The notes under the pieces were generated by a model, which searched no databases, was not told the origin of the DNA, and saw only the letters and a program-made list of their open reading frames with translations. Of a stretch of 62,941 nt of DNA, positions 1 to 62,941 are shown piece after piece. The stretch covers positions 1-62,941 of the forward strand of contig JAUWMT010000011.1 of NCBI GenBank assembly GCA_030613025.1, written 5' to 3'. A program made the position numbers and the translations under genes. This DNA comes from Candidatus Cloacimonadota bacterium (GTDB taxonomy: Bacteria; Cloacimonadota; Cloacimonadia; JGIOTU-2). Positions within the stretch are counted from its first letter, which is position 1. Every line of letters begins with the position of its first letter.

Positions 1-24
1 AATGCTTTTTTGGTTTCATTAACC

Positions 25-81
25 ACCAACTTAAGTTGGTAGTTAATGGGAAGATAGCTAATTGTAACCGATTCATCGGTT
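25..81. repeat. Two short palindromes downstream of the first gene
   Basis: A perfect 16-bp palindrome, ACCAACTTAAGTTGGT, lies at 25-40, and a 7-bp stem AACCGAT/ATCGGTT with a two-base loop lies at 66-81. Both sit in the 220-bp stretch beyond the 3' end of the large minus-strand gene. No reading frame of note is visible here. They could be transcript-end structures or operator-like sites; the sequence alone does not decide. Confidence 0.4.
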
Positions 82-160
82 TCCAAATGTTTGAAAAATT
101 TCCAACATATTTCTAATAATAACCTTTTTAGAGTAAGCTCATATATATATAAACAAATAC

Positions 161-196
161 AAAAAAGAAAGGGAAGAAGGCGAACCTTCTTCCCTT
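161..196 (-). terminator. Rho-independent terminator of the 3180-residue protein gene
   Basis: A perfect 12-bp stem, AAGGGAAGAAGG at 169-180 and CCTTCTTCCCTT at 185-196, encloses a four-base loop. Read on the minus strand it is followed by a T-rich tract (complement of 161-168). It lies 25 bp beyond the stop codon of the minus-strand gene ending at 221, the correct place and orientation for an intrinsic terminator. Confidence 0.85.
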
Positions 197-220
197 GATT
201 TATATGAGTTTCAACGCGAG

Positions 221-3200
221 TTACTTCATCAAGATCATCTTATTTAGGAATGATTTGGTATTAGTCTCAAGTTTGTAGAAGTAGATACCATTTGCAAGCT
301 TCTTGCCGTTCGCAGTACCATCCCACTCAACCGTGTGCGATGCTGAAGAATCAAGCTCATCATTGAGCAATATCCCAACTAACTGTCCTTTTACGTTGTA
401 AATAGACAGTGTTACGTGAGATCTTTCTTTCAGACTGAAGCTGAAGGTTGTGGTGTTGAACATTGGGTTCGGGAAGTTAGCATGCAGTTTGGTCTCTTTT
501 ACAAGTTCTTCACCATTCGAGTATTCAGAGACTGTGAGTGTCACAGGAACTGTAACTGTACCGACATCAGGTGTAGGTACAATTTCGATGTCAGCGGTTT
601 TGACTTCACCTTGTGTAAGATCAGTAGCATCGAATATGACGGCTAGATCCCTAGAACCACCGGCTGGAATTGTTCCAAATAACGGATCGACAGTAATCCA
701 TGGAGCTGTACCAAAGTCAATGACCATACGGATGTTCCAGTTATAATTCAAAGAGGGTGCAATGATATGCAATTGGTCCCATGGACCTGGAGCAAGATAG
801 ATCCAATCACCCTTGCCATCTACAGCAGGACCAGCATCACAACCAGCGGGATATTCTCCAACTATGTGTGTAGTTTCATATCCAACCCAGTATTCATTAC
901 CGGCAAGCAATGGAACATTAGTGGTAAGATCAAGTATGTTCCAAGATTCTGCTACGATCGAACCAAACACATCTTGTGAGTATACTTCTGAACCGGGATC
1001 TCCAAATGAACCACCTTCCCAGATCTTGAGCGTCAAAGCAGAACCTGTATGATTGATGTAGATCTCTACTCCTGTGATCTCGTAAGTATCATAGTATATA
1101 CCGAGTTCATCTGAAGTAAATCTCGCTGCAACCATGAAGGTTCCACCGGAAGTAAGACCGATAGCATCAAAATTTGGTCCGTCGTAATGAAGTATAACAT
1201 CACGTGTGCCATCTGCCTGGAAGCCGTCGCTATTACCAGGACCTGTAGGAAGACCATTTTGAGAACCGACTGTGCCGCCTATTGTACAATTGCTGTAGTC
1301 GGTAAGTACTTTTCCGTAGTCATACAGATTTACGTCGAAGTCCATTGGACCATCACCATTATTATAGATGGTGATGTATGAAGTTGATGTGGATCCAGGA
1401 GGTACATTAACATTAAGACTTGTCGGATCGACCACCATGATAGGAGCAAGCAGTGCAAAGTTTTGCGTAGTGACATAATCAACTATTATCTCCACATCAG
1501 GTACTACCTGATAGTTATAACCGACAGCAGTACATTCGACCGTGTAATAACCTACCATCATATCTTCAATGGTGTAAACACCTAAAGAGTTCGTGTAGGT
1601 TACATAGGTATAATCAGCATCATTAGAAGCTGTGATCTCAGCACCTTCGATCGGTGCACCACCAGTTGCTGCAGTAACAGTACCGGTAAGATCACCATAT
1701 TCAGGAGTACCAACCATTAAGGTGACAGGAACTGTCACGGAAGGTACGCCTTGAGCTGAAGCAAAGGTAATGTCACAGGTATGAATTGTACCTATAGGAT
1801 CATCACCAGCATCGAAGTAAACTGTTACCTCTTCGAATGCACCATAAGGAGCGACTGTACCAGCATCAGGATCAATTGTTATCCAAGGAGGTGTGGCTTC
1901 ACATAATTCATAGGCAGCAATCAGGTTAGGATCTTGCTGTATATTTACAAGCAAGGCAAATATACCTTCTGGAGTAATGTAAGTTGCAGCTCCGCCTGCT
2001 ATTCCTGCATTAAAGCCAGGAATATCAGTCGCATCATGAGTAACACCAGTAAAGCTCTGAGTAGCAATTTCAAATTGTGCTAACTTAACACCACTACCTT
2101 CTTGAGAGAATAACCAGAGGTATGGTCCGTCTGCAGTAAATGGATCATAAGCACTACCGTATAAACTTTGTACAGCAGGACTTACATTGGCATAAATCTG
2201 ATTACCATCTTTATCGATAGCACCAAGTTCATCCCAGTTTCCGATCCAGAAACCACCATTACCGCCATCAAGTTCAGGATCAAAGGCAATATGACGAACA
2301 CCGGTAACACCAGCACAAGAAACGGAAATCGTTCCAATTAGTGTCTGATTCTCAAGATCCATTTTATAAATGGTCGTAGAAGCAGGACTTCCATAGAAGT
2401 AAGTTCCATCATAAGCCATATCACGAATACATGTTGCACCTGCAATGTCGAAGGATTCTACAAAAGTTCCATCCATATCGTACTTATAAAATCCTGTGTA
2501 ATCTGCACGCCAGTCACATGTAAAGATGTGCAGGTCATTAGTTTCGATGCCGGGTTGACCTGCAGCAGCAGCATTGAAATTGTACAGAATATCCCATGTG
2601 TCTTCAGAGATATCACCTTCATAGGTTCCGGAACTGAATGGTGCCATTTCACTGTTCCCAGGAGTAGGAGGATTAGTTTGAAGATCATAATTAATACTGT
2701 AATTAGTATCAGTAAGATTTTCTAAACTAGCATCCCAGTCAAGCGGTGCATTACCGTTATTGGTAACTGTGATGGTTCTAGTAGTAGTTCCACCTACAGG
2801 TACGGTTGCATCAGGGATGGAAGTAGGAGTAATATCCATAGTAGGATGTCCAAGTATTACATCAAGAGTGTCTGTTATACCGTCTTCGATCTCTACATCT
2901 TCTACTGTTATTGTACAATAGCCAACCTTGCTGAATGTTACATCATACAAACCGACACGCATTGGGTCAATTGAGTAGTATCCATCTGCATTAGTATATA
3001 CTGTGTTGTAGTCTAGGAAATCTGCATCTACAGCGACACCTTCTAAGGGAACTAAATCTCCATCGGTTACAGTTCCTTCTAATGCACCGTAATCAGGTGG
3101 TGGTCCAAAACCAATCAATACGTCGTCTATATACCAGCCAGGATATGAGTTGACACTGCTATCTGAACCGAAGTGCCATCTGTACTTTACTGTTAAACCA

Positions 3201-6200
3201 AGATACGCAGAAACATCAAATACAGCCAAAGTCCAATCACCTGAATTAGCAGTGTAGCCAGGTTCATTACCAAGTCCAACAATAGCATCATCAGGATAAC
3301 CACCATCCGGAATAATAACAGTCCATGTTGCACCATCATCAGTGGAAATTTTTACATTTCCTCCATCCCAGCTATTCTCTGTAGAATACCAATGCCAGAA
3401 CATAAATTCAGAATCGAGAACCTGAATCTCCGGAGTATCTAATGTGTAACTAGCGGAATTTTCATAGTTTCCACTTAGATTAGTTGCCCAGACATTATCA
3501 CCTGAATGTGCATTTCCAGGTCCAGAGGTTGGTGCACCCCATTGCCATAAACCGGTTCCAACAAATCCGCCGTTATCATCTTCAAAGTCCTCAAATTCTA
3601 GGATAATTGGAATAGCTGAATCATGGTTGGATTCTGCACCTTCACCTTCATCATACAAACCTCTTGCATAATATGTGTATTCTGTTCCTACGGCTACAAT
3701 ATCATCAGTGTAAGTAAGAGTGTTCTCACCATCTACATAGGCAACAAATCCTTTACCTTCTTCATAGACATTATATCCAAGAAGGGTGAAATCAGATGGT
3801 GAAGGATCTTTGGGAGACAAATAGTCATTCATACGAGTCTTGATCTCAAGCTCACCCATAGATTCGTCTAGTCTGAAAGGAATACTATTGCTTGGGACAG
3901 AGACACGTTTAAAGTTATCAATATCATCATTAGATTCAAAATCAGCAGCAAAGATCAATTGCTTTGCATTCGTAAGCTCAATATCATCAAGAGAAAGATT
4001 AAATTGATCGGTAACATCACAATGCACCCATGCAAGATAGACCTGTTGGTCAGCATATGCAGATAGGTCAATAGTAAGCTGAGTCCATGCAGCAGACAGG
4101 AGTGTATAATCCATTAATTCGATTGTAAAATCAGTTGGATCAGATCCTGTAGTTGACAGTTTAACTTTAAAGTGCTCCGAATACCAGGCAGCATCAGAGG
4201 CGCCAACCCAGAATGTAAGCTGAGAAGAGCTACCGAGTTCAACCTGTGGAGTAATCAAGTAATTATCTGGGGTTACAGCACCAGGTCCAGGAGCATTAAT
4301 ATATGAGAAGCTAGCTGCAGAATATGTTCCAGTATGAACAAACGCACTCCAAACTTCCCAATTATAACCGTCACCATCATTATCAACAGCAAGCCAGCCA
4401 GCGGGGATATCACCGGATTCAAAGCCCTCGGTGAATTCATCTCCACCGCCACCGCCGTTTTCTGGTTTCAACCAGTTAATTACGACTTGTTCATTTGCAC
4501 CCGTTGCATTAAGATTACGGGGTGGAGGTCCATCAAACATCATAGATACATCGAGCAGTGTTACCCAGTTCGGGCTTACATATATGCCTGGCCTAGTTAG
4601 AGTGGCAAATCCATCTTTTTCAAATTTTACATCATAAATACCTGATGCGATGTCAGTAAATTGATAGAAACCAAGAGAATCCGTATAGGTTACAAAGTTT
4701 CCAGCCGACACTTTCACGTTCTCAATCGGCTCGCCGGTTGCCTCAAAAGTAACTGTTCCTTGCAAGCCCTGTGCTGCTACTTGATAGAAGAAAGTAAGTG
4801 GAATAGTCACATCTGATACACCATAAAGGAGAGCATCATTGTGAACAATAATATCGGCAGTGTAAATTCCGGGTTCTGTAAGTCCGGTTTCATCGCAAGT
4901 TACAACACATGTTTGTATCGCTCCCTGTCCAATGATACCTGTAAATGGTTCTACTGTACACCAAGTGGTTCCAACACCAAAATTTACGTCGTCAACATAC
5001 CAGTAATTGATATCGTAGGAAATGCCGTCAAAGTACCAGCAAAGCTGGAATTGATCGGAACCCATGTCAGCATTATCGACCGTGATTTCATAAGTCTCAG
5101 GACCGATACTACCTGCAGGTATTGTTGACCAAACGGAATTCCATGTTGTTCCGCCGTCACTCGTTGTGGCAACACCTATCGTATAACCACCGGCATAATC
5201 GTTTACGTAATGTTTAAATGTTAAATTAGCACTTGTATATCCGGTAGTATTAATAACCGGGCTGATAATTCTTTGAAGAGCTGTAACATTAGGACTCCAG
5301 TAGAAGCGAGCTTCGGGAGGTGTTCCACCGGCATAACTGGAATTATTAATACCCCAGTTCGTGCCGCCGATTTCGGTCCAGTCATCACCATCTTCAAAGC
5401 CCGATTCATAAAGAGTTTCAACACCGGGTATGACAACATCAATATTAAATGTGAGATCTTCACATCCTGTTACTCCGGTATTTTCGATAAACATGTCAAC
5501 TGAAGCAGTTTCTCTATTGTAAATAATACCTAATTGTAATGAATCAGGTGATACTGCAATATCCGGAGATGGAATAAGTTCCAGAGACATTGCATAGTAG
5601 CATGTATTTACTCCACGCCCCTGATCCTTCTTGTAAGGACCATCCAGAACATTATCCCATTTACCGAGAACAAGGTAATAGGTTCCATCAGAAAGGAGTC
5701 TAAATTGGAGTTGTTCGCTTCCACCACCTGCCCATTCATCAGCATAGGCGATCTCGGTGGAATCTACATCAACGAGCTTGATAGCACCGTCAAATAGAAG
5801 TTCATCTGGAGGTAATATGAAATCACAGAGAATTATGTCACCTTCTAAGCCGGAGAATTCGTATATATCAATATCTTTATCTCTGTAATCAGCATTGTAG
5901 TAGATTTGAGCTTCTTCTGTAATTTCACCATAAGCCCAAGCAGTAGCATCTACAATAAGATCATTAGGTTCATACGGATCCTTAGGATGGCAAAGTGCTA
6001 AAGCGAGCACCTGATGCTCTACAGCATAATCTTCTCTTGAGTACACAAGAACAGGAGTAAGCTGTACATCGTCCTCATTTGCTTCTTCGGGAATTGAAAT
6101 GGTCAGCACGAAGCTGCCTGTCTCTCCCGGTACAAGATAAAGATAAGGTACGTTTACTGTTGCGGGCCAGCCTGGTTGAACAGGACCAGGACCGCCGCCG

Positions 6201-9200
6201 CCAGGAATATCAAGATCATCTATATACATTCCAGCATACTCAACAACGGTTGTTGCATAGAATGAAAAGACTACTTGCACATTTGCCACTCCGTCATAGG
6301 CGGAAAGGTCAAGATCTGCGTATTCCCAAACTGTGCCGGGATAGGAATCGATGGTCAGGAGAATGTCACTATTAACGATAACATCGCAATAGTCCCAATC
6401 TCCAAATATATCAGACCAGTACCAGAAATTAAGATAAGCATCTGTTACACTGGAGAAATCAAAGGTCTGGCTCATGTAAGATGATCCACCGGAGTTGGTG
6501 TAGTCACCATTAACCTTGGTTGCCCAGAGACCTGTTCCTGAATGGGCTGCTGGAGGAGGTGAATTAGCGCCTGTATAGTTGGCTACATCATACGTATTCG
6601 TCCACTCCCAGTCACCGACAGGATCCCAGTCTGCTGTGGCTACCCAGCCACCGTCTGTGGTCTCAAAGTCTTCGACATCTCTCTTGTTATAACGAATAGC
6701 TGAACTATCCTGAACAAGAATGATGAAACGATCACTTTGTACACCCATGTTGGTTACATCATATGTGTATTGAATGGAGTTACCCGCTGCAACATAATCT
6801 GAAGCATAGTACGGATCAACTGAGAAATTGATCGGAAGATATGGAGCAGGCATTACAACATTATCAAGCCCAACTCCACGGGATTCACTATTCACCTCAC
6901 TGCGATGACGCCATCTGACCTTCGCATCGTTGCCAATGTATGTGTCAGGAATTAGCACAATTGCTTCTTCGTAGTCATCCATGGGGGCATCTGAGGTAAA
7001 CATACCAATAACTTCCCACTCGGGTGTTGTATTAAGATAAGTATTGGAAATTTCAACCCAGAGTGTGTCTCCGGTAATGACTTCCGTTCCCTTGGCTTCA
7101 TAAAGATTATCATTTCTCCAGAAGAAGTCGATGAAGTCACCACCACTGATGACAAGACGTGGGGACATGAGGATCGCATCTACATCATGATACCAGCTAA
7201 CACGTGCATAGCCCTGTCCCTCATAGGCATCAGTCATGAAGCGTGCCCAGTAGTCACCTGGATTATCCCAACCAAAGGGAGGGAACATCGTCTCTTCAAA
7301 GCCCTCCATCACATAATCAGTACCTTCGATAATTACACTAAGGTCGATCATGGCAGGTTCGGGTGCGTTGGTCTGAAATTCAAGAACGTCTGCATATACG
7401 CCGAGAGCGGAAGTATCTAGAGAGATAGTAGCAATCTCAGATCCACTAGGTAAAACCGAATCAGGATATACGCATGAGAATGGTGCATCGACTGTGACAT
7501 CATTGATGTAAAGCATTCCACCACCATTATTGAAGATGGTTACATCCCAACTATCAACGGGTTCACCTTCTGTAAGCCAACCAAAATCATGAGTAGTATC
7601 ACTTAAGGCAATTACCGGCACTGCTGGAATCACTTCCCAGGATACATCATCAATATTGAAATAATCATATGTTCCGTCCAAACCATGCTTGATAGCTACA
7701 TATCCTGTAGATCTCATTGTTGTGATTGCTACAGTATGCTCAGAATAGACGTTTGTTACAGCACAAGAAGCCACTTCTGTAAATGTGGAAGGATCCGATG
7801 GATCAGTCATAGTACCAACTATTAAATACTGGGTTCCGGAACTACAGCGACCCCAAAATTTCAGAAAGTTGCCGGTCGGTGCTGATTCTAAACCAGGTGT
7901 GATCAGTAACAAATCTGCCAAGAGGTCATTGCCGTTATACATTCTGGCATTCATTATACCGGAATGTGAATAGGTTGCACTCTCCCACGTTTTAACATAG
8001 GCATATGTAGTTGTGGACTGCACGATATTTGACCATTTGTCCGGAAGGTCAGGTTCTACACAGGTTTCAAAATCCTCAAAGAAGGTAATATAAGGTGCAT
8101 ACGCGCTGGATGCGATAACATTGGCAGCGAAGATCGTGGGATCGCCCTGTGATGTGGCTGTAAAGGTCACAGTATCAGAGATATCTTTTGCTACAGGAGA
8201 AGTAACTTTAACAATAACGGTATCGACTTCGTTTGCATTAATTGCAATCGAAGAAATCGTACCGGTATCATTCTTATCTCTGATATCATAGGTCCAAGTG
8301 CCACCTGTTTCAGTAAGATCATAAGTATCATTATTCGTACCAATATTTTGAATCTCAAGGAAATAATTAAAGGGTACACCTTCAATAATCTCAGCATCAG
8401 GGGTAAGCTGATCAATAGCAACATTATGAGGTAGAATTTCTACCCATGAAACATCATCAATATAATCAGAGTCATAAGATCCGTCATTTGCATGTTTCCA
8501 TGCAACATAACCAGTTCCTTTTGCAAAATTAACTACATATTCAAATTCGGTATAAGTGGTTGTAACTCCAAATGTTTCAATGGGGGTAAATGTTGATGGA
8601 TCAGTTGGGTCTGTTATTGTACCAACTATAAAGTTTTGTGTGCTCCCACTTCTTGACCAGAAGCTTAATTTATTACCTCCAGGACCTGAAGCCAAAGCAG
8701 GTGTAATAATTAGAAGTTCTGCTGAAAGATCGTTATAGTTGTACATCTTGCCACTCATCAGCCCAGAATGTGCATAGGTCGCGCTTGAATTAGTTCTCAC
8801 ATAGGCAGAAGAACTTGAGCTCTGCACGATCTTTGACCACTTGTCTGGAAAGTAAGGTTGGACACAAGTCTCGAAGTCTTCAAAGAAATTTGCTAATGGG
8901 ACATATACGGTTGTCGTTACATCGATACTCTTAAAGAGCGTTGGATCTCCTTGTGAAGTAGCAGTAAAGGTTTCAACCTCACTAATATCTTTTGAAACAG
9001 GAGCAATAACTTTGAGAATAACTGTATCTGCTTCACTCGAATTAATAGCAATACTTGATATAACACCTGCATCATTTTTATCACGTATTTCATAAGTCCA
9101 TGTGCCACCTGTTGCAGTAAGATCATAAGTGTCATTATTCAAACCAACATTTGCAACCTTGATGAAATAATTAAAGGATTGTCCTTCAATAATTGTAGCG

Positions 9201-9763
9201 TCCGGTGTAAGCTGATCAAGAACGAGATCATAAGGTATTGGTTGACCAATTTTGAAATTATCAACAAATGTGTTTTTCAGTCCATAATCACTGATAGCTT
9301 CGAATTTTACATGAGTAACAGTTGTGGCTAATGGGGTATTATAATTTACCCAACCACCGCTTTGGCATACATCAAGAGTATCAAAGGGAGTAAACACTGC
9401 ACCGTCATCAGAAGTATAAAGAATAAGTTTTGCAGGATTATAGGAACTATCGTCATTCCACCAATAGAAATCTAATTGAGGAGATGTAAGAGCACTAATA
9501 TCAAATGCTGGTGTTGTCATAGCACCTGAATTACCTGACGAGTAATCATAGTTGTTATACATTGCTGCATAAGTTCCTGAATACGCAGAACCAGGTCCAT
9601 AAGTAGTCCCATCATCTTGCACCCAAAGATCACCTGAAGCAGATTCTGAAAGCCATCCGGTAGGTGGAAAAGTTCCTTCAAAACCTTCATTAATGACCCA
9701 TTGAGCATGAGCGACAGAAAAGGTTAACAACATTATTGCAAAGATTAAAACAATCTTTTTCAT
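221..9763 (-). CDS. Giant modular secreted protein with C-terminal type IX sorting domain
   Basis: This 3180-residue protein starts with a signal peptide (MKKIVLIFAIMLLTFSVAHA) and an AGGAGG ribosome binding site upstream of the ATG. About eight choice-of-anchor J/MAM-like modules can be recognised by their openings, such as NEGFEGTFPPTGW, FFEDFETCVQP, FFEDFETCVEP, VMEGFEETMFPPFGW and FTEGFESGDIPAGW. Three carboxypeptidase-regulatory-like modules (GTVT...G-Y) and several Ig-like stretches (for example DITPTSIPDATVPVGGTT) are interspersed. The end is a FlgD-like sorting domain (FPNPMFN...YNVKGQLV...NGIYFYKL). Residues of roughly 175-440 and 440-710 are close copies of each other. It is expected to be exported by type IX secretion and held at the cell surface or released. 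An adhesive or polymer-binding role is plausible, but no catalytic motif was seen. A strong terminator follows the gene. Confidence 0.9.
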   Translation of the reverse strand: MKKIVLIFAIMLLTFSVAHAQWVINEGFEGTFPPTGWLSESASGDLWVQDDGTTYGPGSAYSGTYAAMYNNYDYSSGNSGAMTTPAFDISALTSPQLDFYWWNDDSSYNPAKLILYTSDDGAVFTPFDTLDVCQSGGWVNYNTPLATTVTHVKFEAISDYGLKNTFVDNFKIGQPIPYDLVLDQLTPDATIIEGQSFNYFIKVANVGLNNDTYDLTATGGTWTYEIRDKNDAGVISSIAINSSEADTVILKVIAPVSKDISEVETFTATSQGDPTLFKSIDVTTTVYVPLANFFEDFETCVQPYFPDKWSKIVQSSSSSAYVRTNSSATYAHSGLMSGKMYNYNDLSAELLIITPALASGPGGNKLSFWSRSGSTQNFIVGTITDPTDPSTFTPIETFGVTTTYTEFEYVVNFAKGTGYVAWKHANDGSYDSDYIDDVSWVEILPHNVAIDQLTPDAEIIEGVPFNYFLEIQNIGTNNDTYDLTETGGTWTYDIRDKNDTGTISSIAINANEVDTVIVKVTSPVAKDISDTVTFTATSQGDPTIFAANVIASSAYAPYITFFEDFETCVEPDLPDKWSNIVQSTTTYAYVKTWESATYSHSGIMNARMYNGNDLLADLLLITPGLESAPTGNFLKFWGRCSSGTQYLIVGTMTDPSDPSTFTEVASCAVTNVYSEHTVAITTMRSTGYVAIKHGLDGTYDYFNIDDVSWEVIPAVPVIALSDTTHDFGWLTEGEPVDSWDVTIFNNGGGMLYINDVTVDAPFSCVYPDSVLPSGSEIATISLDTSALGVYADVLEFQTNAPEPAMIDLSVIIEGTDYVMEGFEETMFPPFGWDNPGDYWARFMTDAYEGQGYARVSWYHDVDAILMSPRLVISGGDFIDFFWRNDNLYEAKGTEVITGDTLWVEISNTYLNTTPEWEVIGMFTSDAPMDDYEEAIVLIPDTYIGNDAKVRWRHRSEVNSESRGVGLDNVVMPAPYLPINFSVDPYYASDYVAAGNSIQYTYDVTNMGVQSDRFIILVQDSSAIRYNKRDVEDFETTDGGWVATADWDPVGDWEWTNTYDVANYTGANSPPPAAHSGTGLWATKVNGDYTNSGGSSYMSQTFDFSSVTDAYLNFWYWSDIFGDWDYCDVIVNSDILLTIDSYPGTVWEYADLDLSAYDGVANVQVVFSFYATTVVEYAGMYIDDLDIPGGGGPGPVQPGWPATVNVPYLYLVPGETGSFVLTISIPEEANEDDVQLTPVLVYSREDYAVEHQVLALALCHPKDPYEPNDLIVDATAWAYGEITEEAQIYYNADYRDKDIDIYEFSGLEGDIILCDFILPPDELLFDGAIKLVDVDSTEIAYADEWAGGGSEQLQFRLLSDGTYYLVLGKWDNVLDGPYKKDQGRGVNTCYYAMSLELIPSPDIAVSPDSLQLGIIYNRETASVDMFIENTGVTGCEDLTFNIDVVIPGVETLYESGFEDGDDWTEIGGTNWGINNSSYAGGTPPEARFYWSPNVTALQRIISPVINTTGYTSANLTFKHYVNDYAGGYTIGVATTSDGGTTWNSVWSTIPAGSIGPETYEITVDNADMGSDQFQLCWYFDGISYDINYWYVDDVNFGVGTTWCTVEPFTGIIGQGAIQTCVVTCDETGLTEPGIYTADIIVHNDALLYGVSDVTIPLTFFYQVAAQGLQGTVTFEATGEPIENVKVSAGNFVTYTDSLGFYQFTDIASGIYDVKFEKDGFATLTRPGIYVSPNWVTLLDVSMMFDGPPPRNLNATGANEQVVINWLKPENGGGGGDEFTEGFESGDIPAGWLAVDNDGDGYNWEVWSAFVHTGTYSAASFSYINAPGPGAVTPDNYLITPQVELGSSSQLTFWVGASDAAWYSEHFKVKLSTTGSDPTDFTIELMDYTLLSAAWTQLTIDLSAYADQQVYLAWVHCDVTDQFNLSLDDIELTNAKQLIFAADFESNDDIDNFKRVSVPSNSIPFRLDESMGELEIKTRMNDYLSPKDPSPSDFTLLGYNVYEEGKGFVAYVDGENTLTYTDDIVAVGTEYTYYARGLYDEGEGAESNHDSAIPIILEFEDFEDDNGGFVGTGLWQWGAPTSGPGNAHSGDNVWATNLSGNYENSASYTLDTPEIQVLDSEFMFWHWYSTENSWDGGNVKISTDDGATWTVIIPDGGYPDDAIVGLGNEPGYTANSGDWTLAVFDVSAYLGLTVKYRWHFGSDSSVNSYPGWYIDDVLIGFGPPPDYGALEGTVTDGDLVPLEGVAVDADFLDYNTVYTNADGYYSIDPMRVGLYDVTFSKVGYCTITVEDVEIEDGITDTLDVILGHPTMDITPTSIPDATVPVGGTTTRTITVTNNGNAPLDWDASLENLTDTNYSINYDLQTNPPTPGNSEMAPFSSGTYEGDISEDTWDILYNFNAAAAGQPGIETNDLHIFTCDWRADYTGFYKYDMDGTFVESFDIAGATCIRDMAYDGTYFYGSPASTTIYKMDLENQTLIGTISVSCAGVTGVRHIAFDPELDGGNGGFWIGNWDELGAIDKDGNQIYANVSPAVQSLYGSAYDPFTADGPYLWLFSQEGSGVKLAQFEIATQSFTGVTHDATDIPGFNAGIAGGAATYITPEGIFALLVNIQQDPNLIAAYELCEATPPWITIDPDAGTVAPYGAFEEVTVYFDAGDDPIGTIHTCDITFASAQGVPSVTVPVTLMVGTPEYGDLTGTVTAATGGAPIEGAEITASNDADYTYVTYTNSLGVYTIEDMMVGYYTVECTAVGYNYQVVPDVEIIVDYVTTQNFALLAPIMVVDPTSLNVNVPPGSTSTSYITIYNNGDGPMDFDVNLYDYGKVLTDYSNCTIGGTVGSQNGLPTGPGNSDGFQADGTRDVILHYDGPNFDAIGLTSGGTFMVAARFTSDELGIYYDTYEITGVEIYINHTGSALTLKIWEGGSFGDPGSEVYSQDVFGSIVAESWNILDLTTNVPLLAGNEYWVGYETTHIVGEYPAGCDAGPAVDGKGDWIYLAPGPWDQLHIIAPSLNYNWNIRMVIDFGTAPWITVDPLFGTIPAGGSRDLAVIFDATDLTQGEVKTADIEIVPTPDVGTVTVPVTLTVSEYSNGEELVKETKLHANFPNPMFNTTTFSFSLKERSHVTLSIYNVKGQLVGILLNDELDSSASHTVEWDGTANGKKLANGIYFYKLETNTKSFLNKMILMK

Positions 9764-9951
9764 TTTTTTTTCCTCCTAAAAAAGGATTAATTTTTCGATT
9801 AATTGATAAGTAAATATAAAAAAACAAGTATTCTGGGTCGTTATCATAAGATCACTTCCCAGGTTCCCAACTTGCGAAATTAACATAATGGATATCCCGA
9901 GTATGCTGCGGGATTAAAACTCCAGCCATATAAAATTGTATTGTTAAAAAG

Positions 9952-9989
9952 GGCTGGTAACCTATTTTTGACATTAACATTCTCGCGTT
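9952..9989 (-). promoter_or_regulatory. 38-bp shared upstream element, copy 1
   Basis: The 38 bp beginning GGCTGGTAACCTATTTT and ending ACATTCTCGCGTT recur at 12726-12763 with a single mismatch. This copy lies about 190 bp upstream of the start of the 3180-residue gene and just beyond the stop of the 867-residue gene. Both copies have the same orientation and both precede a minus-strand gene for a type IX cargo protein. The bases around the copies differ, so this is a conserved island rather than a long duplication. A promoter or regulator site or a small mobile repeat are both possible. Confidence 0.5.
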
Positions 9990-10025
9990 TATTATAGAAA
10001 TTAACTGCATTAAACTAACCTTCAT

Positions 10026-12629
10026 TTAATTAAATAACACAATTTTTTTAATAGAATCATATTCTTTCAAATCATTCTTTGTTTTAAATCTCAGAAAATA
10101 AACACCACTGGCAAGATCATTTGCATCCCATTGTACTGTATGACTGCCAGTTTCTTTCATGCCATCAACGATGGTTGCTACTTTCTGTCCCCGAATATTA
10201 TATAGAGAGATTTTAACTTTTTCGGGTTGATATAGAGAAAATGAGATTTGGCAGGAATTTCTAAAGGGATTTGGGGAAAACTTCAGGTTATAAAAAGATG
10301 TTTGATCATGTCCATCATCAGCAGAAAATCCAGTTTGACCTACGACTGCTCTAATATAAAAATCACACGCCGAAACTGCCCAATTACCTATGTACCAAAC
10401 ACGAGAACGATCAGTAATACCGGGGCTATCGCCAAAAATAACAGGGAAAGAGCTTCTGAATATACAACCACCATGGAAATCTTCATTTAGTTGAAGTCCA
10501 TAAGATCTTAAGTCAACCAATGTCCAAGCATGTGGGGTGCTAGATGTATTGCTTGGGTAAACTGGAATTGGTCCTAATTGTACATTAGTAGGCATCCCAT
10601 TTAAATTTTCCCAAACATAAACATCAACTGTATCTAAGGGGTTGACAGGATCAGTGTAGAAATTAAAAAGCAGGCTGGTGAGATATATTGGGGTAGTAGG
10701 TGAAAAACGTACGGCTATTTTATCATTAAATGAATATGAATATATATATTCAGGAGAACCATCATCATAATAAAGAATTGTTCCAAATATATGACCAAAT
10801 ATTTCACTTTCACCACTATTTGGTGGAGTTGCATTGTCTGTTGCGCTTATATAATAATTAACCCATGTGCCGGCTTCTTGAAATGGTATCGTGAAATAAT
10901 ATATATCTCCAACTACGTTATATGGAATTACTTCAATAAATAATGAATCGTTATCAAGAGAATAATAGAGACTTGCTTCATTTACTCCTGATATATCAGT
11001 GATTTCAGCTGCAATAACTCTATCTTCATCTTCAAGCCAGCTTAATGTGTCGGGATCGGGAGTATGTAAAATTAGGGGGGGGGTTGTATCAATATAACTT
11101 CCTTGAACCATAAAGTCGTCTATATAAATTCCATCACATTCTACAGCACTATCGGAATATAGTCGGAATCTAAATAAAACATCTTCCTTCCCAGCATAAA
11201 AACCGATATCAATAGTTTCATGTGTCCATTCAGTCTGTAATCCATTAAACACATCCATTTGCGTCCATGTAATACCTGAATCCACCGATGCCTCAAAATA
11301 CACAAAATCAAAACTTTCTTCGAGTTCATATTTAGTCCAGAATGTAACTTCAGCGGATTGGTATTGTGATAGATCAATACCCTGACCAATTGTTTGGATC
11401 ATGTTTTGGTTGGGAGGATAATCGGAATCTGGAGAGTCTGTTAAACAATGACTTCCTGAGTATGATGTCTCATCAGTTAGCGACCAACTTCCGTACCAAT
11501 TACACATGCCGTTTTCAAAATCATCAAAAAATGATGTGGGATTCGGACCGGGATAAAGCATGATATTAAACTCACCGCTTGGATTTACCAATAATGTATC
11601 AAACGGTTCATATCCCGCTCTAAATGCAACCAAAGTTAAAGTGTCTTGTGGAACCTCGTTCAATACATATTGACCAAATACATCTGTTGTATCAATAACA
11701 TTACCAAGGGCAACAATTGTTCCTGAAAGATCCGGAGGGTTATCGCTAAGATCCACAGTGCCGTATAGTGTATTAGTACTCAAATAATTTGTTTCCCAAA
11801 TATCAAAATTACCGAATCCACCAGCTCTTTGGGATACAAAGACCATCTTTGTTCCGTTTCCTGATATAGCTGGCCATTGGTCTGTTTCTCCACAATTAAC
11901 AACAGGTCCTAAGTTCGTTGCTGCAGACCATTCATCTCCACTCCATTGAGAAACATATATATCTGATCCACCCATTCCACCAGCTCTATCGGAAGAGAAA
12001 TACATCTTTTGCCCATCAGCCGTTACGGATGGATGGGAATCATCATCAGCAGTATTCGCATAACCCGGGATTAGTTGAGGTGCAGACCAAGTAGAGCCAA
12101 CTAATACTGAAACGTAAATATCTTGCTCTCCTATACCAGACGATCTTTCTGAAGAAAAATACATGTGCCGTCCATCGCTGGTAATGAATGGATGAAAATC
12201 ATTATTTACACTATTTACTTCTGCTACTGGAACCGGCGTTCCCCAGTCACCACTAACCTTATGGCTTACCCATATGTCAAAACCACCCATACCACCAGCT
12301 CTAATTGAAGAAAAGTAAATAGAATTTCCATCAGGCGATAAACATGGTGATATTTCTAAAGAACTTGTATTAACAGGACTTCCGACATTCATAACAGGTT
12401 GCCATACATTACTCTGTAGATCAGATTTCCATATATCCATGGAACCCAATCCACCACTTCTGAAAGAACCTATATAAAGAGTATCTCCCGTAGCATTAAG
12501 CCATGGTGAATTATCAGCTACACTACTATTAACACCATCTCCCAAATTTACCGGTGGTTGCCATTGAGCTGATATTGTAGATGTGAAAAATATTATAATT
12601 AAAATCAATATAGAAATTTTTAATTTCAT
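10026..12629 (-). CDS. Secreted PD40 propeller protein with MAM-like module and sorting domain
   Basis: This is an 867-residue exported protein with N-terminal signal peptide (MKLKISILILIIIFFTSTISA). Five WD40-like PD40 (TolB-type) repeats follow in residues about 30-275, each of the form P-x-x-x-x-D/G-G-x-x-x-Y-F-S-S-x-R-x-G-G-x-G-x-x-D-I-W/Y. Next come a carboxypeptidase-regulatory-like module (TLYGTVDLSDNPPDLSG), a choice-of-anchor/MAM-like module starting FFDDFENGMCNWYG, an Ig-like stretch (DTTPPLILHTPDPDT) and the terminal sorting domain (FSPNPFRNSCQISFSL, YNIRGQKV, SGVYFLRF). The PD40 block resembles OmpA-associated and TolB-like propellers, so binding of a protein or glycan at the surface is likely. 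No catalytic residues were recognised. The 38-bp element at 12726-12763 lies about 100 bp upstream. Confidence 0.9.
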   Translation of the reverse strand: MKLKISILILIIIFFTSTISAQWQPPVNLGDGVNSSVADNSPWLNATGDTLYIGSFRSGGLGSMDIWKSDLQSNVWQPVMNVGSPVNTSSLEISPCLSPDGNSIYFSSIRAGGMGGFDIWVSHKVSGDWGTPVPVAEVNSVNNDFHPFITSDGRHMYFSSERSSGIGEQDIYVSVLVGSTWSAPQLIPGYANTADDDSHPSVTADGQKMYFSSDRAGGMGGSDIYVSQWSGDEWSAATNLGPVVNCGETDQWPAISGNGTKMVFVSQRAGGFGNFDIWETNYLSTNTLYGTVDLSDNPPDLSGTIVALGNVIDTTDVFGQYVLNEVPQDTLTLVAFRAGYEPFDTLLVNPSGEFNIMLYPGPNPTSFFDDFENGMCNWYGSWSLTDETSYSGSHCLTDSPDSDYPPNQNMIQTIGQGIDLSQYQSAEVTFWTKYELEESFDFVYFEASVDSGITWTQMDVFNGLQTEWTHETIDIGFYAGKEDVLFRFRLYSDSAVECDGIYIDDFMVQGSYIDTTPPLILHTPDPDTLSWLEDEDRVIAAEITDISGVNEASLYYSLDNDSLFIEVIPYNVVGDIYYFTIPFQEAGTWVNYYISATDNATPPNSGESEIFGHIFGTILYYDDGSPEYIYSYSFNDKIAVRFSPTTPIYLTSLLFNFYTDPVNPLDTVDVYVWENLNGMPTNVQLGPIPVYPSNTSSTPHAWTLVDLRSYGLQLNEDFHGGCIFRSSFPVIFGDSPGITDRSRVWYIGNWAVSACDFYIRAVVGQTGFSADDGHDQTSFYNLKFSPNPFRNSCQISFSLYQPEKVKISLYNIRGQKVATIVDGMKETGSHTVQWDANDLASGVYFLRFKTKNDLKEYDSIKKIVLFN

Positions 12630-12725
12630 TAAATTACCTCTCGAAATATAATTAATTGGAATAATAAAAATTGCATTTTATTACAAACAATACCAACTCT
12701 CGACCTGAGATTACGTCGCACAAAA

Positions 12726-12763
12726 GGCTGGTAACCTATTTTCGACATTAACATTCTCGCGTT
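12726..12763 (-). promoter_or_regulatory. 38-bp shared upstream element, copy 2
   Basis: This is the second copy of the element at 9952-9989, differing at one base (GAC preceded by C instead of T). It lies about 100 bp upstream of the ATG of the 867-residue PD40 protein gene and in the same orientation as copy 1. Its position upstream of a second cargo gene suggests a shared control site, but the role is inferred only. Confidence 0.5.
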
Positions 12764-13031
12764 CTTTCTATCTTTCATTTTTATCAAATTTAAGAATATA
12801 TATAATACTCTTTATTCAATTCATTTTTTTAATACCCAAAATTTTGTTGTCAATAATTTTCTTAAAAACTTTAAATCTCCTTAAACCTTTGAAGAATATA
12901 GCAGTTGTTGGGATTAAATTTTTGTTCATCATTCTTAATTCATTGTTTAAATTCATGTTGAAGATCCGAAATTTCATTTTAAATTTTTTATTACTTACCA
13001 TATTGAGAATTAAATAATTTTTTGTAAAGTT
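12764..13031. other. AT-rich intergenic stretch without a convincing gene
   Basis: This AT-rich stretch separates the PD40 protein gene from the NYN-domain gene. A 61-codon minus-strand frame (12816-13001) exists, but it has no ribosome binding site and a low-complexity Lys/Asn/Ile-rich product, so it is not called. No terminator-grade hairpin was seen. Confidence 0.4.
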
Positions 13032-13868
13032 TTAATAATGATAAATAAGTTTAATATGCTCTGCCTGCCAACCTTTATCTTTGACAGGTTTTATCTCGAA
13101 TTCAAATATCTGTTCGCGATTTGGAAGAGACGAAGTTTCAATATTTTCCTGTATCTGTGAACTATGCACAAAGGCCGTATCGTATGGAGATTCGGATTTC
13201 CTGGAATCAGTAATCCATAAACCTCCACTCAGACTTTTCATAAATCTCATAAAGCCAAAACCCTTGTCCGGGAAAAAGGAATAGCAGACACCCCGAACAA
13301 TTTTTCTTTTTTCATTATCATCTTTATCATCGTATTTATATTGATTTTCAATAAGTGAAAGTTCCGGAACTAAGTATCCGGAAGTAAAAACATCAGCTTC
13401 ATTTCTGAGGACATGAGAAACATTTTTGAAAGCCAACACTTCCACTCTGCACCCTTTATTTTGTAAAGCTCTGACCACCTGTACAAAGTCACCATCTCCT
13501 GTTACCAGCAGCACATAGTCGAGTCTTTCTGACTGCATCAAAGCATCAACAGCCATATCAAGGTCTGCATTGGCTTTACCGTAACGGTTTCCCTGTTCAT
13601 CATAAAACCAGCGAACAACTTTTACAATAACTTTATATCCGAAATCCCTGAGAATGGAATGGAAATTTCGTGAACGTTCTCTATAATCCGAATTTTTTTT
13701 TGCCATTTCCTCATCATAAGCAACGTATGCATTCAACCGGATGGCTACGCCATTGTCCCTGCAGGCAAATTCTCGAAGAATATTATATTGCATACCAAAA
13801 CCACCATTTTGTGCAATGTTGACAACATCAACATAAACACCGACTTTTATCTGACCGTTTCTTTCCAT
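13032..13868 (-). CDS. NYN-domain (LabA-like) RNase-like protein with cold-shock-like C-terminus
   Basis: The 278-residue product begins with a NYN/PIN-like fold: a first acidic strand (KVGVYVDVVNIAQNGG), the central ADLDMAVDALM segment and the TGDGDFVQVV motif. These give the conserved aspartates that coordinate metal in this nuclease superfamily. From about residue 195 the sequence GVCYSFFPDKGFGFMRF ... TAFVHSSQI matches the cold-shock/S1-like nucleic-acid-binding pattern (F-x-x-x-K-G-F-G-F and FVH-S-x-I). The predicted role is cytoplasmic RNA binding with possible endoribonuclease activity; catalysis is not shown. The gene stands alone and is divergent from mutL. Confidence 0.85.
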   Translation of the reverse strand: MERNGQIKVGVYVDVVNIAQNGGFGMQYNILREFACRDNGVAIRLNAYVAYDEEMAKKNSDYRERSRNFHSILRDFGYKVIVKVVRWFYDEQGNRYGKANADLDMAVDALMQSERLDYVLLVTGDGDFVQVVRALQNKGCRVEVLAFKNVSHVLRNEADVFTSGYLVPELSLIENQYKYDDKDDNEKRKIVRGVCYSFFPDKGFGFMRFMKSLSGGLWITDSRKSESPYDTAFVHSSQIQENIETSSLPNREQIFEFEIKPVKDKGWQAEHIKLIYHY

Positions 13869-13997
13869 ATAATCTCCATTACAAATATAAAATTAATAAT
13901 TCAAAATCGAAAAATTCAGGATATTCAAGTCAAGAAAATTCTTGACTGAAAAAAAATATCATTTTGTTTACACACAAAATTATTGATTGAAATGACT

Positions 13998-15821
13998 ATG
14001 AGCCGAATTAGAATATTAGATGAAAAAGTGATCAACCATATTGCTGCCGGTGAGATCATTGAAAGACCTGCTTCCGTAGTGAAGGAACTGGTCGAGAATG
14101 CCGTTGACTCAAATGCAACAAAGATAGTGATCAATGTTGTAGATGGCGGTAAAAAACTTATTGAGGTCATTGATAATGGTAGCGGTATGACCCGGGACGA
14201 TGCGCTTCTTTCTTTGGAGCGCCATGCCACAAGTAAGATATATTCTCTTGATGATATACAAAGCATCTCAACCCTTGGTTTTCGTGGTGAAGCCCTTCCA
14301 AGTATTGCATCAGTTTCTGATATGGAAATTATCTCGTTGCCACAAAATGAGAAAAACGAACCTGCAACCTTCATCCGTATCAAAGGTGGAGATATTCAGA
14401 ATGTATCACAGATCGGCGGTACACCAGGCACAACAATTCGGGTGAAGAATCTTTTTAAGAATGTTCCTGCGCGTCAAAAATTTCTGAAAACCACCCAAAC
14501 CGAGATGCAGCATATCACAAGAACTATTCAACACCTTGCCTGCACTCATCATGACATCAGCTTCAAACTTATTCACAATAATCGAGAAATCTTGAACTTC
14601 CCCAAAGTGGAGTTCTTCGAAAAACGCATCGTGGAAATCTTTGGAGATAACTTTTTCAAAAACAATGTAATACCGGTGCAGACTTCTCAAGAAGGGATAA
14701 AATTACAGGGTTTCATTGGTTCTTATCATGAGGATGCCGAATGGCAAAAAATCCATTATTTATATATTAATGAAAGATACATTAATGATAAGATCGTTTA
14801 CAGTGCGATAAAAAAAGCTTACGAACCCTTCACCAAGAAAAGTCTTTTAAAAAATCAACTTCCTCTGTATATTCTTCTGCTTGAACTTCCCGGAGACCTG
14901 ATCGATGTGAATGTATCCCCCACCAAAACCGAGGTACGTTTCAAGGATTCGCGAATAATATTCAGCTTTATCAAAACTTCTCTTACCAACTCATTGTTAG
15001 ATTATGAACGCCAGAAATACGCAGAGTTTCATCAGGACAATGCAACACAATCCGGTCTAAATCCTACTCATGAAACAGGAGAGCAAAGATCGCAGCATAG
15101 AATTTCTCCTCCCATCGGTACACCTGAGAAACAGGACTCGCACCAGGATCTTTTCACAAAGACAAGAAAAGATGTGCAGCTTGCTTATTTATTTGAAGAT
15201 AATGTAATAAAAAATAAGAACAAGATCATCGAATCGGAAATTGTAAATCCCTGGCAAATAGACAATTCATTCATAGTTGTTGAAATTAAAAGCGGAATGC
15301 TTATTGTTGACCAGCATGCAGCTCATGAGAGAATCCAATATGAAAAGATAAAGCACAGACTTGAGCACAATGAAAAGAGATTGGATGGTCAAAAGCTTCT
15401 CTTCCCTCTTGTGATCGATCTGCCAAAGCATCTGCAAAAGATCATTCCTGATTTTATCGAAGAATACCGGGAGATGTTCTTGAAGGTTGGTTTTAAGATA
15501 AAGGTTTTCAGCGGCAATTCGATAATCGTTGAAGAGATACCAAAGGATCTTCTTGAGTGGAAAAAGGGAGATATACTTGTTGAGATTTTCAAACAGATCG
15601 AGGAAGAGTTTTCACCCGATGGAGATTTTCGGGATACGCTTGCAAAATCCTATGCCTGCCATGCATCGATCAAACTACATCATAAATTAAGCAAAAAGGA
15701 AATGCTGGAGCTTATCAATCGTCTTTTCGCATGCAAGAATCCCTTCTTCTGTCCGCATGGACGTCCGACAATTATTGAAATCACTTTTGAAGAATTAAAA
15801 AAACGGTTCAAGCGAATATAA
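13998..15821 (+). CDS. mutL: DNA mismatch repair protein MutL
   Basis: MutL couples mismatch recognition by MutS to strand incision. The N-terminal GHKL ATPase motifs are all visible: ENAVDS, DNGSGM, TLGFRGEALPSIASVS and GTTIRVKNLFKNVPARQKFL. The C-terminal dimerisation/endonuclease domain carries VDQHAAHERIQYE, which fits the DQHA(X)2E(X)4E metal-binding motif, plus ACHASIK and CPHGRP. This MutL should therefore be a latent nicking endonuclease, as in bacteria without MutH. Three in-frame starts exist: TTG at 13983, ATG at 13992 and ATG at 13998. The last gives MSRIRILDE, the usual family N-terminus, and no site has a strong Shine-Dalgarno. The length of about 607 residues is normal. A bidirectional terminator follows. 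Confidence 0.96.
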   Translation: MSRIRILDEKVINHIAAGEIIERPASVVKELVENAVDSNATKIVINVVDGGKKLIEVIDNGSGMTRDDALLSLERHATSKIYSLDDIQSISTLGFRGEALPSIASVSDMEIISLPQNEKNEPATFIRIKGGDIQNVSQIGGTPGTTIRVKNLFKNVPARQKFLKTTQTEMQHITRTIQHLACTHHDISFKLIHNNREILNFPKVEFFEKRIVEIFGDNFFKNNVIPVQTSQEGIKLQGFIGSYHEDAEWQKIHYLYINERYINDKIVYSAIKKAYEPFTKKSLLKNQLPLYILLLELPGDLIDVNVSPTKTEVRFKDSRIIFSFIKTSLTNSLLDYERQKYAEFHQDNATQSGLNPTHETGEQRSQHRISPPIGTPEKQDSHQDLFTKTRKDVQLAYLFEDNVIKNKNKIIESEIVNPWQIDNSFIVVEIKSGMLIVDQHAAHERIQYEKIKHRLEHNEKRLDGQKLLFPLVIDLPKHLQKIIPDFIEEYREMFLKVGFKIKVFSGNSIIVEEIPKDLLEWKKGDILVEIFKQIEEEFSPDGDFRDTLAKSYACHASIKLHHKLSKKEMLELINRLFACKNPFFCPHGRPTIIEITFEELKKRFKRI

Positions 15822-15824
15822 AAA

Positions 15825-15850
15825 AAGCCCGAAGAATACTCCTCGGGCTT
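15825..15850. terminator. Bidirectional terminator between mutL and a secreted-protein gene
   Basis: The stem AAGCCCGA/TCGGGCTT (15825-15832 and 15843-15850) with a 10-base loop sits between two convergent stops (15821 plus, 15871 minus). A run of A precedes it, so on the minus strand the hairpin is followed by a strong U-tract. On the plus strand the U-tract is weak. It probably serves the minus-strand gene best. Confidence 0.75.
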
Positions 15851-15870
15851 AAAAGAATTTTACAAATTCC

Positions 15871-16926
15871 TTAGCGAATTACCATCACTTTATGAATATT
15901 TTCAACATTATCAGTTACGATTCTGGTGAAATATATACCTGTGGGAACTTCATTGCCGGAATTGTCAGTTCCATTCCATGTTACAGAATGGACATCAGCG
16001 ATCATGTTTTCATTTGAAAGATTTTTCACAAGCTGTCCTTTGATGTTATATACATCGACAGATACATGTGCGGCTTCTTTCAGAGAGAAGCTGAAGGTCG
16101 TGCTCTGATCAAATGGATTGGGTGAATTGGTAATTGAATTCATCACAATAGGACTATTATCCACTGATACACCGCCGCCTGTTAGCCAGTCATACATAAC
16201 ACCAAGCAGGTTATTCTGTGTGACAGGATCATTAATTGCTGCAAATGAAAGAGTGGTAAAGATCGATCTGAATACACCGGTGTCTTTCTGAACAGCACAA
16301 ATACCTACTGGAATAGGACTATCCACCTGGAAAAGATCCATTGCATCGGCTGTAACACTCCAGGTCTCATCAATATACAAGCCCTCTTTTGCAGTTGTGA
16401 AAATATCAGAAGCTGTGAAGGTATATCCTTCCACACAAGAACCAACAACACCTGAACCATTCAGGAGATCAGGATCTTCAATTAACCACTCGTCCTGCCA
16501 TACATTAGCAAGACCGAGATAGTCATAAGGGAACTGACCTGCAACTAAGGTTCCTGCACTTTGATAGGAAGCCCAAAGGTAATCCTGTCCTGCAAAGAAA
16601 AGTGAACCGCCACCATCAAGATAGCTGCCAACCTTTGTTTCAGATTCCGGTGTCATACAGTCGTCACCAAAATAGCCCCAGCATTCACCACTGAACCAAA
16701 TAATGCAATCATGCATCTGCATAGTTGCAAGATCCGGTGTAAGCAAATCGGTTTGAACTTGAAAGTAGGTATAGGTAATACCATTTGCAATGAGTGCAAC
16801 TTCGTAATAAGGCCAGCAGTCAGTATAACCGCCCTCGCTAAGATCGTGGTCAACAACAAGAACATTTGCATGAGCAAAAGTAGCCGCCAAAAGACCAATA
16901 ATTAAAAGCAAGAGAATTTTTTTCAT
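15871..16926 (-). CDS. Secreted protein with glutamine-amidotransferase-like N-terminus and sorting domain
   Basis: This is a 351-residue exported protein with signal peptide MKKILLLLIIGLLAATFAHA. The central part (VLVVDHDLSEGGYTDCWPYY ... CIIWFSGECW ... YLDGGGSLFFAGQDYLWAS) looks like the flavodoxin-like fold of class I glutamine-amidotransferase-type domains found in surface proteins of this group. A full Cys-His-Glu triad cannot be assigned by eye, so it is probably non-catalytic. The C-terminus is a FlgD-like sorting domain (NSPNPFDQSTTFSFSL, YNIKGQLV, TGIYFTRI). The specific function is unknown. The gene is divergent from lepA across a 250-bp spacer. Confidence 0.85.
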   Translation of the reverse strand: MKKILLLLIIGLLAATFAHANVLVVDHDLSEGGYTDCWPYYEVALIANGITYTYFQVQTDLLTPDLATMQMHDCIIWFSGECWGYFGDDCMTPESETKVGSYLDGGGSLFFAGQDYLWASYQSAGTLVAGQFPYDYLGLANVWQDEWLIEDPDLLNGSGVVGSCVEGYTFTASDIFTTAKEGLYIDETWSVTADAMDLFQVDSPIPVGICAVQKDTGVFRSIFTTLSFAAINDPVTQNNLLGVMYDWLTGGGVSVDNSPIVMNSITNSPNPFDQSTTFSFSLKEAAHVSVDVYNIKGQLVKNLSNENMIADVHSVTWNGTDNSGNEVPTGIYFTRIVTDNVENIHKVMVIR

Positions 16927-17176
16927 ATTTGTTACTCCATTTTTTTGTGATTTTTATAAACTTCATCGTATTCGATGATACCTTTCAAAGAAATTAACAT
17001 TCCATGTATTATCATTGTTGAAATTTTCATATGAATATCCAAGACCTCTCTATTTATCTTATTAGTGATTCATTGAATTTTTTAAAAATCTTCGTCAACT
17101 TTTTTTTTATCTTGATGAAATTTATTGTCCCTAAAATTTTGGATACAAATAATTTCAAGAAAAAGAGTTACATTAT

Positions 17177-18970
17177 ATGATAAGAGAAAATATTCGAAAT
17201 TTCTGTATAATCGCCCATATCGATCATGGAAAATCTACGCTTGCAGATAGATTTCTGGAGCTTACTAATACTGTAGAAAAACATACGATTGACCAAATTC
17301 TTGATGACATGGATCTGGAGCGGGAGCGTGGAATTACAATAAAAGCTCATCCCATCAGGATGAATTATGAATTGAATGGGAAAAAATATATACTGAATCT
17401 TATAGATACTCCCGGGCATGTTGACTTTTCATATGAAGTATCCCGAAGTATTGCAGCATGTGAAGGAGCCATCCTTCTCGTTGATGCCACGCAGGGAATA
17501 GAAGCACAAACCCTGAGCAATCTCTATATTGCGCTGGATTACGATCTGGAAATAATTCCTGTGATCAATAAAATTGATCTTCCCGCAGCAAATGTGGAAC
17601 GAAGAAGGCATGAGCTGGCAAATCTGCTTGGTGTTTTTGATGAAGAAGTTCTTGCAACAAGTGCAAAGGAAGGTATTGGTATAGAAGAAATCCTTGCAGA
17701 AGTTATCGAGAAAGTACCTCCACCACGTTCTGAAATCAAAGAAACCCGGGCTCTTATTTTTGATTCACAATATAATCAATATCGCGGGGTCGTGGTTCAT
17801 ATCCGTCTTTTTGATGGATCGCTTGAGAGAGGGGATGAAATACTCTTGCACTCGACGAATAGGAAATATCAAATTGAGGATATTGGTTATTTTTCCCTTA
17901 AGATGGAACCATGTAAAAAACTGGAGTTCGGCGAGGTCGGATATATCATTGCAGGCATCAAAGGCGTTCGCGAGGCAAAGGTTGGTGACACTATCACACA
18001 GGCAGAAAATCCAGCTAAAGTTGCACTGCCGGATTTTAAAAACCCCAAACCAATGGTGTTCAGCGGCATTTATCCTCTGGACGGAAACGATTATAATAAT
18101 CTACGGGATGCTCTTGCAAAATTCCAATTGAATGACACCTCGCTTGTTTACGAACCGGAAAATTCTGCGATTTTGGGATTTGGCTTCCGCTGTGGATTCC
18201 TCGGTATGCTCCATCTGGAAATATTTAAGGAACGCATCAATCGTGAATATGATATTCCAATCATTTCAACCACTCCAAGCGTAGAATTCAAAATAAAACT
18301 CGATAATGACAAAGAAGTTCTCATTGATAATCCTTCACAAATGCCTGATGAAGCCACTATTCATTATATCGAAGAGCCAATTATGAAGTGCGAGATCCTT
18401 GTTCCCAGCGAGTATATCGGCAATATCATGCAGCTTGCACAGGAACGCCGTGGCATACAGAAGGATCTGGAATATATTGATGAGGACAGGGTAAGCATCA
18501 AATATGAATTCCCTCTTATTGAGATACTTTTCGATTTTTATGATAAGCTCAAATCCGTGAGCCGCGGCTATGCATCATTTGATTATGAATACAAAGAGCA
18601 CAGAAGATCGGACGTGGTAAAGGTTGATATTCTTGTGAATGGCGGACGGATTGACTCGATGTCCTTCATTACTCATCGGGATAAAGCATATTCGTGGGGA
18701 AAAAGTATCACAGATGAACTCTCGAACATAATTCACCGTCACCTCTTTAAAATTGCGATACAGGCAGCGATAGGTGGTAAGATCATTGCAAGAAGCACTA
18801 TTAATGCACTGCGGAAAAATGTGACTGCGAAATGTTATGGAGGGGATATTACACGTAAAAGAAAATTATTGGAAAAGCAGAAAAAAGGCAAGAAGCGAAT
18901 GAAGGAGATCGGTCAGGTCAGTATCCCCCAGGAGGCATTCCTTGCTGTGCTGAAAGCAGATAGAAGTTAG
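17177..18970 (+). CDS. lepA: Elongation factor 4 (LepA), back-translocating ribosomal GTPase
   Basis: LepA is a ribosome-dependent GTPase that can reverse translocation and acts in 30S biogenesis and translation under stress. The 597-residue product shows the G motifs AHIDHGKSTLADR, ERERGITIKA, DTPGHVDFSYEVSRS and NKIDLP. The LepA-specific C-terminal end KCYGGDITRKRKLLEKQKKG and the typical IPQEAFLAVL finish are also present. Length matches the family (about 600). The start at 17177 is preceded by a purine-rich stretch (AAAAAGAG). The gene stands alone; the MITE-like repeat starts 90 bp downstream. Confidence 0.98.
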   Translation: MIRENIRNFCIIAHIDHGKSTLADRFLELTNTVEKHTIDQILDDMDLERERGITIKAHPIRMNYELNGKKYILNLIDTPGHVDFSYEVSRSIAACEGAILLVDATQGIEAQTLSNLYIALDYDLEIIPVINKIDLPAANVERRRHELANLLGVFDEEVLATSAKEGIGIEEILAEVIEKVPPPRSEIKETRALIFDSQYNQYRGVVVHIRLFDGSLERGDEILLHSTNRKYQIEDIGYFSLKMEPCKKLEFGEVGYIIAGIKGVREAKVGDTITQAENPAKVALPDFKNPKPMVFSGIYPLDGNDYNNLRDALAKFQLNDTSLVYEPENSAILGFGFRCGFLGMLHLEIFKERINREYDIPIISTTPSVEFKIKLDNDKEVLIDNPSQMPDEATIHYIEEPIMKCEILVPSEYIGNIMQLAQERRGIQKDLEYIDEDRVSIKYEFPLIEILFDFYDKLKSVSRGYASFDYEYKEHRRSDVVKVDILVNGGRIDSMSFITHRDKAYSWGKSITDELSNIIHRHLFKIAIQAAIGGKIIARSTINALRKNVTAKCYGGDITRKRKLLEKQKKGKKRMKEIGQVSIPQEAFLAVLKADRS

Positions 18971-19059
18971 ATCAAATTTTATATTCGCATATTTTCAATT
19001 TTCAATAATTGATGTCCCTATTATCTTTTGAGTATCTATTTGGAGTAGTCGACTTCGCA

Positions 19060-19213
19060 GACTGGACTTCATCGCGAAGCAGGTGGAGTTCAGAATGCAA
19101 GCAAACAATCGGAAGATCAGCAAGCTGAACATTCCGATGTTTCACAACCCGCAACCCGCAACCCACAACCCGCAACTCGCAACCCGCAACCCGTTTCCGT
19201 CTCAAGTCCAGTC
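19060..19213. repeat. MITE-like element with 7-bp minisatellite, copy 1
   Basis: This 154-bp element has perfect 10-bp terminal inverted repeats, GACTGGACTT at 19060-19069 and AAGTCCAGTC at 19204-19213. After a unique part of about 80 bp it holds seven tandem copies of a 7-bp unit, consensus CAACCCG (variants CAACTCG, CAACCCA), ending in TTTCCG. A second copy with ten units lies at 19640-19814. It contains no gene: frames that run through it only translate the 7-bp unit into RVAGCEL-type repeats. It is likely a non-autonomous mobile element or intergenic repeat. Confidence 0.8.
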
Positions 19214-19251
19214 CAACCGAATACAAATAATATGCTGCCATATTTCGTTCG

Positions 19252-19578
19252 TCATATTATGATACCTTCGTCAAATATATTACGAAACAGGGCATATTCC
19301 TTTGCAAGCAATTCGTTTTTCTCTAAAAAGAACAAATTGATAACACAGTTATTTTCTAAACTGATTTTTGCCCGTATTTTACTACAGCGTTCTCTTTCTT
19401 TGTATCTACTTGCAATATCATCGAGAACTACTGCAATATCTATATCAGAATCCTCATTGGCTTCATTCCTCGCATAAGAACCATACAGATAAACTAATTT
19501 TAGTTTGGAACCATAGATGTTTTTTAAATTATCTTGTATTTTTTTTGCAAGGGCTAATGCTTCTTTTCTATTTATCAT
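19252..19578 (-). CDS. Orphan MNT-type nucleotidyltransferase (minimal, 108 residues)
   Basis: The product carries the DNA polymerase beta-like minimal nucleotidyltransferase signature G-S-Y-A-R ... S-D-I-D-I-A-V, with the GS pair and the D-x-D catalytic aspartates intact in LVYLYGSYARNEANEDSD followed by IDIAVV. MNT proteins normally pair with a HEPN partner in MntA-HepT toxin-antitoxin systems, where MntA AMPylates and silences the HEPN RNase. No HEPN gene is adjacent here, so this copy is an orphan or a remnant. It lies precisely between two MITE-like repeats, which suggests the segment was moved or duplicated as a unit. The ATG at 19578 is the only good start, without a clear Shine-Dalgarno. 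Confidence 0.85.
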   Translation of the reverse strand: MINRKEALALAKKIQDNLKNIYGSKLKLVYLYGSYARNEANEDSDIDIAVVLDDIASRYKERERCSKIRAKISLENNCVINLFFLEKNELLAKEYALFRNIFDEGIII

Positions 19579-19639
19579 ATATTTTTCTTTTCAAATGAGA
19601 TATAAACTGTCAACTTATTTTTATGTGCGCATCTTCGCA

Positions 19640-19814
19640 GACTGGACTTCATCGCGAAGCAGGTGGAGTTCAGAATGCAAGCAAACAATCGGAAGATCAG
19701 CAAGCTGAACATTCCGATGTTTCACAACCCGCAACTCGCAACTCGCAACCCGCAACCCGCAACCAGCAACTCGCAACTCGCAACCCGCAACCCGTTTCCG
19801 TCTCAAGTCCAGTC
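19640..19814. repeat. MITE-like element with 7-bp minisatellite, copy 2
   Basis: This is the same element as 19060-19213, with perfect 10-bp inverted ends at 19640-19649 and 19805-19814. The minisatellite has ten 7-bp units instead of seven, which accounts for the whole 21-bp length difference. The two copies are direct repeats flanking the nucleotidyltransferase gene. The right end lies 9 bp from the stop codon of the downstream lipoprotein gene. Confidence 0.8.
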
Positions 19815-19823
19815 CAAACAATA

Positions 19824-20762
19824 TTAATTATCAACCCCCTGAAACACGGTAATATCTTCTGAAATACCGGTATTCCCATAAGAATTGGTCACACGTAAAT
19901 AGAATGTATTTGTCTGATCATAAATATTAATGTACTTACGAAAATCTCCGAAATCATCAACCTCAACAGTCTGCTCCTCTCCATTCATATTCAGGATAGC
20001 ATAAGAACCCTCGAATTCGTTCACATATCCTGAGAGGAAAAAATAATCACCATAAATAATCTCTCCATCCAGGGGATTAATGATATTAAAAACAGGAGTA
20101 GGATAGGAAGGGAGTTCGAGATAATAATACATCGTTGTATCAGCAGAAAGATAGAGTTCCTTCCAGACCTCATTGTAGCCCTTCAGATATATACCAACTA
20201 CATAATTTCCAACAGATAGATTATCCATGGTATAAGGTGTTGTATGATCAAGTTTGATACCGTTCAGATATAGACCTGCTCCGGATGGATTTGTCCAAAC
20301 GTCGATAGAGTAGGTACTTCCGAACTCCTGCTGATTGCCATAGACTTTCCACTCATCATCAAACTTTTTGAAATAGACAAGGTCGGTAAATACTCCATCC
20401 AGAGGTACTGAGTATTCCACTCCGTTATAATTTATCGTAAAGGAAACATATGCGTGGTTGCTGTTGATCTGAATTGTAGCAAATGATATGATCTCGACCG
20501 AAGCACCAACGTCAAGCCGGTCATACCAAATATTCCGTTCCTCAAAATAATCTACGCCATCATTCAGGAAGTCTGTGCTGAAATACTCCATAACCCCATT
20601 AACATCGAACATAGTGAACTCATCAAAAATATTAAGAAATACTTGTTTTATCTTCTCGAGATCTTCATCATTATCTCCATTCTCCGTATATTCGAAAACG
20701 CAGGAGGTCAATACTAAAAGTGCTATGAGCATAAAAAAATATTTTCTCATTTTATTCCTCAT
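19824..20762 (-). CDS. PEGA-type lipoprotein, last gene of the miaA operon
   Basis: This 312-residue lipoprotein has a signal peptide ending in the lipobox LTSC (residues about 18-21), so it should be lipid-anchored in a membrane. An N-terminal region resembles NTF2-like or periplasmic folds. It is followed by a PEGA-like module (DVWTNPSGAGLYLNGIKLD to GNYVVGIYLKGYNEVWKE), a beta-rich domain of surface proteins, and a final Ig-like segment (VFNIINPLDGEIIYGDYFFL). The start overlaps the deoB stop by four bases (ATGA). A second ATG at 20750 has a better AGGA spacing and would give MRKYFFMLIALLVLTSC. It is likely co-transcribed with deoB. The function is unknown. Confidence 0.8.
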   Translation of the reverse strand: MRNKMRKYFFMLIALLVLTSCVFEYTENGDNDEDLEKIKQVFLNIFDEFTMFDVNGVMEYFSTDFLNDGVDYFEERNIWYDRLDVGASVEIISFATIQINSNHAYVSFTINYNGVEYSVPLDGVFTDLVYFKKFDDEWKVYGNQQEFGSTYSIDVWTNPSGAGLYLNGIKLDHTTPYTMDNLSVGNYVVGIYLKGYNEVWKELYLSADTTMYYYLELPSYPTPVFNIINPLDGEIIYGDYFFLSGYVNEFEGSYAILNMNGEEQTVEVDDFGDFRKYINIYDQTNTFYLRVTNSYGNTGISEDITVFQGVDN

Positions 20763-21946
20763 TTGATTGAATTCCAGAAACTGGTTCCTTTACCTGTACC
20801 TTGTATCTGAAATATATCGGCAATTGTGGCTCCAATATCTGCGAATGTCTTTCGGGTACCCAGATCGACCCCTCTTTTGATGCCCTTTCCATAAACTAAA
20901 ATCGGTATATATTCACGTGAGTGATCAGTACTTTTTGTTGTCGGATCGCAACCGTGATCCGCAGTAATGATGACAATGTCACTTTCTTTAACTCTCTCAA
21001 ATAATTCAGGAAGCCAGCTATCGAATTCTTCCAACCCGGAAGCAAATTCTTTGTAATTATTCCGATGTCCCCAGAGTGTATCGAAATCAGGCAGATTTGC
21101 AAACAGAAATCCCCTATCGATTTTATCGCAATAGGACAGGATCATATCCATTGTTTCCTGATTGTGCGGTGTATGAATAGATTCAGTAATTCCTTGAAAG
21201 TTGAAGAGGTCTTCGATCTTTCCCACTCCAATAACAGGTATATCATGTGCTTTAAGGAGATCCATGACAGTCTGGTCAGGTGGATTAACCGAGAAATCCT
21301 TTCTTGCGCTGGTACGCTGGAAAGCTCCATTTTTATCACCGATAAAGGGTCTGGCGATAACTCTTCCTACCCGGTTTTTGCCGGTTAATATCTCATTTCG
21401 AGCAATCTCACACATCTCATACAACTTGTCTATTGGATAAATCTTTTCATGAGCTGCGATCTGAAATACGCTGTCAGCAGATGTATATACGATGGGAAAA
21501 TGGGTTCTCAGATGCTCTTCGCCGAGCTCGTTTATGATCTCTGTTCCGGATGTTGCTTTGTTACCAAGCACTCCCCTGCAGCCCGTTTTCTCAATGAAGG
21601 CATCAATTATTTCTTCAGGGAATCCGCCAGCTGGCGGATAAGTGGGAAAGGGATACTCGTTGATGAGTCCCATGATCTCCCAGTGCCCGGTTATGCTGTC
21701 TTTGCCTACAGAAACTTCAACAGCTTTTCCATAATTCCCGATCGGTTTTCTCTCTGCCGGAACACCTTTGACAGCTACAATATTTCCCAAACCCAATTTC
21801 TGAAGGTTCGGCAGATGAAGTCCATAAACTTTTTTTGAAGTATTTGCTAATGTATTGCTTCCCTCATCGTTGTATTGTGCTGCATCAGGTAATGCGCCGA
21901 CACCAACCCCATCCAGAATGATGAGGAAAACCCTTTGATCTATCAT
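20759..21946 (-). CDS. deoB: Phosphopentomutase
   Basis: DeoB interconverts ribose 1-phosphate (or deoxyribose 1-phosphate) and the 5-phosphate, linking nucleoside salvage to the pentose phosphate pathway. The 395-residue product has the alkaline phosphatase-superfamily metal motifs LIILDGVGVGALPDA at the N-terminus and TADHGCDPTTKSTDHSREY near the C-terminus, plus the DSITGHWEIMG segment with the phosphorylated Thr region. Length and order fit the family. It overlaps the parvulin gene upstream and the lipoprotein gene downstream by four bases each, so translation is probably coupled. Confidence 0.96.
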   Translation of the reverse strand: MIDQRVFLIILDGVGVGALPDAAQYNDEGSNTLANTSKKVYGLHLPNLQKLGLGNIVAVKGVPAERKPIGNYGKAVEVSVGKDSITGHWEIMGLINEYPFPTYPPAGGFPEEIIDAFIEKTGCRGVLGNKATSGTEIINELGEEHLRTHFPIVYTSADSVFQIAAHEKIYPIDKLYEMCEIARNEILTGKNRVGRVIARPFIGDKNGAFQRTSARKDFSVNPPDQTVMDLLKAHDIPVIGVGKIEDLFNFQGITESIHTPHNQETMDMILSYCDKIDRGFLFANLPDFDTLWGHRNNYKEFASGLEEFDSWLPELFERVKESDIVIITADHGCDPTTKSTDHSREYIPILVYGKGIKRGVDLGTRKTFADIGATIADIFQIQGTGKGTSFWNSIK

Positions 21947-22797
21947 AGCTCGTTATAGAATATTACTATATTTGCTTTATTTCTGAGCTCTCTAATATGA
22001 TGTAATAATTCCAGTTCGCCAGCGATCTTTTCGAGCTGTTTTTTTAGTGAATCCTTGATCTCATCATAGGATGGGATGCGCTTTTCTTCTTTTTCCATCA
22101 ATTTCACAAAATGGAATCCGAAATCTGTTGGGATCGGACCGGCAATTTGGTCTTTCTTCATAGAGAAGATCACATTTTCCAATTCTTCGAGCAGATCTCC
22201 TCGCTTGATGAAACCAAGATCGCCGTTCTTCTTTGCACTTGGACATTCGGAATAATTATTGGCAACATCGCAGAAATCTTCATCCTCATATAACTTCTTG
22301 CTTACTTCTTCCAATTTGGATAATGCATGAGGATCACGATTGCTGATCAAAATGTGACAGATGCGGGCGCGTTCAGGATATTGAAGCTGCTCTTTATGAC
22401 CTTCATAATATTCCTGAATTCTTTCCGGTTTGATATCCACAGAATCCAGAAACCGGCTCTTAATATATTCTTTAATTCGGAATCCATTCCCAATATTTTC
22501 TAAAAGCGTATCAACTGAAATATGTGATTCAGCCATATCTTTGATGAAATCCTCATGGGATTCATAATGGCTCTGTATCTCCTGGAACTTAAAATGGACC
22601 GAGTGCTCATCAATTTGGATATCGCATTTATTAGACTCTTCCATAAGCAAGCATGCATCGACAAGATTGTTAATCGCTGTTTCTTTCAGCTTTTTTGAGG
22701 GCTTCTCAACATTATACTCTTTTAGAAGCTGATATAATTCAGCTTTGAAATCATTATGATAGATCTTGTAATTATTAACTATGGCAACATGCTTCAT
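21943..22797 (-). CDS. Parvulin-type peptidyl-prolyl isomerase without signal peptide
   Basis: This 284-residue protein has a helical N-terminal half like that of SurA/PrsA/NifM proteins and one parvulin domain (residues about 135-235) with the usual pattern ARICHILIS, SECPSAKKNGDLGFIKRG and GPIPTDFGFHFVKLMEK. No signal peptide or lipobox is visible at the start (MKHVAIVNNYKIYHND), so it seems cytoplasmic, as in NifM-like chaperones; a wrong start could hide a signal, but the overlap with miaA limits that. It overlaps miaA by 23 bp and deoB by 4 bp, marking a tight operon. Confidence 0.88.
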   Translation of the reverse strand: MKHVAIVNNYKIYHNDFKAELYQLLKEYNVEKPSKKLKETAINNLVDACLLMEESNKCDIQIDEHSVHFKFQEIQSHYESHEDFIKDMAESHISVDTLLENIGNGFRIKEYIKSRFLDSVDIKPERIQEYYEGHKEQLQYPERARICHILISNRDPHALSKLEEVSKKLYEDEDFCDVANNYSECPSAKKNGDLGFIKRGDLLEELENVIFSMKKDQIAGPIPTDFGFHFVKLMEKEEKRIPSYDEIKDSLKKQLEKIAGELELLHHIRELRNKANIVIFYNEL

Positions 22798-23734
22798 TGT
22801 GTCCCAGAAACTCCATGATTTGATTTTTTATATCAAATAAAGTAAGCTGCGAAGGAGAAATTGTCAAATGTATTTCCTGTTTATTGAACCATGTGAGCTG
22901 TCTCTTGGCATAATTTCTCATGTGCTGTTTTATGAGTTCGACGGTTGTATGCCAGTCGTGTATTCCATCAATATGATCAAAGAGTTCTTTGTAACCGAGT
23001 GAATTCATGCCGGGATCATTCCTTGTATATCCCATTTCAAGCAAGTGTTTGAACTCATCAAACAAACCTTCCTGTACCATTTTATCAACACGAGTATTTA
23101 TTTTTTCATATAATACAGAACGTTCATCATTCAGGAAAATTGTGAAATGTTGATAGCGCTTTTCCAGTGCATCTTTTTGCCAGTAGGATGAGATAGGTAT
23201 GCCGGTGACTTTATACACTTCGAGGGCTCTCACAATACGATTGCTATCGTTCGGATCGATCTTTTGTGCTGCAATAGGATCGACTTCATTCAGCATATGA
23301 TGAAGAGTCTTAGGTCCTTTTTCTTCAACCTCTTTCTTTAGTTCATTTCTTATGACAGCAGGAATTGGAGGGATCTTGCACAATCCGTATAATAAGGATT
23401 TAATATAAAACCCGGTGCCTCCAACGACGAAAGGAATATGGTTATTGTTTTTTATTTCTGAAACTGCCGAATCAGCTCTTTTAACGAATTCTCCAGCAGT
23501 AAATTTTTTATCGGGTGTGATAATATCGATGATGTGATGCGGAACAAGAGCTACTTCTTCGGGAGTCGGTTTTGCTGTACCAATGTTCATGTATTTGTAT
23601 ATCTGGCGTGAATCCGCAGAAATAATTTCACTACTAAGCTCTTGAGCTAATTGTAAAGCAAGAGATGTTTTTCCTGCTCCGGTCGGACCGCAGATGACTA
23701 TCAGTTTTGGTAATTTAACTTTTTTTGAATTCAT
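22775..23734 (-). CDS. miaA: tRNA dimethylallyltransferase
   Basis: MiaA transfers a dimethylallyl group to N6 of A37 in tRNAs reading codons that start with U. The 319-residue product contains the P-loop VICGPTGAGKTSLALQLA, the substrate-binding DSRQIYKYMNIGTAKP, the GGTGFYIKSLLYG motif and the tRNA-binding RNYAKRQLTWFNKQ segment. Length is normal. It is the first gene of a minus-strand operon with parvulin, deoB and a lipoprotein. REP palindromes lie directly upstream of its start, so its promoter must be within or beyond them. Confidence 0.97.
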   Translation of the reverse strand: MNSKKVKLPKLIVICGPTGAGKTSLALQLAQELSSEIISADSRQIYKYMNIGTAKPTPEEVALVPHHIIDIITPDKKFTAGEFVKRADSAVSEIKNNNHIPFVVGGTGFYIKSLLYGLCKIPPIPAVIRNELKKEVEEKGPKTLHHMLNEVDPIAAQKIDPNDSNRIVRALEVYKVTGIPISSYWQKDALEKRYQHFTIFLNDERSVLYEKINTRVDKMVQEGLFDEFKHLLEMGYTRNDPGMNSLGYKELFDHIDGIHDWHTTVELIKQHMRNYAKRQLTWFNKQEIHLTISPSQLTLFDIKNQIMEFLGHNEACCHS

Positions 23735-23752
23735 GACTAATAATTATTTGGT

Positions 23753-23920
23753 GTTCCCAAACAGGGGCTTGGGAATAAGTGCATTTTTTGTTTTTTGATT
23801 ATTAGATTTTTCGTTCCAAAGCCCACATAAACTCTCGTTCCCAAGCCCCCGCTTGGGAATGCTTTTCTCTCGTTCCCAAGCACAGCAACTTTCTCGTTCC
23901 CAAGCCCCTGCTTGGGAACG
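23753..23920. repeat. REP palindrome cluster on one side of the RAYT gene
   Basis: Three full palindromes of the type GTTCCCAAGC-GGGG-CTTGGGAAC occur at 23753-23777, 23834-23861 and 23893-23920, with a half site at 23869-23880. Arms are 10-11 bp and usually preceded by CTC. The same palindrome recurs on the other side of the transposase gene and at 52.36, 52.52 and 52.69 kb. This is the expected arrangement of a REP family beside its own REP-associated transposase. The 78-codon minus-strand frame across it is a translation artefact. Confidence 0.85.
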
Positions 23921-23933
23921 CTGTTTATCTTTA

Positions 23934-24473
23934 CTACAAATCAAGTTCATCAATCTTAAAAGGATTATTTTTTCCAGCAAAATTTCTTACACTGGAATAA
24001 TACCATTCCTCCGGTTCGGTAACAAATCCTCTCTTCACCGGATTGAAATGAATATAATTAATTTTCTGAAGCAACATATCGGTATTGTGTACTAATTTTG
24101 GGTGACTTCCCTCTTCCCATAATTGATATGTGGAATCTACTTTATATGATTTCTTGAACATTTTCAATAAATCCAAAATGTCATTTTTCTTATCTTCTTT
24201 GAGTAATGAAATAATTTCTTTGGCAGTATAACTTTTTAGATTTTGAATAATTTTTCCAATCTCTTTTGGATGAGATACGATCATATGTAAATGGTGATCC
24301 ATAATCATATAGTAAAATATTTTCAGACCCTTTTTATTTCTATAATAATTAAAATTTTCGATTAAAATATCACAATATCTTGGATCTGTAAAAATTTGTA
24401 TTTTCCCTACAACAGCACATGTAATAAAATACAAATGACCTTGAATGTTATCGAACTTATATCTGCTTCGCAT
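23934..24473 (-). CDS. REP-associated tyrosine transposase (RAYT, IS200-like Y1 family)
   Basis: The 179-residue protein is a Y1/HUH single-strand transposase: MDHHLHMIVSHP holds the HUH metal-binding histidine motif, and the KSYTAKEI segment is near the expected position of the catalytic tyrosine. The C-terminal IHFNPVKRGFVTEPEEWYYSSVRN is characteristic of the RAYT/IS200-like family. I start it at ATG 24473 (MRSRYKFDNIQ); the frame is open 36 codons further upstream, but that part only translates REP sequence. It is flanked on both sides by REP palindromes, its probable substrates. It is likely a domesticated, non-mobile copy that disperses REPs. Confidence 0.9.
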   Translation of the reverse strand: MRSRYKFDNIQGHLYFITCAVVGKIQIFTDPRYCDILIENFNYYRNKKGLKIFYYMIMDHHLHMIVSHPKEIGKIIQNLKSYTAKEIISLLKEDKKNDILDLLKMFKKSYKVDSTYQLWEEGSHPKLVHNTDMLLQKINYIHFNPVKRGFVTEPEEWYYSSVRNFAGKNNPFKIDELDL

Positions 24474-24484
24474 TATTAATTTGT

Positions 24485-24690
24485 GTTCCCAAGCAGGGGC
24501 TTGGGAACAAGAATATTTGAGGGTTTGGGAACAAGGTATTTTTTGTTTTTTGGCTATTAAATTTCTCGTTCCGAAGACCACATAATCTCTCGTTCCCAGC
24601 TCCTTCTACGATCTCGTTCTCAAGCATAGTAACTTTCTCGTTCCAAAGCCCCTGCCTGTCTGGGCGGAGTGAAGCGGAGACTGGCTTGGG
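24485..24690. repeat. REP palindrome cluster on the upstream side of the RAYT gene
   Basis: A perfect palindrome (GTTCCCAAGCAGGGG then CTTGGGAAC) occupies 24485-24508, followed by several half sites. At about 24637-24690 lies an extended form in which the two arms are separated by an insert reading CTGTCTGGGCGGAGTGAAGC and then GGAGACTGG. The extended form recurs at 37491-37543. The 90-codon frame across this region (24457-24729) is not a gene. Confidence 0.8.
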
Positions 24691-24739
24691 AATGTTGTTT
24701 TCAAAAATAGGAATCATGAGCGTCATCATAGAAAGAATC

Positions 24740-26272
24740 TCAATGCCGAAAATGTCGTATTCCGGTAAATATCATAGTGATTTTATGCTCATTGCATGCC
24801 TGTATAACTTCTTCATCACGAACCGAACCACCCGGTTGAATTACTGCTGTGATACCCTTTTGGGCGATCATATCAATAGTATCCCGGAAAGGAAAGAATG
24901 CATCGGAGCCAAGGGCACAGTCCTGCACGCCAAGTCCGAATTTCTTAGCTTTTGACAGAGCAATTTCCGTTGCATCGATCCTGCTTGTCTGCCCCACTCC
25001 GAGTCCAATAGTTCGATCTTCTCTGCATATTGCAATAGCATTGGATTTCAGATGATTCACTGTTCTCCATGCAAAACATAATTTTTCCCATTCCATTTCA
25101 GAAGGTTTCCGCTTCGTAACAATTTTCCAGTTTTCCTCATTGCAACAAGCAATATCCTCCTGCTGAAGAAGGATGCCGTTCATGCATGATCTTATGTTAT
25201 AGGTTCCGATATAAGTCTCAAGTGCATCAAGATCAAAGGTGATGAGCCGTCTGTTTTTCTTTTTCTTCAATTTTTCAAGCACTTCATCAAGAAAATCCGG
25301 TGCAATGATTATTTCTGTAAATATCTTATCGATCTCAAGTGCAGCATTCATATCCAAAGTTTGATTTGATATTACAATGCCACCAAAAGGAGATTGAGTA
25401 TCTGTTGCAAAAGCTTTTCGGTAGGCGTCTTTTAATGTATCGGCTGAACCGATGCCGCAGGGATTACAATGCTTAAAAATTCCTATTGTGAGCTTGTCTC
25501 TGAAATCGCAGATCGTTTTCAACGCAGCATCAATATCCTGCAAATTATTAAAGGATAGTTCCTTTCCATGCAGTTGACGAATGACCGGATTTGTGTCATA
25601 ATATCCTGCTTTTTGATGGGGGTTCTCGCCATAACGAAGTGTTTGAAAAAGTGGCAAAGATAATGAAAATTGGGAAGGTAAGTCTTCATTACACAATTTT
25701 GAGAAGTAGTTAGAAATATATGCATCATATTCTGCTGTATGCTGGAATGCCTTCCGAGCTAAATTTTTCCTGAATTCATGAGATACTTCACCATTTTCCT
25801 TCAATTCATCAAGGACTTTTGGATAGTCCCTATCATCAACTACGATGGTAATGCTGTTAAAATTCTTCGCAGCAGCCCGAACCATTGTCGGACCACCAAT
25901 ATCTATCTGCTCGATCGCTTCAGCTTCTGTGGCATCAGGATTTGCAATGGTTTTTCTAAAAGGATATAGATTCACAACTACGAGATCAATGGGTTTGATT
26001 TGCTGCTGTTTAAGCGCTTCCAAATGTTCAGGATTACTTTTATCTGCAAGTATCGCTCCATGAATAGCCGGATGAAGGGTTTTAACTCTTCCATTCATGA
26101 TCTCGGGGAATCCGGTAATATCTGAAACTTTTGTAACTGGAATTCCATTTTCTTTAAGGTGCCCGCAACTTCCTCCAGTTGAAATGATCTCAAAATCCAA
26201 CGCAATGAGTTCTCGTGCAAATTCTACAATACCCGTTTTACCTGAAACACTTATGAGTGCTCTTTTTTTCAT
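24740..26272 (-). CDS. purH: Bifunctional AICAR formyltransferase / IMP cyclohydrolase
   Basis: PurH catalyses the last two steps of IMP synthesis. The N-terminal MGS-like cyclohydrolase domain (residues about 1-145) starts [20 protein letters not shown] and contains [14 protein letters not shown] and [12 protein letters not shown]. The formyltransferase domain shows [14 protein letters not shown], the catalytic KHCNPCG motif, [11 protein letters not shown] and the C-terminal [14 protein letters not shown]. The 510-residue length is typical. It stands alone among non-purine genes, with the RAYT locus downstream. Confidence 0.97.
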
Positions 26273-26294
26273 ATTTTATTCCTTAATAATTTTT

Positions 26295-26628
26295 CTATGA
26301 CAGAATCGATATTCCCTGTTCAGTAAAAGTAAATAGCAAATATCTTCGTCCATCCCATCTTGAGGTCACAGATTGTGATTTCAAGTTTTCCAACTCCTCT
26401 TTCTAAGGTGCCAAATTGGCGCCTTAAAGATTCGTACTCTTCAAAGTTAAATTCAAACATAAAATCATCAGGAAATCTTTCGATATTTCTGCGAACTGCC
26501 CGTTTGAGCTGTTTTGTTTCAACTCCATATAGTTCAGCAAGATCACTATCCGGTATCACCTTTTTTCCTCTAACAAATATTATCTTATTCATTAAAGTTT
26601 CTTGAGGTACAAGCGAATTATTTTTCAT
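26295..26628 (-). pseudogene. Frameshifted ORF6N-domain gene
   Basis: The first 80 codons from ATG 26628 encode an ORF6N (KilA-N-like DNA-binding) domain: MNKIIFVRGKKVIPDSDLAE, LYGVETKQLKRAVRRNIERF and PDDFMFEF. After about residue 85 the frame loses the family pattern. The expected continuation, VTSRWDGRRYLLFTFTEQGI and then SILS, is found in a different minus-strand frame and stops at TAG 26295-26297. Intact ORF6N proteins usually continue for many more residues, so the gene has both a frameshift and a truncated end. ORF6N proteins are commonly of phage or mobile-element origin. It is not part of the neighbouring purine or lipoprotein genes. Confidence 0.8.
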
Positions 26629-26670
26629 ATCTCTCTATTACAGGATTTTAAAATATTGCATGATTTCAGA

Positions 26671-27459
26671 TCACTCAAATGTTAATGTAACATTAATATC
26701 ATGCCCGGATTCAACCAACACACTATCAATGTGAACTGGCGAATAATCTGGATGAAAAGCCCAGATATCAATATAGGGAGTTACTGAAAAACTTCCCAGG
26801 TTGCAACCTTCAGGATCAAAATAATCTCCGACATAATATAGCGGAAGATCTTGTGAATATATTTTTTTGAATTGACCTGCATTGTTTGTTGTCCTCAACG
26901 GTGTTGTGGTATTATAAGTAAAATCGTTGTAATCCTTGAAAACAAAAAGTGTGTCGCAAAAAAGTTCATCTTTGGCATATAACATTACTTTGTAAGCACC
27001 ATTTTGAAAATTGTTGTTATCGTTATTTTTTCCGTTCCAGACAACCTGACCATGTCCTGCCTGGCAAGATTGATTAGCGAGAATAGTTTTAACTTCATTA
27101 TAAAAATTATCTTCAATCCATACAGATATCGTGCATGGAGAACCTAATTGGAATATAATAGTTGTTGAATTGGTAAATGGATTAGGATAATTTCCCAGAA
27201 TACTAGTGGGAGGAATTGGTGGGTCAGGATCAACCGAGTCTCTAACGGTAAAGTTATTTTTCAAAAATCCATTTTTACTCCCGATAGGATAGTCACAATC
27301 AATATTAAAATTCACCAAAATCTTGGCATCGGCTACCGGATTGCCGGAAGGATCATGCACTGTACCATTTATTTTAGACGCAATCCCGGGGGATGTAGCT
27401 TTTTCACATCCAACAATAAAAACAAATAAAATCATGCACGATATTATTATCCTTCTCAT
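26671..27459 (-). CDS. Lipoprotein with an internal sorting-domain-like module
   Basis: This 262-residue lipoprotein has signal sequence MRRIIISCMILFVFIVGCEK with the lipobox IVGC. I use the ATG at 27459, which has AAAGGAAAG just upstream; a TTG at 27477 would add six residues. A carboxypeptidase-regulatory-like segment (KINGTVHDPSGNPVADAKIL) is followed by LGNYPNPFTNSTTIIFQL and WNGKNNDNNNFQNGAYKVML, a clear FlgD-like Ig module. About 85 further residues follow, with no recognisable fold. It lies 3' of the aminotransferase gene and may be co-transcribed. Function unknown; cell-envelope location expected. Confidence 0.8.
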   Translation of the reverse strand: MRRIIISCMILFVFIVGCEKATSPGIASKINGTVHDPSGNPVADAKILVNFNIDCDYPIGSKNGFLKNNFTVRDSVDPDPPIPPTSILGNYPNPFTNSTTIIFQLGSPCTISVWIEDNFYNEVKTILANQSCQAGHGQVVWNGKNNDNNNFQNGAYKVMLYAKDELFCDTLFVFKDYNDFTYNTTTPLRTTNNAGQFKKIYSQDLPLYYVGDYFDPEGCNLGSFSVTPYIDIWAFHPDYSPVHIDSVLVESGHDINVTLTFE

Positions 27460-27473
27460 CACTTTCCTTTCAT

Positions 27474-29219
27474 TCAATTTTTCCTTGCATTAATCGCATA
27501 AAAGAACGCCCCTTTCTCAATGACCTCATCCCACACCAAATATTCATGTTCATGATAATTTGCAAGTAATTCTTTCACAATCTGTTTCGCATCTTCAATA
27601 TGTTTTATATAAAGCTTATTAGACTCTTTGCGGTTTGAGTCCTGTTCAAATTCGGTATTTATAATCCTATCAAAATCAAGATCAAGCTGAATTTCCGAAT
27701 CCTTCGCATCAACATGCGACCATTCACCTGATGTCATATCAAATTTATATAATGACAAAAACAGATGTCCATATTCAGAGATAAGTTTGATCGCTTCAAT
27801 GATATAGCTGAATTCTTCATAAGAGAGTGAATAGTGCACATTCAATCGTATCCATCCGGGTTTCATGCCTTCAAGATTAATTATACCCGTAAAACATCGG
27901 TACATCTTAGAAGTGATATCGTCAAAATGCAATAACCTGTGACCATAGGGACCTGCGCAGGAACAGCCGGCTCTTGTTTGAATCCCAAAGAGGTCATTGA
28001 GGAGCTTTGTCACGAATTTCGGATGAAGAATTCTGTCCTTATGTTTGATATTGAACGCAATGATCCCGAGTTTATCCTTTAAATCATTTGGTCCGTAAAT
28101 GATCATCCGTTCATCATCTCTAAAAGCATTGAAAAACTCAGTTACGTAACATTTTTCGATTGCTTCAATTGTATCGACACCTATTCTATTCTTAAGCTGA
28201 AGAACCATCGATGACTTGATCGCCTGCATAATGCCCGGAGTGCCGGGTTTTTCGCGGGTTTCAATATCGTTCACATAACATTCTTTATCTAAGCTGACAA
28301 ACTTTACCGTCCCACCTGCAGCAATAGTTGGCGGAAGATCGCTTCGATAGATATTTTCATTGATAATAAGAATGCCTGATGATCCGGGTCCACCCAAAAA
28401 TTTATGGGGTGAAAAGAAGATTGCGTCAAAATAACTTTCTTCATCCCGGTTCATATCAATCTCAATGTAAGGAGCGCATGCAGCAAAATCGAAACATGCA
28501 AGAGCATCATTTTCATGAAGTATTCTCGCAACATCATACACCAGCGTCTTTATTCCTGTCACATTTGATGCCGCAGAGAATGATCCGATCTTTTGCCTGT
28601 TATCATATTTTGGATCAGAAACCTCTTTTTCAAGCGCTTTCAGATCGAGCACCTGGTTCTCGTTAAGAGAAATTTCTACAACTTCGCACAGTGTTTGACG
28701 CCACATTATCTCATTGGAATGGTGTTCATAGGGACCCACAAAAACTATCGGTTTGTTTTTCTCAATAAAGTCCAGCAGTCTCTTGTGACATTGTGCATGG
28801 GATTCTTTATTCACCTGGATGCAGCTATCGAGAAATTTATTTACTCTTTCACGAGTGGCAGGAGACCAATATACTCCAAGTATCTGCTGAAGGCGTGTAA
28901 TACCTCCGGTTGCACCAGTTCCTGTAAAAATGAGCTTGCCATTTTCACCAGCATTGACCAGATCCTTTATGTGAGCTTCGGCTTCATGCAAAAGCTGTGA
29001 CATTGTCTTGCCTGTGAAGTCATCTTCTGTGTGGGTATTTGCATAGAACTGGAGAATATACTGAAGATAGTTCTCGATAAAATCCACTGCACGCCCGCTT
29101 GCCGTATAATCAGCATAAATAAGTGGTCTTGTCCCAAAAGGTGTTTCAAAAGGCATATTCCTGCCGATGATGCTCTTGCGGAGCCAATTCAATTTGTTGA
29201 TTTGATTTTCTGCATTCAT
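27474..29219 (-). CDS. Class V aminotransferase (cysteine desulfurase-like PLP enzyme)
   Basis: The 581-residue product is a fold-type I PLP enzyme of the SufS/CsdA-like class V group. Visible motifs are the cofactor-site GTGATGGITRLQQILG, the ALACFDFAACAPY Asp region, the PLP-lysine motif FFSPHKFLGGPGSSG and the late cysteine motif TRAGCSCAGPYGHR, comparable to the RAG-x-x-C loop of cysteine desulfurases. It is longer than typical SufS (about 410), with a C-terminal extension of about 130 residues without a recognised motif. Substrate is unknown: cysteine desulfuration or another elimination is possible. No suf or isc genes are adjacent. Confidence 0.85.
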   Translation of the reverse strand: MNAENQINKLNWLRKSIIGRNMPFETPFGTRPLIYADYTASGRAVDFIENYLQYILQFYANTHTEDDFTGKTMSQLLHEAEAHIKDLVNAGENGKLIFTGTGATGGITRLQQILGVYWSPATRERVNKFLDSCIQVNKESHAQCHKRLLDFIEKNKPIVFVGPYEHHSNEIMWRQTLCEVVEISLNENQVLDLKALEKEVSDPKYDNRQKIGSFSAASNVTGIKTLVYDVARILHENDALACFDFAACAPYIEIDMNRDEESYFDAIFFSPHKFLGGPGSSGILIINENIYRSDLPPTIAAGGTVKFVSLDKECYVNDIETREKPGTPGIMQAIKSSMVLQLKNRIGVDTIEAIEKCYVTEFFNAFRDDERMIIYGPNDLKDKLGIIAFNIKHKDRILHPKFVTKLLNDLFGIQTRAGCSCAGPYGHRLLHFDDITSKMYRCFTGIINLEGMKPGWIRLNVHYSLSYEEFSYIIEAIKLISEYGHLFLSLYKFDMTSGEWSHVDAKDSEIQLDLDFDRIINTEFEQDSNRKESNKLYIKHIEDAKQIVKELLANYHEHEYLVWDEVIEKGAFFYAINARKN

Positions 29220-29300
29220 ATTAGATTTTCCTTTGAAGGTATCTCAGGAGATGGAAATTTTATGTCAATTTTGTTATGGTTCTTGAGTGTATTGAATTTC

Positions 29301-29437
29301 TTGACAAAGTATTTATAGGAAACATTTATCCGAAATAAACTAAAAGACGTAAAAAGGATGTTTATTAATGGTTACTATCTATTTTAGGCGCCCCATATAC
29401 TGCTTAACCTCTCAGTATATAACATTTTAAGCAGTAT
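29301..29437 (+). promoter_or_regulatory. Candidate promoter and inverted repeat ahead of the cassette region
   Basis: TTGACA at 29301-29306 is followed after 17 bases by ATTTAT, a poor -10 match, so the promoter call is weak. An 11-bp inverted repeat, ATACTGCTTAA at 29397-29407 and TTAAGCAGTAT at 29427-29437, precedes the first plus-strand gene of the cassette region. It is not followed by a T-run. It might be a degenerate recombination site or an operator. Confidence 0.3.
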
Positions 29438-29442
29438 AATAT

Positions 29443-30039
29443 ATGTTAGGCTTAATTAGAAGAGAAAATATTAAAGCTTGGAAAGCAATAGCAATTAGAA
29501 GCATGTTTTTCGGCATTGGATTCGCAGTGACTATCGCTGTATTAGGTGGTGCAGTTTTTTTGTATATAGAGCGGCCGAAGCCGTGGAATAATACAGCTAT
29601 TACTGCTCAATACGATGAGGTTGGCATAGAGGGGGAGAAAAATACCTTTGTGTTTTATTACACACTTCAAAATAACACGAAGAAGGACTACTCGATGTCG
29701 GAGTATTCTGAAATTCCAATTTTTGCTCGACTTGCTGATGAGGAACGGCTAAGCGGTAGTCCTTCATCTGAATGGCTCACATATGATAAACTTGTCTTTA
29801 TCCCCGCTGGCCATAAAATTCGATTTGCTGTACATCTTCAGTATCCCTATCCCGAAAGCCCTAAGAAGAGTGCATCACGAGAAGAGAAAAAAGAGTTCCG
29901 TAAAAAAGCTGAACAATATGTCAGCGAAGAGTTTCGTAATTTAGATGGTTTTGTGCTTTTTGATAAAGCATTCCACTATGAAATTCGCTTGAATCGTGGG
30001 TGGACTACTATAACGAACGAAGAAACTGAAAAGAAATGA
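29443..30039 (+). CDS. Membrane-anchored protein of unknown function, first cassette gene
   Basis: This 198-residue protein is not recognised. A single hydrophobic segment (residues about 20-42, MFFGIGFAVTIAVLGGAVFL) would anchor it with the bulk, a beta-rich domain followed by a charged helical stretch (KKSASREEKKEFRKKAEQY), outside the cytoplasm. The start codon has no Shine-Dalgarno, and the sequence GTTAGGC, a perfect integron core-site form (GTTRRRY), covers codons 1-3. Five bases after the stop begins an attC-like site (30044-30101). Cassette genes with poor ribosome binding sites are common. The frame is open and coding-like over its whole length. Confidence 0.7.
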   Translation: MLGLIRRENIKAWKAIAIRSMFFGIGFAVTIAVLGGAVFLYIERPKPWNNTAITAQYDEVGIEGEKNTFVFYYTLQNNTKKDYSMSEYSEIPIFARLADEERLSGSPSSEWLTYDKLVFIPAGHKIRFAVHLQYPYPESPKKSASREEKKEFRKKAEQYVSEEFRNLDGFVLFDKAFHYEIRLNRGWTTITNEETEKK

Positions 30040-30043
30040 AATC

Positions 30044-30101
30044 CTCTAACAATCGCTTGCACCCGACGCGGTACCAGCGTGGCTGAAGCGAAACGGTAGA
30101 G
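30044..30101 (+). other. attC-like recombination site 1 (58 bp)
   Basis: The site begins with CTCTAAC (a perfect RYYYAAC core) and ends with GGTAGAG, one base off the matching GTTAGAG. Inside, TCGCTT (30053-30058) pairs with AAGCGA, and GACGC pairs with GCGT around a short loop, giving the nested imperfect palindrome of integron attC sites. The 58-bp length equals that of classical short attC sites. It follows the stop codon of the 198-residue gene by four bases, the usual cassette position. Confidence 0.7.
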
Positions 30102-30125
30102 TGAAATCTTTGGATCTGAAATAAT

Positions 30126-30932
30126 ATGGAAAACACAAGGTTTATATATCCAGGGCAACCCTTCATTGGTGAGGGTGTACTACGTACAATCCTTTCATTT
30201 AATAATGAACCAAACGACAAAGGAACTTCCTCAGTTTTAGAGCGAGAACATGCTCAAATTGCAGTTGGTGTTACAATGGTTGCTCTAGAAAGCCTTGTAA
30301 AAACGAAGCTGCATAATATTGATGAAAACGAACCAAAATTGCTTGAAGACTTATTCTTAAAGACAGTCCCAGATTCAAGTACTAATCATCCTGCATTAGG
30401 ACTATGGCATGAGCTTAAGATATTGAGGAATCAAATAATTCATTCCGGATATTTCGAAAAAAATATTCTTGGAGGAAAAATTTCCAAAGCCACTCAGACT
30501 AGAATAGGGTTTAAATTCACTTGTAGTCACATTGATTTTAAAAATGAGAGAACAAAGAAATACAGGCTTACTATCAATCCACTCAATGTTTCAAGGTATG
30601 AAGCATTTGTGACACTTTTATTTTTTTACTGGTATGGGAAGGTCACCGAAACGTGGTCATCAAATGTCCCATTGAACCGAATCTATGTTGACAGTAGGTT
30701 TAATCACGATATAATTGGCAAATGGATAAATGCTGGTCGATTTCATCACCTTGTTGGAGGGGGAAATGAATATGTTAATCTTATCGGATTTTTATCGAAT
30801 AGATTGAATCCTATTTCCAAAAAACAGATATACAAATCAGCTCTTTCGGATTTAGATATTGATTTAAATAAAAGTGCAAATACCGCATTATCAATATTAA
30901 AGATGTTTGAGACTGGTTCGATCACCTTATGA
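30126..30932 (+). CDS. HEPN-like protein of unknown function, second cassette gene
   Basis: The 268-residue product is not assigned to a named family. It is largely helical, with LKILRNQIIHSGYF placing R101 and H106 in the R-x4-6-H arrangement typical of HEPN RNase-like and Abi-type proteins. A second charged region (DFKNERTKKYRLTINPLN) and a conserved-looking C-terminus follow. HEPN proteins act in defence and stress as RNases or dimer scaffolds; that role here is inference. The gene is bracketed by attC-like sites at 30044-30101 and 30942-31065. No Shine-Dalgarno of note precedes the ATG. Confidence 0.7.
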   Translation: MENTRFIYPGQPFIGEGVLRTILSFNNEPNDKGTSSVLEREHAQIAVGVTMVALESLVKTKLHNIDENEPKLLEDLFLKTVPDSSTNHPALGLWHELKILRNQIIHSGYFEKNILGGKISKATQTRIGFKFTCSHIDFKNERTKKYRLTINPLNVSRYEAFVTLLFFYWYGKVTETWSSNVPLNRIYVDSRFNHDIIGKWINAGRFHHLVGGGNEYVNLIGFLSNRLNPISKKQIYKSALSDLDIDLNKSANTALSILKMFETGSITL

Positions 30933-30941
30933 TATTTTTCA

Positions 30942-31065
30942 CTCTAACTACCGCTGCAACGGACACCTGAAACGCTGTGTCCAATTTTAGAGTTGGACTT
31001 TGAGAGAACAATGAAACATGTAGTAGGAAAATTTAGTCTGGGCGCCGCTAATTCAGCCGTTATGC
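30942..31065 (+). other. attC-like recombination site 2 (124 bp)
   Basis: The left core CTCTAAC (30942-30948) lies 9 bp after the stop of the HEPN-like gene, and the right core GTTATGC (31059-31065) is a perfect GTTRRRY. The left core matches the start of its own cassette (TAGAG at the end of site 1), as expected if the cassette was once circular. The right half, CGCCGCTAATTCAGCCGTTATGC in two pieces, is of the common attC right-arm type. The 124-bp length is like the long attC sites of chromosomal integrons. Confidence 0.65.
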
Positions 31066-31132
31066 TTTTAATAAAAATCATAGAAAATAAATATGGATCG
31101 ATCAACAAAAATCGTATTAAGGAGAAATAAAA

Positions 31133-31237
31133 ATGGGCGACAAAGGAAAAAAAGATAAGGGTAAAAAGGAAAATCAAAAAAAGGCTAAACTTTCACTTAA
31201 GGAAAAACGTAAGCAGAAAAAAGAGAAAAATCAATAA
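31133..31237 (+). CDS. 34-residue lysine-rich small protein, cassette gene
   Basis: This short frame (MGDKGKKDKGKKENQ at its start) has 15 lysines in 34 residues and no hydrophobic segment. A good Shine-Dalgarno, AAGGAG, lies nine bases upstream of the ATG, and the gene sits between two attC-like sites, so it is probably real. Small Lys-rich proteins of this form may bind RNA, DNA or ribosomes; nothing specific is known here. It resembles the charged C-terminal tail of the neighbouring DEAD-box helicase in composition only. Confidence 0.65.
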   Translation: MGDKGKKDKGKKENQKKAKLSLKEKRKQKKEKNQ

Positions 31238-31247
31238 GGATTAAGAA

Positions 31248-31392
31248 GCATCACCGTGAAATGCGGAGAATCGGAAGAACTGTCCGCATTCTCGGACACC
31301 TATTTTTTATCAATATATTGCTTTCAGCAATGTAACGTCAAGGTGAGTGGGGCTAAGTCCTTTTGCCGGTAATGCTCATCGTTATATCGCTT
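31248..31392 (+). other. Possible degenerate attC-like site 3
   Basis: GCATCAC at 31248-31254 is one base off the RYYYAAC form that should pair with the GTTATGC start of this cassette. A hairpin ATGCGGA/TCCGCAT (31261-31267 and 31283-31289) follows, and TCGTTATAT lies near the right end. The position after the 34-residue gene and before the helicase gene fits a cassette junction, but neither core is perfect. Confidence 0.3.
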
Positions 31393-31494
31393 AAATAAAT
31401 ATTTTGGGCGGAGTTAATCTGTTCAGTAAAAAGAAAAATTTAGACAATAGTATTTATAAAGCTATTTTAATATAAAGGAATAAATTATAAAATT

Positions 31495-32766
31495 ATGCAA
31501 TTTAAAGATCTAAAAATTATTGAGCCAATCTTAAAAGCTCTAAAAGAAGAAAATTATACAGAGCCAACATCCATCCAAGAAAAAGCGATTCCGCTCATTC
31601 TAAAAAGAAATGATGTATTAGGTAGTGCTCAAACCGGTACAGGTAAAACAGCGGCTTTTGCCATTCCCATCCTGCAGCACCTCTTTCACGACCGTCAGCA
31701 GAATGACAACCCGCGTAAAATTAAGTCGCTCATCATCACTCCTACACGCGAATTGGCGATTCAAATTGGCATCAGTTTTGCGGTTTATGGAAAATTCACA
31801 GGAATCAAAAATACTGTTGTTTTCGGTGGTGTGAAGCAGGGTGCACAAACGGATGCCCTTCGCAAAGGTGTCGATGTTCTCGTTGCAACGCCTGGAAGAC
31901 TTCTGGATTTGATAGATCAGGGTTTCATCAGCTTGAATGCAATCGAATATTTTGTATTGGACGAAGCTGACCGGATGCTCGACATGGGTTTCATCAACGA
32001 CATTCGAAAGATCATCACCAAATTACCAGCAAAACGTCAGTCTTTGTTTTTTTCAGCGACAATGCCGGAAAGCATTGTAAAACTTTCGAGGAAAATTTTG
32101 ATAAATCCAAAGAAAGTCGACGTAAGTCCGATTTCATCTACTGCTGAAACTATCCAGCAATATCTGTATTATACCAACAGAATAAACAAGAAAGATTTGC
32201 TGCTTCATATACTTAAGGATCAAAATATCGATCAGGTATTGTTATTTTCCAGGACAAAACACGGGGCTGACAAAATAGCTCGTAACCTGAAAAAACATAA
32301 GATCAAATCGGCAGCTATACATGGTGACAAAGCCCAAAATAACCGGCAAAAAGTCCTGGCGCAATTTAAAGCCGGAGAAACCAGGGTGTTGGTAGCAACG
32401 GATATTGCAGCCAGGGGGATCGACATAGACAAACTAAAATATGTCATCAATTATGATATACCGAATGTAGCCGAAACATACGTCCACAGGATAGGTAGAT
32501 CCGGTAGAGCAGGGGAAGAAGGAAATGCTATATCCCTTTGCGAACCTGAAGAAAATGCTTATATCAGAGACATTGAAAAATTGATAAACCTGAAAATAAA
32601 ACGTGTTAAAGAAAACCCTTTTCCGCAAACAGATAATCCTATGACAGAAAAGGAGAAAAAGGAATGGGAAAAAGAGAAACAGCGAAGAAAACAAGAATTC
32701 TTTGCTGCAAAAAACAGCAAACAAAATAGAACAAATTTATCAAAGTTTTCCAAGAAAAATAAATAG
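31495..32766 (+). CDS. DEAD-box RNA helicase, RhlE-like
   Basis: The 423-residue protein is an ATP-dependent RNA helicase acting on structured RNA, typically in ribosome assembly or cold adaptation. The motifs are complete: Q-motif region TEPTSIQEKAIP, motif I AQTGTGKTAAFAIP, Ia PTRELAIQI, Ib TPGRLLD, II DEADRMLDMGF, III SAT, V VLVATDIAARGIDI and VI YVHRIGRSGRAG. A basic tail (KKEWEKEKQRRKQEFFAAKN) follows. AAAGGA precedes the ATG. It is plus-stranded within the attC-bounded region, an unusual cargo for a cassette, so it may be a chromosomal gene caught between cassettes. Confidence 0.95.
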   Translation: MQFKDLKIIEPILKALKEENYTEPTSIQEKAIPLILKRNDVLGSAQTGTGKTAAFAIPILQHLFHDRQQNDNPRKIKSLIITPTRELAIQIGISFAVYGKFTGIKNTVVFGGVKQGAQTDALRKGVDVLVATPGRLLDLIDQGFISLNAIEYFVLDEADRMLDMGFINDIRKIITKLPAKRQSLFFSATMPESIVKLSRKILINPKKVDVSPISSTAETIQQYLYYTNRINKKDLLLHILKDQNIDQVLLFSRTKHGADKIARNLKKHKIKSAAIHGDKAQNNRQKVLAQFKAGETRVLVATDIAARGIDIDKLKYVINYDIPNVAETYVHRIGRSGRAGEEGNAISLCEPEENAYIRDIEKLINLKIKRVKENPFPQTDNPMTEKEKKEWEKEKQRRKQEFFAAKNSKQNRTNLSKFSKKNK

Positions 32767-32811
32767 GACTTATGATGGGTAGTACCGGTTCGAAAATGAG
32801 TACAATTAATA

Positions 32812-32921
32812 AACAAAAACGCGTGCGGGTCACCTGTAGTATAGTTAATCCGGGCACGCTTATTGGCAATTTAAAGTTTACTGGCCTATTTGTTTTTGTC
32901 ATGTTATCGCCAGCGTTATGT
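32812..32921 (+). other. Possible attC-like site 4
   Basis: The stem GCGTGC/GCACGC (32821-32826 and 32854-32859) lies in the helicase-flavoprotein spacer, and CCAGCGTTATGTTATG near 32911-32926 contains GTTATGT, a valid right core. The left core is not recognisable (AAAAAC only). It is a weak candidate, supported mainly by its position. Confidence 0.3.
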
Positions 32922-32935
32922 TATGAGGTATTAAG

Positions 32936-34150
32936 GTGCAAATTGCAATAGTTGGAGGTGGTGCTGCCGGTTTCTTTTCGGCGATTACAGCAAAAGAAAA
33001 TTATCCGGGTGCCAAAGTTGTCATTTTTGAAAAATCAAAAAAGCTCTTGGCAAAGGTTAAAATATCGGGTGGAGGAAGGTGTAATATTACCAACGGTTGC
33101 ACATCCATAAAAGAACTATCCGAAGCTTATCCCAGAGGACGAAAAGCGTTGAAAAAAGCGTTTCGAATCTTTAATACCACACATGCTATGCAGTGGTTTG
33201 AGTCCAGAGGTGTTCCCCTGGTAATTCAAGATGACAATTGTGTTTTTCCTGTATCCCAAACTTCACAAAGCGTTATTGATTGTTTTTTAAAACAAACGAA
33301 AAAATTAAAGGTTGAAATTGAAGTCGGGAGAAGAATAAAAGCCATTAAACGGATCGGTGACAAGTTGGAATTGGACTTTATTGAGGGAGATGTTCCATCG
33401 AGAACTTTTGATAAGGTAATTGTTGCAACAGGCGGCTCTCCGCAAAGAAAGGGATTGCAGTGGCTTGAAAAATTACATCACAAAATCGAAGATCCTGTTC
33501 CTTCATTATTCACATTCAATATGCCTGCTGAATCGGTTACCGAGTTGATGGGAGTCACGGTAGAAAAAACTTTGGTGAGCATACAAGGAACAAAGCTTAG
33601 ATCCGAAGGTCCCCTGCTAATTACTCATTGGGGAATGAGCGGTCCGGCGATCTTGAAATTATCGGCTTTTGGAGCGAGATTATTGAGTGAAAAAGGTTAT
33701 GAATTTAAGATCCAGGTGAATTGGGTTAATGTGATTAATAATGATGCTGTTATGGATAAGTTGAGAAGCATTGTTAATGAACATTCAAATAAAATTTTGT
33801 CAAACTTTAGACCATATTTTTTGCCTGAAAGATTATGGCGTTATTTGCTTGATAAAAGTGATTTTTCAGCAAAGAAAACATGGGGGGAGCTCGGAAAGAA
33901 GGGGATTAATAAATTGGTGAATGTGTTAACCAATGATGTTTATTCTGTGAAAGGGAAAACATCATTTAAAGAAGAGTTTGTGACTTGTGGTGGTGTTAGT
34001 CTGGAAAGTATCGATTTTAATACTATGCAAAGCAAGGTGTGCAAAAACCTATATTTTGCAGGCGAAATAATGGACATTGATGGAATTACCGGAGGTTATA
34101 ATTTTCAAGCCGCCTGGACAACAGCATTTATAGCAGGTAAGCTGAATTAA
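32936..34150 (+). CDS. BaiN/HI0933-like FAD-dependent oxidoreductase
   Basis: The 404-residue protein belongs to the HI0933/YhiN/BaiN family of flavoproteins. The N-terminal dinucleotide-binding motif is AIVGGGAAGFFSAITA, followed by KVKISGGGRCNITNGC, the family hallmark, then KVIVATGGSPQRKG. The C-terminal GEIMDIDGITGGYNFQAAW is the second FAD contact. The physiological substrate of most members is unknown; BaiN is implicated in bile-acid dehydroxylation, which cannot be assumed here. The start is GTG at 32936 with GAGG seven bases upstream. The gene is the last cassette-type cargo before the IS630 insertion. Confidence 0.93.
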   Translation: MQIAIVGGGAAGFFSAITAKENYPGAKVVIFEKSKKLLAKVKISGGGRCNITNGCTSIKELSEAYPRGRKALKKAFRIFNTTHAMQWFESRGVPLVIQDDNCVFPVSQTSQSVIDCFLKQTKKLKVEIEVGRRIKAIKRIGDKLELDFIEGDVPSRTFDKVIVATGGSPQRKGLQWLEKLHHKIEDPVPSLFTFNMPAESVTELMGVTVEKTLVSIQGTKLRSEGPLLITHWGMSGPAILKLSAFGARLLSEKGYEFKIQVNWVNVINNDAVMDKLRSIVNEHSNKILSNFRPYFLPERLWRYLLDKSDFSAKKTWGELGKKGINKLVNVLTNDVYSVKGKTSFKEEFVTCGGVSLESIDFNTMQSKVCKNLYFAGEIMDIDGITGGYNFQAAWTTAFIAGKLN

Positions 34151-34465
34151 CCTAATTTGGATAAACCAAAACCAGAAATTTTCAACGAACAAAATCTAAC
34201 AATAAAAGTTCATTGTTGTGAGTGTTTTTGAGTTGCTTTAAAATTTTCCGCCAAAAATTACATCCAATTTATTGATAAGATACTAATATTTAAGGATCAA
34301 TTGCCCCAATTGACCGTTATTTGAGACAATCTGTCACTTCTGAAATCTCAAATCGGTGTTCTTCAATCTTCAATCAAAATTATTGTAATGAGAAAGGTTG
34401 CTTCAGCATAGTTGCCTTCATGGAGTGGTCCATGACGACTCGGTAATTATTAAAGGAGCAAACTA

Positions 34466-35722
34466 GTATTTCATTCTCTAAATAGGTGCACAAGTTAGAT
34501 TGATATTTCATCCATTTTATATTTCCATCTAAATCTTACGGGAGTTTTATTTATTCCATTCAAATAATTGCATATTCTTTCTTTCAGTTCCTGTTTGCTA
34601 TTCACTCTAATACCTCTTAAGAAGCTTCTTGTCATCTTACTAAAAAAAGATTCTATTATGTTTAACCATGAACCATGTTTTGGCGTAAAAACAAATTCAA
34701 ACCTATTGGGTTTTGAAGTTAAGAATTTCTTCGTTTCTTTCGATATATGTGATGAAACATTATCTAAAATAATCCTGATTTTCTTGTCTTTATCATATTT
34801 GCTATCAAGAAGTTGAAGAAGATTAATAAAGTCAGAACTTTTATGAGTTTCGCTAACATTATATATGATTTCACCATTATATAGATCTATTCCTGCCAGC
34901 AAACTCAAGGTTCCGTGACGTACATATTCATAATCTCTATAAATACAACCATTTCCACTATTGGGCAAAGGTAATAATTCTTTTCCTTTGTTACCGATTG
35001 CTTGTATTCCCGGTTTTTCATCAAAACTAACAGTGATTTTGTCTGGTTGAGAAATATCTCCATTATCAATCTTTTGGTTAGTAAGTTCTACTTCCTTATA
35101 AATATAAAGAACTTGCTCCATCTTTGATTCAAATTCAGGATCTCTTTTTTCAACATAATATTTTATCTTGTGAGGTTTAAGTTCCGCGTCGTTAAGAATA
35201 TTCCACAATTTTGAAACTGATAAATTAGTTAAATTAATATGACCTACACCATTACAATTTGCCCTTATATGTTTTAGAAGAAGGCTATAAGTCCAGATTT
35301 CATGCGGGTATCCCAGTTCCTTTGGTTTTTGACAAGCAAGATTTATTATCCAAACTTTTTCATTGGCAGTTATCACTGCTTTTTTCCCACTACGAGGTTG
35401 ATCAGTCAAAGCTGCTTCTACCCCCATAGAAACACATTTTTCCAAGCATAAAATAACTGTCTTACGATTAACCTTCAAATCTCTTGCTATTTGTGAATCG
35501 TTTATCTTTGAGATACTTTCAAAAATAATTTTTGACCTTAATACTTTTCTAAAAGGTTCTGTCCTCGATTTGCTAATTCTTTCAAGCATATCTTTTTCTG
35601 CTTTAGTTAGAACAATTTTTGCTCGCTTACTTGGTCTTCCCATTTTTGCTCCTTATTCATTTTTTGGAGTCAAAATGAGTTTTCCAATATCTTTTTGTCC
35701 AGTTATTTTAAGAATGAAGTAC
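34466..35722 (-). mobile_element. IS630-family insertion sequence, apparently complete
   Basis: The element is about 1257 bp with imperfect terminal inverted repeats, GTATTTCATTCT at 34466 and GTACTTCATTCT on the complementary strand at 35722. More weakly similar bases continue inward. A TA dinucleotide lies at both ends (34464-34465 and 35723-35724), the target duplication expected of IS630/Tc1-mariner elements. It contains one intact transposase gene. The insertion lies between the flavoprotein gene and the best attC site, so it entered the cassette array after assembly. Confidence 0.88.
34495..35643 (-). CDS. IS630-family DDE transposase
   Basis: The 382-residue transposase has two N-terminal helix-turn-helix regions (QIARDLKVNRKTVILCLEK and the SVSKLWNIL stretch) and a DDE catalytic core: first Asp in TVSFDEKPGIQA, second in RIILDNVSSH and the Glu in SWLNIIESFF. 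The order and spacing match the IS630/Tc1-mariner family, and no frameshift is present, so the element may still be active. It is transcribed on the minus strand, opposite to the cassette genes. Confidence 0.95.
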   Translation of the reverse strand: MGRPSKRAKIVLTKAEKDMLERISKSRTEPFRKVLRSKIIFESISKINDSQIARDLKVNRKTVILCLEKCVSMGVEAALTDQPRSGKKAVITANEKVWIINLACQKPKELGYPHEIWTYSLLLKHIRANCNGVGHINLTNLSVSKLWNILNDAELKPHKIKYYVEKRDPEFESKMEQVLYIYKEVELTNQKIDNGDISQPDKITVSFDEKPGIQAIGNKGKELLPLPNSGNGCIYRDYEYVRHGTLSLLAGIDLYNGEIIYNVSETHKSSDFINLLQLLDSKYDKDKKIRIILDNVSSHISKETKKFLTSKPNRFEFVFTPKHGSWLNIIESFFSKMTRSFLRGIRVNSKQELKERICNYLNGINKTPVRFRWKYKMDEISI

Positions 35723-35789
35723 TAGGTCGGACAAAAGGATTGGGACTATCCGAAAAGAAGGTGAAAAGAAAGCTGGTAAGTAGTCCACC

Positions 35790-35920
35790 TTCTAACAAAT
35801 CATTGGAATCGACCTCCAGGGGCGTCAGTTTTTGAGCTTGGTTCTGCTTCAGGGAGTCGGTTGAAGGACAAGGGTTGTTCTGCATATCGTTCTGGCGGCG
35901 GCTCAATTATGGCGTTAGAA
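35790..35920 (+). other. attC-like recombination site 5 (131 bp), best match
   Basis: The site starts with TTCTAAC and ends with GTTAGAA, perfectly complementary and perfect RYYYAAC and GTTRRRY cores. Inner arms GAATCGACCTCC (35809 on) and GGAGTCGGTTGAAGG partly pair, and CTCAATTATGGCGTTAGAA is a typical right arm. The 131-bp length resembles long chromosomal attC sites. It lies beyond the IS630 insertion and about 130 bp before the stop of the minus-strand DUF1232 gene, so it probably marks the right end of the cassette array. Confidence 0.8.
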
Positions 35921-36047
35921 AATGAAAGAATCGGAAGAATGTCAGGATATCATCAAAGAAGGGGATACCGGATGTATATATAGATTGTAAATAAAAAAGA
36001 GTTGGTTCCGAAAGGGGTCGGCTTTATAATAACAAAGAAATAATTTA

Positions 36048-36965
36048 TTACTCAGAGGTGCATGGTTCTTTATCACGTAATTTATTAACAAGGAAGTGCC
36101 AAATAAGAGCAAATTTATTCCCCAGTAAATTTTCAAGTGCATTAAACCAATCAACTAAATAATCTACAGTAGAAGGACGACCTGGCCAATGTTTAAGAAA
36201 GGTTTCTCTACTCACATAACCACCTTCCATAGACCTATTAATGACGTATAAACAAATAAAAGCATCATCCATGAATGCGATTGGGTGAGGAATGAAGGCT
36301 TCAGGAATGAAATCAATAGGTGAGATCAAATATACAATAGTTAAAACAATTTCAGCCTTTGCTTCCTTAGGGATGTTTTTATCAGCTAAAAGGCGACATG
36401 CATAAATAAAATAATCAGGCAATAGGAAAACGAAATCGAATGTTTTATCATCATATTTATCTTGAAGTAATGAAATATTATCTCTGAGTCTACTATAAAA
36501 TAAATCTGCTTCTTTAACAATGTGTGATATTTGAGAAAATAAACTTTTTTCTTTCTTCATAAAGATTTCAATAATATTAATAAATAATTGATAAAGAGAA
36601 TCCCAGAAACTTTGTTGATTTTCAACGTACAAACGTGAAAATGTGTTTACTAAATATAGGTAGTAGTTTGAATATTCAAAAGGAACAAGAAGTTCATCAT
36701 TATCAGAATTTCTAATGATGTATTCACCATTATCATTTGTGATAGGAACTATATCTCTGCATTCAGATTTCGAGTAATCAATAAGTAAAGGGATTCTATA
36801 TTTGTCAGGGAGTGAGGAAGAGATATTAGAAATAAGACTGTTAATAGAATTGATATTATCTTTAATAAAATTGTTATCAAAGAGAATTGGTTGATATTCT
36901 TTTAAAATCTTTAATTGATTTAAAGCAAATGTTACTTCATCATCTTTTAAATAGACATAACCCAT
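36048..36965 (-). CDS. DUF1232 (YkvA-like) domain protein
   Basis: The 305-residue product has a C-terminal DUF1232 module: EIVLTIVYLISPIDFIPEAF and then PIAFMDDAFICLYVINR, the Y-x-x-S-P-I-D-x-I-P-E signature and a following D-D pair. The N-terminal 180 residues are helical and not recognised. DUF1232 proteins are small membrane-associated or cytoplasmic proteins of unclear role, sometimes next to defence genes. No signal peptide is seen. The gene is on the minus strand outside the cassette region. Confidence 0.8.
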   Translation of the reverse strand: MGYVYLKDDEVTFALNQLKILKEYQPILFDNNFIKDNINSINSLISNISSSLPDKYRIPLLIDYSKSECRDIVPITNDNGEYIIRNSDNDELLVPFEYSNYYLYLVNTFSRLYVENQQSFWDSLYQLFINIIEIFMKKEKSLFSQISHIVKEADLFYSRLRDNISLLQDKYDDKTFDFVFLLPDYFIYACRLLADKNIPKEAKAEIVLTIVYLISPIDFIPEAFIPHPIAFMDDAFICLYVINRSMEGGYVSRETFLKHWPGRPSTVDYLVDWFNALENLLGNKFALIWHFLVNKLRDKEPCTSE

Positions 36966-37175
36966 CAGGTACCACCAAAATTTTATTAAACAATTTATGA
37001 ATAATATAGAATTGTCAAGTAAGTATGAAAATTAAATGACATAAAGTAAGTTGAAAAATTGACAGGAAAGATAAAGTAAGGGTGAAAAAAAGCATGAAAA
37101 GATTTGGAATTGGATTGATTATTTTGGTGGTTTAGTAGAGAAAAGAGAACAACCATAAAAAAGTATTGTTATAAT

Positions 37176-37210
37176 AAAAGCCGATACATCATAAGACGCA
37201 CCGGCTTTTT
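37176..37210 (-). terminator. Terminator downstream of the metallopeptidase remnant
   Basis: The stem AAAAGCCG (37176-37183) and CGGCTTTT (37202-37209) encloses an 18-base loop. On the minus strand the stem runs into T-rich sequence. It lies 21 bp beyond the stop at 37231. The loop is long for a strong terminator. Confidence 0.6.
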
Positions 37211-37230
37211 GATAAATAGGGAGTGGAAGT

Positions 37231-37593
37231 TTAGACTGCTTGATTTACTTTTTTGATTATGCTGTCTGCTGCGGCGATTATTTTTGTGTATCGGATGTCA
37301 TCCAGGATAGTGGAACTTTTTGCGTAGTGGGCGATGTAAGAATCTGATAGGGAATAATCAAGATCCAAGTATGAGCACACCATTGCTTTGACCGATTCGG
37401 CTTCTGTTTCTTTTACTGATTTTGAGAGATTGCATTCAATGCGGTGCAGGATGGAGTGACCAAGTTCATGAAATAAGGTCCTTAGTTTGTCATTCCCGAG
37501 CCCCTCTGTCGGGGCGGAGTTAACGGAGACTGAATCGGGAATCCAGTTTTCTTTAGTGCTTATGATTATAATCAACATAAATCTGTGTCCCAT
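37231..37593 (-). pseudogene. Metallopeptidase remnant (ArdC/ImmA-like) with an in-frame REP element
   Basis: The second half of this 120-codon frame is a zincin-type peptidase fragment: LRTLFHELGHSILHRIE holds an intact H-E-x-x-H, followed by KETEAESVKAMVCSYLDLDY and YIAHYAKSS, the pattern of ArdC-associated or ImmA/IrrE-like proteases. The N-terminal two thirds of such proteins are missing. Codons about 18-36 (WIPDSVSVNSAPTEGLGND) translate the extended REP element at 37491-37543, so the frame stays open through an inserted repeat. The short upstream segment (MGHRFMLIIIIS) is not family-like. It is probably a decayed gene, although the fused small protein could still be made. Confidence 0.7.
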
Positions 37594-37672
37594 TCCCTCT
37601 TGATATTTTCAAGGAAATTGACATCCATTTATGCATACAAAAATTCACATGAAAGAATTCTCAGGATGTAAA

Positions 37673-40600
37673 ATGAGAAAGAAATATGCGATTTTGTTCC
37701 TCTTACTTGTTACAATTTTATTAAACCATTCATTGCTTTATGCAAGGAAGAAATCGAATAAAGATATCAAACCTTATTCTAATGAATTGTATTTTCAGCA
37801 GGATACAGAACCGGTTGAATTCGAGTACACAGGAAATCCTCTTGACTATGCCGGAAAACGGATCGGAATGGATGTGCGCAATTTTGAATTACCCCGTGCT
37901 TATGAAAACTCATACAGATTTGCCTGCAGATTTCCTCTTATCGATTACGTATCCAATCAGCCGCTGTACTTGAAGCAATGGACAGAAGATGTAAGTGAAC
38001 GCTTTCTTGAGATTCATAAGAAAGAGGGAATCAAAGTAACAAATTATGCACTCGAACTTTTGCGTGACACTCAGGAATTTCCTTCCATGAGCATCACTGA
38101 GAATGTAGAATTATTGGATGATTTCAAAGATATGCTGCGAAATCGCTCATTTTCCGTTGAATATCAAAATGCACTTTCGAATCTGGTAGAAAAATATCTC
38201 ATCTCAAAATCTATGATCGTAAAAGCGAAGGAGAATTTGTCATCGGAGGATTTACAATTTTTCAATGACAATCCCGGTTATTTCCTTATTCCGGATGGCG
38301 AGCACATGCCATCAATTACAGGAGATGTCACAACTCATTTTGAGTTTATCGAGCATGCCAGAAAATTCAAGTATCAGTATATGTTCTTTGCTGCAAGGGT
38401 CATGTCCGATGCGATATATGAATATTGGAATGCAACAAAAGATATGGCTGTTTCTGATATTTATACTGAAAGTTCTGCATCAAAGGAACCATTCATTTAC
38501 GTTACAAATTCATTGAGAATAGTCATTCGTGGGGTGGGTGATGACGTATATACGAGGGATGCTCATCTACTTATCGATATTGGCGGAGATGATATATATC
38601 ACAACAATGCAGGCGGATGCAGATCGAGTTTTGAAGAGATTGCAGTGTGTATCGATCACAGCGGCAATGACAGATATAACACACCAAATGACCTTTATGT
38701 GCAGGGCTTCGGTTTCTTGGGATGCGGATTCCTTGTAGATTTCAAGGGCAATGATGTGTATAATGCAAAGCATTTTGCGCAGGGAGCAGGCGTATGCGGA
38801 GTGGGTGTTCTCTGGGATGAATCAGGATTTGATACTTACAACGCTCAGGCGTTTTGCCAGGGAGCAGGCATGTTCGGTCTGGGCATGCTGCTGGATGATA
38901 ATGGCGAAGATCTTTATGATTGCGCAACACTTGGGCAGGGAGGAGCAACAACTCTCGGTATGGGCATTCTGTCAGATTTGAATGGTGATGATCGCTACTA
39001 TCTTGCAATTGATGAGTCAAAAGATAAATTGGGTAATCTTCCCGGTTACGGGCAGGGGGGAGCACTTTCCTTTAGACATTATCCTTGGAAGAAAAAACTC
39101 ACTGCTTATGGCGGTGCCGGTCTGTTATTTGATGCATCGGGTAATGACAGATACTGGACAAAGGGCTGGTGCGATCAAGGCGGCAGTTATATCATGTCAT
39201 TGGGTGCGCTGGTTGATCAATCTGGAAATGATCATTACACAGCAAATACAGGTCAGGGCAGCGGGATTCATATCACAAATTCAATCCTGGTAGATAAAGA
39301 TGGACACGATATTTATGAAGGAGGTTTTCGAACTGGAGGATCAGGCGGTGATCGGTCAACGGGTTTTTTTATAGACTATGCAGGGAATGATATTTATAGA
39401 TCACGAACCTCTTCCTATGGAACAGGTGTCAAACCCATGAGTTATTCTCTTTTTATTGATTACAAAGGCGAGGATACCTATATTTGTGATGAGCCAAAGA
39501 ATGAAATCACCTTCAATAACTGGCAGAGTTTTGGGGGTGTTTGGCCAGAATCAGAACCACATAACTGTCCCTATGCGATCTGCATGGATCTCGATGGAGA
39601 AGACGATTATCAGGTTCGATTTCATAAAAATAATTCAGAAAGATCGAGCTTCGGTCATGGAATATTTCTTGATACCGATTGGAATGGTGGTGATATAATC
39701 GGGGAAATACATAATGAGTTGAAAGAGCAGACTAAACCGGAATTAAGCAGTAAGATCAAGAATTCACAATATTATGACGAAATCAAGGAATTATTATCTC
39801 AAAGCACCTTCATTCATTTTCAGGCAATCGGGAAATTAATACAAGATTCGACAGACATCATACCATATCTTGCTAAAATTCTGAAAACTTCAGAGAACAG
39901 AAATGTAAATCGTGATGTAATGGAGATCATTCATTATTTTCTGGTGAATGAGAAATTATCAGAAACTTCAGAAAAACCAATTATTTCTCTTCTGGATGCA
40001 CCCGACGAAGAGGTTCGTTACATCATAGCTGATGATATTGGTATGTGGGAATTGAAAATAGGGGAAGACGCTTTGCTAAATACTGCGATTATTGATACAT
40101 CAGCAGATGTTAGGTATGCAGCTTTAAAATCACTTATTATTCTAAAATCGATGAAAGGACTTCCCATTGCACGCAGACTTTGTGAGAAGGATCCATCAGA
40201 AAAAGTGCGCAGAATTGCGACTGCCTATTTAGGAGTTGTTGATGATAGCATTGATCCATTTCCTTTGTTGAGTTACATTCTTCAACATGATTCTTCACCA
40301 TCTGTGCGAGTGGAAGCTGCTGAAGTTCTTGGCAAACTGAAAGAAGATAGGGGTGTTCTATTACTTAAAGAAGCATCCAGATCATTTGATGTGTATTTAC
40401 AGCGAGCAGTCGGCAAGAGCCTTGCTGAAATGGGTTATATTGAAGGCATTGAAATTTTGATCGAATCGTTATCTTTTCCTTCTATTGATGCGTTTGAAAA
40501 TTATAATTACAATGTTCCAAATTTCATTGCTATGTATTCGGGATATGATCTGCCTGAATCTGAAAGATACGTTCAGCAAAAGTGGCGAGAGTGGTTTGCA

Positions 40601-41032
40601 GCGAATAAAAACTCGATAGACATTCATAAAAATCTTGAGGTATTGCATGCCTACAATGCGCTAAAAGATTCACTTTCTGATCTTAGCGCTGAAGAGAAAA
40701 TTCCTCAGTATGAAGCTTTTTTATCTGTTCATCCTGACTTTCTTCAAGGGAAAAAGGATATTGCACAAATTCTGAACAGAGTTGCATGGGATATGGTGAC
40801 TGTTCCAAAACAAGATGAGAGATATGATCCAATTCTGGGATTGGAATACGCAAAACGATGTGTCGAACTCGATCCTCAATTGAATTATATTGACACGCTC
40901 GCAGAAGCTTATTATGCAAATGGAGATTATGTTAAAGCCCTTGAAATTTGCAATGATATTTTAATAGAAAACCCTAATGAAAAGATGTTTCTTGAGAGAA
41001 AAAAGCAGTGCGAACAGAAGCTCGGAAATTAA
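37673..41032 (+). CDS. Exported HEAT/TPR protein with glycine-rich tandem repeat
   Basis: The start at 37673 gives MRKKYAILFLLLVTILLNHS, a signal peptide; an upstream ATG at 37631 would add 14 residues. Residues about 295-690 hold a tandem repeat of roughly 28 residues with the pattern D-x-x-G-x-D-x-Y-x-x-x-x-x-x-Q-G-x-G, as in DFKGNDVYNAKHFAQGAGV, DESGFDTYNAQAFCQGAGM and DDNGEDLYDCATLGQGG. This fits a repetitive beta structure, possibly metal-binding through the D-x-D pairs. Residues about 720-960 are HEAT-like helical repeats, and the C-terminus is TPR-like (GLEYAKRCVELDPQL, YANGDYVKALEICNDIL). It lacks a sorting domain. It is followed by signalling genes and may act as a periplasmic scaffold; the function is unknown. 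Confidence 0.85.
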   Translation: MRKKYAILFLLLVTILLNHSLLYARKKSNKDIKPYSNELYFQQDTEPVEFEYTGNPLDYAGKRIGMDVRNFELPRAYENSYRFACRFPLIDYVSNQPLYLKQWTEDVSERFLEIHKKEGIKVTNYALELLRDTQEFPSMSITENVELLDDFKDMLRNRSFSVEYQNALSNLVEKYLISKSMIVKAKENLSSEDLQFFNDNPGYFLIPDGEHMPSITGDVTTHFEFIEHARKFKYQYMFFAARVMSDAIYEYWNATKDMAVSDIYTESSASKEPFIYVTNSLRIVIRGVGDDVYTRDAHLLIDIGGDDIYHNNAGGCRSSFEEIAVCIDHSGNDRYNTPNDLYVQGFGFLGCGFLVDFKGNDVYNAKHFAQGAGVCGVGVLWDESGFDTYNAQAFCQGAGMFGLGMLLDDNGEDLYDCATLGQGGATTLGMGILSDLNGDDRYYLAIDESKDKLGNLPGYGQGGALSFRHYPWKKKLTAYGGAGLLFDASGNDRYWTKGWCDQGGSYIMSLGALVDQSGNDHYTANTGQGSGIHITNSILVDKDGHDIYEGGFRTGGSGGDRSTGFFIDYAGNDIYRSRTSSYGTGVKPMSYSLFIDYKGEDTYICDEPKNEITFNNWQSFGGVWPESEPHNCPYAICMDLDGEDDYQVRFHKNNSERSSFGHGIFLDTDWNGGDIIGEIHNELKEQTKPELSSKIKNSQYYDEIKELLSQSTFIHFQAIGKLIQDSTDIIPYLAKILKTSENRNVNRDVMEIIHYFLVNEKLSETSEKPIISLLDAPDEEVRYIIADDIGMWELKIGEDALLNTAIIDTSADVRYAALKSLIILKSMKGLPIARRLCEKDPSEKVRRIATAYLGVVDDSIDPFPLLSYILQHDSSPSVRVEAAEVLGKLKEDRGVLLLKEASRSFDVYLQRAVGKSLAEMGYIEGIEILIESLSFPSIDAFENYNYNVPNFIAMYSGYDLPESERYVQQKWREWFAANKNSIDIHKNLEVLHAYNALKDSLSDLSAEEKIPQYEAFLSVHPDFLQGKKDIAQILNRVAWDMVTVPKQDERYDPILGLEYAKRCVELDPQLNYIDTLAEAYYANGDYVKALEICNDILIENPNEKMFLERKKQCEQKLGN

Positions 41033-41108
41033 AATTTACCAAGTTATTGACGTAAATATTTTATTTTTTCATTTTTGAAAACAGCATTATTAAATACGAA
41101 GGATGCCT

Positions 41109-42767
41109 ATGGACAAGTTTTATGTTAGTGATTACAAAGAATTTAACAAAGCATTGCAACAATTAAATGAATTGATTGGTAAACAAAGCAAACACATCAA
41201 GCAACTTATTCATATTGGTGAATCGCTTTCAGCAAAAAACAGTCTTGTAAACATTTTTATCTTGATCCTCGATGAAGCAATAGATTATGCAAATGCAGAT
41301 GGTGCAACGATCTATGTAGTCTCAAATGATAAAAAATACCTTGATTTCAAGCTTACTTATAATAAATCGCTTGGTCTTAAAATGGGAAATGTTGATTCAC
41401 CAGTTACATGGCCAAGTATTCCTTTATTTAATAAAGATAATTCCCCAAATATGAACTATATGGTTTCTTACGTATATCATACAAAAGAGAGCAAAATCTT
41501 TGAGGATGTGTACAAGCAAAAACTTTTTGATAATACCGGGACACAAGAATTTGATACACGCAACAAATATCGTTCTGAATCAATGGCAGCTATCCCGTTG
41601 ATAAATCATGAAGATGAGGTGATGGGTGTGATCCAACTTATTAATGCATTGGACTGGGAAGGCAAGGTTATTCCTTTTGGAAAAGATCATATTTTAATGC
41701 TGAATTCACTTGCCTCGCAAGCTGCTATTTCACTTTCCAATACCAGATTAATTGAAAGTCTTGAAGAATTACTTTTACAATTTATCAAATCTATCGCTTC
41801 CGCAATTGATAGAAAATCCAAATACACTGCAGGACATGTCAAACGTGTGGCAACATTAACAGAGGAAATGGGTAAAAAAATTAACGAAGTAAAAAAGGGA
41901 TTTTTCAAAGATATATATTTCAGTAATGAACAATTGAAAGAACTCTCCATGTCAGGATGGATGCACGATGTCGGCAAGATCGTTACGCCGGAACATATTA
42001 TGGATAAATCCACAAAACTCGAGAAGATAATTGATAGAATTGAGATCATTAAAATTCGATGTGATCTGTTGAAACAGGTCATCAAAAAGGATATCAACAA
42101 GATGCGCGCAGATGGCATTTTGACCGAAGAAAAGAAGCAGGAGTTAATTAACATTTCCAAACAAATAGATTATGATATATCTCTTATTGGAAAAATGAAT
42201 TATGGTGTTGAAAAATTCTCAGATGAAAACAAAAAAGAGATTGAGAGAATATATTCTTTTTCCTATGTTTCAGATGGAAAAGAATACAAGATTCTGTCTG
42301 ATGACGAAGTAATGAATCTCAAGATTAGCAGAGGCACCCTTACTGAGGATGAATTTGCCATAATGAAAGATCATGCTCAAGTCACATGGGAGATGCTTTC
42401 TCCTCTTCAATTTCCTAAGAAGTATGAGAATGTGCCTCTTTTTGCTGCTTCACATCATGAAAGATTGAGTGGTAGTGGTTATCCTAACAATCTGCCCGAA
42501 AGCAAGATACCTTTGCAAGCTCGTATAATCGCAGTGGCAGATGTGTTTGAAGCACTCCTGAGCGAACGACCATATAAAAAAGGGAAAAAAGTAAGTGAAG
42601 CTCTCAAAATAATCGCATACATGGCAAAGGATCATGAGCTGGATAAAAATGTCGTAGATCTGCTTCTGGATTCCGGACTATATCTTTCTTTTGCCCGTAA
42701 TATAGTCAAACCGGATCTTTTGGATGAAGTTGATATAAAAGGAATAAAAAAGATATATAGCTCTTAA
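41109..42767 (+). CDS. GAF-HD-GYP cyclic-di-GMP phosphodiesterase
   Basis: The 552-residue protein has an N-terminal GAF sensor domain (residues about 40-215) and a C-terminal HD-GYP phosphodiesterase domain that hydrolyses cyclic-di-GMP. Visible motifs are HVKRVATLTEEMG, the HD pair in SMSGWMHDVGKIV, SHHERLSGSGYP (the H-H-E...GYP signature) and RIIAVADVFEALLSERPYKK. About 100 extra residues lie between the HD motif and the TEDEFAIMKDHAQVTWEML segment, longer than in most HD-GYP proteins. I place the start at ATG 41109, which has AAGGA at good spacing; the ATG at 41103 overlaps that site. It is directly followed by the adenylate cyclase gene with a one-base gap. Confidence 0.93.
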   Translation: MDKFYVSDYKEFNKALQQLNELIGKQSKHIKQLIHIGESLSAKNSLVNIFILILDEAIDYANADGATIYVVSNDKKYLDFKLTYNKSLGLKMGNVDSPVTWPSIPLFNKDNSPNMNYMVSYVYHTKESKIFEDVYKQKLFDNTGTQEFDTRNKYRSESMAAIPLINHEDEVMGVIQLINALDWEGKVIPFGKDHILMLNSLASQAAISLSNTRLIESLEELLLQFIKSIASAIDRKSKYTAGHVKRVATLTEEMGKKINEVKKGFFKDIYFSNEQLKELSMSGWMHDVGKIVTPEHIMDKSTKLEKIIDRIEIIKIRCDLLKQVIKKDINKMRADGILTEEKKQELINISKQIDYDISLIGKMNYGVEKFSDENKKEIERIYSFSYVSDGKEYKILSDDEVMNLKISRGTLTEDEFAIMKDHAQVTWEMLSPLQFPKKYENVPLFAASHHERLSGSGYPNNLPESKIPLQARIIAVADVFEALLSERPYKKGKKVSEALKIIAYMAKDHELDKNVVDLLLDSGLYLSFARNIVKPDLLDEVDIKGIKKIYSS

Positions 42768-42768
42768 T

Positions 42769-44652
42769 ATGAAAAAGTTGATCGCTCTTATTATTATTTT
42801 GTTTGTTGCTATTTCGTCATTATTCGCAGTTTCTGAGGTAGATAGTCTGAAAAAAGCATTATCTCAGGTAACAATAGAGGAACGAATTCCGATTTTAAAT
42901 ACTCTCGCGACAAAATACTGGTATATCGATCCGGATTCAAGTATCTTTTTTGCAAGCATAGCACTCGAACTTGCTCAAACCAGTAAAGATAAGATGCATG
43001 AAGCTGAAGCACATCATAAATTGGGAGGTGCTTATTATTTTCTTAGCGATTATAGTAAAGCACTCGAAAACTATAAAAAATCCCTGCTTATTCGTGAAGA
43101 ACTCAGCGATAATAAGGGAGTTGCAAATATCTCAAATAATATCGGTATGATCTTTCAGGAACTGGGAAATTATGATAAGGCGCTGGATAATTACATGCTG
43201 GCTCTACAATTTTATGAAACATCGAGAGATGAAAAAAGAATCGCTGTAGTACTCAATAATATTGGCACAGTGTATGGGGATCTGAAAAACTACGATAAAG
43301 CATTGCTCTCATATATGCATTCTTTGGAGATCAAACAAAAGCTGGATGATAAAAGCGGCATCGCAAGTACGCTTCATAATATAGGACGGGCTTATCATAA
43401 TTTAAAAGAATACGATAAAGCACTTGAATACTATGAACGAGCAGTGATTTTAAAAAATAAGCTGGATAATCAGTATAGTTTAGCTATGACTTTAAACAAT
43501 ATTGGGAAGGTTTATTCTGAGCAAGAAGATTTCGATAGAGCATTAGCTTTTTTTCAGGAATCCCTTGAAATAGTAAAAGCTATTGGAGATAAATTTGGTG
43601 AAGCCAATACTATGAATAATATTGGTGAAGCATACCTTTCATTAGATGAGTTGGACAAAGCAGAAAATTATCTAAAGCAAGCACTTAAAATTGCATTGGC
43701 AATTGATGCAAAATATATTATTGAAGCAAGCTATCTGTATTTATCAAAACTTTATGATAAGCATGGTAACCATGAATCAGCATTGTATTATCATCAAAAA
43801 ATGTTTGATATAAATCAGAAAATCTTTAATGAGCAAGTACTTGATAAGATAGCAATGCTGCAAACTCGCTACGAGACTGAGAAAAAAGATCAGGAGATAG
43901 AGCTCTTAATAAAAGAGAGAGATATTAAAGAACTGATCATAGGGAAACAGAGAAATTTACGAAATTATCTGATAGTGTTGATATTTCTGGTTATTGTAAT
44001 TGCGATCATAACCTATATTAGTTACCGTCAAAAAAGAAAAGATAATCAAATTATAGCTGAGGAAAAAGCAAAGTCTGACAATCTTTTATTGAATATCTTA
44101 CCTGTGCGAATAGCAAATGACTTGAAAGAAACCGGTAAAACAGAGCCGGAGCTTTTTAAGGAGATAACGGTATATTTTTCTGACATAGTTGGTTTTACAC
44201 ATACCTCATCTCTTCTCTCACCCAAAGAACTTATTGAGGAATTAAATGAGATCTTTACAAACTTTGATGAAATAATTGAAAAATATGAGTGCGAAAGAAT
44301 AAAAACCATTGGTGATGCCTATCTTGCAGTAGGTGGAATGAACAGAAAAAATCCACAGCCCGAGATAAATATTGTCCGTGCAGCGCTTGCACACATTGAA
44401 TACTTAAAGAAAAGAAATAAAACTTCGCCCATAAAATGGCAGATCAGAGTCGGTATCCATACCGGAGATGTGATCGGCGGTGTGGTCGGTATAAAAAAAT
44501 ATATATATGATGTTTTTGGCGATACCATTAATTTGGCTGCCAGAATGGAACAATATTCGGAACCATTAAAAATTAATATTAGCGAAGATACCTATAATTA
44601 TGTAAAAGACAAGACAGTTTCTCATGTATTGAAAGAGACGGTATCGTTGTGA
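42769..44652 (+). CDS. TPR-membrane-adenylate cyclase (class III)
   Basis: The 627-residue protein has a signal peptide (MKKLIALIIILFVAISSLFA), about seven TPR units of 40 residues in residues 70-370 (for example NNIGMIFQELGNYDKALDNY), and one transmembrane segment near residue 410 (LIVLIFLVIVIAIITYISY). The C-terminal class III cyclase domain shows the metal-binding VYFSDIVGFT and TIGDAYLAVGGM, the lysine of ERIKTIGD, and the FGDTINLAARME transition-state motif. This pattern fits ATP use and so cAMP production. The TPR part should face the periplasm, where it could sense protein partners, and the cyclase the cytoplasm. Tight linkage with the HD-GYP gene suggests a shared signalling unit. Confidence 0.94.
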   Translation: MKKLIALIIILFVAISSLFAVSEVDSLKKALSQVTIEERIPILNTLATKYWYIDPDSSIFFASIALELAQTSKDKMHEAEAHHKLGGAYYFLSDYSKALENYKKSLLIREELSDNKGVANISNNIGMIFQELGNYDKALDNYMLALQFYETSRDEKRIAVVLNNIGTVYGDLKNYDKALLSYMHSLEIKQKLDDKSGIASTLHNIGRAYHNLKEYDKALEYYERAVILKNKLDNQYSLAMTLNNIGKVYSEQEDFDRALAFFQESLEIVKAIGDKFGEANTMNNIGEAYLSLDELDKAENYLKQALKIALAIDAKYIIEASYLYLSKLYDKHGNHESALYYHQKMFDINQKIFNEQVLDKIAMLQTRYETEKKDQEIELLIKERDIKELIIGKQRNLRNYLIVLIFLVIVIAIITYISYRQKRKDNQIIAEEKAKSDNLLLNILPVRIANDLKETGKTEPELFKEITVYFSDIVGFTHTSSLLSPKELIEELNEIFTNFDEIIEKYECERIKTIGDAYLAVGGMNRKNPQPEINIVRAALAHIEYLKKRNKTSPIKWQIRVGIHTGDVIGGVVGIKKYIYDVFGDTINLAARMEQYSEPLKINISEDTYNYVKDKTVSHVLKETVSL

Positions 44653-44695
44653 AAGGAAAAGGGATAATAAAAATGTATTTTGTGGAAGGTGTTAT

Positions 44696-45646
44696 ATGAA
44701 AGAACTACCAATTTCAATTTTATGTGTAGAAGATGAACATATTATTCTCCAGTCACTCAAGGATATGCTTGAGGATAAAGTACGAAATCTTTATCTCGCA
44801 ATGAATGCTCAGGAAGCGATTGAACTCTTCAAAAAGCACAAACCAGATCTGGTCATTACAGATATCAAAATGCCGGGTATGGATGGGTTGGAACTTCTTC
44901 GTGAAATAAAAAAGATAAAAAGAGATACCAAACTTGTGATCCTTACAGCTTTTGGAAAAAAGAATTATCTCATGGATGCGATCACTATTGGCGTGGATAA
45001 GTTTATTTTAAAACCAATTGAAGAGGATTCTTATTTAAAGGAATTGCAGGATCTATCTAACTCTATTAGACTTGAAAAACAGCTTCGACTTGAAGAAGAA
45101 CGAAGAAAAAAAGCTCAGCAAGAATTGGAAGAAGCTAATAAAAGATTAAGCAAATTAGCTCGGACTGATCCACTAACAGGACTGTCCAATCGTCGGGATA
45201 TTTATGAGAAGATAGAATATGAGATCAGGCGTTTTGAGAGAAATAATGAAACATTTGCAATTGTTATCGGAGACATCGATGATTTCAAAGATGTTAATGA
45301 CAATCTCGGGCATGATGCCGGTGATTTCGTGCTCTTTTCATTGGCTCATCAAATACGTTCCATTCTTCGAAAGCAGGATGTCGTAGGAAGATGGGGTGGA
45401 GAGGAATTTATTATGATGCTTCCTAATACACACTTAAAGGGAGCCAAGATCATCACAGAAAAGATCAGAAAAGCCATCGAAGAGAAAGTTATACATTATC
45501 AGGGCAAGGAGATTTCTATTACGTTAACTTTTGGTATAGCAGTATTTGATGAGATGCAGCCAATGAATGATTGCATAAAAAAAGCTGATATTGCACTTTA
45601 CGAGGGAAAAAAGAAAGGGAAGAATTGTGTGGTGGGGTCCGGATAA
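44696..45646 (+). CDS. Response regulator with diguanylate cyclase (REC-GGDEF)
   Basis: The 316-residue protein has an N-terminal receiver domain (residues about 5-120) with phospho-acceptor Asp in PDLVITDIKMPGMDG and the conserved Lys in DKFILKPIEE. A coiled-coil linker (EKQLRLEEERRKKAQQELEE) leads to a GGDEF domain that makes cyclic-di-GMP from GTP. The active site reads GRWGGEEFIMMLP, a functional form, and the DPLTGLSNRRDIYE and NLGHDAGDFVL motifs are present. No histidine kinase gene is adjacent. Together with the HD-GYP protein, this gene provides opposing activities on c-di-GMP in one cluster. Confidence 0.95.
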   Translation: MKELPISILCVEDEHIILQSLKDMLEDKVRNLYLAMNAQEAIELFKKHKPDLVITDIKMPGMDGLELLREIKKIKRDTKLVILTAFGKKNYLMDAITIGVDKFILKPIEEDSYLKELQDLSNSIRLEKQLRLEEERRKKAQQELEEANKRLSKLARTDPLTGLSNRRDIYEKIEYEIRRFERNNETFAIVIGDIDDFKDVNDNLGHDAGDFVLFSLAHQIRSILRKQDVVGRWGGEEFIMMLPNTHLKGAKIITEKIRKAIEEKVIHYQGKEISITLTFGIAVFDEMQPMNDCIKKADIALYEGKKKGKNCVVGSG

Positions 45647-45828
45647 TTAGTGATATAAGAAAAATTCAGTCTGAAATATTTTTACAACTGTTAAAAAACA
45701 TATAGAACTTGGTCTATAAATAAAATATTTTCACCCTCTTAAAAAAACTTGACGATCATCTTGACTACATTACCTTTTTGTTCAAATTTTTTTGAATAAA
45801 AAATTAATCATGAAAGCACTTAATAAAA

Positions 45829-46824
45829 ATGACTAAAAAATATTTGCCAATACTCTTTCTAATTATCTTATTATTCGCAAGTTGTGCTGATTTCCTTGAG
45901 CCGATTTTCAAGAATGGAGAACTCGTAATTGAAGCAATTATTCCCACTATCGGCTTTGCCCGGGATGTGTTTGTTTCTGATGATTTCATCTATATTGCTG
46001 AAGATCAATGTGGTTTTTCAATTTATGATAAAACGAATGATTCGCTTATAATCCATTATTATGGGTCTATCAGAGAGGCTCAATTAATTTATTGCGAAGA
46101 ATTGAATAACACTTTATTTGTTTATGATGATTACGCAAGACCTAGCAAAATATGGACTTTTGATATATCCGACATGAATAATCCAGTTAATACTTTTAGC
46201 CTTTCTGGAGGAACCAGTAAAGTAAAGTCTATGAAATGCAATTTTATAAATCAGGGGGAAATTGATCTACAATGGACAAATGATAAAATTTTTACCAAAG
46301 AAAATTATTGTGTTGAGGAGCCGTGGTTAAGTACATCCGAACAGTACGAATTCCCCAATGCAATAGAAGGTTTTGATGTTCTTGATACGTTACTCTTCGT
46401 AACAGGCGAGCAAAGAGGATTATATATAACGAATCGAAATAATGGAAACATCATAAGTGAAGTTAATACTCCCGGAACTGCAATCGATGTTAAGGTTCAT
46501 GATAATTATGCTTATGTTGCCGATAAAGAGTATGGCATTTCTGTCATTGATATTTCAGATATCACTCAACCGGAGCTTGTTTACAATCATGATACTTCAG
46601 GATATGCTCAGAGAATCGATGTTGAAGGAGATTATCTTGTGGTTGCTTCGGGTGGTGGAGGAGTGTATCTCTTTGATATTTCTAACAGAGCTAAGCCAGA
46701 ATTCGCAGACAGGTGGGATGATTCGGATATTGGATACACATATGATGTGGATATGCATAATGGGGAAGTATTTGTTGCAACCCGTGAGGGTGTATATCGA
46801 ATGTTAATTATTCAAGATAAATAA
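45829..46824 (+). CDS. Lipoprotein with LVIVD-like beta-propeller repeats
   Basis: This 331-residue protein begins with a lipoprotein signal (MTKKYLPILFLIILLFASCA; lipobox LFASC). The body contains repeats of the LVIVD type, such as VFVSDDFIYIAEDQCGFSIY, DNYAYVADKEYGISVIDISD and DYLVVASGGGGVYLFDISN, which form a propeller in surface lipoproteins. It probably binds ligands or proteins at the envelope; no enzymatic motif is evident. It is followed by the C25 peptidase gene with its start 16 bases after this stop, so the two are likely co-transcribed. Confidence 0.85.
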   Translation: MTKKYLPILFLIILLFASCADFLEPIFKNGELVIEAIIPTIGFARDVFVSDDFIYIAEDQCGFSIYDKTNDSLIIHYYGSIREAQLIYCEELNNTLFVYDDYARPSKIWTFDISDMNNPVNTFSLSGGTSKVKSMKCNFINQGEIDLQWTNDKIFTKENYCVEEPWLSTSEQYEFPNAIEGFDVLDTLLFVTGEQRGLYITNRNNGNIISEVNTPGTAIDVKVHDNYAYVADKEYGISVIDISDITQPELVYNHDTSGYAQRIDVEGDYLVVASGGGGVYLFDISNRAKPEFADRWDDSDIGYTYDVDMHNGEVFVATREGVYRMLIIQDK

Positions 46825-46840
46825 AATGAAGAGGAACCAG

Positions 46841-49800
46841 ATGAAAAAGACACTCATAGTTTTAATTCTCAGTTTTATATGTTTTTCATATGTAAATGCT
46901 TCATCCAGCGAGACAGTCGCTTTATCTCAGGATGAAAAAGTAATGAAATGTCAATTCTCAGATTTGAAAGTATCGGAGCTTCGTTTTGAACTTCCGGATT
47001 TTGAACAAACTTTACTAAATGAAAAGAATGTTGAATACACAAAAATTAGCATTCCGACTGAAGGAGCATTGATGCTCGAAGGATATCCTGATCTGCCTGT
47101 TATAAGCAGACTTATTGCTATTCCGTCTCAAGGATCGGTGAGTTATGAAATTGAAAATATTTATGAAGAAGTTATTTCGAATGTTGAGATCTATCCCTAT
47201 CAAGTTGAAAACAGAACTTCTGTGAATTTTCAAAGGAATGAAAAAATTTACAATGGAAACGAACCTTATCCAGCTGAGATCATTTCAATCTCTGAACCTC
47301 AGATCATGCGAGATCTGCGTCTGGTTCGTGTAACGATCCAACCCTTCCAATATTTCCCGGAAACGAAGGAACTGCGTATCATCAAGAATGCCGATGTGCG
47401 TATTACCACTTCCGGCACAAGCGGAATGAACGAGAAATCATCACATAGAAAGATTTCACGTTTTTTTGAACCATTATATAAATCCATGATTTTGAACTAT
47501 GAAGAGATATTCAGAGATGTCGAGTATCAAGAACCTAGTTACTTATTCATATATCCTACCGATGCAACCGTTGCTGCATATCTCACTTATATCACGGATT
47601 GGAAACATCAAAAGGGATTTCATGTTGAAACGGCTGATCTTGCTCATACCGGTTCGAGTTTATCACAAATTAAGGCTTTCATACAAAATGCCTATGATAC
47701 CTGGGCATATCCACCGGAATTCATTTGTCTTGTCGGTGATGCTGGAGGTTCCTATAATATACCCACTGGATACTATTCGGGTGGAGAAGGAGATCAATAC
47801 TATACCTTGCTTGAAGGCAACGACATCTTAGCAGACGTTTTTATTGGAAGACTCTCATTTAACTCCCTTTTGGAATTTCAAACGATAATCAACAAGCTGC
47901 TTAGTTATGAAAAAACACCCTATATGACAAATACCGACTGGTATAAGAAAGCACTTCTTGTTGGTGATCCATCAACATCCGGACCCTCCTGTGTATCAAA
48001 CTGCAAATTTGTGAAAGAGGTCATGCAGGCATACTCAAACGAATATGATTTTGATGAGATATATTCAAGCCCATTTGTGTCTGGAATTGCAAATTCGATT
48101 AATAATGGTGTGAGCTATTTTAATTATCGCGGATGGCTTGGAATGAGTGGCTGGGGTAATAGCAATACCGCAGCACTGAATAATGGATATATGCTTCCGT
48201 TTGTTGTTATACCAACCTGTGGAACAGGAGATTTTGAAGGAACTAACGATTGCGAAAGTGAATATTTCTTAAAAGCCGGCTCTCCTTCAACACCCAAAGG
48301 AGCAATTGCAGCAATCGGTACAGCAACAATGAGTACACATACCACATTTAATAATTGTATCTCCGGCGGTGTATTTACCGGAGTGTTCCGCGACCGTATT
48401 TTTAATCCCGGTGGTGCACTCGTTCGGGCAAAATTAAGTCTCTATAACAGCTATCCCACAAATCCCAATAACTGGATTGAATGCTATGCCTATTGGACTA
48501 ATCTTATGGGTGATCCTGGTATGGAACTTTGGACAGGAGTACCGATTCAATTGGAAGTGACACATCCTACAATGGTTGCAGTGGGAACTAATAATATTGA
48601 AATTACTGTCAGAAATACTTATGGATTTGTAATTGAAGGGGCATGGGTTACTATACTTCAGGAAGGTGATAACATTTTTGAAAGCGGTTATACTGACTCA
48701 AATGGAAAGGTACTACTCCCTATCAACACATCGATCACAGGGAGTGTCATCGTTACTGTTACAAAGCATAATCACATTCCATATATATCAGAATTCCTCA
48801 TTTTACAGGCAAACAGTTTTGCGAGTATTTCTCAGACAACAATTGATGATGATAACAGCGGGTCATCTTCAGGAAATAATGATGGATTGGTCAATCCCGG
48901 AGAAGATATAGAGCTTATCATAAGCTTGAAAAATCATGGAAACAATGATCTTTATAATGTAACTGCAACGCTAGAAACTAATGATCCGGGGGTTACGATC
49001 ACAGATAATGCAGAGAATTTTGGAGTGATAAATGCTAACCAAACAGTGCAGTGTGCGGATGATTTCGATTTCTCTGTTGATGCTGATCTTCTTGGTGGAG
49101 CTGAAATATGGTTCGATCTCATCATTACTGATAACGAGTCACATGAATGGATAGATCGATTTTCTATTCCAATAAACGGAGCAAATCTTGATTTTGTAGA
49201 GTGTACAATCCTTGATGGAGATGATGGTATCTTAAATCCCGGTGAAACAGCTCAATTAATTATCACACTCAGAAACTCCGGTTCGGTTTCTGCCCAAGCT
49301 GTTGATGGACTGCTTCTTAGTAATGATGATACGATCATAATAAATGACAGTCTCGGTTTTTGGGGAGTGATTTATCCTGATGATACAAGCACAAATAATA
49401 CCAATACTTTTGAAGTCTATGCAGATACGCAGGTCATTCCCGGGAGTCAATTTCAATTACCTCTTCATTTGACCAATAGTGCGGGATATGATGATCAGAT
49501 AACTGTTACGCTGGAAGTCGGAATCGTTGATGTCGGTGATCCTTTGGGACCCGATGCCTATGGATATTACTGTTATGATGATGAAGATACGGACTACAGC
49601 ATAGCTCCATACTATTCGTGGATTGAGATCGATCCTGATTATGGTGGCAATGGAACTGTCCTAAGTCTTTATGATGGTGGAGATGATGGTGATATCGCTA
49701 CAATCGACATACCATTCAGCATGAAATTTTATGGGCGCTTTTATCATGAAATCACAGTTTGCACTAATGGTTGGCTTGCGCCAGGTGGGTCAGAAGAATT

Positions 49801-52282
49801 TGCCTTTATGAACAGACCCATCCCAGAATCGCTAGGACCTTCTCCAATGATCGCTGCTTTCTGGGATGACCTAAAAACCACCGGCAGCAGTAATATCTGC
49901 TACTATTACAATTCCAGTTCCCATTATTTTGTTGTTGAATGGTCTCATATGAGCAATGATTACAATAATGCTGAGGAAACTTTTGAGGTTGTGATCTATG
50001 ACCCCTTGTATTATCCAACTCCTACGGGTGATTCCGAAATATTATTTCAATATAAGGTTTTTAATAACGTAAATGCAGGATACTATTCGGGATATATTCA
50101 GCATGGGGAATATGCAACTATTGGTCTGGAAGATCATTCTGGACTTGTTGGTCTTGAATATAGTTTCTGCAATTCCTATCCTACTGCAGCAAAAACTCTA
50201 ACCCATAATTCAGCTATTTTCTTTACAACACGGGGTACAGAAGTACTTGATCCGCCAATTGCTGGCGTGACGCCTTTAGAATTCACCTTTGTGCTGGAGC
50301 AGGGACAGACGGGCTCTGATGTGCTGAGTATTTCTAATACCGGTGAATCCAATCTGATATATTCTATTGAAAAAGATTACAATATCGACCGCGATGCAGG
50401 CGGACCTGATAGCTATGGTTATATGTGGACTGATTCCAATGAACCTGGCGGTCCTGATTATGATTGGATAGATATCGGCGGAATCGGTACACAGGTTACA
50501 TTCACTCATAATGATGTGGGCTCAGGTCCATTTAATATCGGTTTTGATTTTGAATTTTATGGTGAAACCTATGATGAATTTATCATCAGCCCCAATGGTT
50601 GGATTGGGTTCGGTGTCGATTGGACTGATTATCATAACTACTCGATACCTCGTAACGATGCACCAAAACCTGCTATCTTCGGATTCTGGGATGATCTTGA
50701 TCCTCTTCAAGGTGGTAATGTGTATTATTATACAAACAGCACAGATAGTCTGATTGTCTGGTTCGACCATGTGATCCATTATCCAGGTGCGCAAAACGGC
50801 ACTTATGATTTTGAGATAATTATTACAAGTGATAATGGGATTAAACTCCAATACCGCTCACTTAGTGGTAATCTCAATTCCTGTACAGTTGGAATTCAAA
50901 ATGAAACTGGTTCGGTCGGTTTGGAAGTGGTGTATAATGATAACTATTTACAGAATAATCTCGCAATCGAGTTTTATAGAGTCATTGACTGGCTAACAGT
51001 TGATCCTTCTGGTGGAGTTGTTTTCGAAAATGATACACAGGATATCGATATTACGGTAGATACTGGCGAGCTTGAATATGGACAAAATTACCAGTGTGAT
51101 CTCTATCTCACGACTAATGATCCCAACCTCAGCCAAATCGTTATACCGGTGTATTTAACAGTAGGAAATATTGATGAAGGTACCGTACAGGGTATTGTCA
51201 CACTTCTTGGTGGATCATCCACTCCTGATAATGTTACCATTGATATAGGCGGCATGACAATCTATCCGGATGAGATAGGATACTTTGAAGCGGTTATTCC
51301 TGTGGGCAACTACACTTTAGAAGCAACCTGTCCCGGATATGATAGCTATATTGAAGATATTGAAGTATTGCTTAATCAGACCACAGTAGTAAATCCTGTT
51401 CTGGAATACATTGAAGCACCTGAGAATGTATGGGTTGAACTCTCTGAAGACTACCGTGCTACAATAGTTTGGAACAGTGTTTCGCAATACACAGATTCCA
51501 AGCTTTTTCAATCCTATACTATTGCCAGACAATTGGATAACGGAGACTGGATAATTATTCAAGAAGGATTAGCAGACACTTCCTACATTGATAATCTGTA
51601 TAGCCAATCGGATGGGGAATATAAGTATGGTGTAAAAGCTGTGTACGAATTCATGCAAAGCGAGCTTACTCAATCCGACGTCCTTCCGATCTTCCGTTTT
51701 GTGGATGTCCAGTTTGAATTTACTCTATCTGATGGTCAGACACCACAAGGGATTTTTCTCAACTTAACAGGTCAGGATACGGTCTATGCACAAGTATATG
51801 AAGATTCAACTCATGCAAGCGGTATTTTGTCCTATACCGATGTTTTCATGGCTGATTATCATCTTACTGCAGAAAAAGTAGGTTATGAATCTGTCGATGA
51901 AATAATAACGATAAATGCTGAAACAACGAATTTTGAGTACACACTCCAATATGTTATCGCAATCGGAGACGAGCCGGTTCCTCTGGTAAGTAAGATCGAG
52001 CAGAACTATCCGAATCCCTTCCATATATCTGGATTTTCACGCGGGGGAACCGAGATCAATTATCACGTGCATAAAGCGGCTAAGGTTCGCGTAGAGATAT
52101 TCAATATCAAAGGAGAACGTGTTGCTATTTTGGTTAATGAAAGCATGATAGCCAGTTTATATTCCACCACATGGAATGGTCTTGATGATCACAATAAAGC
52201 AGTAAGTTCAGGGATATATTTTTACAGATTGATGCTTGATAATACTACCATAGAAAGCAAAAAGTGTGTTCTTATTAGATAA
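46841..52282 (+). CDS. C25 (gingipain-like) family secreted protein with type IX sorting domain
   Basis: The ATG at 46841 has GAGGAA seven bases upstream and gives signal peptide MKKTLIVLILSFICFSYVNA; an upstream ATG at 46826 is less likely. A C25-type propeptide region (to about residue 220) is followed by the peptidase-like domain. The catalytic Cys region is present (VIPTCGTGDFEGTNDCESEY, Cys near residue 460), but the His motif reads YRGWLGMSGW with Trp where the paralogue has His. Later modules are Ig-like repeats, two nidogen-like modules (FYGRFYHEITVCTNGW and FYGETYDEFIISPNGW), a carboxypeptidase-regulatory-like module, a fibronectin III-like stretch and the FlgD-like sorting domain (YPNPFHIS, FNIKGERV, SGIYFYRL). 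It is probably exported; peptidase activity is uncertain. Confidence 0.9.
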   Translation: MKKTLIVLILSFICFSYVNASSSETVALSQDEKVMKCQFSDLKVSELRFELPDFEQTLLNEKNVEYTKISIPTEGALMLEGYPDLPVISRLIAIPSQGSVSYEIENIYEEVISNVEIYPYQVENRTSVNFQRNEKIYNGNEPYPAEIISISEPQIMRDLRLVRVTIQPFQYFPETKELRIIKNADVRITTSGTSGMNEKSSHRKISRFFEPLYKSMILNYEEIFRDVEYQEPSYLFIYPTDATVAAYLTYITDWKHQKGFHVETADLAHTGSSLSQIKAFIQNAYDTWAYPPEFICLVGDAGGSYNIPTGYYSGGEGDQYYTLLEGNDILADVFIGRLSFNSLLEFQTIINKLLSYEKTPYMTNTDWYKKALLVGDPSTSGPSCVSNCKFVKEVMQAYSNEYDFDEIYSSPFVSGIANSINNGVSYFNYRGWLGMSGWGNSNTAALNNGYMLPFVVIPTCGTGDFEGTNDCESEYFLKAGSPSTPKGAIAAIGTATMSTHTTFNNCISGGVFTGVFRDRIFNPGGALVRAKLSLYNSYPTNPNNWIECYAYWTNLMGDPGMELWTGVPIQLEVTHPTMVAVGTNNIEITVRNTYGFVIEGAWVTILQEGDNIFESGYTDSNGKVLLPINTSITGSVIVTVTKHNHIPYISEFLILQANSFASISQTTIDDDNSGSSSGNNDGLVNPGEDIELIISLKNHGNNDLYNVTATLETNDPGVTITDNAENFGVINANQTVQCADDFDFSVDADLLGGAEIWFDLIITDNESHEWIDRFSIPINGANLDFVECTILDGDDGILNPGETAQLIITLRNSGSVSAQAVDGLLLSNDDTIIINDSLGFWGVIYPDDTSTNNTNTFEVYADTQVIPGSQFQLPLHLTNSAGYDDQITVTLEVGIVDVGDPLGPDAYGYYCYDDEDTDYSIAPYYSWIEIDPDYGGNGTVLSLYDGGDDGDIATIDIPFSMKFYGRFYHEITVCTNGWLAPGGSEEFAFMNRPIPESLGPSPMIAAFWDDLKTTGSSNICYYYNSSSHYFVVEWSHMSNDYNNAEETFEVVIYDPLYYPTPTGDSEILFQYKVFNNVNAGYYSGYIQHGEYATIGLEDHSGLVGLEYSFCNSYPTAAKTLTHNSAIFFTTRGTEVLDPPIAGVTPLEFTFVLEQGQTGSDVLSISNTGESNLIYSIEKDYNIDRDAGGPDSYGYMWTDSNEPGGPDYDWIDIGGIGTQVTFTHNDVGSGPFNIGFDFEFYGETYDEFIISPNGWIGFGVDWTDYHNYSIPRNDAPKPAIFGFWDDLDPLQGGNVYYYTNSTDSLIVWFDHVIHYPGAQNGTYDFEIIITSDNGIKLQYRSLSGNLNSCTVGIQNETGSVGLEVVYNDNYLQNNLAIEFYRVIDWLTVDPSGGVVFENDTQDIDITVDTGELEYGQNYQCDLYLTTNDPNLSQIVIPVYLTVGNIDEGTVQGIVTLLGGSSTPDNVTIDIGGMTIYPDEIGYFEAVIPVGNYTLEATCPGYDSYIEDIEVLLNQTTVVNPVLEYIEAPENVWVELSEDYRATIVWNSVSQYTDSKLFQSYTIARQLDNGDWIIIQEGLADTSYIDNLYSQSDGEYKYGVKAVYEFMQSELTQSDVLPIFRFVDVQFEFTLSDGQTPQGIFLNLTGQDTVYAQVYEDSTHASGILSYTDVFMADYHLTAEKVGYESVDEIITINAETTNFEYTLQYVIAIGDEPVPLVSKIEQNYPNPFHISGFSRGGTEINYHVHKAAKVRVEIFNIKGERVAILVNESMIASLYSTTWNGLDDHNKAVSSGIYFYRLMLDNTTIESKKCVLIR

Positions 52283-52293
52283 ATAAAGGTTAA

Positions 52294-52790
52294 ATATGCC
52301 ACAAAGACAGGAAGATTCACAAAGAAGAATTAACTGGATTGTCTTTTAATTTTAAGTATTCCCAAGCAGGTGCTTGGGAACGAGAAGTTAATTTAACTTT
52401 GTATATTCTTCGTGATTTTGAGACTTCGTGGCAACAAGGAAAAAGAAATAAAATATGCCACAAAGACCCGAAGACCCAAAGATTCACAAAGAAAGTTCAA
52501 CGGATTTGAAGTTTAATTTTAAGCATTCCCAAGCAGGGGCTTGGGAACGAGAAGGTAGTTTGAATTTGTGTATTCTTCGTGATTTTGAGACTTCGTGGAG
52601 TGTGTTCTTATTAGATAAATAAAGGTTAAATATGCCACAAAGACTCGAAGATTCACAAAGAAAGTTCAAGGGATTTGAAGTTTAATTTTAAGCATTCCCA
52701 AGCAGGGGCTTGGGAACGAGAAGTTAGTTTGAATTTGTGTATTCTTCGTGTCTTTGTGCCTTAGTGGCAAAAAAAAGTTTCCACAAAAGT
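52294..52790. repeat. Threefold intergenic repeat with central REP palindromes
   Basis: Three units of about 140-180 bp begin at 52294, 52454 and 52631, each with TATGCCACAAAGAC. Each has an outer inverted arrangement: GCCACAAAGAC-like at the left and TTCGTG...TTTGTG...GTGGCA-like at the right. In its middle is a REP palindrome (52358-52384, 52524-52551, 52693-52720). Before unit 3, the last codons of the upstream peptidase gene (TGTGTTCTTATTAGATAAAT and the following spacer) are duplicated at 52599-52630, which shows a tandem duplication event. No gene is present in this 532-bp spacer. Confidence 0.85.
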
Positions 52791-52814
52791 AAATAATTTT
52801 TTGGAGTTTTAATC

Positions 52815-55800
52815 ATGAAATTTTTTTTGTTCATCACTATAGTTCTATTTATATGTTCTTCAGCTTTTGCAGATGTTATTGAAAAAACTTACTATTTCAA
52901 GGATCCACATTTCATCGAAATAGATGCTCAATATCAGCTTATATCATTTGAATCAACACTGCAATCAGCACCGGCAGGAAATCCCTCCGTACCGTATTAT
53001 GCAGTTTCATTGCTTCTACCTTTCGGGCAGGAAGCTTATGAAATTGAAGTAATTCCTAAAAGCAAAACTGCAATTCCCGGAAATTATGAACTTTATCCAA
53101 TGCAGTATTCGCAGCCCTATTCAAAAGGTTCGTCGGGTGAATTTGTGATAGATCAGGATATCTATAATAAAGCAAAACCCTATCCTGAATCCATATATGG
53201 GACGCTTTCAACTCACTATATGAATGGCTATGGATTTGCTTTTACAACGATAACTCCTGTGGAATATATTCCAAAAGAAAAAAGTATTTCATACTATAAA
53301 AGCATTACAGTCAGAATCCACACAAAACCAGTGAAAAATGAAGCACATGTTGCAATACCGGCTTATATTTCCGATTCGCAAATAAATACTCTGAGAAAGC
53401 TTGCTCAGAATGATGAGATGTTTTCTGCATATCAGCGCCTACAGCGTGACGGAGGATATGAAATTTTGCTTATCACTCCCGAAGCATTTATGAACGATTT
53501 CTCAGATTTGACCGGCATGTATCTTACACAGGGTTTGAGGACAGAGATCGCTACAACTCAATCTATAAACCTGTCTATGTCCGGTGTTGATCTTCAGGAA
53601 AAGATAAGAAATTACATTATTCAAGAGTATCAAAATAACGGAATCCAACATGTGATAATTGGCGGTGATGATGAGCATATTCCGCATCGAGGTTTCTTCT
53701 GTGAAGTGCAGTCTTCCTCTGTCTATACTGATGATGATATTCCTGCAGATCTTTATTATTCTGCGTTGGATGGAACCTGGAATGATGACGGAGATAATCT
53801 CTGGGGCGAGATAGGGGAAGACGATCTGTTGCCAGATGTATCTGTCGGAAGAATGTCTTTTAGCGATTCTACAGAACTCGCTCATATTCTTAATAAAACT
53901 ATGATGTACCAGGAAAATCCGGTTCTCGGAGAACTTACCAAACCCATTCTTGCAGGAGAACATCTCTGGAGTGATCCCCAAACATGGGGTGGCGATTACC
54001 TGGATCTGCTCATTGGTTATCATGAAGATAATGGCTATACAACTAATGGTATTCCCGCTAATCAGAACATAGAAAAATTGTATGATAGGGAACTGGGATA
54101 CTGGGATAGCTCAACTCTTATCAGCAAGATAAATGAAGGAAAATCCTATATCCATCATTCGGGACATGCAAACACGACTTATTGTATGAGAATGTACAAC
54201 AGCGACATAACGAATGCAAACTTCTCAAATTTAAATGGAACAACTCATAATTATACACATATATATACCCATGGCTGTCTTTCAGGTGCTTTTGATTCAA
54301 ATGATTGTATCGCGGAGAAAATAGTTAACCTGGAAAATTTTGCAGCTTCATTTATTGGAAATTCACGTTATGGATGGTTCAACGAAGGACAAACCGAAGG
54401 TCCTTCCGAGCATCTTCATAGAGAATATGTGAACGCTCTTTACTCCCTCAAAAAAGACAGGATAGGGGAAGCTCACTTGAATTCCAAGATAAATACCGCA
54501 CCGTGGGTCAATGCTCCTGGTCAACATGAAGAGGGTGCTCTGCGTTGGTGTTTCTACTGCTGTAATGTCATTGGCGATCCTGTTATGCCCATCTGGACTG
54601 ATGAACCAATTGATATTCAGGTCATTTATCCCGATAGTATTTTTATCGGGCAGGATCAAGTACAAGTTACCGTTACAAGCATTGGAACTGATGCGGAAGG
54701 ATTGATTTGTACTCTTCTTGAAGATGGAGTATTTCACGGATCTGCAGCAGTCAACGCGATAGGAGTTGCAAATATAAATATCGATCCCGTTTTTACTGAT
54801 GTGGGTACTGCACAACTTATTGTAACAGGCTATAATTGCCTAAAGTCAACTTATGATGTCATGATAATTCCAAGTACTGGTGCGTATATCATTATCGATA
54901 GTGTAGCAACCAAAGATGACAATAACAATATTCCTGAATATTCTGAGGAAGTAAGTTTTGATTTTGTGCTGGAAAATGTAGGAACTCAGGATGCGACAAA
55001 TGTAACTGCCACTCTTTCTTCCGATGATGAATATATTACTTGCTCTTATTCCGCAGCTTTTTTTGACACGATCTTTGCAGGCGGAACTGCAATGCAGGAA
55101 AATGTGCTTCCAATAATTATTGATGATTATGTACCCGATCAGCATGTAGTTGCGTTGTCAATGAATATTACTGCGGATGACAAGCAGAATTGGGATACCC
55201 AGTTTGCAATCATTCTTAATGCACCGGTTTTGGAAATGGGAAATTGTCAGATTGATGACAGCTCAGGTGACAATGATGGTATTCTTGATCCGGGAGAAAC
55301 AGTTATTATGACTATCCCGACACTCAACACCGGTCATGCTACCTCGCCGGATGCTCAGGCAACGCTATCCTGCTCAGAAAATTTGATCACTATCCAGAAT
55401 TCATCTATTCCACTTGGGCAGATAGAAGCCGGAGAAAGTGTAAATGCGAATTTCACTGTTACTGCAAGTTCCCAGCTTGAAGAAGGAACTGCAATCATTT
55501 TTGAATATGATGTAATAGCCGGTGCGTATGAACTTGAGGAAGAATTCGGCATAACAATAGGTCTTATTATAGAAGATTTTGAAAAAGGTGATTTCGGTAT
55601 GTATGATTGGTATTTTGGTGGACAGGCAGATTGGGCGATCAGCGAAACAAGTCCTTATGAAGGTAATTATTGTGCAAGATCAGGAAATATTCCAAACGAC
55701 TCCGAGACTTCTTTACTTATCGATGTAGAAGTTTTCTCCAATGGTGAGATCAGATTCTGGAAGAAGGTATCATCAGAGAATAACTATGATTTGCTGCAAT

Positions 55801-56288
55801 TTTATATAGATGGTTCACTTAAGGATGAGTGGAGTGGAGAATCGCCCTGGTCGGAGGTATCCTATAATGTGTCTTCTGGACTACACACCTTGGAATGGCG
55901 CTATGATAAGGATATGTATATGACTGGCGGGCAGGATCGTGCGTGGATCGACTATATTATTTTCCCGCCACTTGGCGCTCAGACTTCCAATGATGAGCCA
56001 TCTCAAATTTCTAATAATTTCCTTGCTGAGAACTTTCCCAATCCTTTTGGTAACGTAACAAATATCCGGTTTTCCTTAAAGAATTCTTCGGAAGTGACCA
56101 TCGAAGTATATAATATTTTGGGACAGAAGGTCAAAACTATTACAGAAGATGAACTTCCTGCAGGAGTTCACTCAACCTGTTGGGATGGAAAAGATACATT
56201 CGGGTATCCGGTTGCAAATGGTGTGTATTTTTACAGAATGAATACTGACGAATTCCATCAAACAAGAAAAATGATATTGATTAGATAA
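52815..56288 (+). CDS. C25 (gingipain-like) cysteine peptidase with type IX sorting domain
   Basis: This 1157-residue exported peptidase has signal peptide MKFFLFITIVLFICSSAFA. The C25 domain carries the catalytic dyad: His451 in YIHHSGHANTTYC and Cys488 in YTHGCLSGAFDSNDC. The preceding segment QHVIIGGDDEHIPHRGFF is typical of the family. Ig-like domains follow, then a MAM-like module (IIEDFEKGDFGMYDWYFGG) and the sorting domain (FPNPFGNVTNIRFSL, YNILGQKV, NGVYFYRM). Gingipain-like peptidases digest extracellular protein or process other type IX cargo. TTGGAG lies upstream of the ATG. It probably forms an operon with the next two genes (gaps of 11 and 3 bp). Confidence 0.93.
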   Translation: MKFFLFITIVLFICSSAFADVIEKTYYFKDPHFIEIDAQYQLISFESTLQSAPAGNPSVPYYAVSLLLPFGQEAYEIEVIPKSKTAIPGNYELYPMQYSQPYSKGSSGEFVIDQDIYNKAKPYPESIYGTLSTHYMNGYGFAFTTITPVEYIPKEKSISYYKSITVRIHTKPVKNEAHVAIPAYISDSQINTLRKLAQNDEMFSAYQRLQRDGGYEILLITPEAFMNDFSDLTGMYLTQGLRTEIATTQSINLSMSGVDLQEKIRNYIIQEYQNNGIQHVIIGGDDEHIPHRGFFCEVQSSSVYTDDDIPADLYYSALDGTWNDDGDNLWGEIGEDDLLPDVSVGRMSFSDSTELAHILNKTMMYQENPVLGELTKPILAGEHLWSDPQTWGGDYLDLLIGYHEDNGYTTNGIPANQNIEKLYDRELGYWDSSTLISKINEGKSYIHHSGHANTTYCMRMYNSDITNANFSNLNGTTHNYTHIYTHGCLSGAFDSNDCIAEKIVNLENFAASFIGNSRYGWFNEGQTEGPSEHLHREYVNALYSLKKDRIGEAHLNSKINTAPWVNAPGQHEEGALRWCFYCCNVIGDPVMPIWTDEPIDIQVIYPDSIFIGQDQVQVTVTSIGTDAEGLICTLLEDGVFHGSAAVNAIGVANINIDPVFTDVGTAQLIVTGYNCLKSTYDVMIIPSTGAYIIIDSVATKDDNNNIPEYSEEVSFDFVLENVGTQDATNVTATLSSDDEYITCSYSAAFFDTIFAGGTAMQENVLPIIIDDYVPDQHVVALSMNITADDKQNWDTQFAIILNAPVLEMGNCQIDDSSGDNDGILDPGETVIMTIPTLNTGHATSPDAQATLSCSENLITIQNSSIPLGQIEAGESVNANFTVTASSQLEEGTAIIFEYDVIAGAYELEEEFGITIGLIIEDFEKGDFGMYDWYFGGQADWAISETSPYEGNYCARSGNIPNDSETSLLIDVEVFSNGEIRFWKKVSSENNYDLLQFYIDGSLKDEWSGESPWSEVSYNVSSGLHTLEWRYDKDMYMTGGQDRAWIDYIIFPPLGAQTSNDEPSQISNNFLAENFPNPFGNVTNIRFSLKNSSEVTIEVYNILGQKVKTITEDELPAGVHSTCWDGKDTFGYPVANGVYFYRMNTDEFHQTRKMILIR

Positions 56289-56299
56289 AAGGAGTTTGA

Positions 56300-59293
56300 A
56301 TGAAAGTTATTCCACTGTTGCTGGCTTTTTTACTTATTTCTACTTTACTTTTTGGTCAGGCAATCTGGCAGGATGACGGAATCCCGATCCGCCAGGGTGT
56401 CAATATCGAATGGTACCGTTCCGGCACAACCCTCGGAGATGGCTCGGTAGTATATGTTTGGTCTGATACCCGTATGGGAGATCGTGATGTCTGGGCTCAG
56501 CGTGTCGATGTGAATGGAAATCTCTTGTGGGGAGCTGATGGGATCATAGTGAATGGTGAGATAAACAGGCAGGAAGATCCAGTTGTAATTAATACAGGAG
56601 ACAGCGGGGTTATTGTTGCATGGATCGATTTCAGAAATGAAGATGCCGGAGATGTCTATGCTCAAAAATTGGATGAGAACGGTAATCTTATCTGGGATGG
56701 ATCAGGCGTACCTTTATGCCTTGCTTCTGATGTACAGATATCACTTAATATTGTGAATGATGCAAATCAGGGCGCTTATGTGATCTGGCAGGATCACAGA
56801 AATCCAGGCGGAGTTGATATTTATGGTACTCATATAAATTCAGCAGGTTCGATCGTGGCTGGTTGGAATGCAAATGGAAATGCAATAGCTGCACAAAACG
56901 GAGATCAGGACGGACATACTTTCTGGGAAGACGGAACCGGCGGTGCAATCGTTGCCTGGCATGATACACGTGATGCCGCAAATGAAAATCTCTACATGCA
57001 GAGAATTGCTTCAGACGGCACTTTGCTTTGGGATGCAGGCGGCACTCTTTTATGTGGGTCAATAGATACACAGAGCAACGTGAAAATGTGCCCGGATGGA
57101 ACTGGAAATTTCATATTTACATGGAGAGATAAACACGATGATCCTGACGGTGATATCATGGCAATGCGCGTTGATATTGATGGCAACTTTCTTTGGACAT
57201 CGGATGTTGCAATATATCAGGGAGCAGGAATACAAAAAAATCCTCGAATTACAGAATCAACTGATACTGTCGCATTTGTAGTGTGGGTGGATTATCGCAA
57301 TGATCCATACTCCTCAGATATATATACACAAAAAATTGATGTAAGCGGAACACTTCTCTGGAATACTGCAGGGCTTGCACTCTGTACTTCTCCGAATGAT
57401 CAACTCGAACCTCGCTTGACAAACGATCATAATGCAGGATGCTATTTTGTTTGGACAGATGGACGTGATGGGGGACACCCTCATGAAGATATCTATATGC
57501 AGCATGTTGATGATACTGGCTCTATAGAATGGGAAGCGAACGGGAAAATGATCTGCGATGCCTATGGCGAACAGTTCTCCCCACTTCTGCGCGGTGATGG
57601 AACAGGCAAAGTCTATGCGGTTTGGGGTGATAATAGAACCGGATCAACAGGTCTCTATGTTCAGATCCTGGATGGTGCGGGTACTGAATATCTTACTGTG
57701 AACGGAGAACTCATCTATTATGGATTGTGCGGAGATGCGAAAAATTATTCGTTATTCCAGGGGATCGATCAATCTCTCATACTTTGGGTGGATAGCAGAA
57801 GTCCATATACAGGCAATCAATTGTATATGCAAGTTTTGTCAGATGATGGTTCTATAGAGCTTGCATTGAATGGAGAACCCCTCACAGATACGACTGGTTA
57901 TGATCAGGAAAATATAGATGCACTCTATTCTGTTTATCAAAATGAACTCATTGCAGTATGGGAAGAGAACAGAACGGGTTTCAAACAGATTTATGCTCAA
58001 GCAGTAGATGATCAATGCTCCTATCTCTGGGCAGCTACAGGTCTGGCGTTGGGTGATCTTTTTTGCGAACAGCAAAACCCTAAAATATCCGCTGTTGAGA
58101 GTGCTAAATCAATGGCATATTATGCAGGTTGGTCGGATTATCGTGATTTTATGGATCCGGGAATATATGGTCAGAAAATCGTTGATGGCGTACTTCAGTG
58201 GGATGTAGAAGGTATCGAGATCGTAAATCGTTCCGGTGAAGATAAGCTTACTGATATTGTAGATATGTACTATATCTTTCAAAGTGGATTGTGGGATGAT
58301 CAGAATATTTATGTGAAACTTATTAATACCGATGGAAATACTGCTGCCGGCTGGCCCGATGATGGTGTGGAAGTATGCACAGCAACAGGTAATCAGAAAA
58401 ATGCAACAGGTATTATTGTTCCTGAAGGATTGCTCGTAATCTGGGAAGACACCCGGGATAGCATGCTTGCAGTGTATGGACAGATCGTAGATAGTAACGG
58501 CTTAGTACTTTGGCAGAACAATGGTATTCCGATCGCTAATTATGCCAATGACCAATCCTCACCTGCTTATATTTATGATAATGAGCTCTATATCGTATGG
58601 GAAGATTTTCGCAATGGATTTGATTATAATATCTTTGGACAAAAGGTGCAAACTTCGAATGGGGCACTTCTTTGGAATCCTGATGCAGTACCAATTACTG
58701 ATGAATCCGGAGACCAGACCAATCCGGCACTCTCGATGGTCGATGATAACTTGTGCGTTCCATGGAAGGATTTCCGAAATGGCATGAATGCTGACATTTA
58801 CGGGCAGAAGGTATCTTCGGACGGTACTGTAGTCTGGACGACCGATCTGCCGATATGTACGGCTATAAAGAATCAGTCAGGACCTCTTACTGTTCCTTTT
58901 GATGACAATTATGCCAGCGTTATCTGGCAGGATGCGCGTTCAAGCGGGAAAGCGGATATCTATAATATCTATGCCCAAAAACTCGAAATAAACGAAGTAT
59001 CAATCGATGATCCACATCACGAGAATGATCATATAATCACCCATTATCCAAATCCGATCTCAAGATCGGTATATTTTACCTTGAGAAATATTGCTCTACA
59101 TTCAAAAAGTACTCTTGAAATTTTCAATATCAAAGGGCAACGTGTATTTTCGCATAATTTTGATGCTGGTGAGAGAAGCTTCGAGTGGAATACCTGTGAT
59201 CTTAATGGAGATCCGGTTACTAATGGTGTTTATTTTTATAAATTTGTAAACGACAACAATTCATCAACTAACAAATTTCTTATATTACGATAA
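56300..59293 (+). CDS. Secreted repeat protein with type IX sorting domain
   Basis: This 997-residue protein has a signal peptide (MKVIPLLLAFLLISTLLFGQ). Nearly all of it is a tandem repeat of about 55-60 residues with the pattern L-x-W-x-x-x-G ... Q-x-x-P ... V-x-W-x-D-x-R-x-x-x-x-D-I-Y-x-Q, seen for example in VVYVWSDTRMGDRDVWAQ, VIVAWIDFRNEDAGDVYAQ and AFVVWVDYRNDPYSSDIYTQ. At least ten units can be counted, a beta-propeller or beta-helix-like fold. The end is the FlgD-like sorting domain (YPNPISRSVYFTL, FNIKGQRV, NGVYFYKF). The ATG is preceded by AAAGGAG. No enzymatic motif was seen; a binding or structural role outside the cell is likely. Confidence 0.88.
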   Translation: MKVIPLLLAFLLISTLLFGQAIWQDDGIPIRQGVNIEWYRSGTTLGDGSVVYVWSDTRMGDRDVWAQRVDVNGNLLWGADGIIVNGEINRQEDPVVINTGDSGVIVAWIDFRNEDAGDVYAQKLDENGNLIWDGSGVPLCLASDVQISLNIVNDANQGAYVIWQDHRNPGGVDIYGTHINSAGSIVAGWNANGNAIAAQNGDQDGHTFWEDGTGGAIVAWHDTRDAANENLYMQRIASDGTLLWDAGGTLLCGSIDTQSNVKMCPDGTGNFIFTWRDKHDDPDGDIMAMRVDIDGNFLWTSDVAIYQGAGIQKNPRITESTDTVAFVVWVDYRNDPYSSDIYTQKIDVSGTLLWNTAGLALCTSPNDQLEPRLTNDHNAGCYFVWTDGRDGGHPHEDIYMQHVDDTGSIEWEANGKMICDAYGEQFSPLLRGDGTGKVYAVWGDNRTGSTGLYVQILDGAGTEYLTVNGELIYYGLCGDAKNYSLFQGIDQSLILWVDSRSPYTGNQLYMQVLSDDGSIELALNGEPLTDTTGYDQENIDALYSVYQNELIAVWEENRTGFKQIYAQAVDDQCSYLWAATGLALGDLFCEQQNPKISAVESAKSMAYYAGWSDYRDFMDPGIYGQKIVDGVLQWDVEGIEIVNRSGEDKLTDIVDMYYIFQSGLWDDQNIYVKLINTDGNTAAGWPDDGVEVCTATGNQKNATGIIVPEGLLVIWEDTRDSMLAVYGQIVDSNGLVLWQNNGIPIANYANDQSSPAYIYDNELYIVWEDFRNGFDYNIFGQKVQTSNGALLWNPDAVPITDESGDQTNPALSMVDDNLCVPWKDFRNGMNADIYGQKVSSDGTVVWTTDLPICTAIKNQSGPLTVPFDDNYASVIWQDARSSGKADIYNIYAQKLEINEVSIDDPHHENDHIITHYPNPISRSVYFTLRNIALHSKSTLEIFNIKGQRVFSHNFDAGERSFEWNTCDLNGDPVTNGVYFYKFVNDNNSSTNKFLILR

Positions 59294-59296
59294 ATC

Positions 59297-61582
59297 ATGA
59301 AAAAATATTGTATCTTAATCCTTATACTTCTTATTGCAGTGCCTGTATCTGCGCAGGTTGGGCTACCATCGAGATATCATACTTATGATGAGATCAAAGC
59401 AGAATTGGATTCCCTTCAGCTTGTGTATCCAGATCTTGTATTTGTAGATTCTATCGGCGTCACAAAAACGGATTCATTACCGATCTGGGCAGTGAAACTA
59501 TCTGATAATGCATCTACAGATGAGGATGAACCGGCTGTGCTTTATGTAGGCCAATGCCACGCAGAAGAGGTGCTCGGTGTTGAGATAACTATGTACATGA
59601 TAAATGAGATATTGGCTCATTTTTATCAGACACCTTATGCGATCTGGCTGAGCGAGCTTGAAATATGGTTCATACCCACTATCAATCCTGAGGGATTGCA
59701 GGTTGTAATGGACGATTGGGATACATCTTTCCGAAAAAATAAACGAGATAATAATCTCAATGGAATTTTTGATTTTCAACCAGGTCCCGGACATGATATT
59801 GACGGAGTCGATTTAAATAGAAACTATCCCAACAATTGGGTTCATGGAGACACATTGTACGATCCGGGTGGGGAAGAACGTTACGATTATTACCGGGGAC
59901 CATATCCTTTCTCTGAGGGTGGAACAGAAGCTGTAAAGCGTTTGGCAGATGAGCAGCATTTCATTTATTCGATCAATTGGCATTCTTCCCGTACAGGGAA
60001 TTTCTCTGAAAAGGTTTTTTACTCGTGGGAATGGGATGGCTTCAAGCGATCACCTGATTTTGAATTTAATAAAATAATTGGAGAAACGGTCGCATTACTT
60101 ATTGAAACTGAAGATGGCATCGGTCATTATGAACCTTCGCCTTCTCGGGGACGAAATGGCAATGCACAGGATTGGTTCTATAATACTTTTGGCACAGTGC
60201 AGCTTCTCATCGAATGCGGAACTGAAAATCTTCAGCCAAATGCTGCTCTTGTTGATGATACCTGTGAGCGGTGCAAGGTCGGCGCTTATTGGCTGATGAA
60301 CCGCGTACTTGGCTATCTGACAGATGCAGCAATGCTGACAGGTCATATCGAAGATGCTCTGACAGGTCTGCCTATTCGGGCTGAAGTGTACGTAAATGAT
60401 CATGATATTGTTAGTTTTACTACAAGAATTTCAGATGAATTGTTTGGTCGTTACTGGCGATTGCTCGAACCCGGAACTTATTCTGTAACGTACAGACAAA
60501 AAGGATATCAGGATACAACACTCGCAAATGTAACTATTAATAATTCAACGTGGACGGTAAAAAATGTTGCTCTTGAGCCCCTTCAGGAAATCACAGTTAC
60601 GGGCAATATTCATAATAATAGCGCTCCAATGCAGTGCGATGTTATCCTTGATGGCGGATATTTTGCAGATACATTATCCATCAGTGGAAACTTCAATTTT
60701 AATTATTATGTTGGAACCTATCAGACAACTTTTATCGCCCAGGGCTATGTTCCTCAAATTATGGAACTTACTATTGAGAACGGCATGACTGCTTTGGATA
60801 TTGACTTTCAAACTGAAATCGTTATTTTCGAGGAAGATTGGGAATCAGGAATGAATGGCTGGAATGCTCAAGATTATTGGTGCATGTATCCCGAATCCTA
60901 TGAAGGCAGTTTTGCTTTGAGGGATAATGACGAACAATTTTATCATAATGGTATAGAATCCACGATAAAAACGAGTTCATCCATAAATCTGAATGGTGTG
61001 AATGACGATCTCGCTATCACTTTTTGGCACAAATATAACACTGAATGGGAGTTCGACAGCTGCTATGTGGAGATATCACCCAATAATCAGGATTGGACTG
61101 TGCTTGCAGCATTTTCCGGTGTGCAGCAGGATTGGCAGCAGGTTATAATTCCTTTACAGGATTGGGTAGATACTCATAGTTACATGCGTTTCCGAATAAA
61201 AACTGATTCTTATCTGAGTGATCCCGGCTGGTTTATAGATAATATTACAATAATTTCATCTCAAGGAAATGGCATTGATGATCCTCCAATTCCGCCTGAG
61301 TATGTTTTGCACCAGAACAAACCGAATCCTTTCAGGTTCATAACATTTTTCCCATACGAAGTTAAGAATTCACATAATGAAAAACTTTCGCTTTCACTTT
61401 TCAATATCAAGGGACAGCTTGTTAGAGAATTCGGATTGCAGATTGCGGATTTGGGAATTAATGGAGTGGTTTGGGATGGAAAAGATGCGCGTGGTTATGA
61501 AGTCGGCTCGGGCATTTATTTCTATCAACTCAAAGCAGACAGCAGAATTATACAAACAAAAAAGTGTGTTTTTTATAAATAA
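59297..61582 (+). CDS. Secreted M14 zinc carboxypeptidase with type IX sorting domain
   Basis: This 761-residue enzyme has signal peptide MKKYCILILILLIAVPVSAQ. The M14 domain (residues about 25-340) has zinc ligands H88 and E91 in GQCHAEEVLG and H229 in SINWHSS, the substrate-binding LNRNYPNNW (R175) and the catalytic E306 in QLLIECGTEN. Two carboxypeptidase-regulatory-like modules follow (GHIEDALTGLPIRAEVYVND and the next), then a MAM-like module (IFEEDWESGMNGWN) and the sorting domain (NKPNPFRFITFFPYEV, FNIKGQLV, SGIYFYQL). It removes C-terminal residues from peptides outside the cell, complementing the C25 peptidase two genes upstream. Confidence 0.94.
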   Translation: MKKYCILILILLIAVPVSAQVGLPSRYHTYDEIKAELDSLQLVYPDLVFVDSIGVTKTDSLPIWAVKLSDNASTDEDEPAVLYVGQCHAEEVLGVEITMYMINEILAHFYQTPYAIWLSELEIWFIPTINPEGLQVVMDDWDTSFRKNKRDNNLNGIFDFQPGPGHDIDGVDLNRNYPNNWVHGDTLYDPGGEERYDYYRGPYPFSEGGTEAVKRLADEQHFIYSINWHSSRTGNFSEKVFYSWEWDGFKRSPDFEFNKIIGETVALLIETEDGIGHYEPSPSRGRNGNAQDWFYNTFGTVQLLIECGTENLQPNAALVDDTCERCKVGAYWLMNRVLGYLTDAAMLTGHIEDALTGLPIRAEVYVNDHDIVSFTTRISDELFGRYWRLLEPGTYSVTYRQKGYQDTTLANVTINNSTWTVKNVALEPLQEITVTGNIHNNSAPMQCDVILDGGYFADTLSISGNFNFNYYVGTYQTTFIAQGYVPQIMELTIENGMTALDIDFQTEIVIFEEDWESGMNGWNAQDYWCMYPESYEGSFALRDNDEQFYHNGIESTIKTSSSINLNGVNDDLAITFWHKYNTEWEFDSCYVEISPNNQDWTVLAAFSGVQQDWQQVIIPLQDWVDTHSYMRFRIKTDSYLSDPGWFIDNITIISSQGNGIDDPPIPPEYVLHQNKPNPFRFITFFPYEVKNSHNEKLSLSLFNIKGQLVREFGLQIADLGINGVVWDGKDARGYEVGSGIYFYQLKADSRIIQTKKCVFYK

Positions 61583-62175
61583 AGACCTCTAAAATAAAAG
61601 TGATAAATTCAACATTAAACTACAATATAATAGAAAGTTAATCCAAAAATAAAAATTACGACTACTAAAGAAATCACAATCCAACTTCATTTCATTACGA
61701 AGTGATAAGCAGAGAAAGATAGAAAAATAAAATATAAAAAAGTTTAACAAATCGATTTATCGGAGCGGGGTGTGTTATTGTGAGTGTAAGACTACTGAGT
61801 CGTTTACTCTAACAAAGAGCGTGTCATTCCCTCGAAGCTTTTCCTCCCGAAATAGGGGAGAGGGAATCTGGTATTTTCACTAATTAATTTGACAACAAAA
61901 GAAGGAGAAAAAATAAAAGACTATGAACTGAGGTGAATGCTGTTATTACTTATGAAATTGTACGGAAAGAACAGTGTAAATAATGAAAATTATTATGAAA
62001 GAAACAAAAAGCAAAATCCACGACATCTGTCGTATACAACCCCAAAATCGAATGTGTTCGCGACAAAATTGTCGGGGATCGAAACATTATGCACATTTGA
62101 GTTCAACATAAGATATTAATATGCTTGACCTAAAAAAGATTATATTTTGTTTAGAAAAAAAAGGAGTCAAATAAT
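61583..62175. other. Non-coding stretch with a nested inverted repeat
   Basis: This 593-bp stretch holds no convincing gene; a 60-codon frame at 61937-62119 has no family resemblance. An inverted repeat ATTCCCTC/GAGGGAAT (61826-61833 and 61860-61867) encloses a second inverted TCCTCCC...GGGGAGA, a strong nested hairpin without a T-run. A 12-bp palindrome GACAAAATTGTC lies near 62062-62073. These could be a short mobile repeat or regulatory structures. Confidence 0.45.
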
Positions 62176-62820
62176 ATGGATTATTTAAAAATAGGTGTTG
62201 AGAAAGGATATATTAAAATATCTGAAAACGAAAAAAAAATAACATACAAGGCACAAAATAAAACGTATAAATACACAAATCCCGAAGAAAAAGTGAGAGC
62301 AATTTATTATATTGAATTAATTGAAAAATATCAGTATAAACCAGAACTTCTTAAGTTAGAATATAAAGTTCCAAGAAGAACACCAAATGACTGGGCAGAT
62401 ATTGTAATTTTTAAAGACACTAAATATAATAAGCCTATTATTGTCGTTGAATGCAAAAGAGAAGATATAAATAACAATGAATTTACACAGGCAATTGAAC
62501 AAGCATTTGGTAATGCTAATTCATTAGGTGCTAAATATACAATTGTTGTTGCAGGTGAAACAAAACGAGCTTTTGAAATTGATAAAGATGAACCAGAGGA
62601 AAGAGAAAGAAATATTATTGCTGATATTCCAATCAATTTTGGCAAAGTTCAAGAATTCAGATATAAAAAATATGATCCTATTTGGGATATACAACCTGTA
62701 AATAAACAACAATTGATAAAAATTTTAGAAAAATGTAATGATACTTTATGGGATGGGGGTAAACAAAATCCAATTGATGCTTTTGATGAATTAAGTAAAA
62801 TAATATTGAGTTCACTCTAA
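62176..62820 (+). pseudogene. Truncated HsdR-N-like (PD-(D/E)xK) restriction-related protein
   Basis: The 214-residue product matches the N-terminal domain of type I restriction R-subunit-like and fused methylase proteins. It contains NDWADIVIF with the first Asp and PIIVVECKRED with the E-x-K of the PD-(D/E)xK nuclease fold, then AIEQAFGNANSLGAKYTIVV. The end, CNDTLWDGGKQNPIDAFDEL, is where full-length proteins of this type normally continue into an N6-methylase or helicase domain, but a stop follows within ten residues. No continuation is seen in the following 120 bp. AAGGAG precedes the ATG, so the fragment may be expressed. I call it truncated, though a naturally short protein is possible. 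Confidence 0.65.
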
Positions 62821-62913
62821 AAACCTTTCAATATAGTTCACAAAATACTTTACACAAAGTAATGATCAAATATTAGTATGGTTAAATAAGTAATATTTTT
62901 TAAGGAAATCACT

Positions 62914-62941
62914 ATGTTTCATACGAACGAAAATCATATAC
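62914..62941 (+). CDS. Possible start of a further gene, cut by the window edge
   Basis: An ATG at 62914 preceded by AAGGAAA opens a frame that reads MFHTNENHI before the window ends. Only nine codons are visible, so nothing can be said of its product. The Shine-Dalgarno-like sequence is the only support. Confidence 0.3.

Follow-up and report, generated by a model that had tools for sequence, protein, structure and literature searches.

The extended REP beside the RAYT gene of this Cloacimonadota contig was found to be an ordinary REP palindrome into which a 30-nt hairpin of another repeat family had been inserted exactly. The insertion was clean, the ends of the element were constant, its targets were fixed in strand and its hairpin was under selection. 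Judged from its sequence, the 30-nt unit is probably (about 0.55) a minimal, non-autonomous mobile hairpin of single-strand style lodged in a REP loop, possibly moved by a RAYT as the putative enzyme. The window, i.e. the whole stretch of DNA analysed (62,941 nt), comprised the entire contig C60 of a genome of 2.83 Mb in 98 contigs, and genome-wide copy numbers were obtained by pattern searches with the reversed pattern as control. The features of the window are as follows.

23753-23776, unstranded: REP palindrome GTTCCCAAACAGGGGCTTGGGAAT, with one arm mismatch
23837-23860, unstranded: REP palindrome
23872-23881, plus strand: REP half-site, with the next full REP 24 nt downstream
23896-23919, unstranded: REP palindrome, the paralogous empty counterpart of the extended REP
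23934-24473, minus strand: RAYT (REP-associated Y1/HUH tyrosine transposase), 179 aa, by NF047646 and Pfam Y1_Tnp
24485-24508, unstranded: REP palindrome directly upstream of the RAYT start
24616-24625, plus strand: REP half-site, with one mismatch
24640-24654, plus strand: 5' half of the host REP, GTTCCAAAGCCCCTG, by empty-site alignment
24655-24684, plus strand: nested 30-nt hairpin element CCTGTCTGGGCGGAGTGAAGCGGAGACTGG, a clean gap against the paralogous array and L090
24685-24693, plus strand: 3' half of the host REP, CTTGGGAAT, by empty-site alignment
37489-37504, plus strand: 5' half of the CGTC-type palindrome hosting the second copy, GTCATTCCCGAGCCCC
37505-37533, plus strand: second element copy, 29 nt, with a one-base deletion at the loop; same kind of host at L016 and L025
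37534-37546, plus strand: 3' half of the CGTC-type palindrome, ATCGGGAATCCAG
52358-52717 (52358-52381, 52525-52548, 52694-52717), unstranded: three more REPs, one per tandem unit of ~168 nt

The RAYT gene was placed between miaA and purH. Its protein matched the NCBIfam model NF047646 REP_Tyr_transpos with 103 bits (cut-off 80) as well as Pfam Y1_Tnp, and could be aligned with E. coli TnpA-REP (4ER8) over YI.NPVK. Its membership of the RAYTs rested on the curated-model match together with the HxH motif (DHHLH) and the catalytic-tyrosine motif (YIHFNPVK). The closest relatives were found in Cloacimonadota (50-86%) and Ignavibacteriae (44%); the nearest ones named were Candidatus Cloacimonadota MAGs, one of which, Cloacimonas sp. 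4484_140, also had the neighbouring genes. Inverted arms of 51 nt (23869-23919 and 24485-24535, 82% complementary) enclosed the gene, and the composite REP arrays on its two sides were related as direct duplicates. As the preliminary description had stated, the gene was flanked by GTTCCCAAGC...GCTTGGGAAC palindromes, four of them full (one with an arm mismatch), and by half-sites at 23813, 23872, 24523, 24566 and 24616. The locus is a REPtron, in which a RAYT gene is accompanied by REPs of its own.

Further copies of the palindrome were present elsewhere in the genome, in a modest population: the perfect form TTCCCAAGCNNNNGCTTGGGAA occurred 12 times in 2.83 Mb against 0 for the reversed pattern, six of the 12 being on the window contig, and the looser pattern TTMCCAAGN{6,36}CTTGGKAA gave 35 matches against 1, so that the palindromes are not due to chance. 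Several arm variants coexisted (GTTCCC, GTTACC, TTTACC and GTTCCCAAAC), and in the last three the change was matched on both arms; this coexistence is a different matter from the extended variant named earlier. The inverted REP flanks of the window RAYT resembled those of known REP/RAYT systems (PMC2817692, PMC8266576). However, the classical REP definition includes a GTRG head at the 5' foot of the palindrome (PMC2817692), whereas the REPs here, in the window and elsewhere, mostly carried CTC or TC 5' of the stem and none had GTRG. Their number, 12 perfect or 35 with arm variants and longer loops, was also below the more than 100 copies that are usual according to PMC2817692.

Other repeats were seen in the same DNA. 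Three tandem units of ~168 nt lay between two large ORFs at 52263-52773, each with a REP enclosed in a longer, imperfect inverted repeat (GCCACAAAG ... CTTCGTGGC). REP half-sites repeated in tandem every 24 to 30 nt (TCGTTCCCAAAC; CTCTTTACCAAGCCCCAGAACACCA) were observed on contigs C26, C29 and C71 of the genome (G000) and upstream of the L086 RAYT. Direct repeats of 141 nt (19053-19193 and 19633-19773 of the window, 96%) with (CAACCCG)n-like tracts flanked a 108-aa nucleotidyltransferase ORF (PF01909).

The RAYT model matched 15 times in the genome, which corresponded to about a dozen RAYT/Y1 genes (loci L070-L084). Inspection of these loci showed at least nine adjoining different palindrome families of their own, for example CTTTGCGAAAG, GAGTCG and GTTCGGGTTTA. 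The Ignavibacteriae relative of the window RAYT (44% identical) carried a GTTCCCAACG...CGTTGGGAACG palindrome, which fits RAYT and REP staying together. In two genomes, type IIG (Eco57I/MmeI-like) methylase genes were observed to contain an in-frame RAYT/Y1 domain, located at a different point of the methylase in each (L076, G000:C8, around 7375-7767; L234, G111:C4:709-1017), and the L234 domain was bordered by the peptide repeats TGIPACD, TGIPTCE and TGILACN, which resemble translated palindromes.

The preliminary description had reported the extended form at two sites and had taken it as a sign of two REP subtypes in one genome. Both extended palindromes exist (about 24637-24693 and 37489-37546), but only the insert is common to them: the 37491 copy is not the same palindrome repeated, because its host arms are ATTCCCGA/TCGGGAAT and not GTTCCCAAGC. 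The subtype claim had to be abandoned, since the extended form was an ordinary REP interrupted by exactly 30 nt of another repeat family, for which paralogous and orthologous empty sites were available. Alignment of the two arrays of the window left a single clean gap, 30 nt long and located at the extended REP, the empty paralogous array being 0.75 kb away. The same gap, CCCCTG[CCTGTCTGGGCGGAGTGAAGCGGAGACTGG]CTTGGG, was obtained against the orthologous purH-RAYT-miaA locus L090 of Cloacimonas sp. 4484_140. Exact 30-nt empty/filled pairs were also formed by L087 and L126, which come from two genomes and have nearly identical flanks, and by L063 and L066, two places within the genome. The empty sites of the window pairs, L087/L126 and L063/L066 were all clean, with no target duplication. 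Such gaps at both paralogous and orthologous sites indicate that the extended form is an insertion and not a subtype. REP loops held other inserts at the same spot as well: an unrelated stretch of ~200 nt (CAGCCTGTGTGAAAATGG...) was observed in L087 (around 2750-2970) where L071 has the 30-mer, and upstream of RAYTs in L049 and L088 the loops contained other unrelated inserts, including a short AT-rich palindrome.

With the core pattern CGNARYGNARYGNAGMC, about 118 copies of the element (consensus CYTGYCNSGGCGTARYGNARYGRAGACKGR) were detected in the genome, where the reversed pattern matched once, and 102 contexts with 83 unique 30-mers were used for analysis. Conservation started and stopped sharply across the 30 nt, the information content falling steeply outside, and a 4-nt 5' tag (CYTG), a mismatched stem and an invariant GNA loop were distinguished within. 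The core pattern fixes letters at several positions (0, 1, 3, 6, 8, 11, 13, 14 and 16), so independent evidence could come from variable positions only. The top correlated positions were the nested pairs -3/17, 5/9, 4/10, -6/19 and -5/18, and in all five the observed Watson-Crick pairing exceeded that in each of 2000 shuffles. Among the 83 unique copies the Watson-Crick share was 90% for 4/10 (shuffle maximum 66%), 96% for 5/9 (70%), 81% for -6/19 (66%) and 64% for -3/17 (49%); the covarying pairs -6/19, -5/18 and -3/17 lay outside the search pattern. When the partners were slid by 1-3 nt, standard pairing dropped from 95% to 16-48%. The stem mismatches were constant at 1/13 (G.A) and 3/11 (A.G), in 83/83 copies each, and mostly G.A at -1/15. 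Standard DNA folding energies computed for the element were not unusual, so the hairpin structure rests on covariation. A search of the region for named Rfam families returned only sub-threshold eukaryotic miRNA and snoRNA matches. As a dispersed 30-nt unit in about 118 copies with compensatory changes in its hairpin, the element resembled the SDR elements of cyanobacteria. In three copies (G000:C36:13613, C94:56261 and C40:82993) another palindrome was observed in place of the apical hairpin or as an extension of it (TCCGCCAGCTGGCGGA; TCCGTCCCGACTAGTCGGGAA).

The element was frequently inserted into itself. Of the 102 copies, 24 were self-nested, each in precise register at one fixed point of the 5' stem (GGCGT^A), and removal of the inner 30 nt restored the complete outer element; the nesting was three levels deep on contig C73. 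Five further species of the genus also showed self-nesting, and there the reversed control gave 0. At least eight copies were located in REP-type or CGTC-type loops, and further loop copies, such as the window's own, were classed as 'other' because of arm mismatches only. Nested insertion in itself as well as in both kinds of host palindrome was again SDR-like. About 40 copies were found at YG^TG sites, and the remainder were partial nests or at other sites. The orientation was uniform, with 24/24 nested and 8/8 scored REP-hosted copies in one direction and 0 in the opposite one; this strand-specific insertion without target duplication is of the IS200/IS605 type. Comparison of the flanks by host type revealed no conserved tetra- or pentanucleotide 5' of the insertion like the guide-paired one of IS200/IS605-type elements, the 5' flanks varying with the host (CCCTG, CCCC, TTTCG, CTCTG, GGCGT), and no common target sequence was found among the copies compared across host types. 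Palindrome loops as the sole target were not supported, as the YG^TG sites were not in recognisable hairpins (upstream inverted arm in 3/34, control 1), and loops are therefore not the whole rule. Most copies were intergenic: 4/42 lay inside ORFs of at least 120 aa, although 73% of the surrounding DNA was coding (P about 8e-18). One of these four, at L027, extended a long ORF by ten in-frame codons.

The distribution of the element across the phylum was uneven. A stricter element pattern was detected in 28/125 genomes, with 0 for the reversed control throughout. The genomes of the window's genus contained 107, 88, 30, 21, 21, 5, 0 and 0 copies, one of the two zero genomes being only 64% complete, and element-bearing genomes outside the genus had 1-10, so that high copy number was limited to this genus. 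Searches of two Ignavibacteria(e) genomes and one Daejeonella genome gave no match to the element. RAYT matches were present in 27/28 genomes with the element compared with 68/97 without it (Fisher P 0.0025, confounded by relatedness), and the median number of RAYT matches was 10 versus 1, shared ancestry being ignored. RAYT-rich genomes without the element, such as G096 (19 RAYT matches) and G111 (6), indicated that RAYTs alone do not predict it. That the element is the own REP of one particular RAYT was not supported: no RAYT was found to have it on both sides, and only a few had one copy nearby.

These observations are consistent with a mechanism in which the element would move non-autonomously, as one DNA strand folded on itself. 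Cutting and rejoining of the hairpin would fall to a Y1/HUH transposase, for which one of the numerous RAYTs is the likeliest candidate, and the loops of extruded palindromes may serve as one favoured, single-stranded target, which would explain the nesting. A broader proposal, possible but at present tentative, is that a self-nesting DNA hairpin of 30 nt, among the smallest mobile elements known, may be copied strand-specifically by RAYT-type HUH enzymes into the single-stranded loops of other REPs, including those flanking RAYTs, and may thereby build multi-level nested palindromes in Cloacimonadota.

Mobility via an RNA copy, by reverse transcription or template switching at a primer-like site with the RAYTs as bystanders, is a rather unlikely competitor. 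The size, compensatory changes and self-nesting of the element recall what is reported of SDR elements, no target is duplicated, and no RAYT was found with the element as its own flanks. However, strand-fixed insertion at palindrome loops suits single-stranded-DNA machinery, and the genomes rich in the element are also rich in RAYTs. A GNA triloop with a covarying closing pair, as present here, is also commoner in DNA than in RNA hairpins. Less probable still is replication slippage or template switching at hairpins with no dedicated enzyme, in which nesting would reflect fork stalling at palindromes. Insertions at palindrome loops, nested copies and the 24-30 nt tandem arrays of half-sites beside REPs would agree with it, but it does not readily account for the sharp constant ends, for the fixed insertion site in the element together with non-palindromic YG^TG sites, or for copy numbers ranging from 107 to 0 in one genus. 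Divergence of one palindrome family into long and short forms, i.e. a true subtype, is hardly credible. It could draw on the array that the extended REP shares with normal-sized ones next to the RAYT, and on the location of extended forms directly 5' of two further RAYT genes (L071, L086). It is refuted by the empty-site alignments, in which the orthologous as well as the paralogous sites differ by exactly 30 nt; against it stand also the recurrence of the 30-mer in unrelated palindromes, in YG^TG sites and within other copies of itself, and the near-identical loci L087 and L071, whose REP loop holds a different insert in each.

The closest known relatives in kind of the mobile hairpin proposed here are the cyanobacterial SDR elements and REPs. 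Elhai et al. in 2008 are said to have described SDR elements (SDR1, SDR4) of Nostoc and its relatives as dispersed hairpins of 21-27 nt with compensatory changes, reportedly nested in their own copies and in other small repeats, and spread via an RNA copy is said to have been proposed for them. The present element shares with these, as reported, its tiny size, dispersal, compensatory hairpin, self-nesting and presence inside other repeats. It differs in phylum, sequence and length (30 nt), in its GNA loop, G.A mismatches, CYTG tag and REP-loop insertion beside RAYTs, and in that exact orthologous empty sites were demonstrated. An origin independent of the Nostoc SDR families is assumed. The SDR work is cited in PMC3116915 and PMC3733652. 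Like REPs, the element consists of a short 5' tag and an imperfect hairpin, with stem mismatches as needed in group 2 REPs (PMC2817692, PMC8266576), but its tag is CYTG rather than GTRG and it was not found as a RAYT's own flanks. The host palindrome at 37489-37546 (TGTC + ATTCCCGA ... TCGGGAAT + CCA) fits the CGTC-tagged REPs of PMC3733652; in the window it is merely the host, the insert being a separate family. Insertion of REPs into palindromes, giving the GTAG-15, GTAG-23 and CGTC-1 dimers (PMC3733652), and ISs that target REPs (PMC1525189) provide a precedent for mobile DNA targeting palindromes, while fixed-register self-nesting and a single hairpin of 30 nt are not described in the portions of these two papers available. 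A literature search for Cloacimonadota palindromes and self-nested small repeats retrieved nothing relevant in the literature covered, which does not prove absence.

The spread of REP-like hairpins is still poorly understood. The element is so small that it has barely room for more than a recognition structure, and it would therefore be a natural minimal substrate for asking how such hairpins spread; orthologous empty sites, fixed orientation and self-nesting make the question testable. These results also caution that REPs of differing size can owe the difference to a nested insertion and need not be subtypes, and they extend SDR-like behaviour beyond cyanobacteria.

Follow-up and report, generated by a model that had tools for sequence, protein, structure and literature searches.

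A chromosomal integron that has probably lost its integrase gene in a Candidatus Cloacimonadota bacterium

An integron is a genetic socket that captures genes, and the locus described here raises the question of whether a run of co-oriented genes in a Candidatus Cloacimonadota bacterium is such a socket, where it ends, and what became of its integrase. The window (the whole stretch of 62,941 nucleotides that was analysed, contig C60) belongs to a draft genome of 2.83 Mb in 98 contigs that is 98.45% complete. The first-pass annotation, made from the sequence of the window, described five co-oriented genes at 29.44-34.15 kb between minus-strand blocks and took the region from 29.4 to 35.9 kb as one cassette array of the CALIN type, with its integrase elsewhere or lost. 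The gene orientation was as described, the ORF list giving plus-strand genes over 29443-34150 flanked by minus-strand blocks. We propose, with a probability of about 0.86, that 29301-31059, with a possible extension to 31381, represents a chromosomal integron from which the native integrase gene was deleted. The proposal is built on sequence comparison, which gives the cassette boundaries, the exchange of cassettes, attI and attC homology, what is left of intI in a sister species and a complete intI gene on contig C4; we infer the deletion of intI at this locus and expression from the promoter.

Cassette exchange, attC sites and circle closure

The left flank is formed by a resident minus-strand gene (27474-29219) for a class-V aminotransferase-like protein of 581 aa (PF00266, 2.5e-39), whose orthologue adjoins the same locus in the relatives G001, G002 and G006 and is also present in G003, G004, G008 and G010. 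The compared genomes are draft assemblies. G001 belongs to the same genus, and its left flanks are 86-93% identical to the window at the DNA level. The same neighbourhood was found in G001 and G006 with other DNA in place of 29445-31059, and the boundaries of the exchange are fixed, after G29445 and after G31059, both being G^TTRRRY-type points. The leader common to the three genomes ends with ...ATATATG^TTAGRY (...AAATATG^TTAGAT in G006), and shared sequence resumes after ...CG^TTATGC in the window, ...CG^TTATGT in G001 and ...CCG^TAATTT in G006. Between these points the window carries ORF1 and ORF2, G001 one lipoprotein-like gene with a weak DUF2314 match, and G006 one DUF5677 gene. Breakpoints at the G of GTTRRRY with differing genes in related strains had been put forward as a check, and the outcome was positive in all three genomes.

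Two cassettes occupy the plus strand in this interval. Cassette 1 (29446-30095, boundaries from the G001/G006 comparison and closure analysis) contains ORF1 (29443-30039, plus strand, 198 aa), in which one membrane segment was predicted by eye and which gave no match in Pfam or NCBIfam. The start codon of ORF1 (29443-29445) coincides with the final triplet of the attI-like site described below; such a site may provide the ATG for an incoming cassette. Cassette 2 (30096-31059) contains ORF2 (30126-30932, plus strand, 268 aa), which likewise had no Pfam or NCBIfam match and was absent from all other relative genomes searched; an RNxxxH motif noticed by eye makes it a putative HEPN-like protein. 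A search of the window at Rfam gathering thresholds found no match.

For the recombination sites, attC sequences were collected de novo from the IntI loci of 80 other bacteria, and a scorer combining the two attC halves and their pairing was trained only on integrons of other organisms. Early scorers demanding strict core complementarity gave almost nothing, and the criteria were then relaxed. The scorer was applied to the window and to 530 kb of the same genome, with reversed sequence as control (best control 34.0 in 530 kb). The three attC sites proposed at the outset coincide exactly with the top three plus-strand scores of the window: 30044-30101 (50.5), 35790-35920 (40.9) and 30942-31065 (29.3). 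The first, attC1 (58 bp), is the best site of the 530 kb; on the bottom strand it folds into an attC-type hairpin that has unpaired bases (z -2.76), in agreement with the classical attC-like pairing ascribed to it, though its crossover triplet has decayed from GTT to GGT. The 131-bp site at 35790-35920 (plus strand) has the perfectly complementary 7-bp cores read earlier (TTCTAAC/GTTAGAA). These two sites, with R''/R' cores, are convincing by themselves, one of them folding well. The third, attC2 (30937-31065, plus strand, crossover after G31059; first noted as 124 bp at 30942-31065), is weak alone, scoring below the best reversed control and folding no better than shuffled sequences; the breakpoints in the relatives, its right one being common to G001 and G006, and the closure analysis lend it support. 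The proposed check with an attC covariance model was carried out with a home-made model (R1), derived from attC of the kind collected for the scorer, that is GC-biased and weak for long attC, and therefore a two-block weight matrix was run alongside. At E<1, R1 matched attC1 (14.6 bits, E 0.29) and no other site in the window, so that two or more R1 matches within about 4 kb were not found.

In a free, circular cassette the 5' end has to be complementary to the R'' arm of the attC that belongs to it. For cassette 2, 11 of 12 bases agree between the 5' end and the attC arm, the top match in the window, and an unbiased scan of the plus strand of the window ranked the expected arm (30937) first; by this test cassette 2 would close as a circle. 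Over the same 12 bases, closure was 12 for the G006 cassette, 10 and 12 for two cassettes on contig C65 of this genome, 11 for the array on contig C4 and 8 for the G001 cassette, and it was poor (6/12) for cassette 1. With nine cassettes whose arms were picked by eye, none of 20,000 permutations reached the observed closure total.

The attI-like site and the missing integrase gene

The sequence before the first cassette, which had no place in the first-pass annotation, is an attI-like site, not an attC, as judged from its homologues. It lies at 29380-29450 on the plus strand, contains GCAGTATA repeats and has its crossover after G29445 (ATATATG^TTAGGC). The site aligns with one beside the intact intI of G009, and the last 70 bases of the leader have several matches, both in this genome and in G006, every one of which stops at that crossover. 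An attI model (R2), trained on relatives only, matched the window with 63.2 bits (E 5.7e-17); two of the sequences it was trained on are orthologous to the window site, and the independent support for the site therefore comes from other loci. Strong further copies in the same genome were found on C65 (twice, 4e-18 and 1e-15) and C57 (8e-12), and weaker sites on C85, C65 and C81; in a search of 41 genomes, strong matches were confined to the family to which this genome belongs. In G009 the attI-like site is about 280 bp from the start of the intact, divergent intI, and on G006 contig C101 and G015 contig C128 the distance to the likewise divergent intI remnants is 220-260 bp. By homology to these sites, a putative attI precedes the first cassette of the window.

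Upstream of the site, a TTGACA hexamer (29301-29306, plus strand), the presumed -35 element of a cassette promoter (Pc), occupies a conserved position. At all 13 attI-like sites examined TTGACA is found 131-182 nt before the crossover and directed at the cassettes (0.018 expected per site), and it is also present at the intI locus on C4 (133 nt); a consistent -10 element was not found alongside it at the 13 sites.

The window gave no IntI match, and no intI stands next to its attI-like site. The integrase had been expected elsewhere if not lost, and one full IntI is indeed encoded in the genome, on C4 (TIGR02249, 434.7 bits; cut-off 265), 62% identical to the IntI of G009 and G005. Its own attI is laid out alike, the crossover lying 213 nt away from the start codon and TTGACA being found at 133 nt, but it has other repeat sequences, and because of this difference the C4 integrase may not be cognate to the window site. 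The orthologous locus of G001 retains the intI promoter region and first codons (YMRLFMQDKKILTQ), which share 91% identity over 103 nt with the decayed intI-attI unit on G006 C101 (E 5e-36); in the extra 1.5 kb of G001, an intI pseudogene search found nothing beyond this intI start. Since the congener's copy of the locus keeps the start of the gene, intI has probably been deleted from the window locus. An intI N-terminal remnant also lies near an attC on C74. The intI-like fragments on C81 and C33 were considered as marks of lost integrons and dropped, as they resemble other tyrosine recombinases.

The locus may also be looked at as a true CALIN, produced by off-target insertion into an attG before the small gene that follows cassette 2, by an IntI encoded elsewhere, with no integron ever present here. 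CALINs have been proposed to arise by such insertion (PMC8618304), and in G002 and in a second copy of the locus in G006 the flanks are joined without cassettes, with both insertion ends at one point (...AGA^TTATGC) in a gapless alignment made by eye. However, an attI-like site stands at the start of the insert, and next to it the sister species still has the beginning of intI, neither of which would be given by off-target cassette insertion alone, and we regard this origin as quite improbable. The G006 locus (L139) is itself a tandem duplicate, in which leader, small gene and helicase start are repeated (9991-10428 and 10480-10900) and the attI-like site and cassette are in the first copy only.

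That the attC-like motifs arose by chance in an ordinary AT-rich region with the usual gene gain and loss is hardly credible: the cores are short and degenerate, and attC2 alone falls within the control range, but the scorer, the common G^TT breakpoints and the attI homology with intI-bearing loci coincide in their coordinates.

In the preferred reading, a complete integron would once have stood at the locus, and its attI-like site, placed behind a promoter-like element, would have served an IntI tyrosine recombinase as the entry point for circular cassettes, at G29445^T. There would now be two cassettes in place (three with the small basic gene), read from the upstream promoter, and congeners hold other cassettes at the same point; the intI start, still upstream of the attI-like site in the sister species, is gone here.

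The right-hand limit of the array

The segment that follows cassette 2 (31060-31381, plus strand) carries a small basic gene (31133-31237, 34 aa, MGDKGKKDKG...) with no Pfam match. The gene is present in every congener where the locus is seen, and in G002 the promoter-like element immediately precedes it. The gene may represent a third cassette, because the segment starts at G^TTATGC and a degenerate attC-like site stands behind the gene, or it may be the resident first gene. The site in question (31330-31387, plus strand, CG^TTATATC) has outer arms complementary at 10 of 12 bases, and its congener copy scores 28.8. Closure of the small gene was 9/12 when the window end was paired with the G006 arm and 6/12 within G001. 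Of the two weak candidates earlier suggested at the remaining gene junctions, this one is probably a degenerate attC, while at the other, near 32.91 kb, the scorer found no attC above control.

Beyond this segment are an RhlE-type DEAD-box helicase gene (31495-32766, plus strand; PF00270, PF00271) and an HI0933-type flavoprotein gene (32936-34150, plus strand; TIGR00275, 433.3 bits against a cut-off of 183.8), both probably resident. Their inclusion in one old cassette array reaching 34.2 kb is unlikely, though somewhat less so than the off-target origin weighed above. The helicase may be an old cassette: at 98% amino acid identity in G001 and 86% in G006, with none at that threshold in other genomes, it is limited to the three genus members with an attI-like site here, it is missing between its neighbours in G005, and CG^TTATATC precedes it; the segment is also closer to G001 than the left flanks are. 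Against an array of that length, helicase and flavoprotein fail to close as circles, the 32.9-kb junction has no attC above control, the flavoprotein is kept in five of the eight genus members searched, and synteny ends at an insertion sequence. As for the closer similarity, 31104-34467 is 95-98% identical to G001, non-coding parts included, versus 86-93% for the left flanks, which suggests a recent exchange of the 31.1-34.47 kb stretch.

The insertion sequence is of the IS630 family (34467-35722, minus strand, at a TA target, ends by eye; transposase at 34495-35643, minus strand; NF033545, 208.5 bits), and synteny with G001 stops at its left end. Because the 131-bp attC at 35790-35920 lies beyond both IS630 and the synteny break, it is taken as the remnant of a separate, truncated array. 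The single array of 29.4-35.9 kb was therefore not upheld: the exchangeable part would be 29446-31059, perhaps to 31381, with two to three cassettes in place of five genes up to 35.9 kb.

Relation to known integrons and dispersed attI-like sites

The locus resembles a CALIN in having attC-bearing cassettes without adjoining intI and an intI elsewhere in the genome, and differs in that an attI-like site and a promoter-like element are kept. Because these precede the first cassette, an integron that lost intI describes the locus better than a plain CALIN. The default rule of IntegronFinder 2 is at least two attC (PMC12444791); with R1, one attC was found at E<1 here and two are reached only by counting weaker sites. 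Routes of CALIN formation have already been listed (PMC8618304). Sedentary chromosomal integrons with inactivated or lost intI are known in Xanthomonas (PMC12444791); as here, intI is decayed or deleted, cassettes are kept, the sister-species locus holds other cassettes and further arrays lie elsewhere, whereas the lineage is another one and in the present case several dispersed attI-like sites occur per genome. According to PMC12901181, attI-derived sites form part of resistance cassettes in mobile integrons, a likeness in that they lie away from the normal single position of attI; the difference is that here whole attI-like platforms with promoter-like elements lie at separate chromosomal loci. 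A literature search found nothing specific on integrons of Cloacimonadota. Integrons without intI are thus already known, and the less usual feature is the number of attI-like platforms per genome.

The three states seen at one locus (unoccupied, platform with intI remnant, platform without intI) would form a natural stepwise record of integron decay, and the lineage-specific attI family, in several copies per genome, would be overlooked by searches for intI and attC alone. Tentatively, and with more doubt than belief, we consider a distributed system, in which a genome holds many attI platforms, every one having a promoter and a few cassettes of its own, that a single IntI or a small number of them supply in trans, and attI modules spread to new loci, pieces of the target gene being duplicated at some of them. 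If platforms are still used in trans, the customary view that an integron has a single attI and a single array would have to be broadened.

Further attC-like sites above control were also found on contigs C89 (6483-6543), C81 (35774-35846), C85, C74 (89910-89969) and C76 (near 13.5 kb, among other examples), and cassettes are therefore scattered over the genome. On C65 (L165, reverse strand, 7690-11280) two consecutive attI-like platforms are each followed by cassettes, which encode a secreted repeat protein and a 4HBT thioesterase, and a trypsin-like protease; both platforms are preceded by an apparent cysteine-desulfurase gene start, identified by eye. On C4 (L009, 3855-3948 and 9496) the full intI is directly upstream of rsmI, as in G005 (L150), and the present genome has a second copy of the initial ~90 bp of rsmI, which is joined with an attC-like site at the array's far end.
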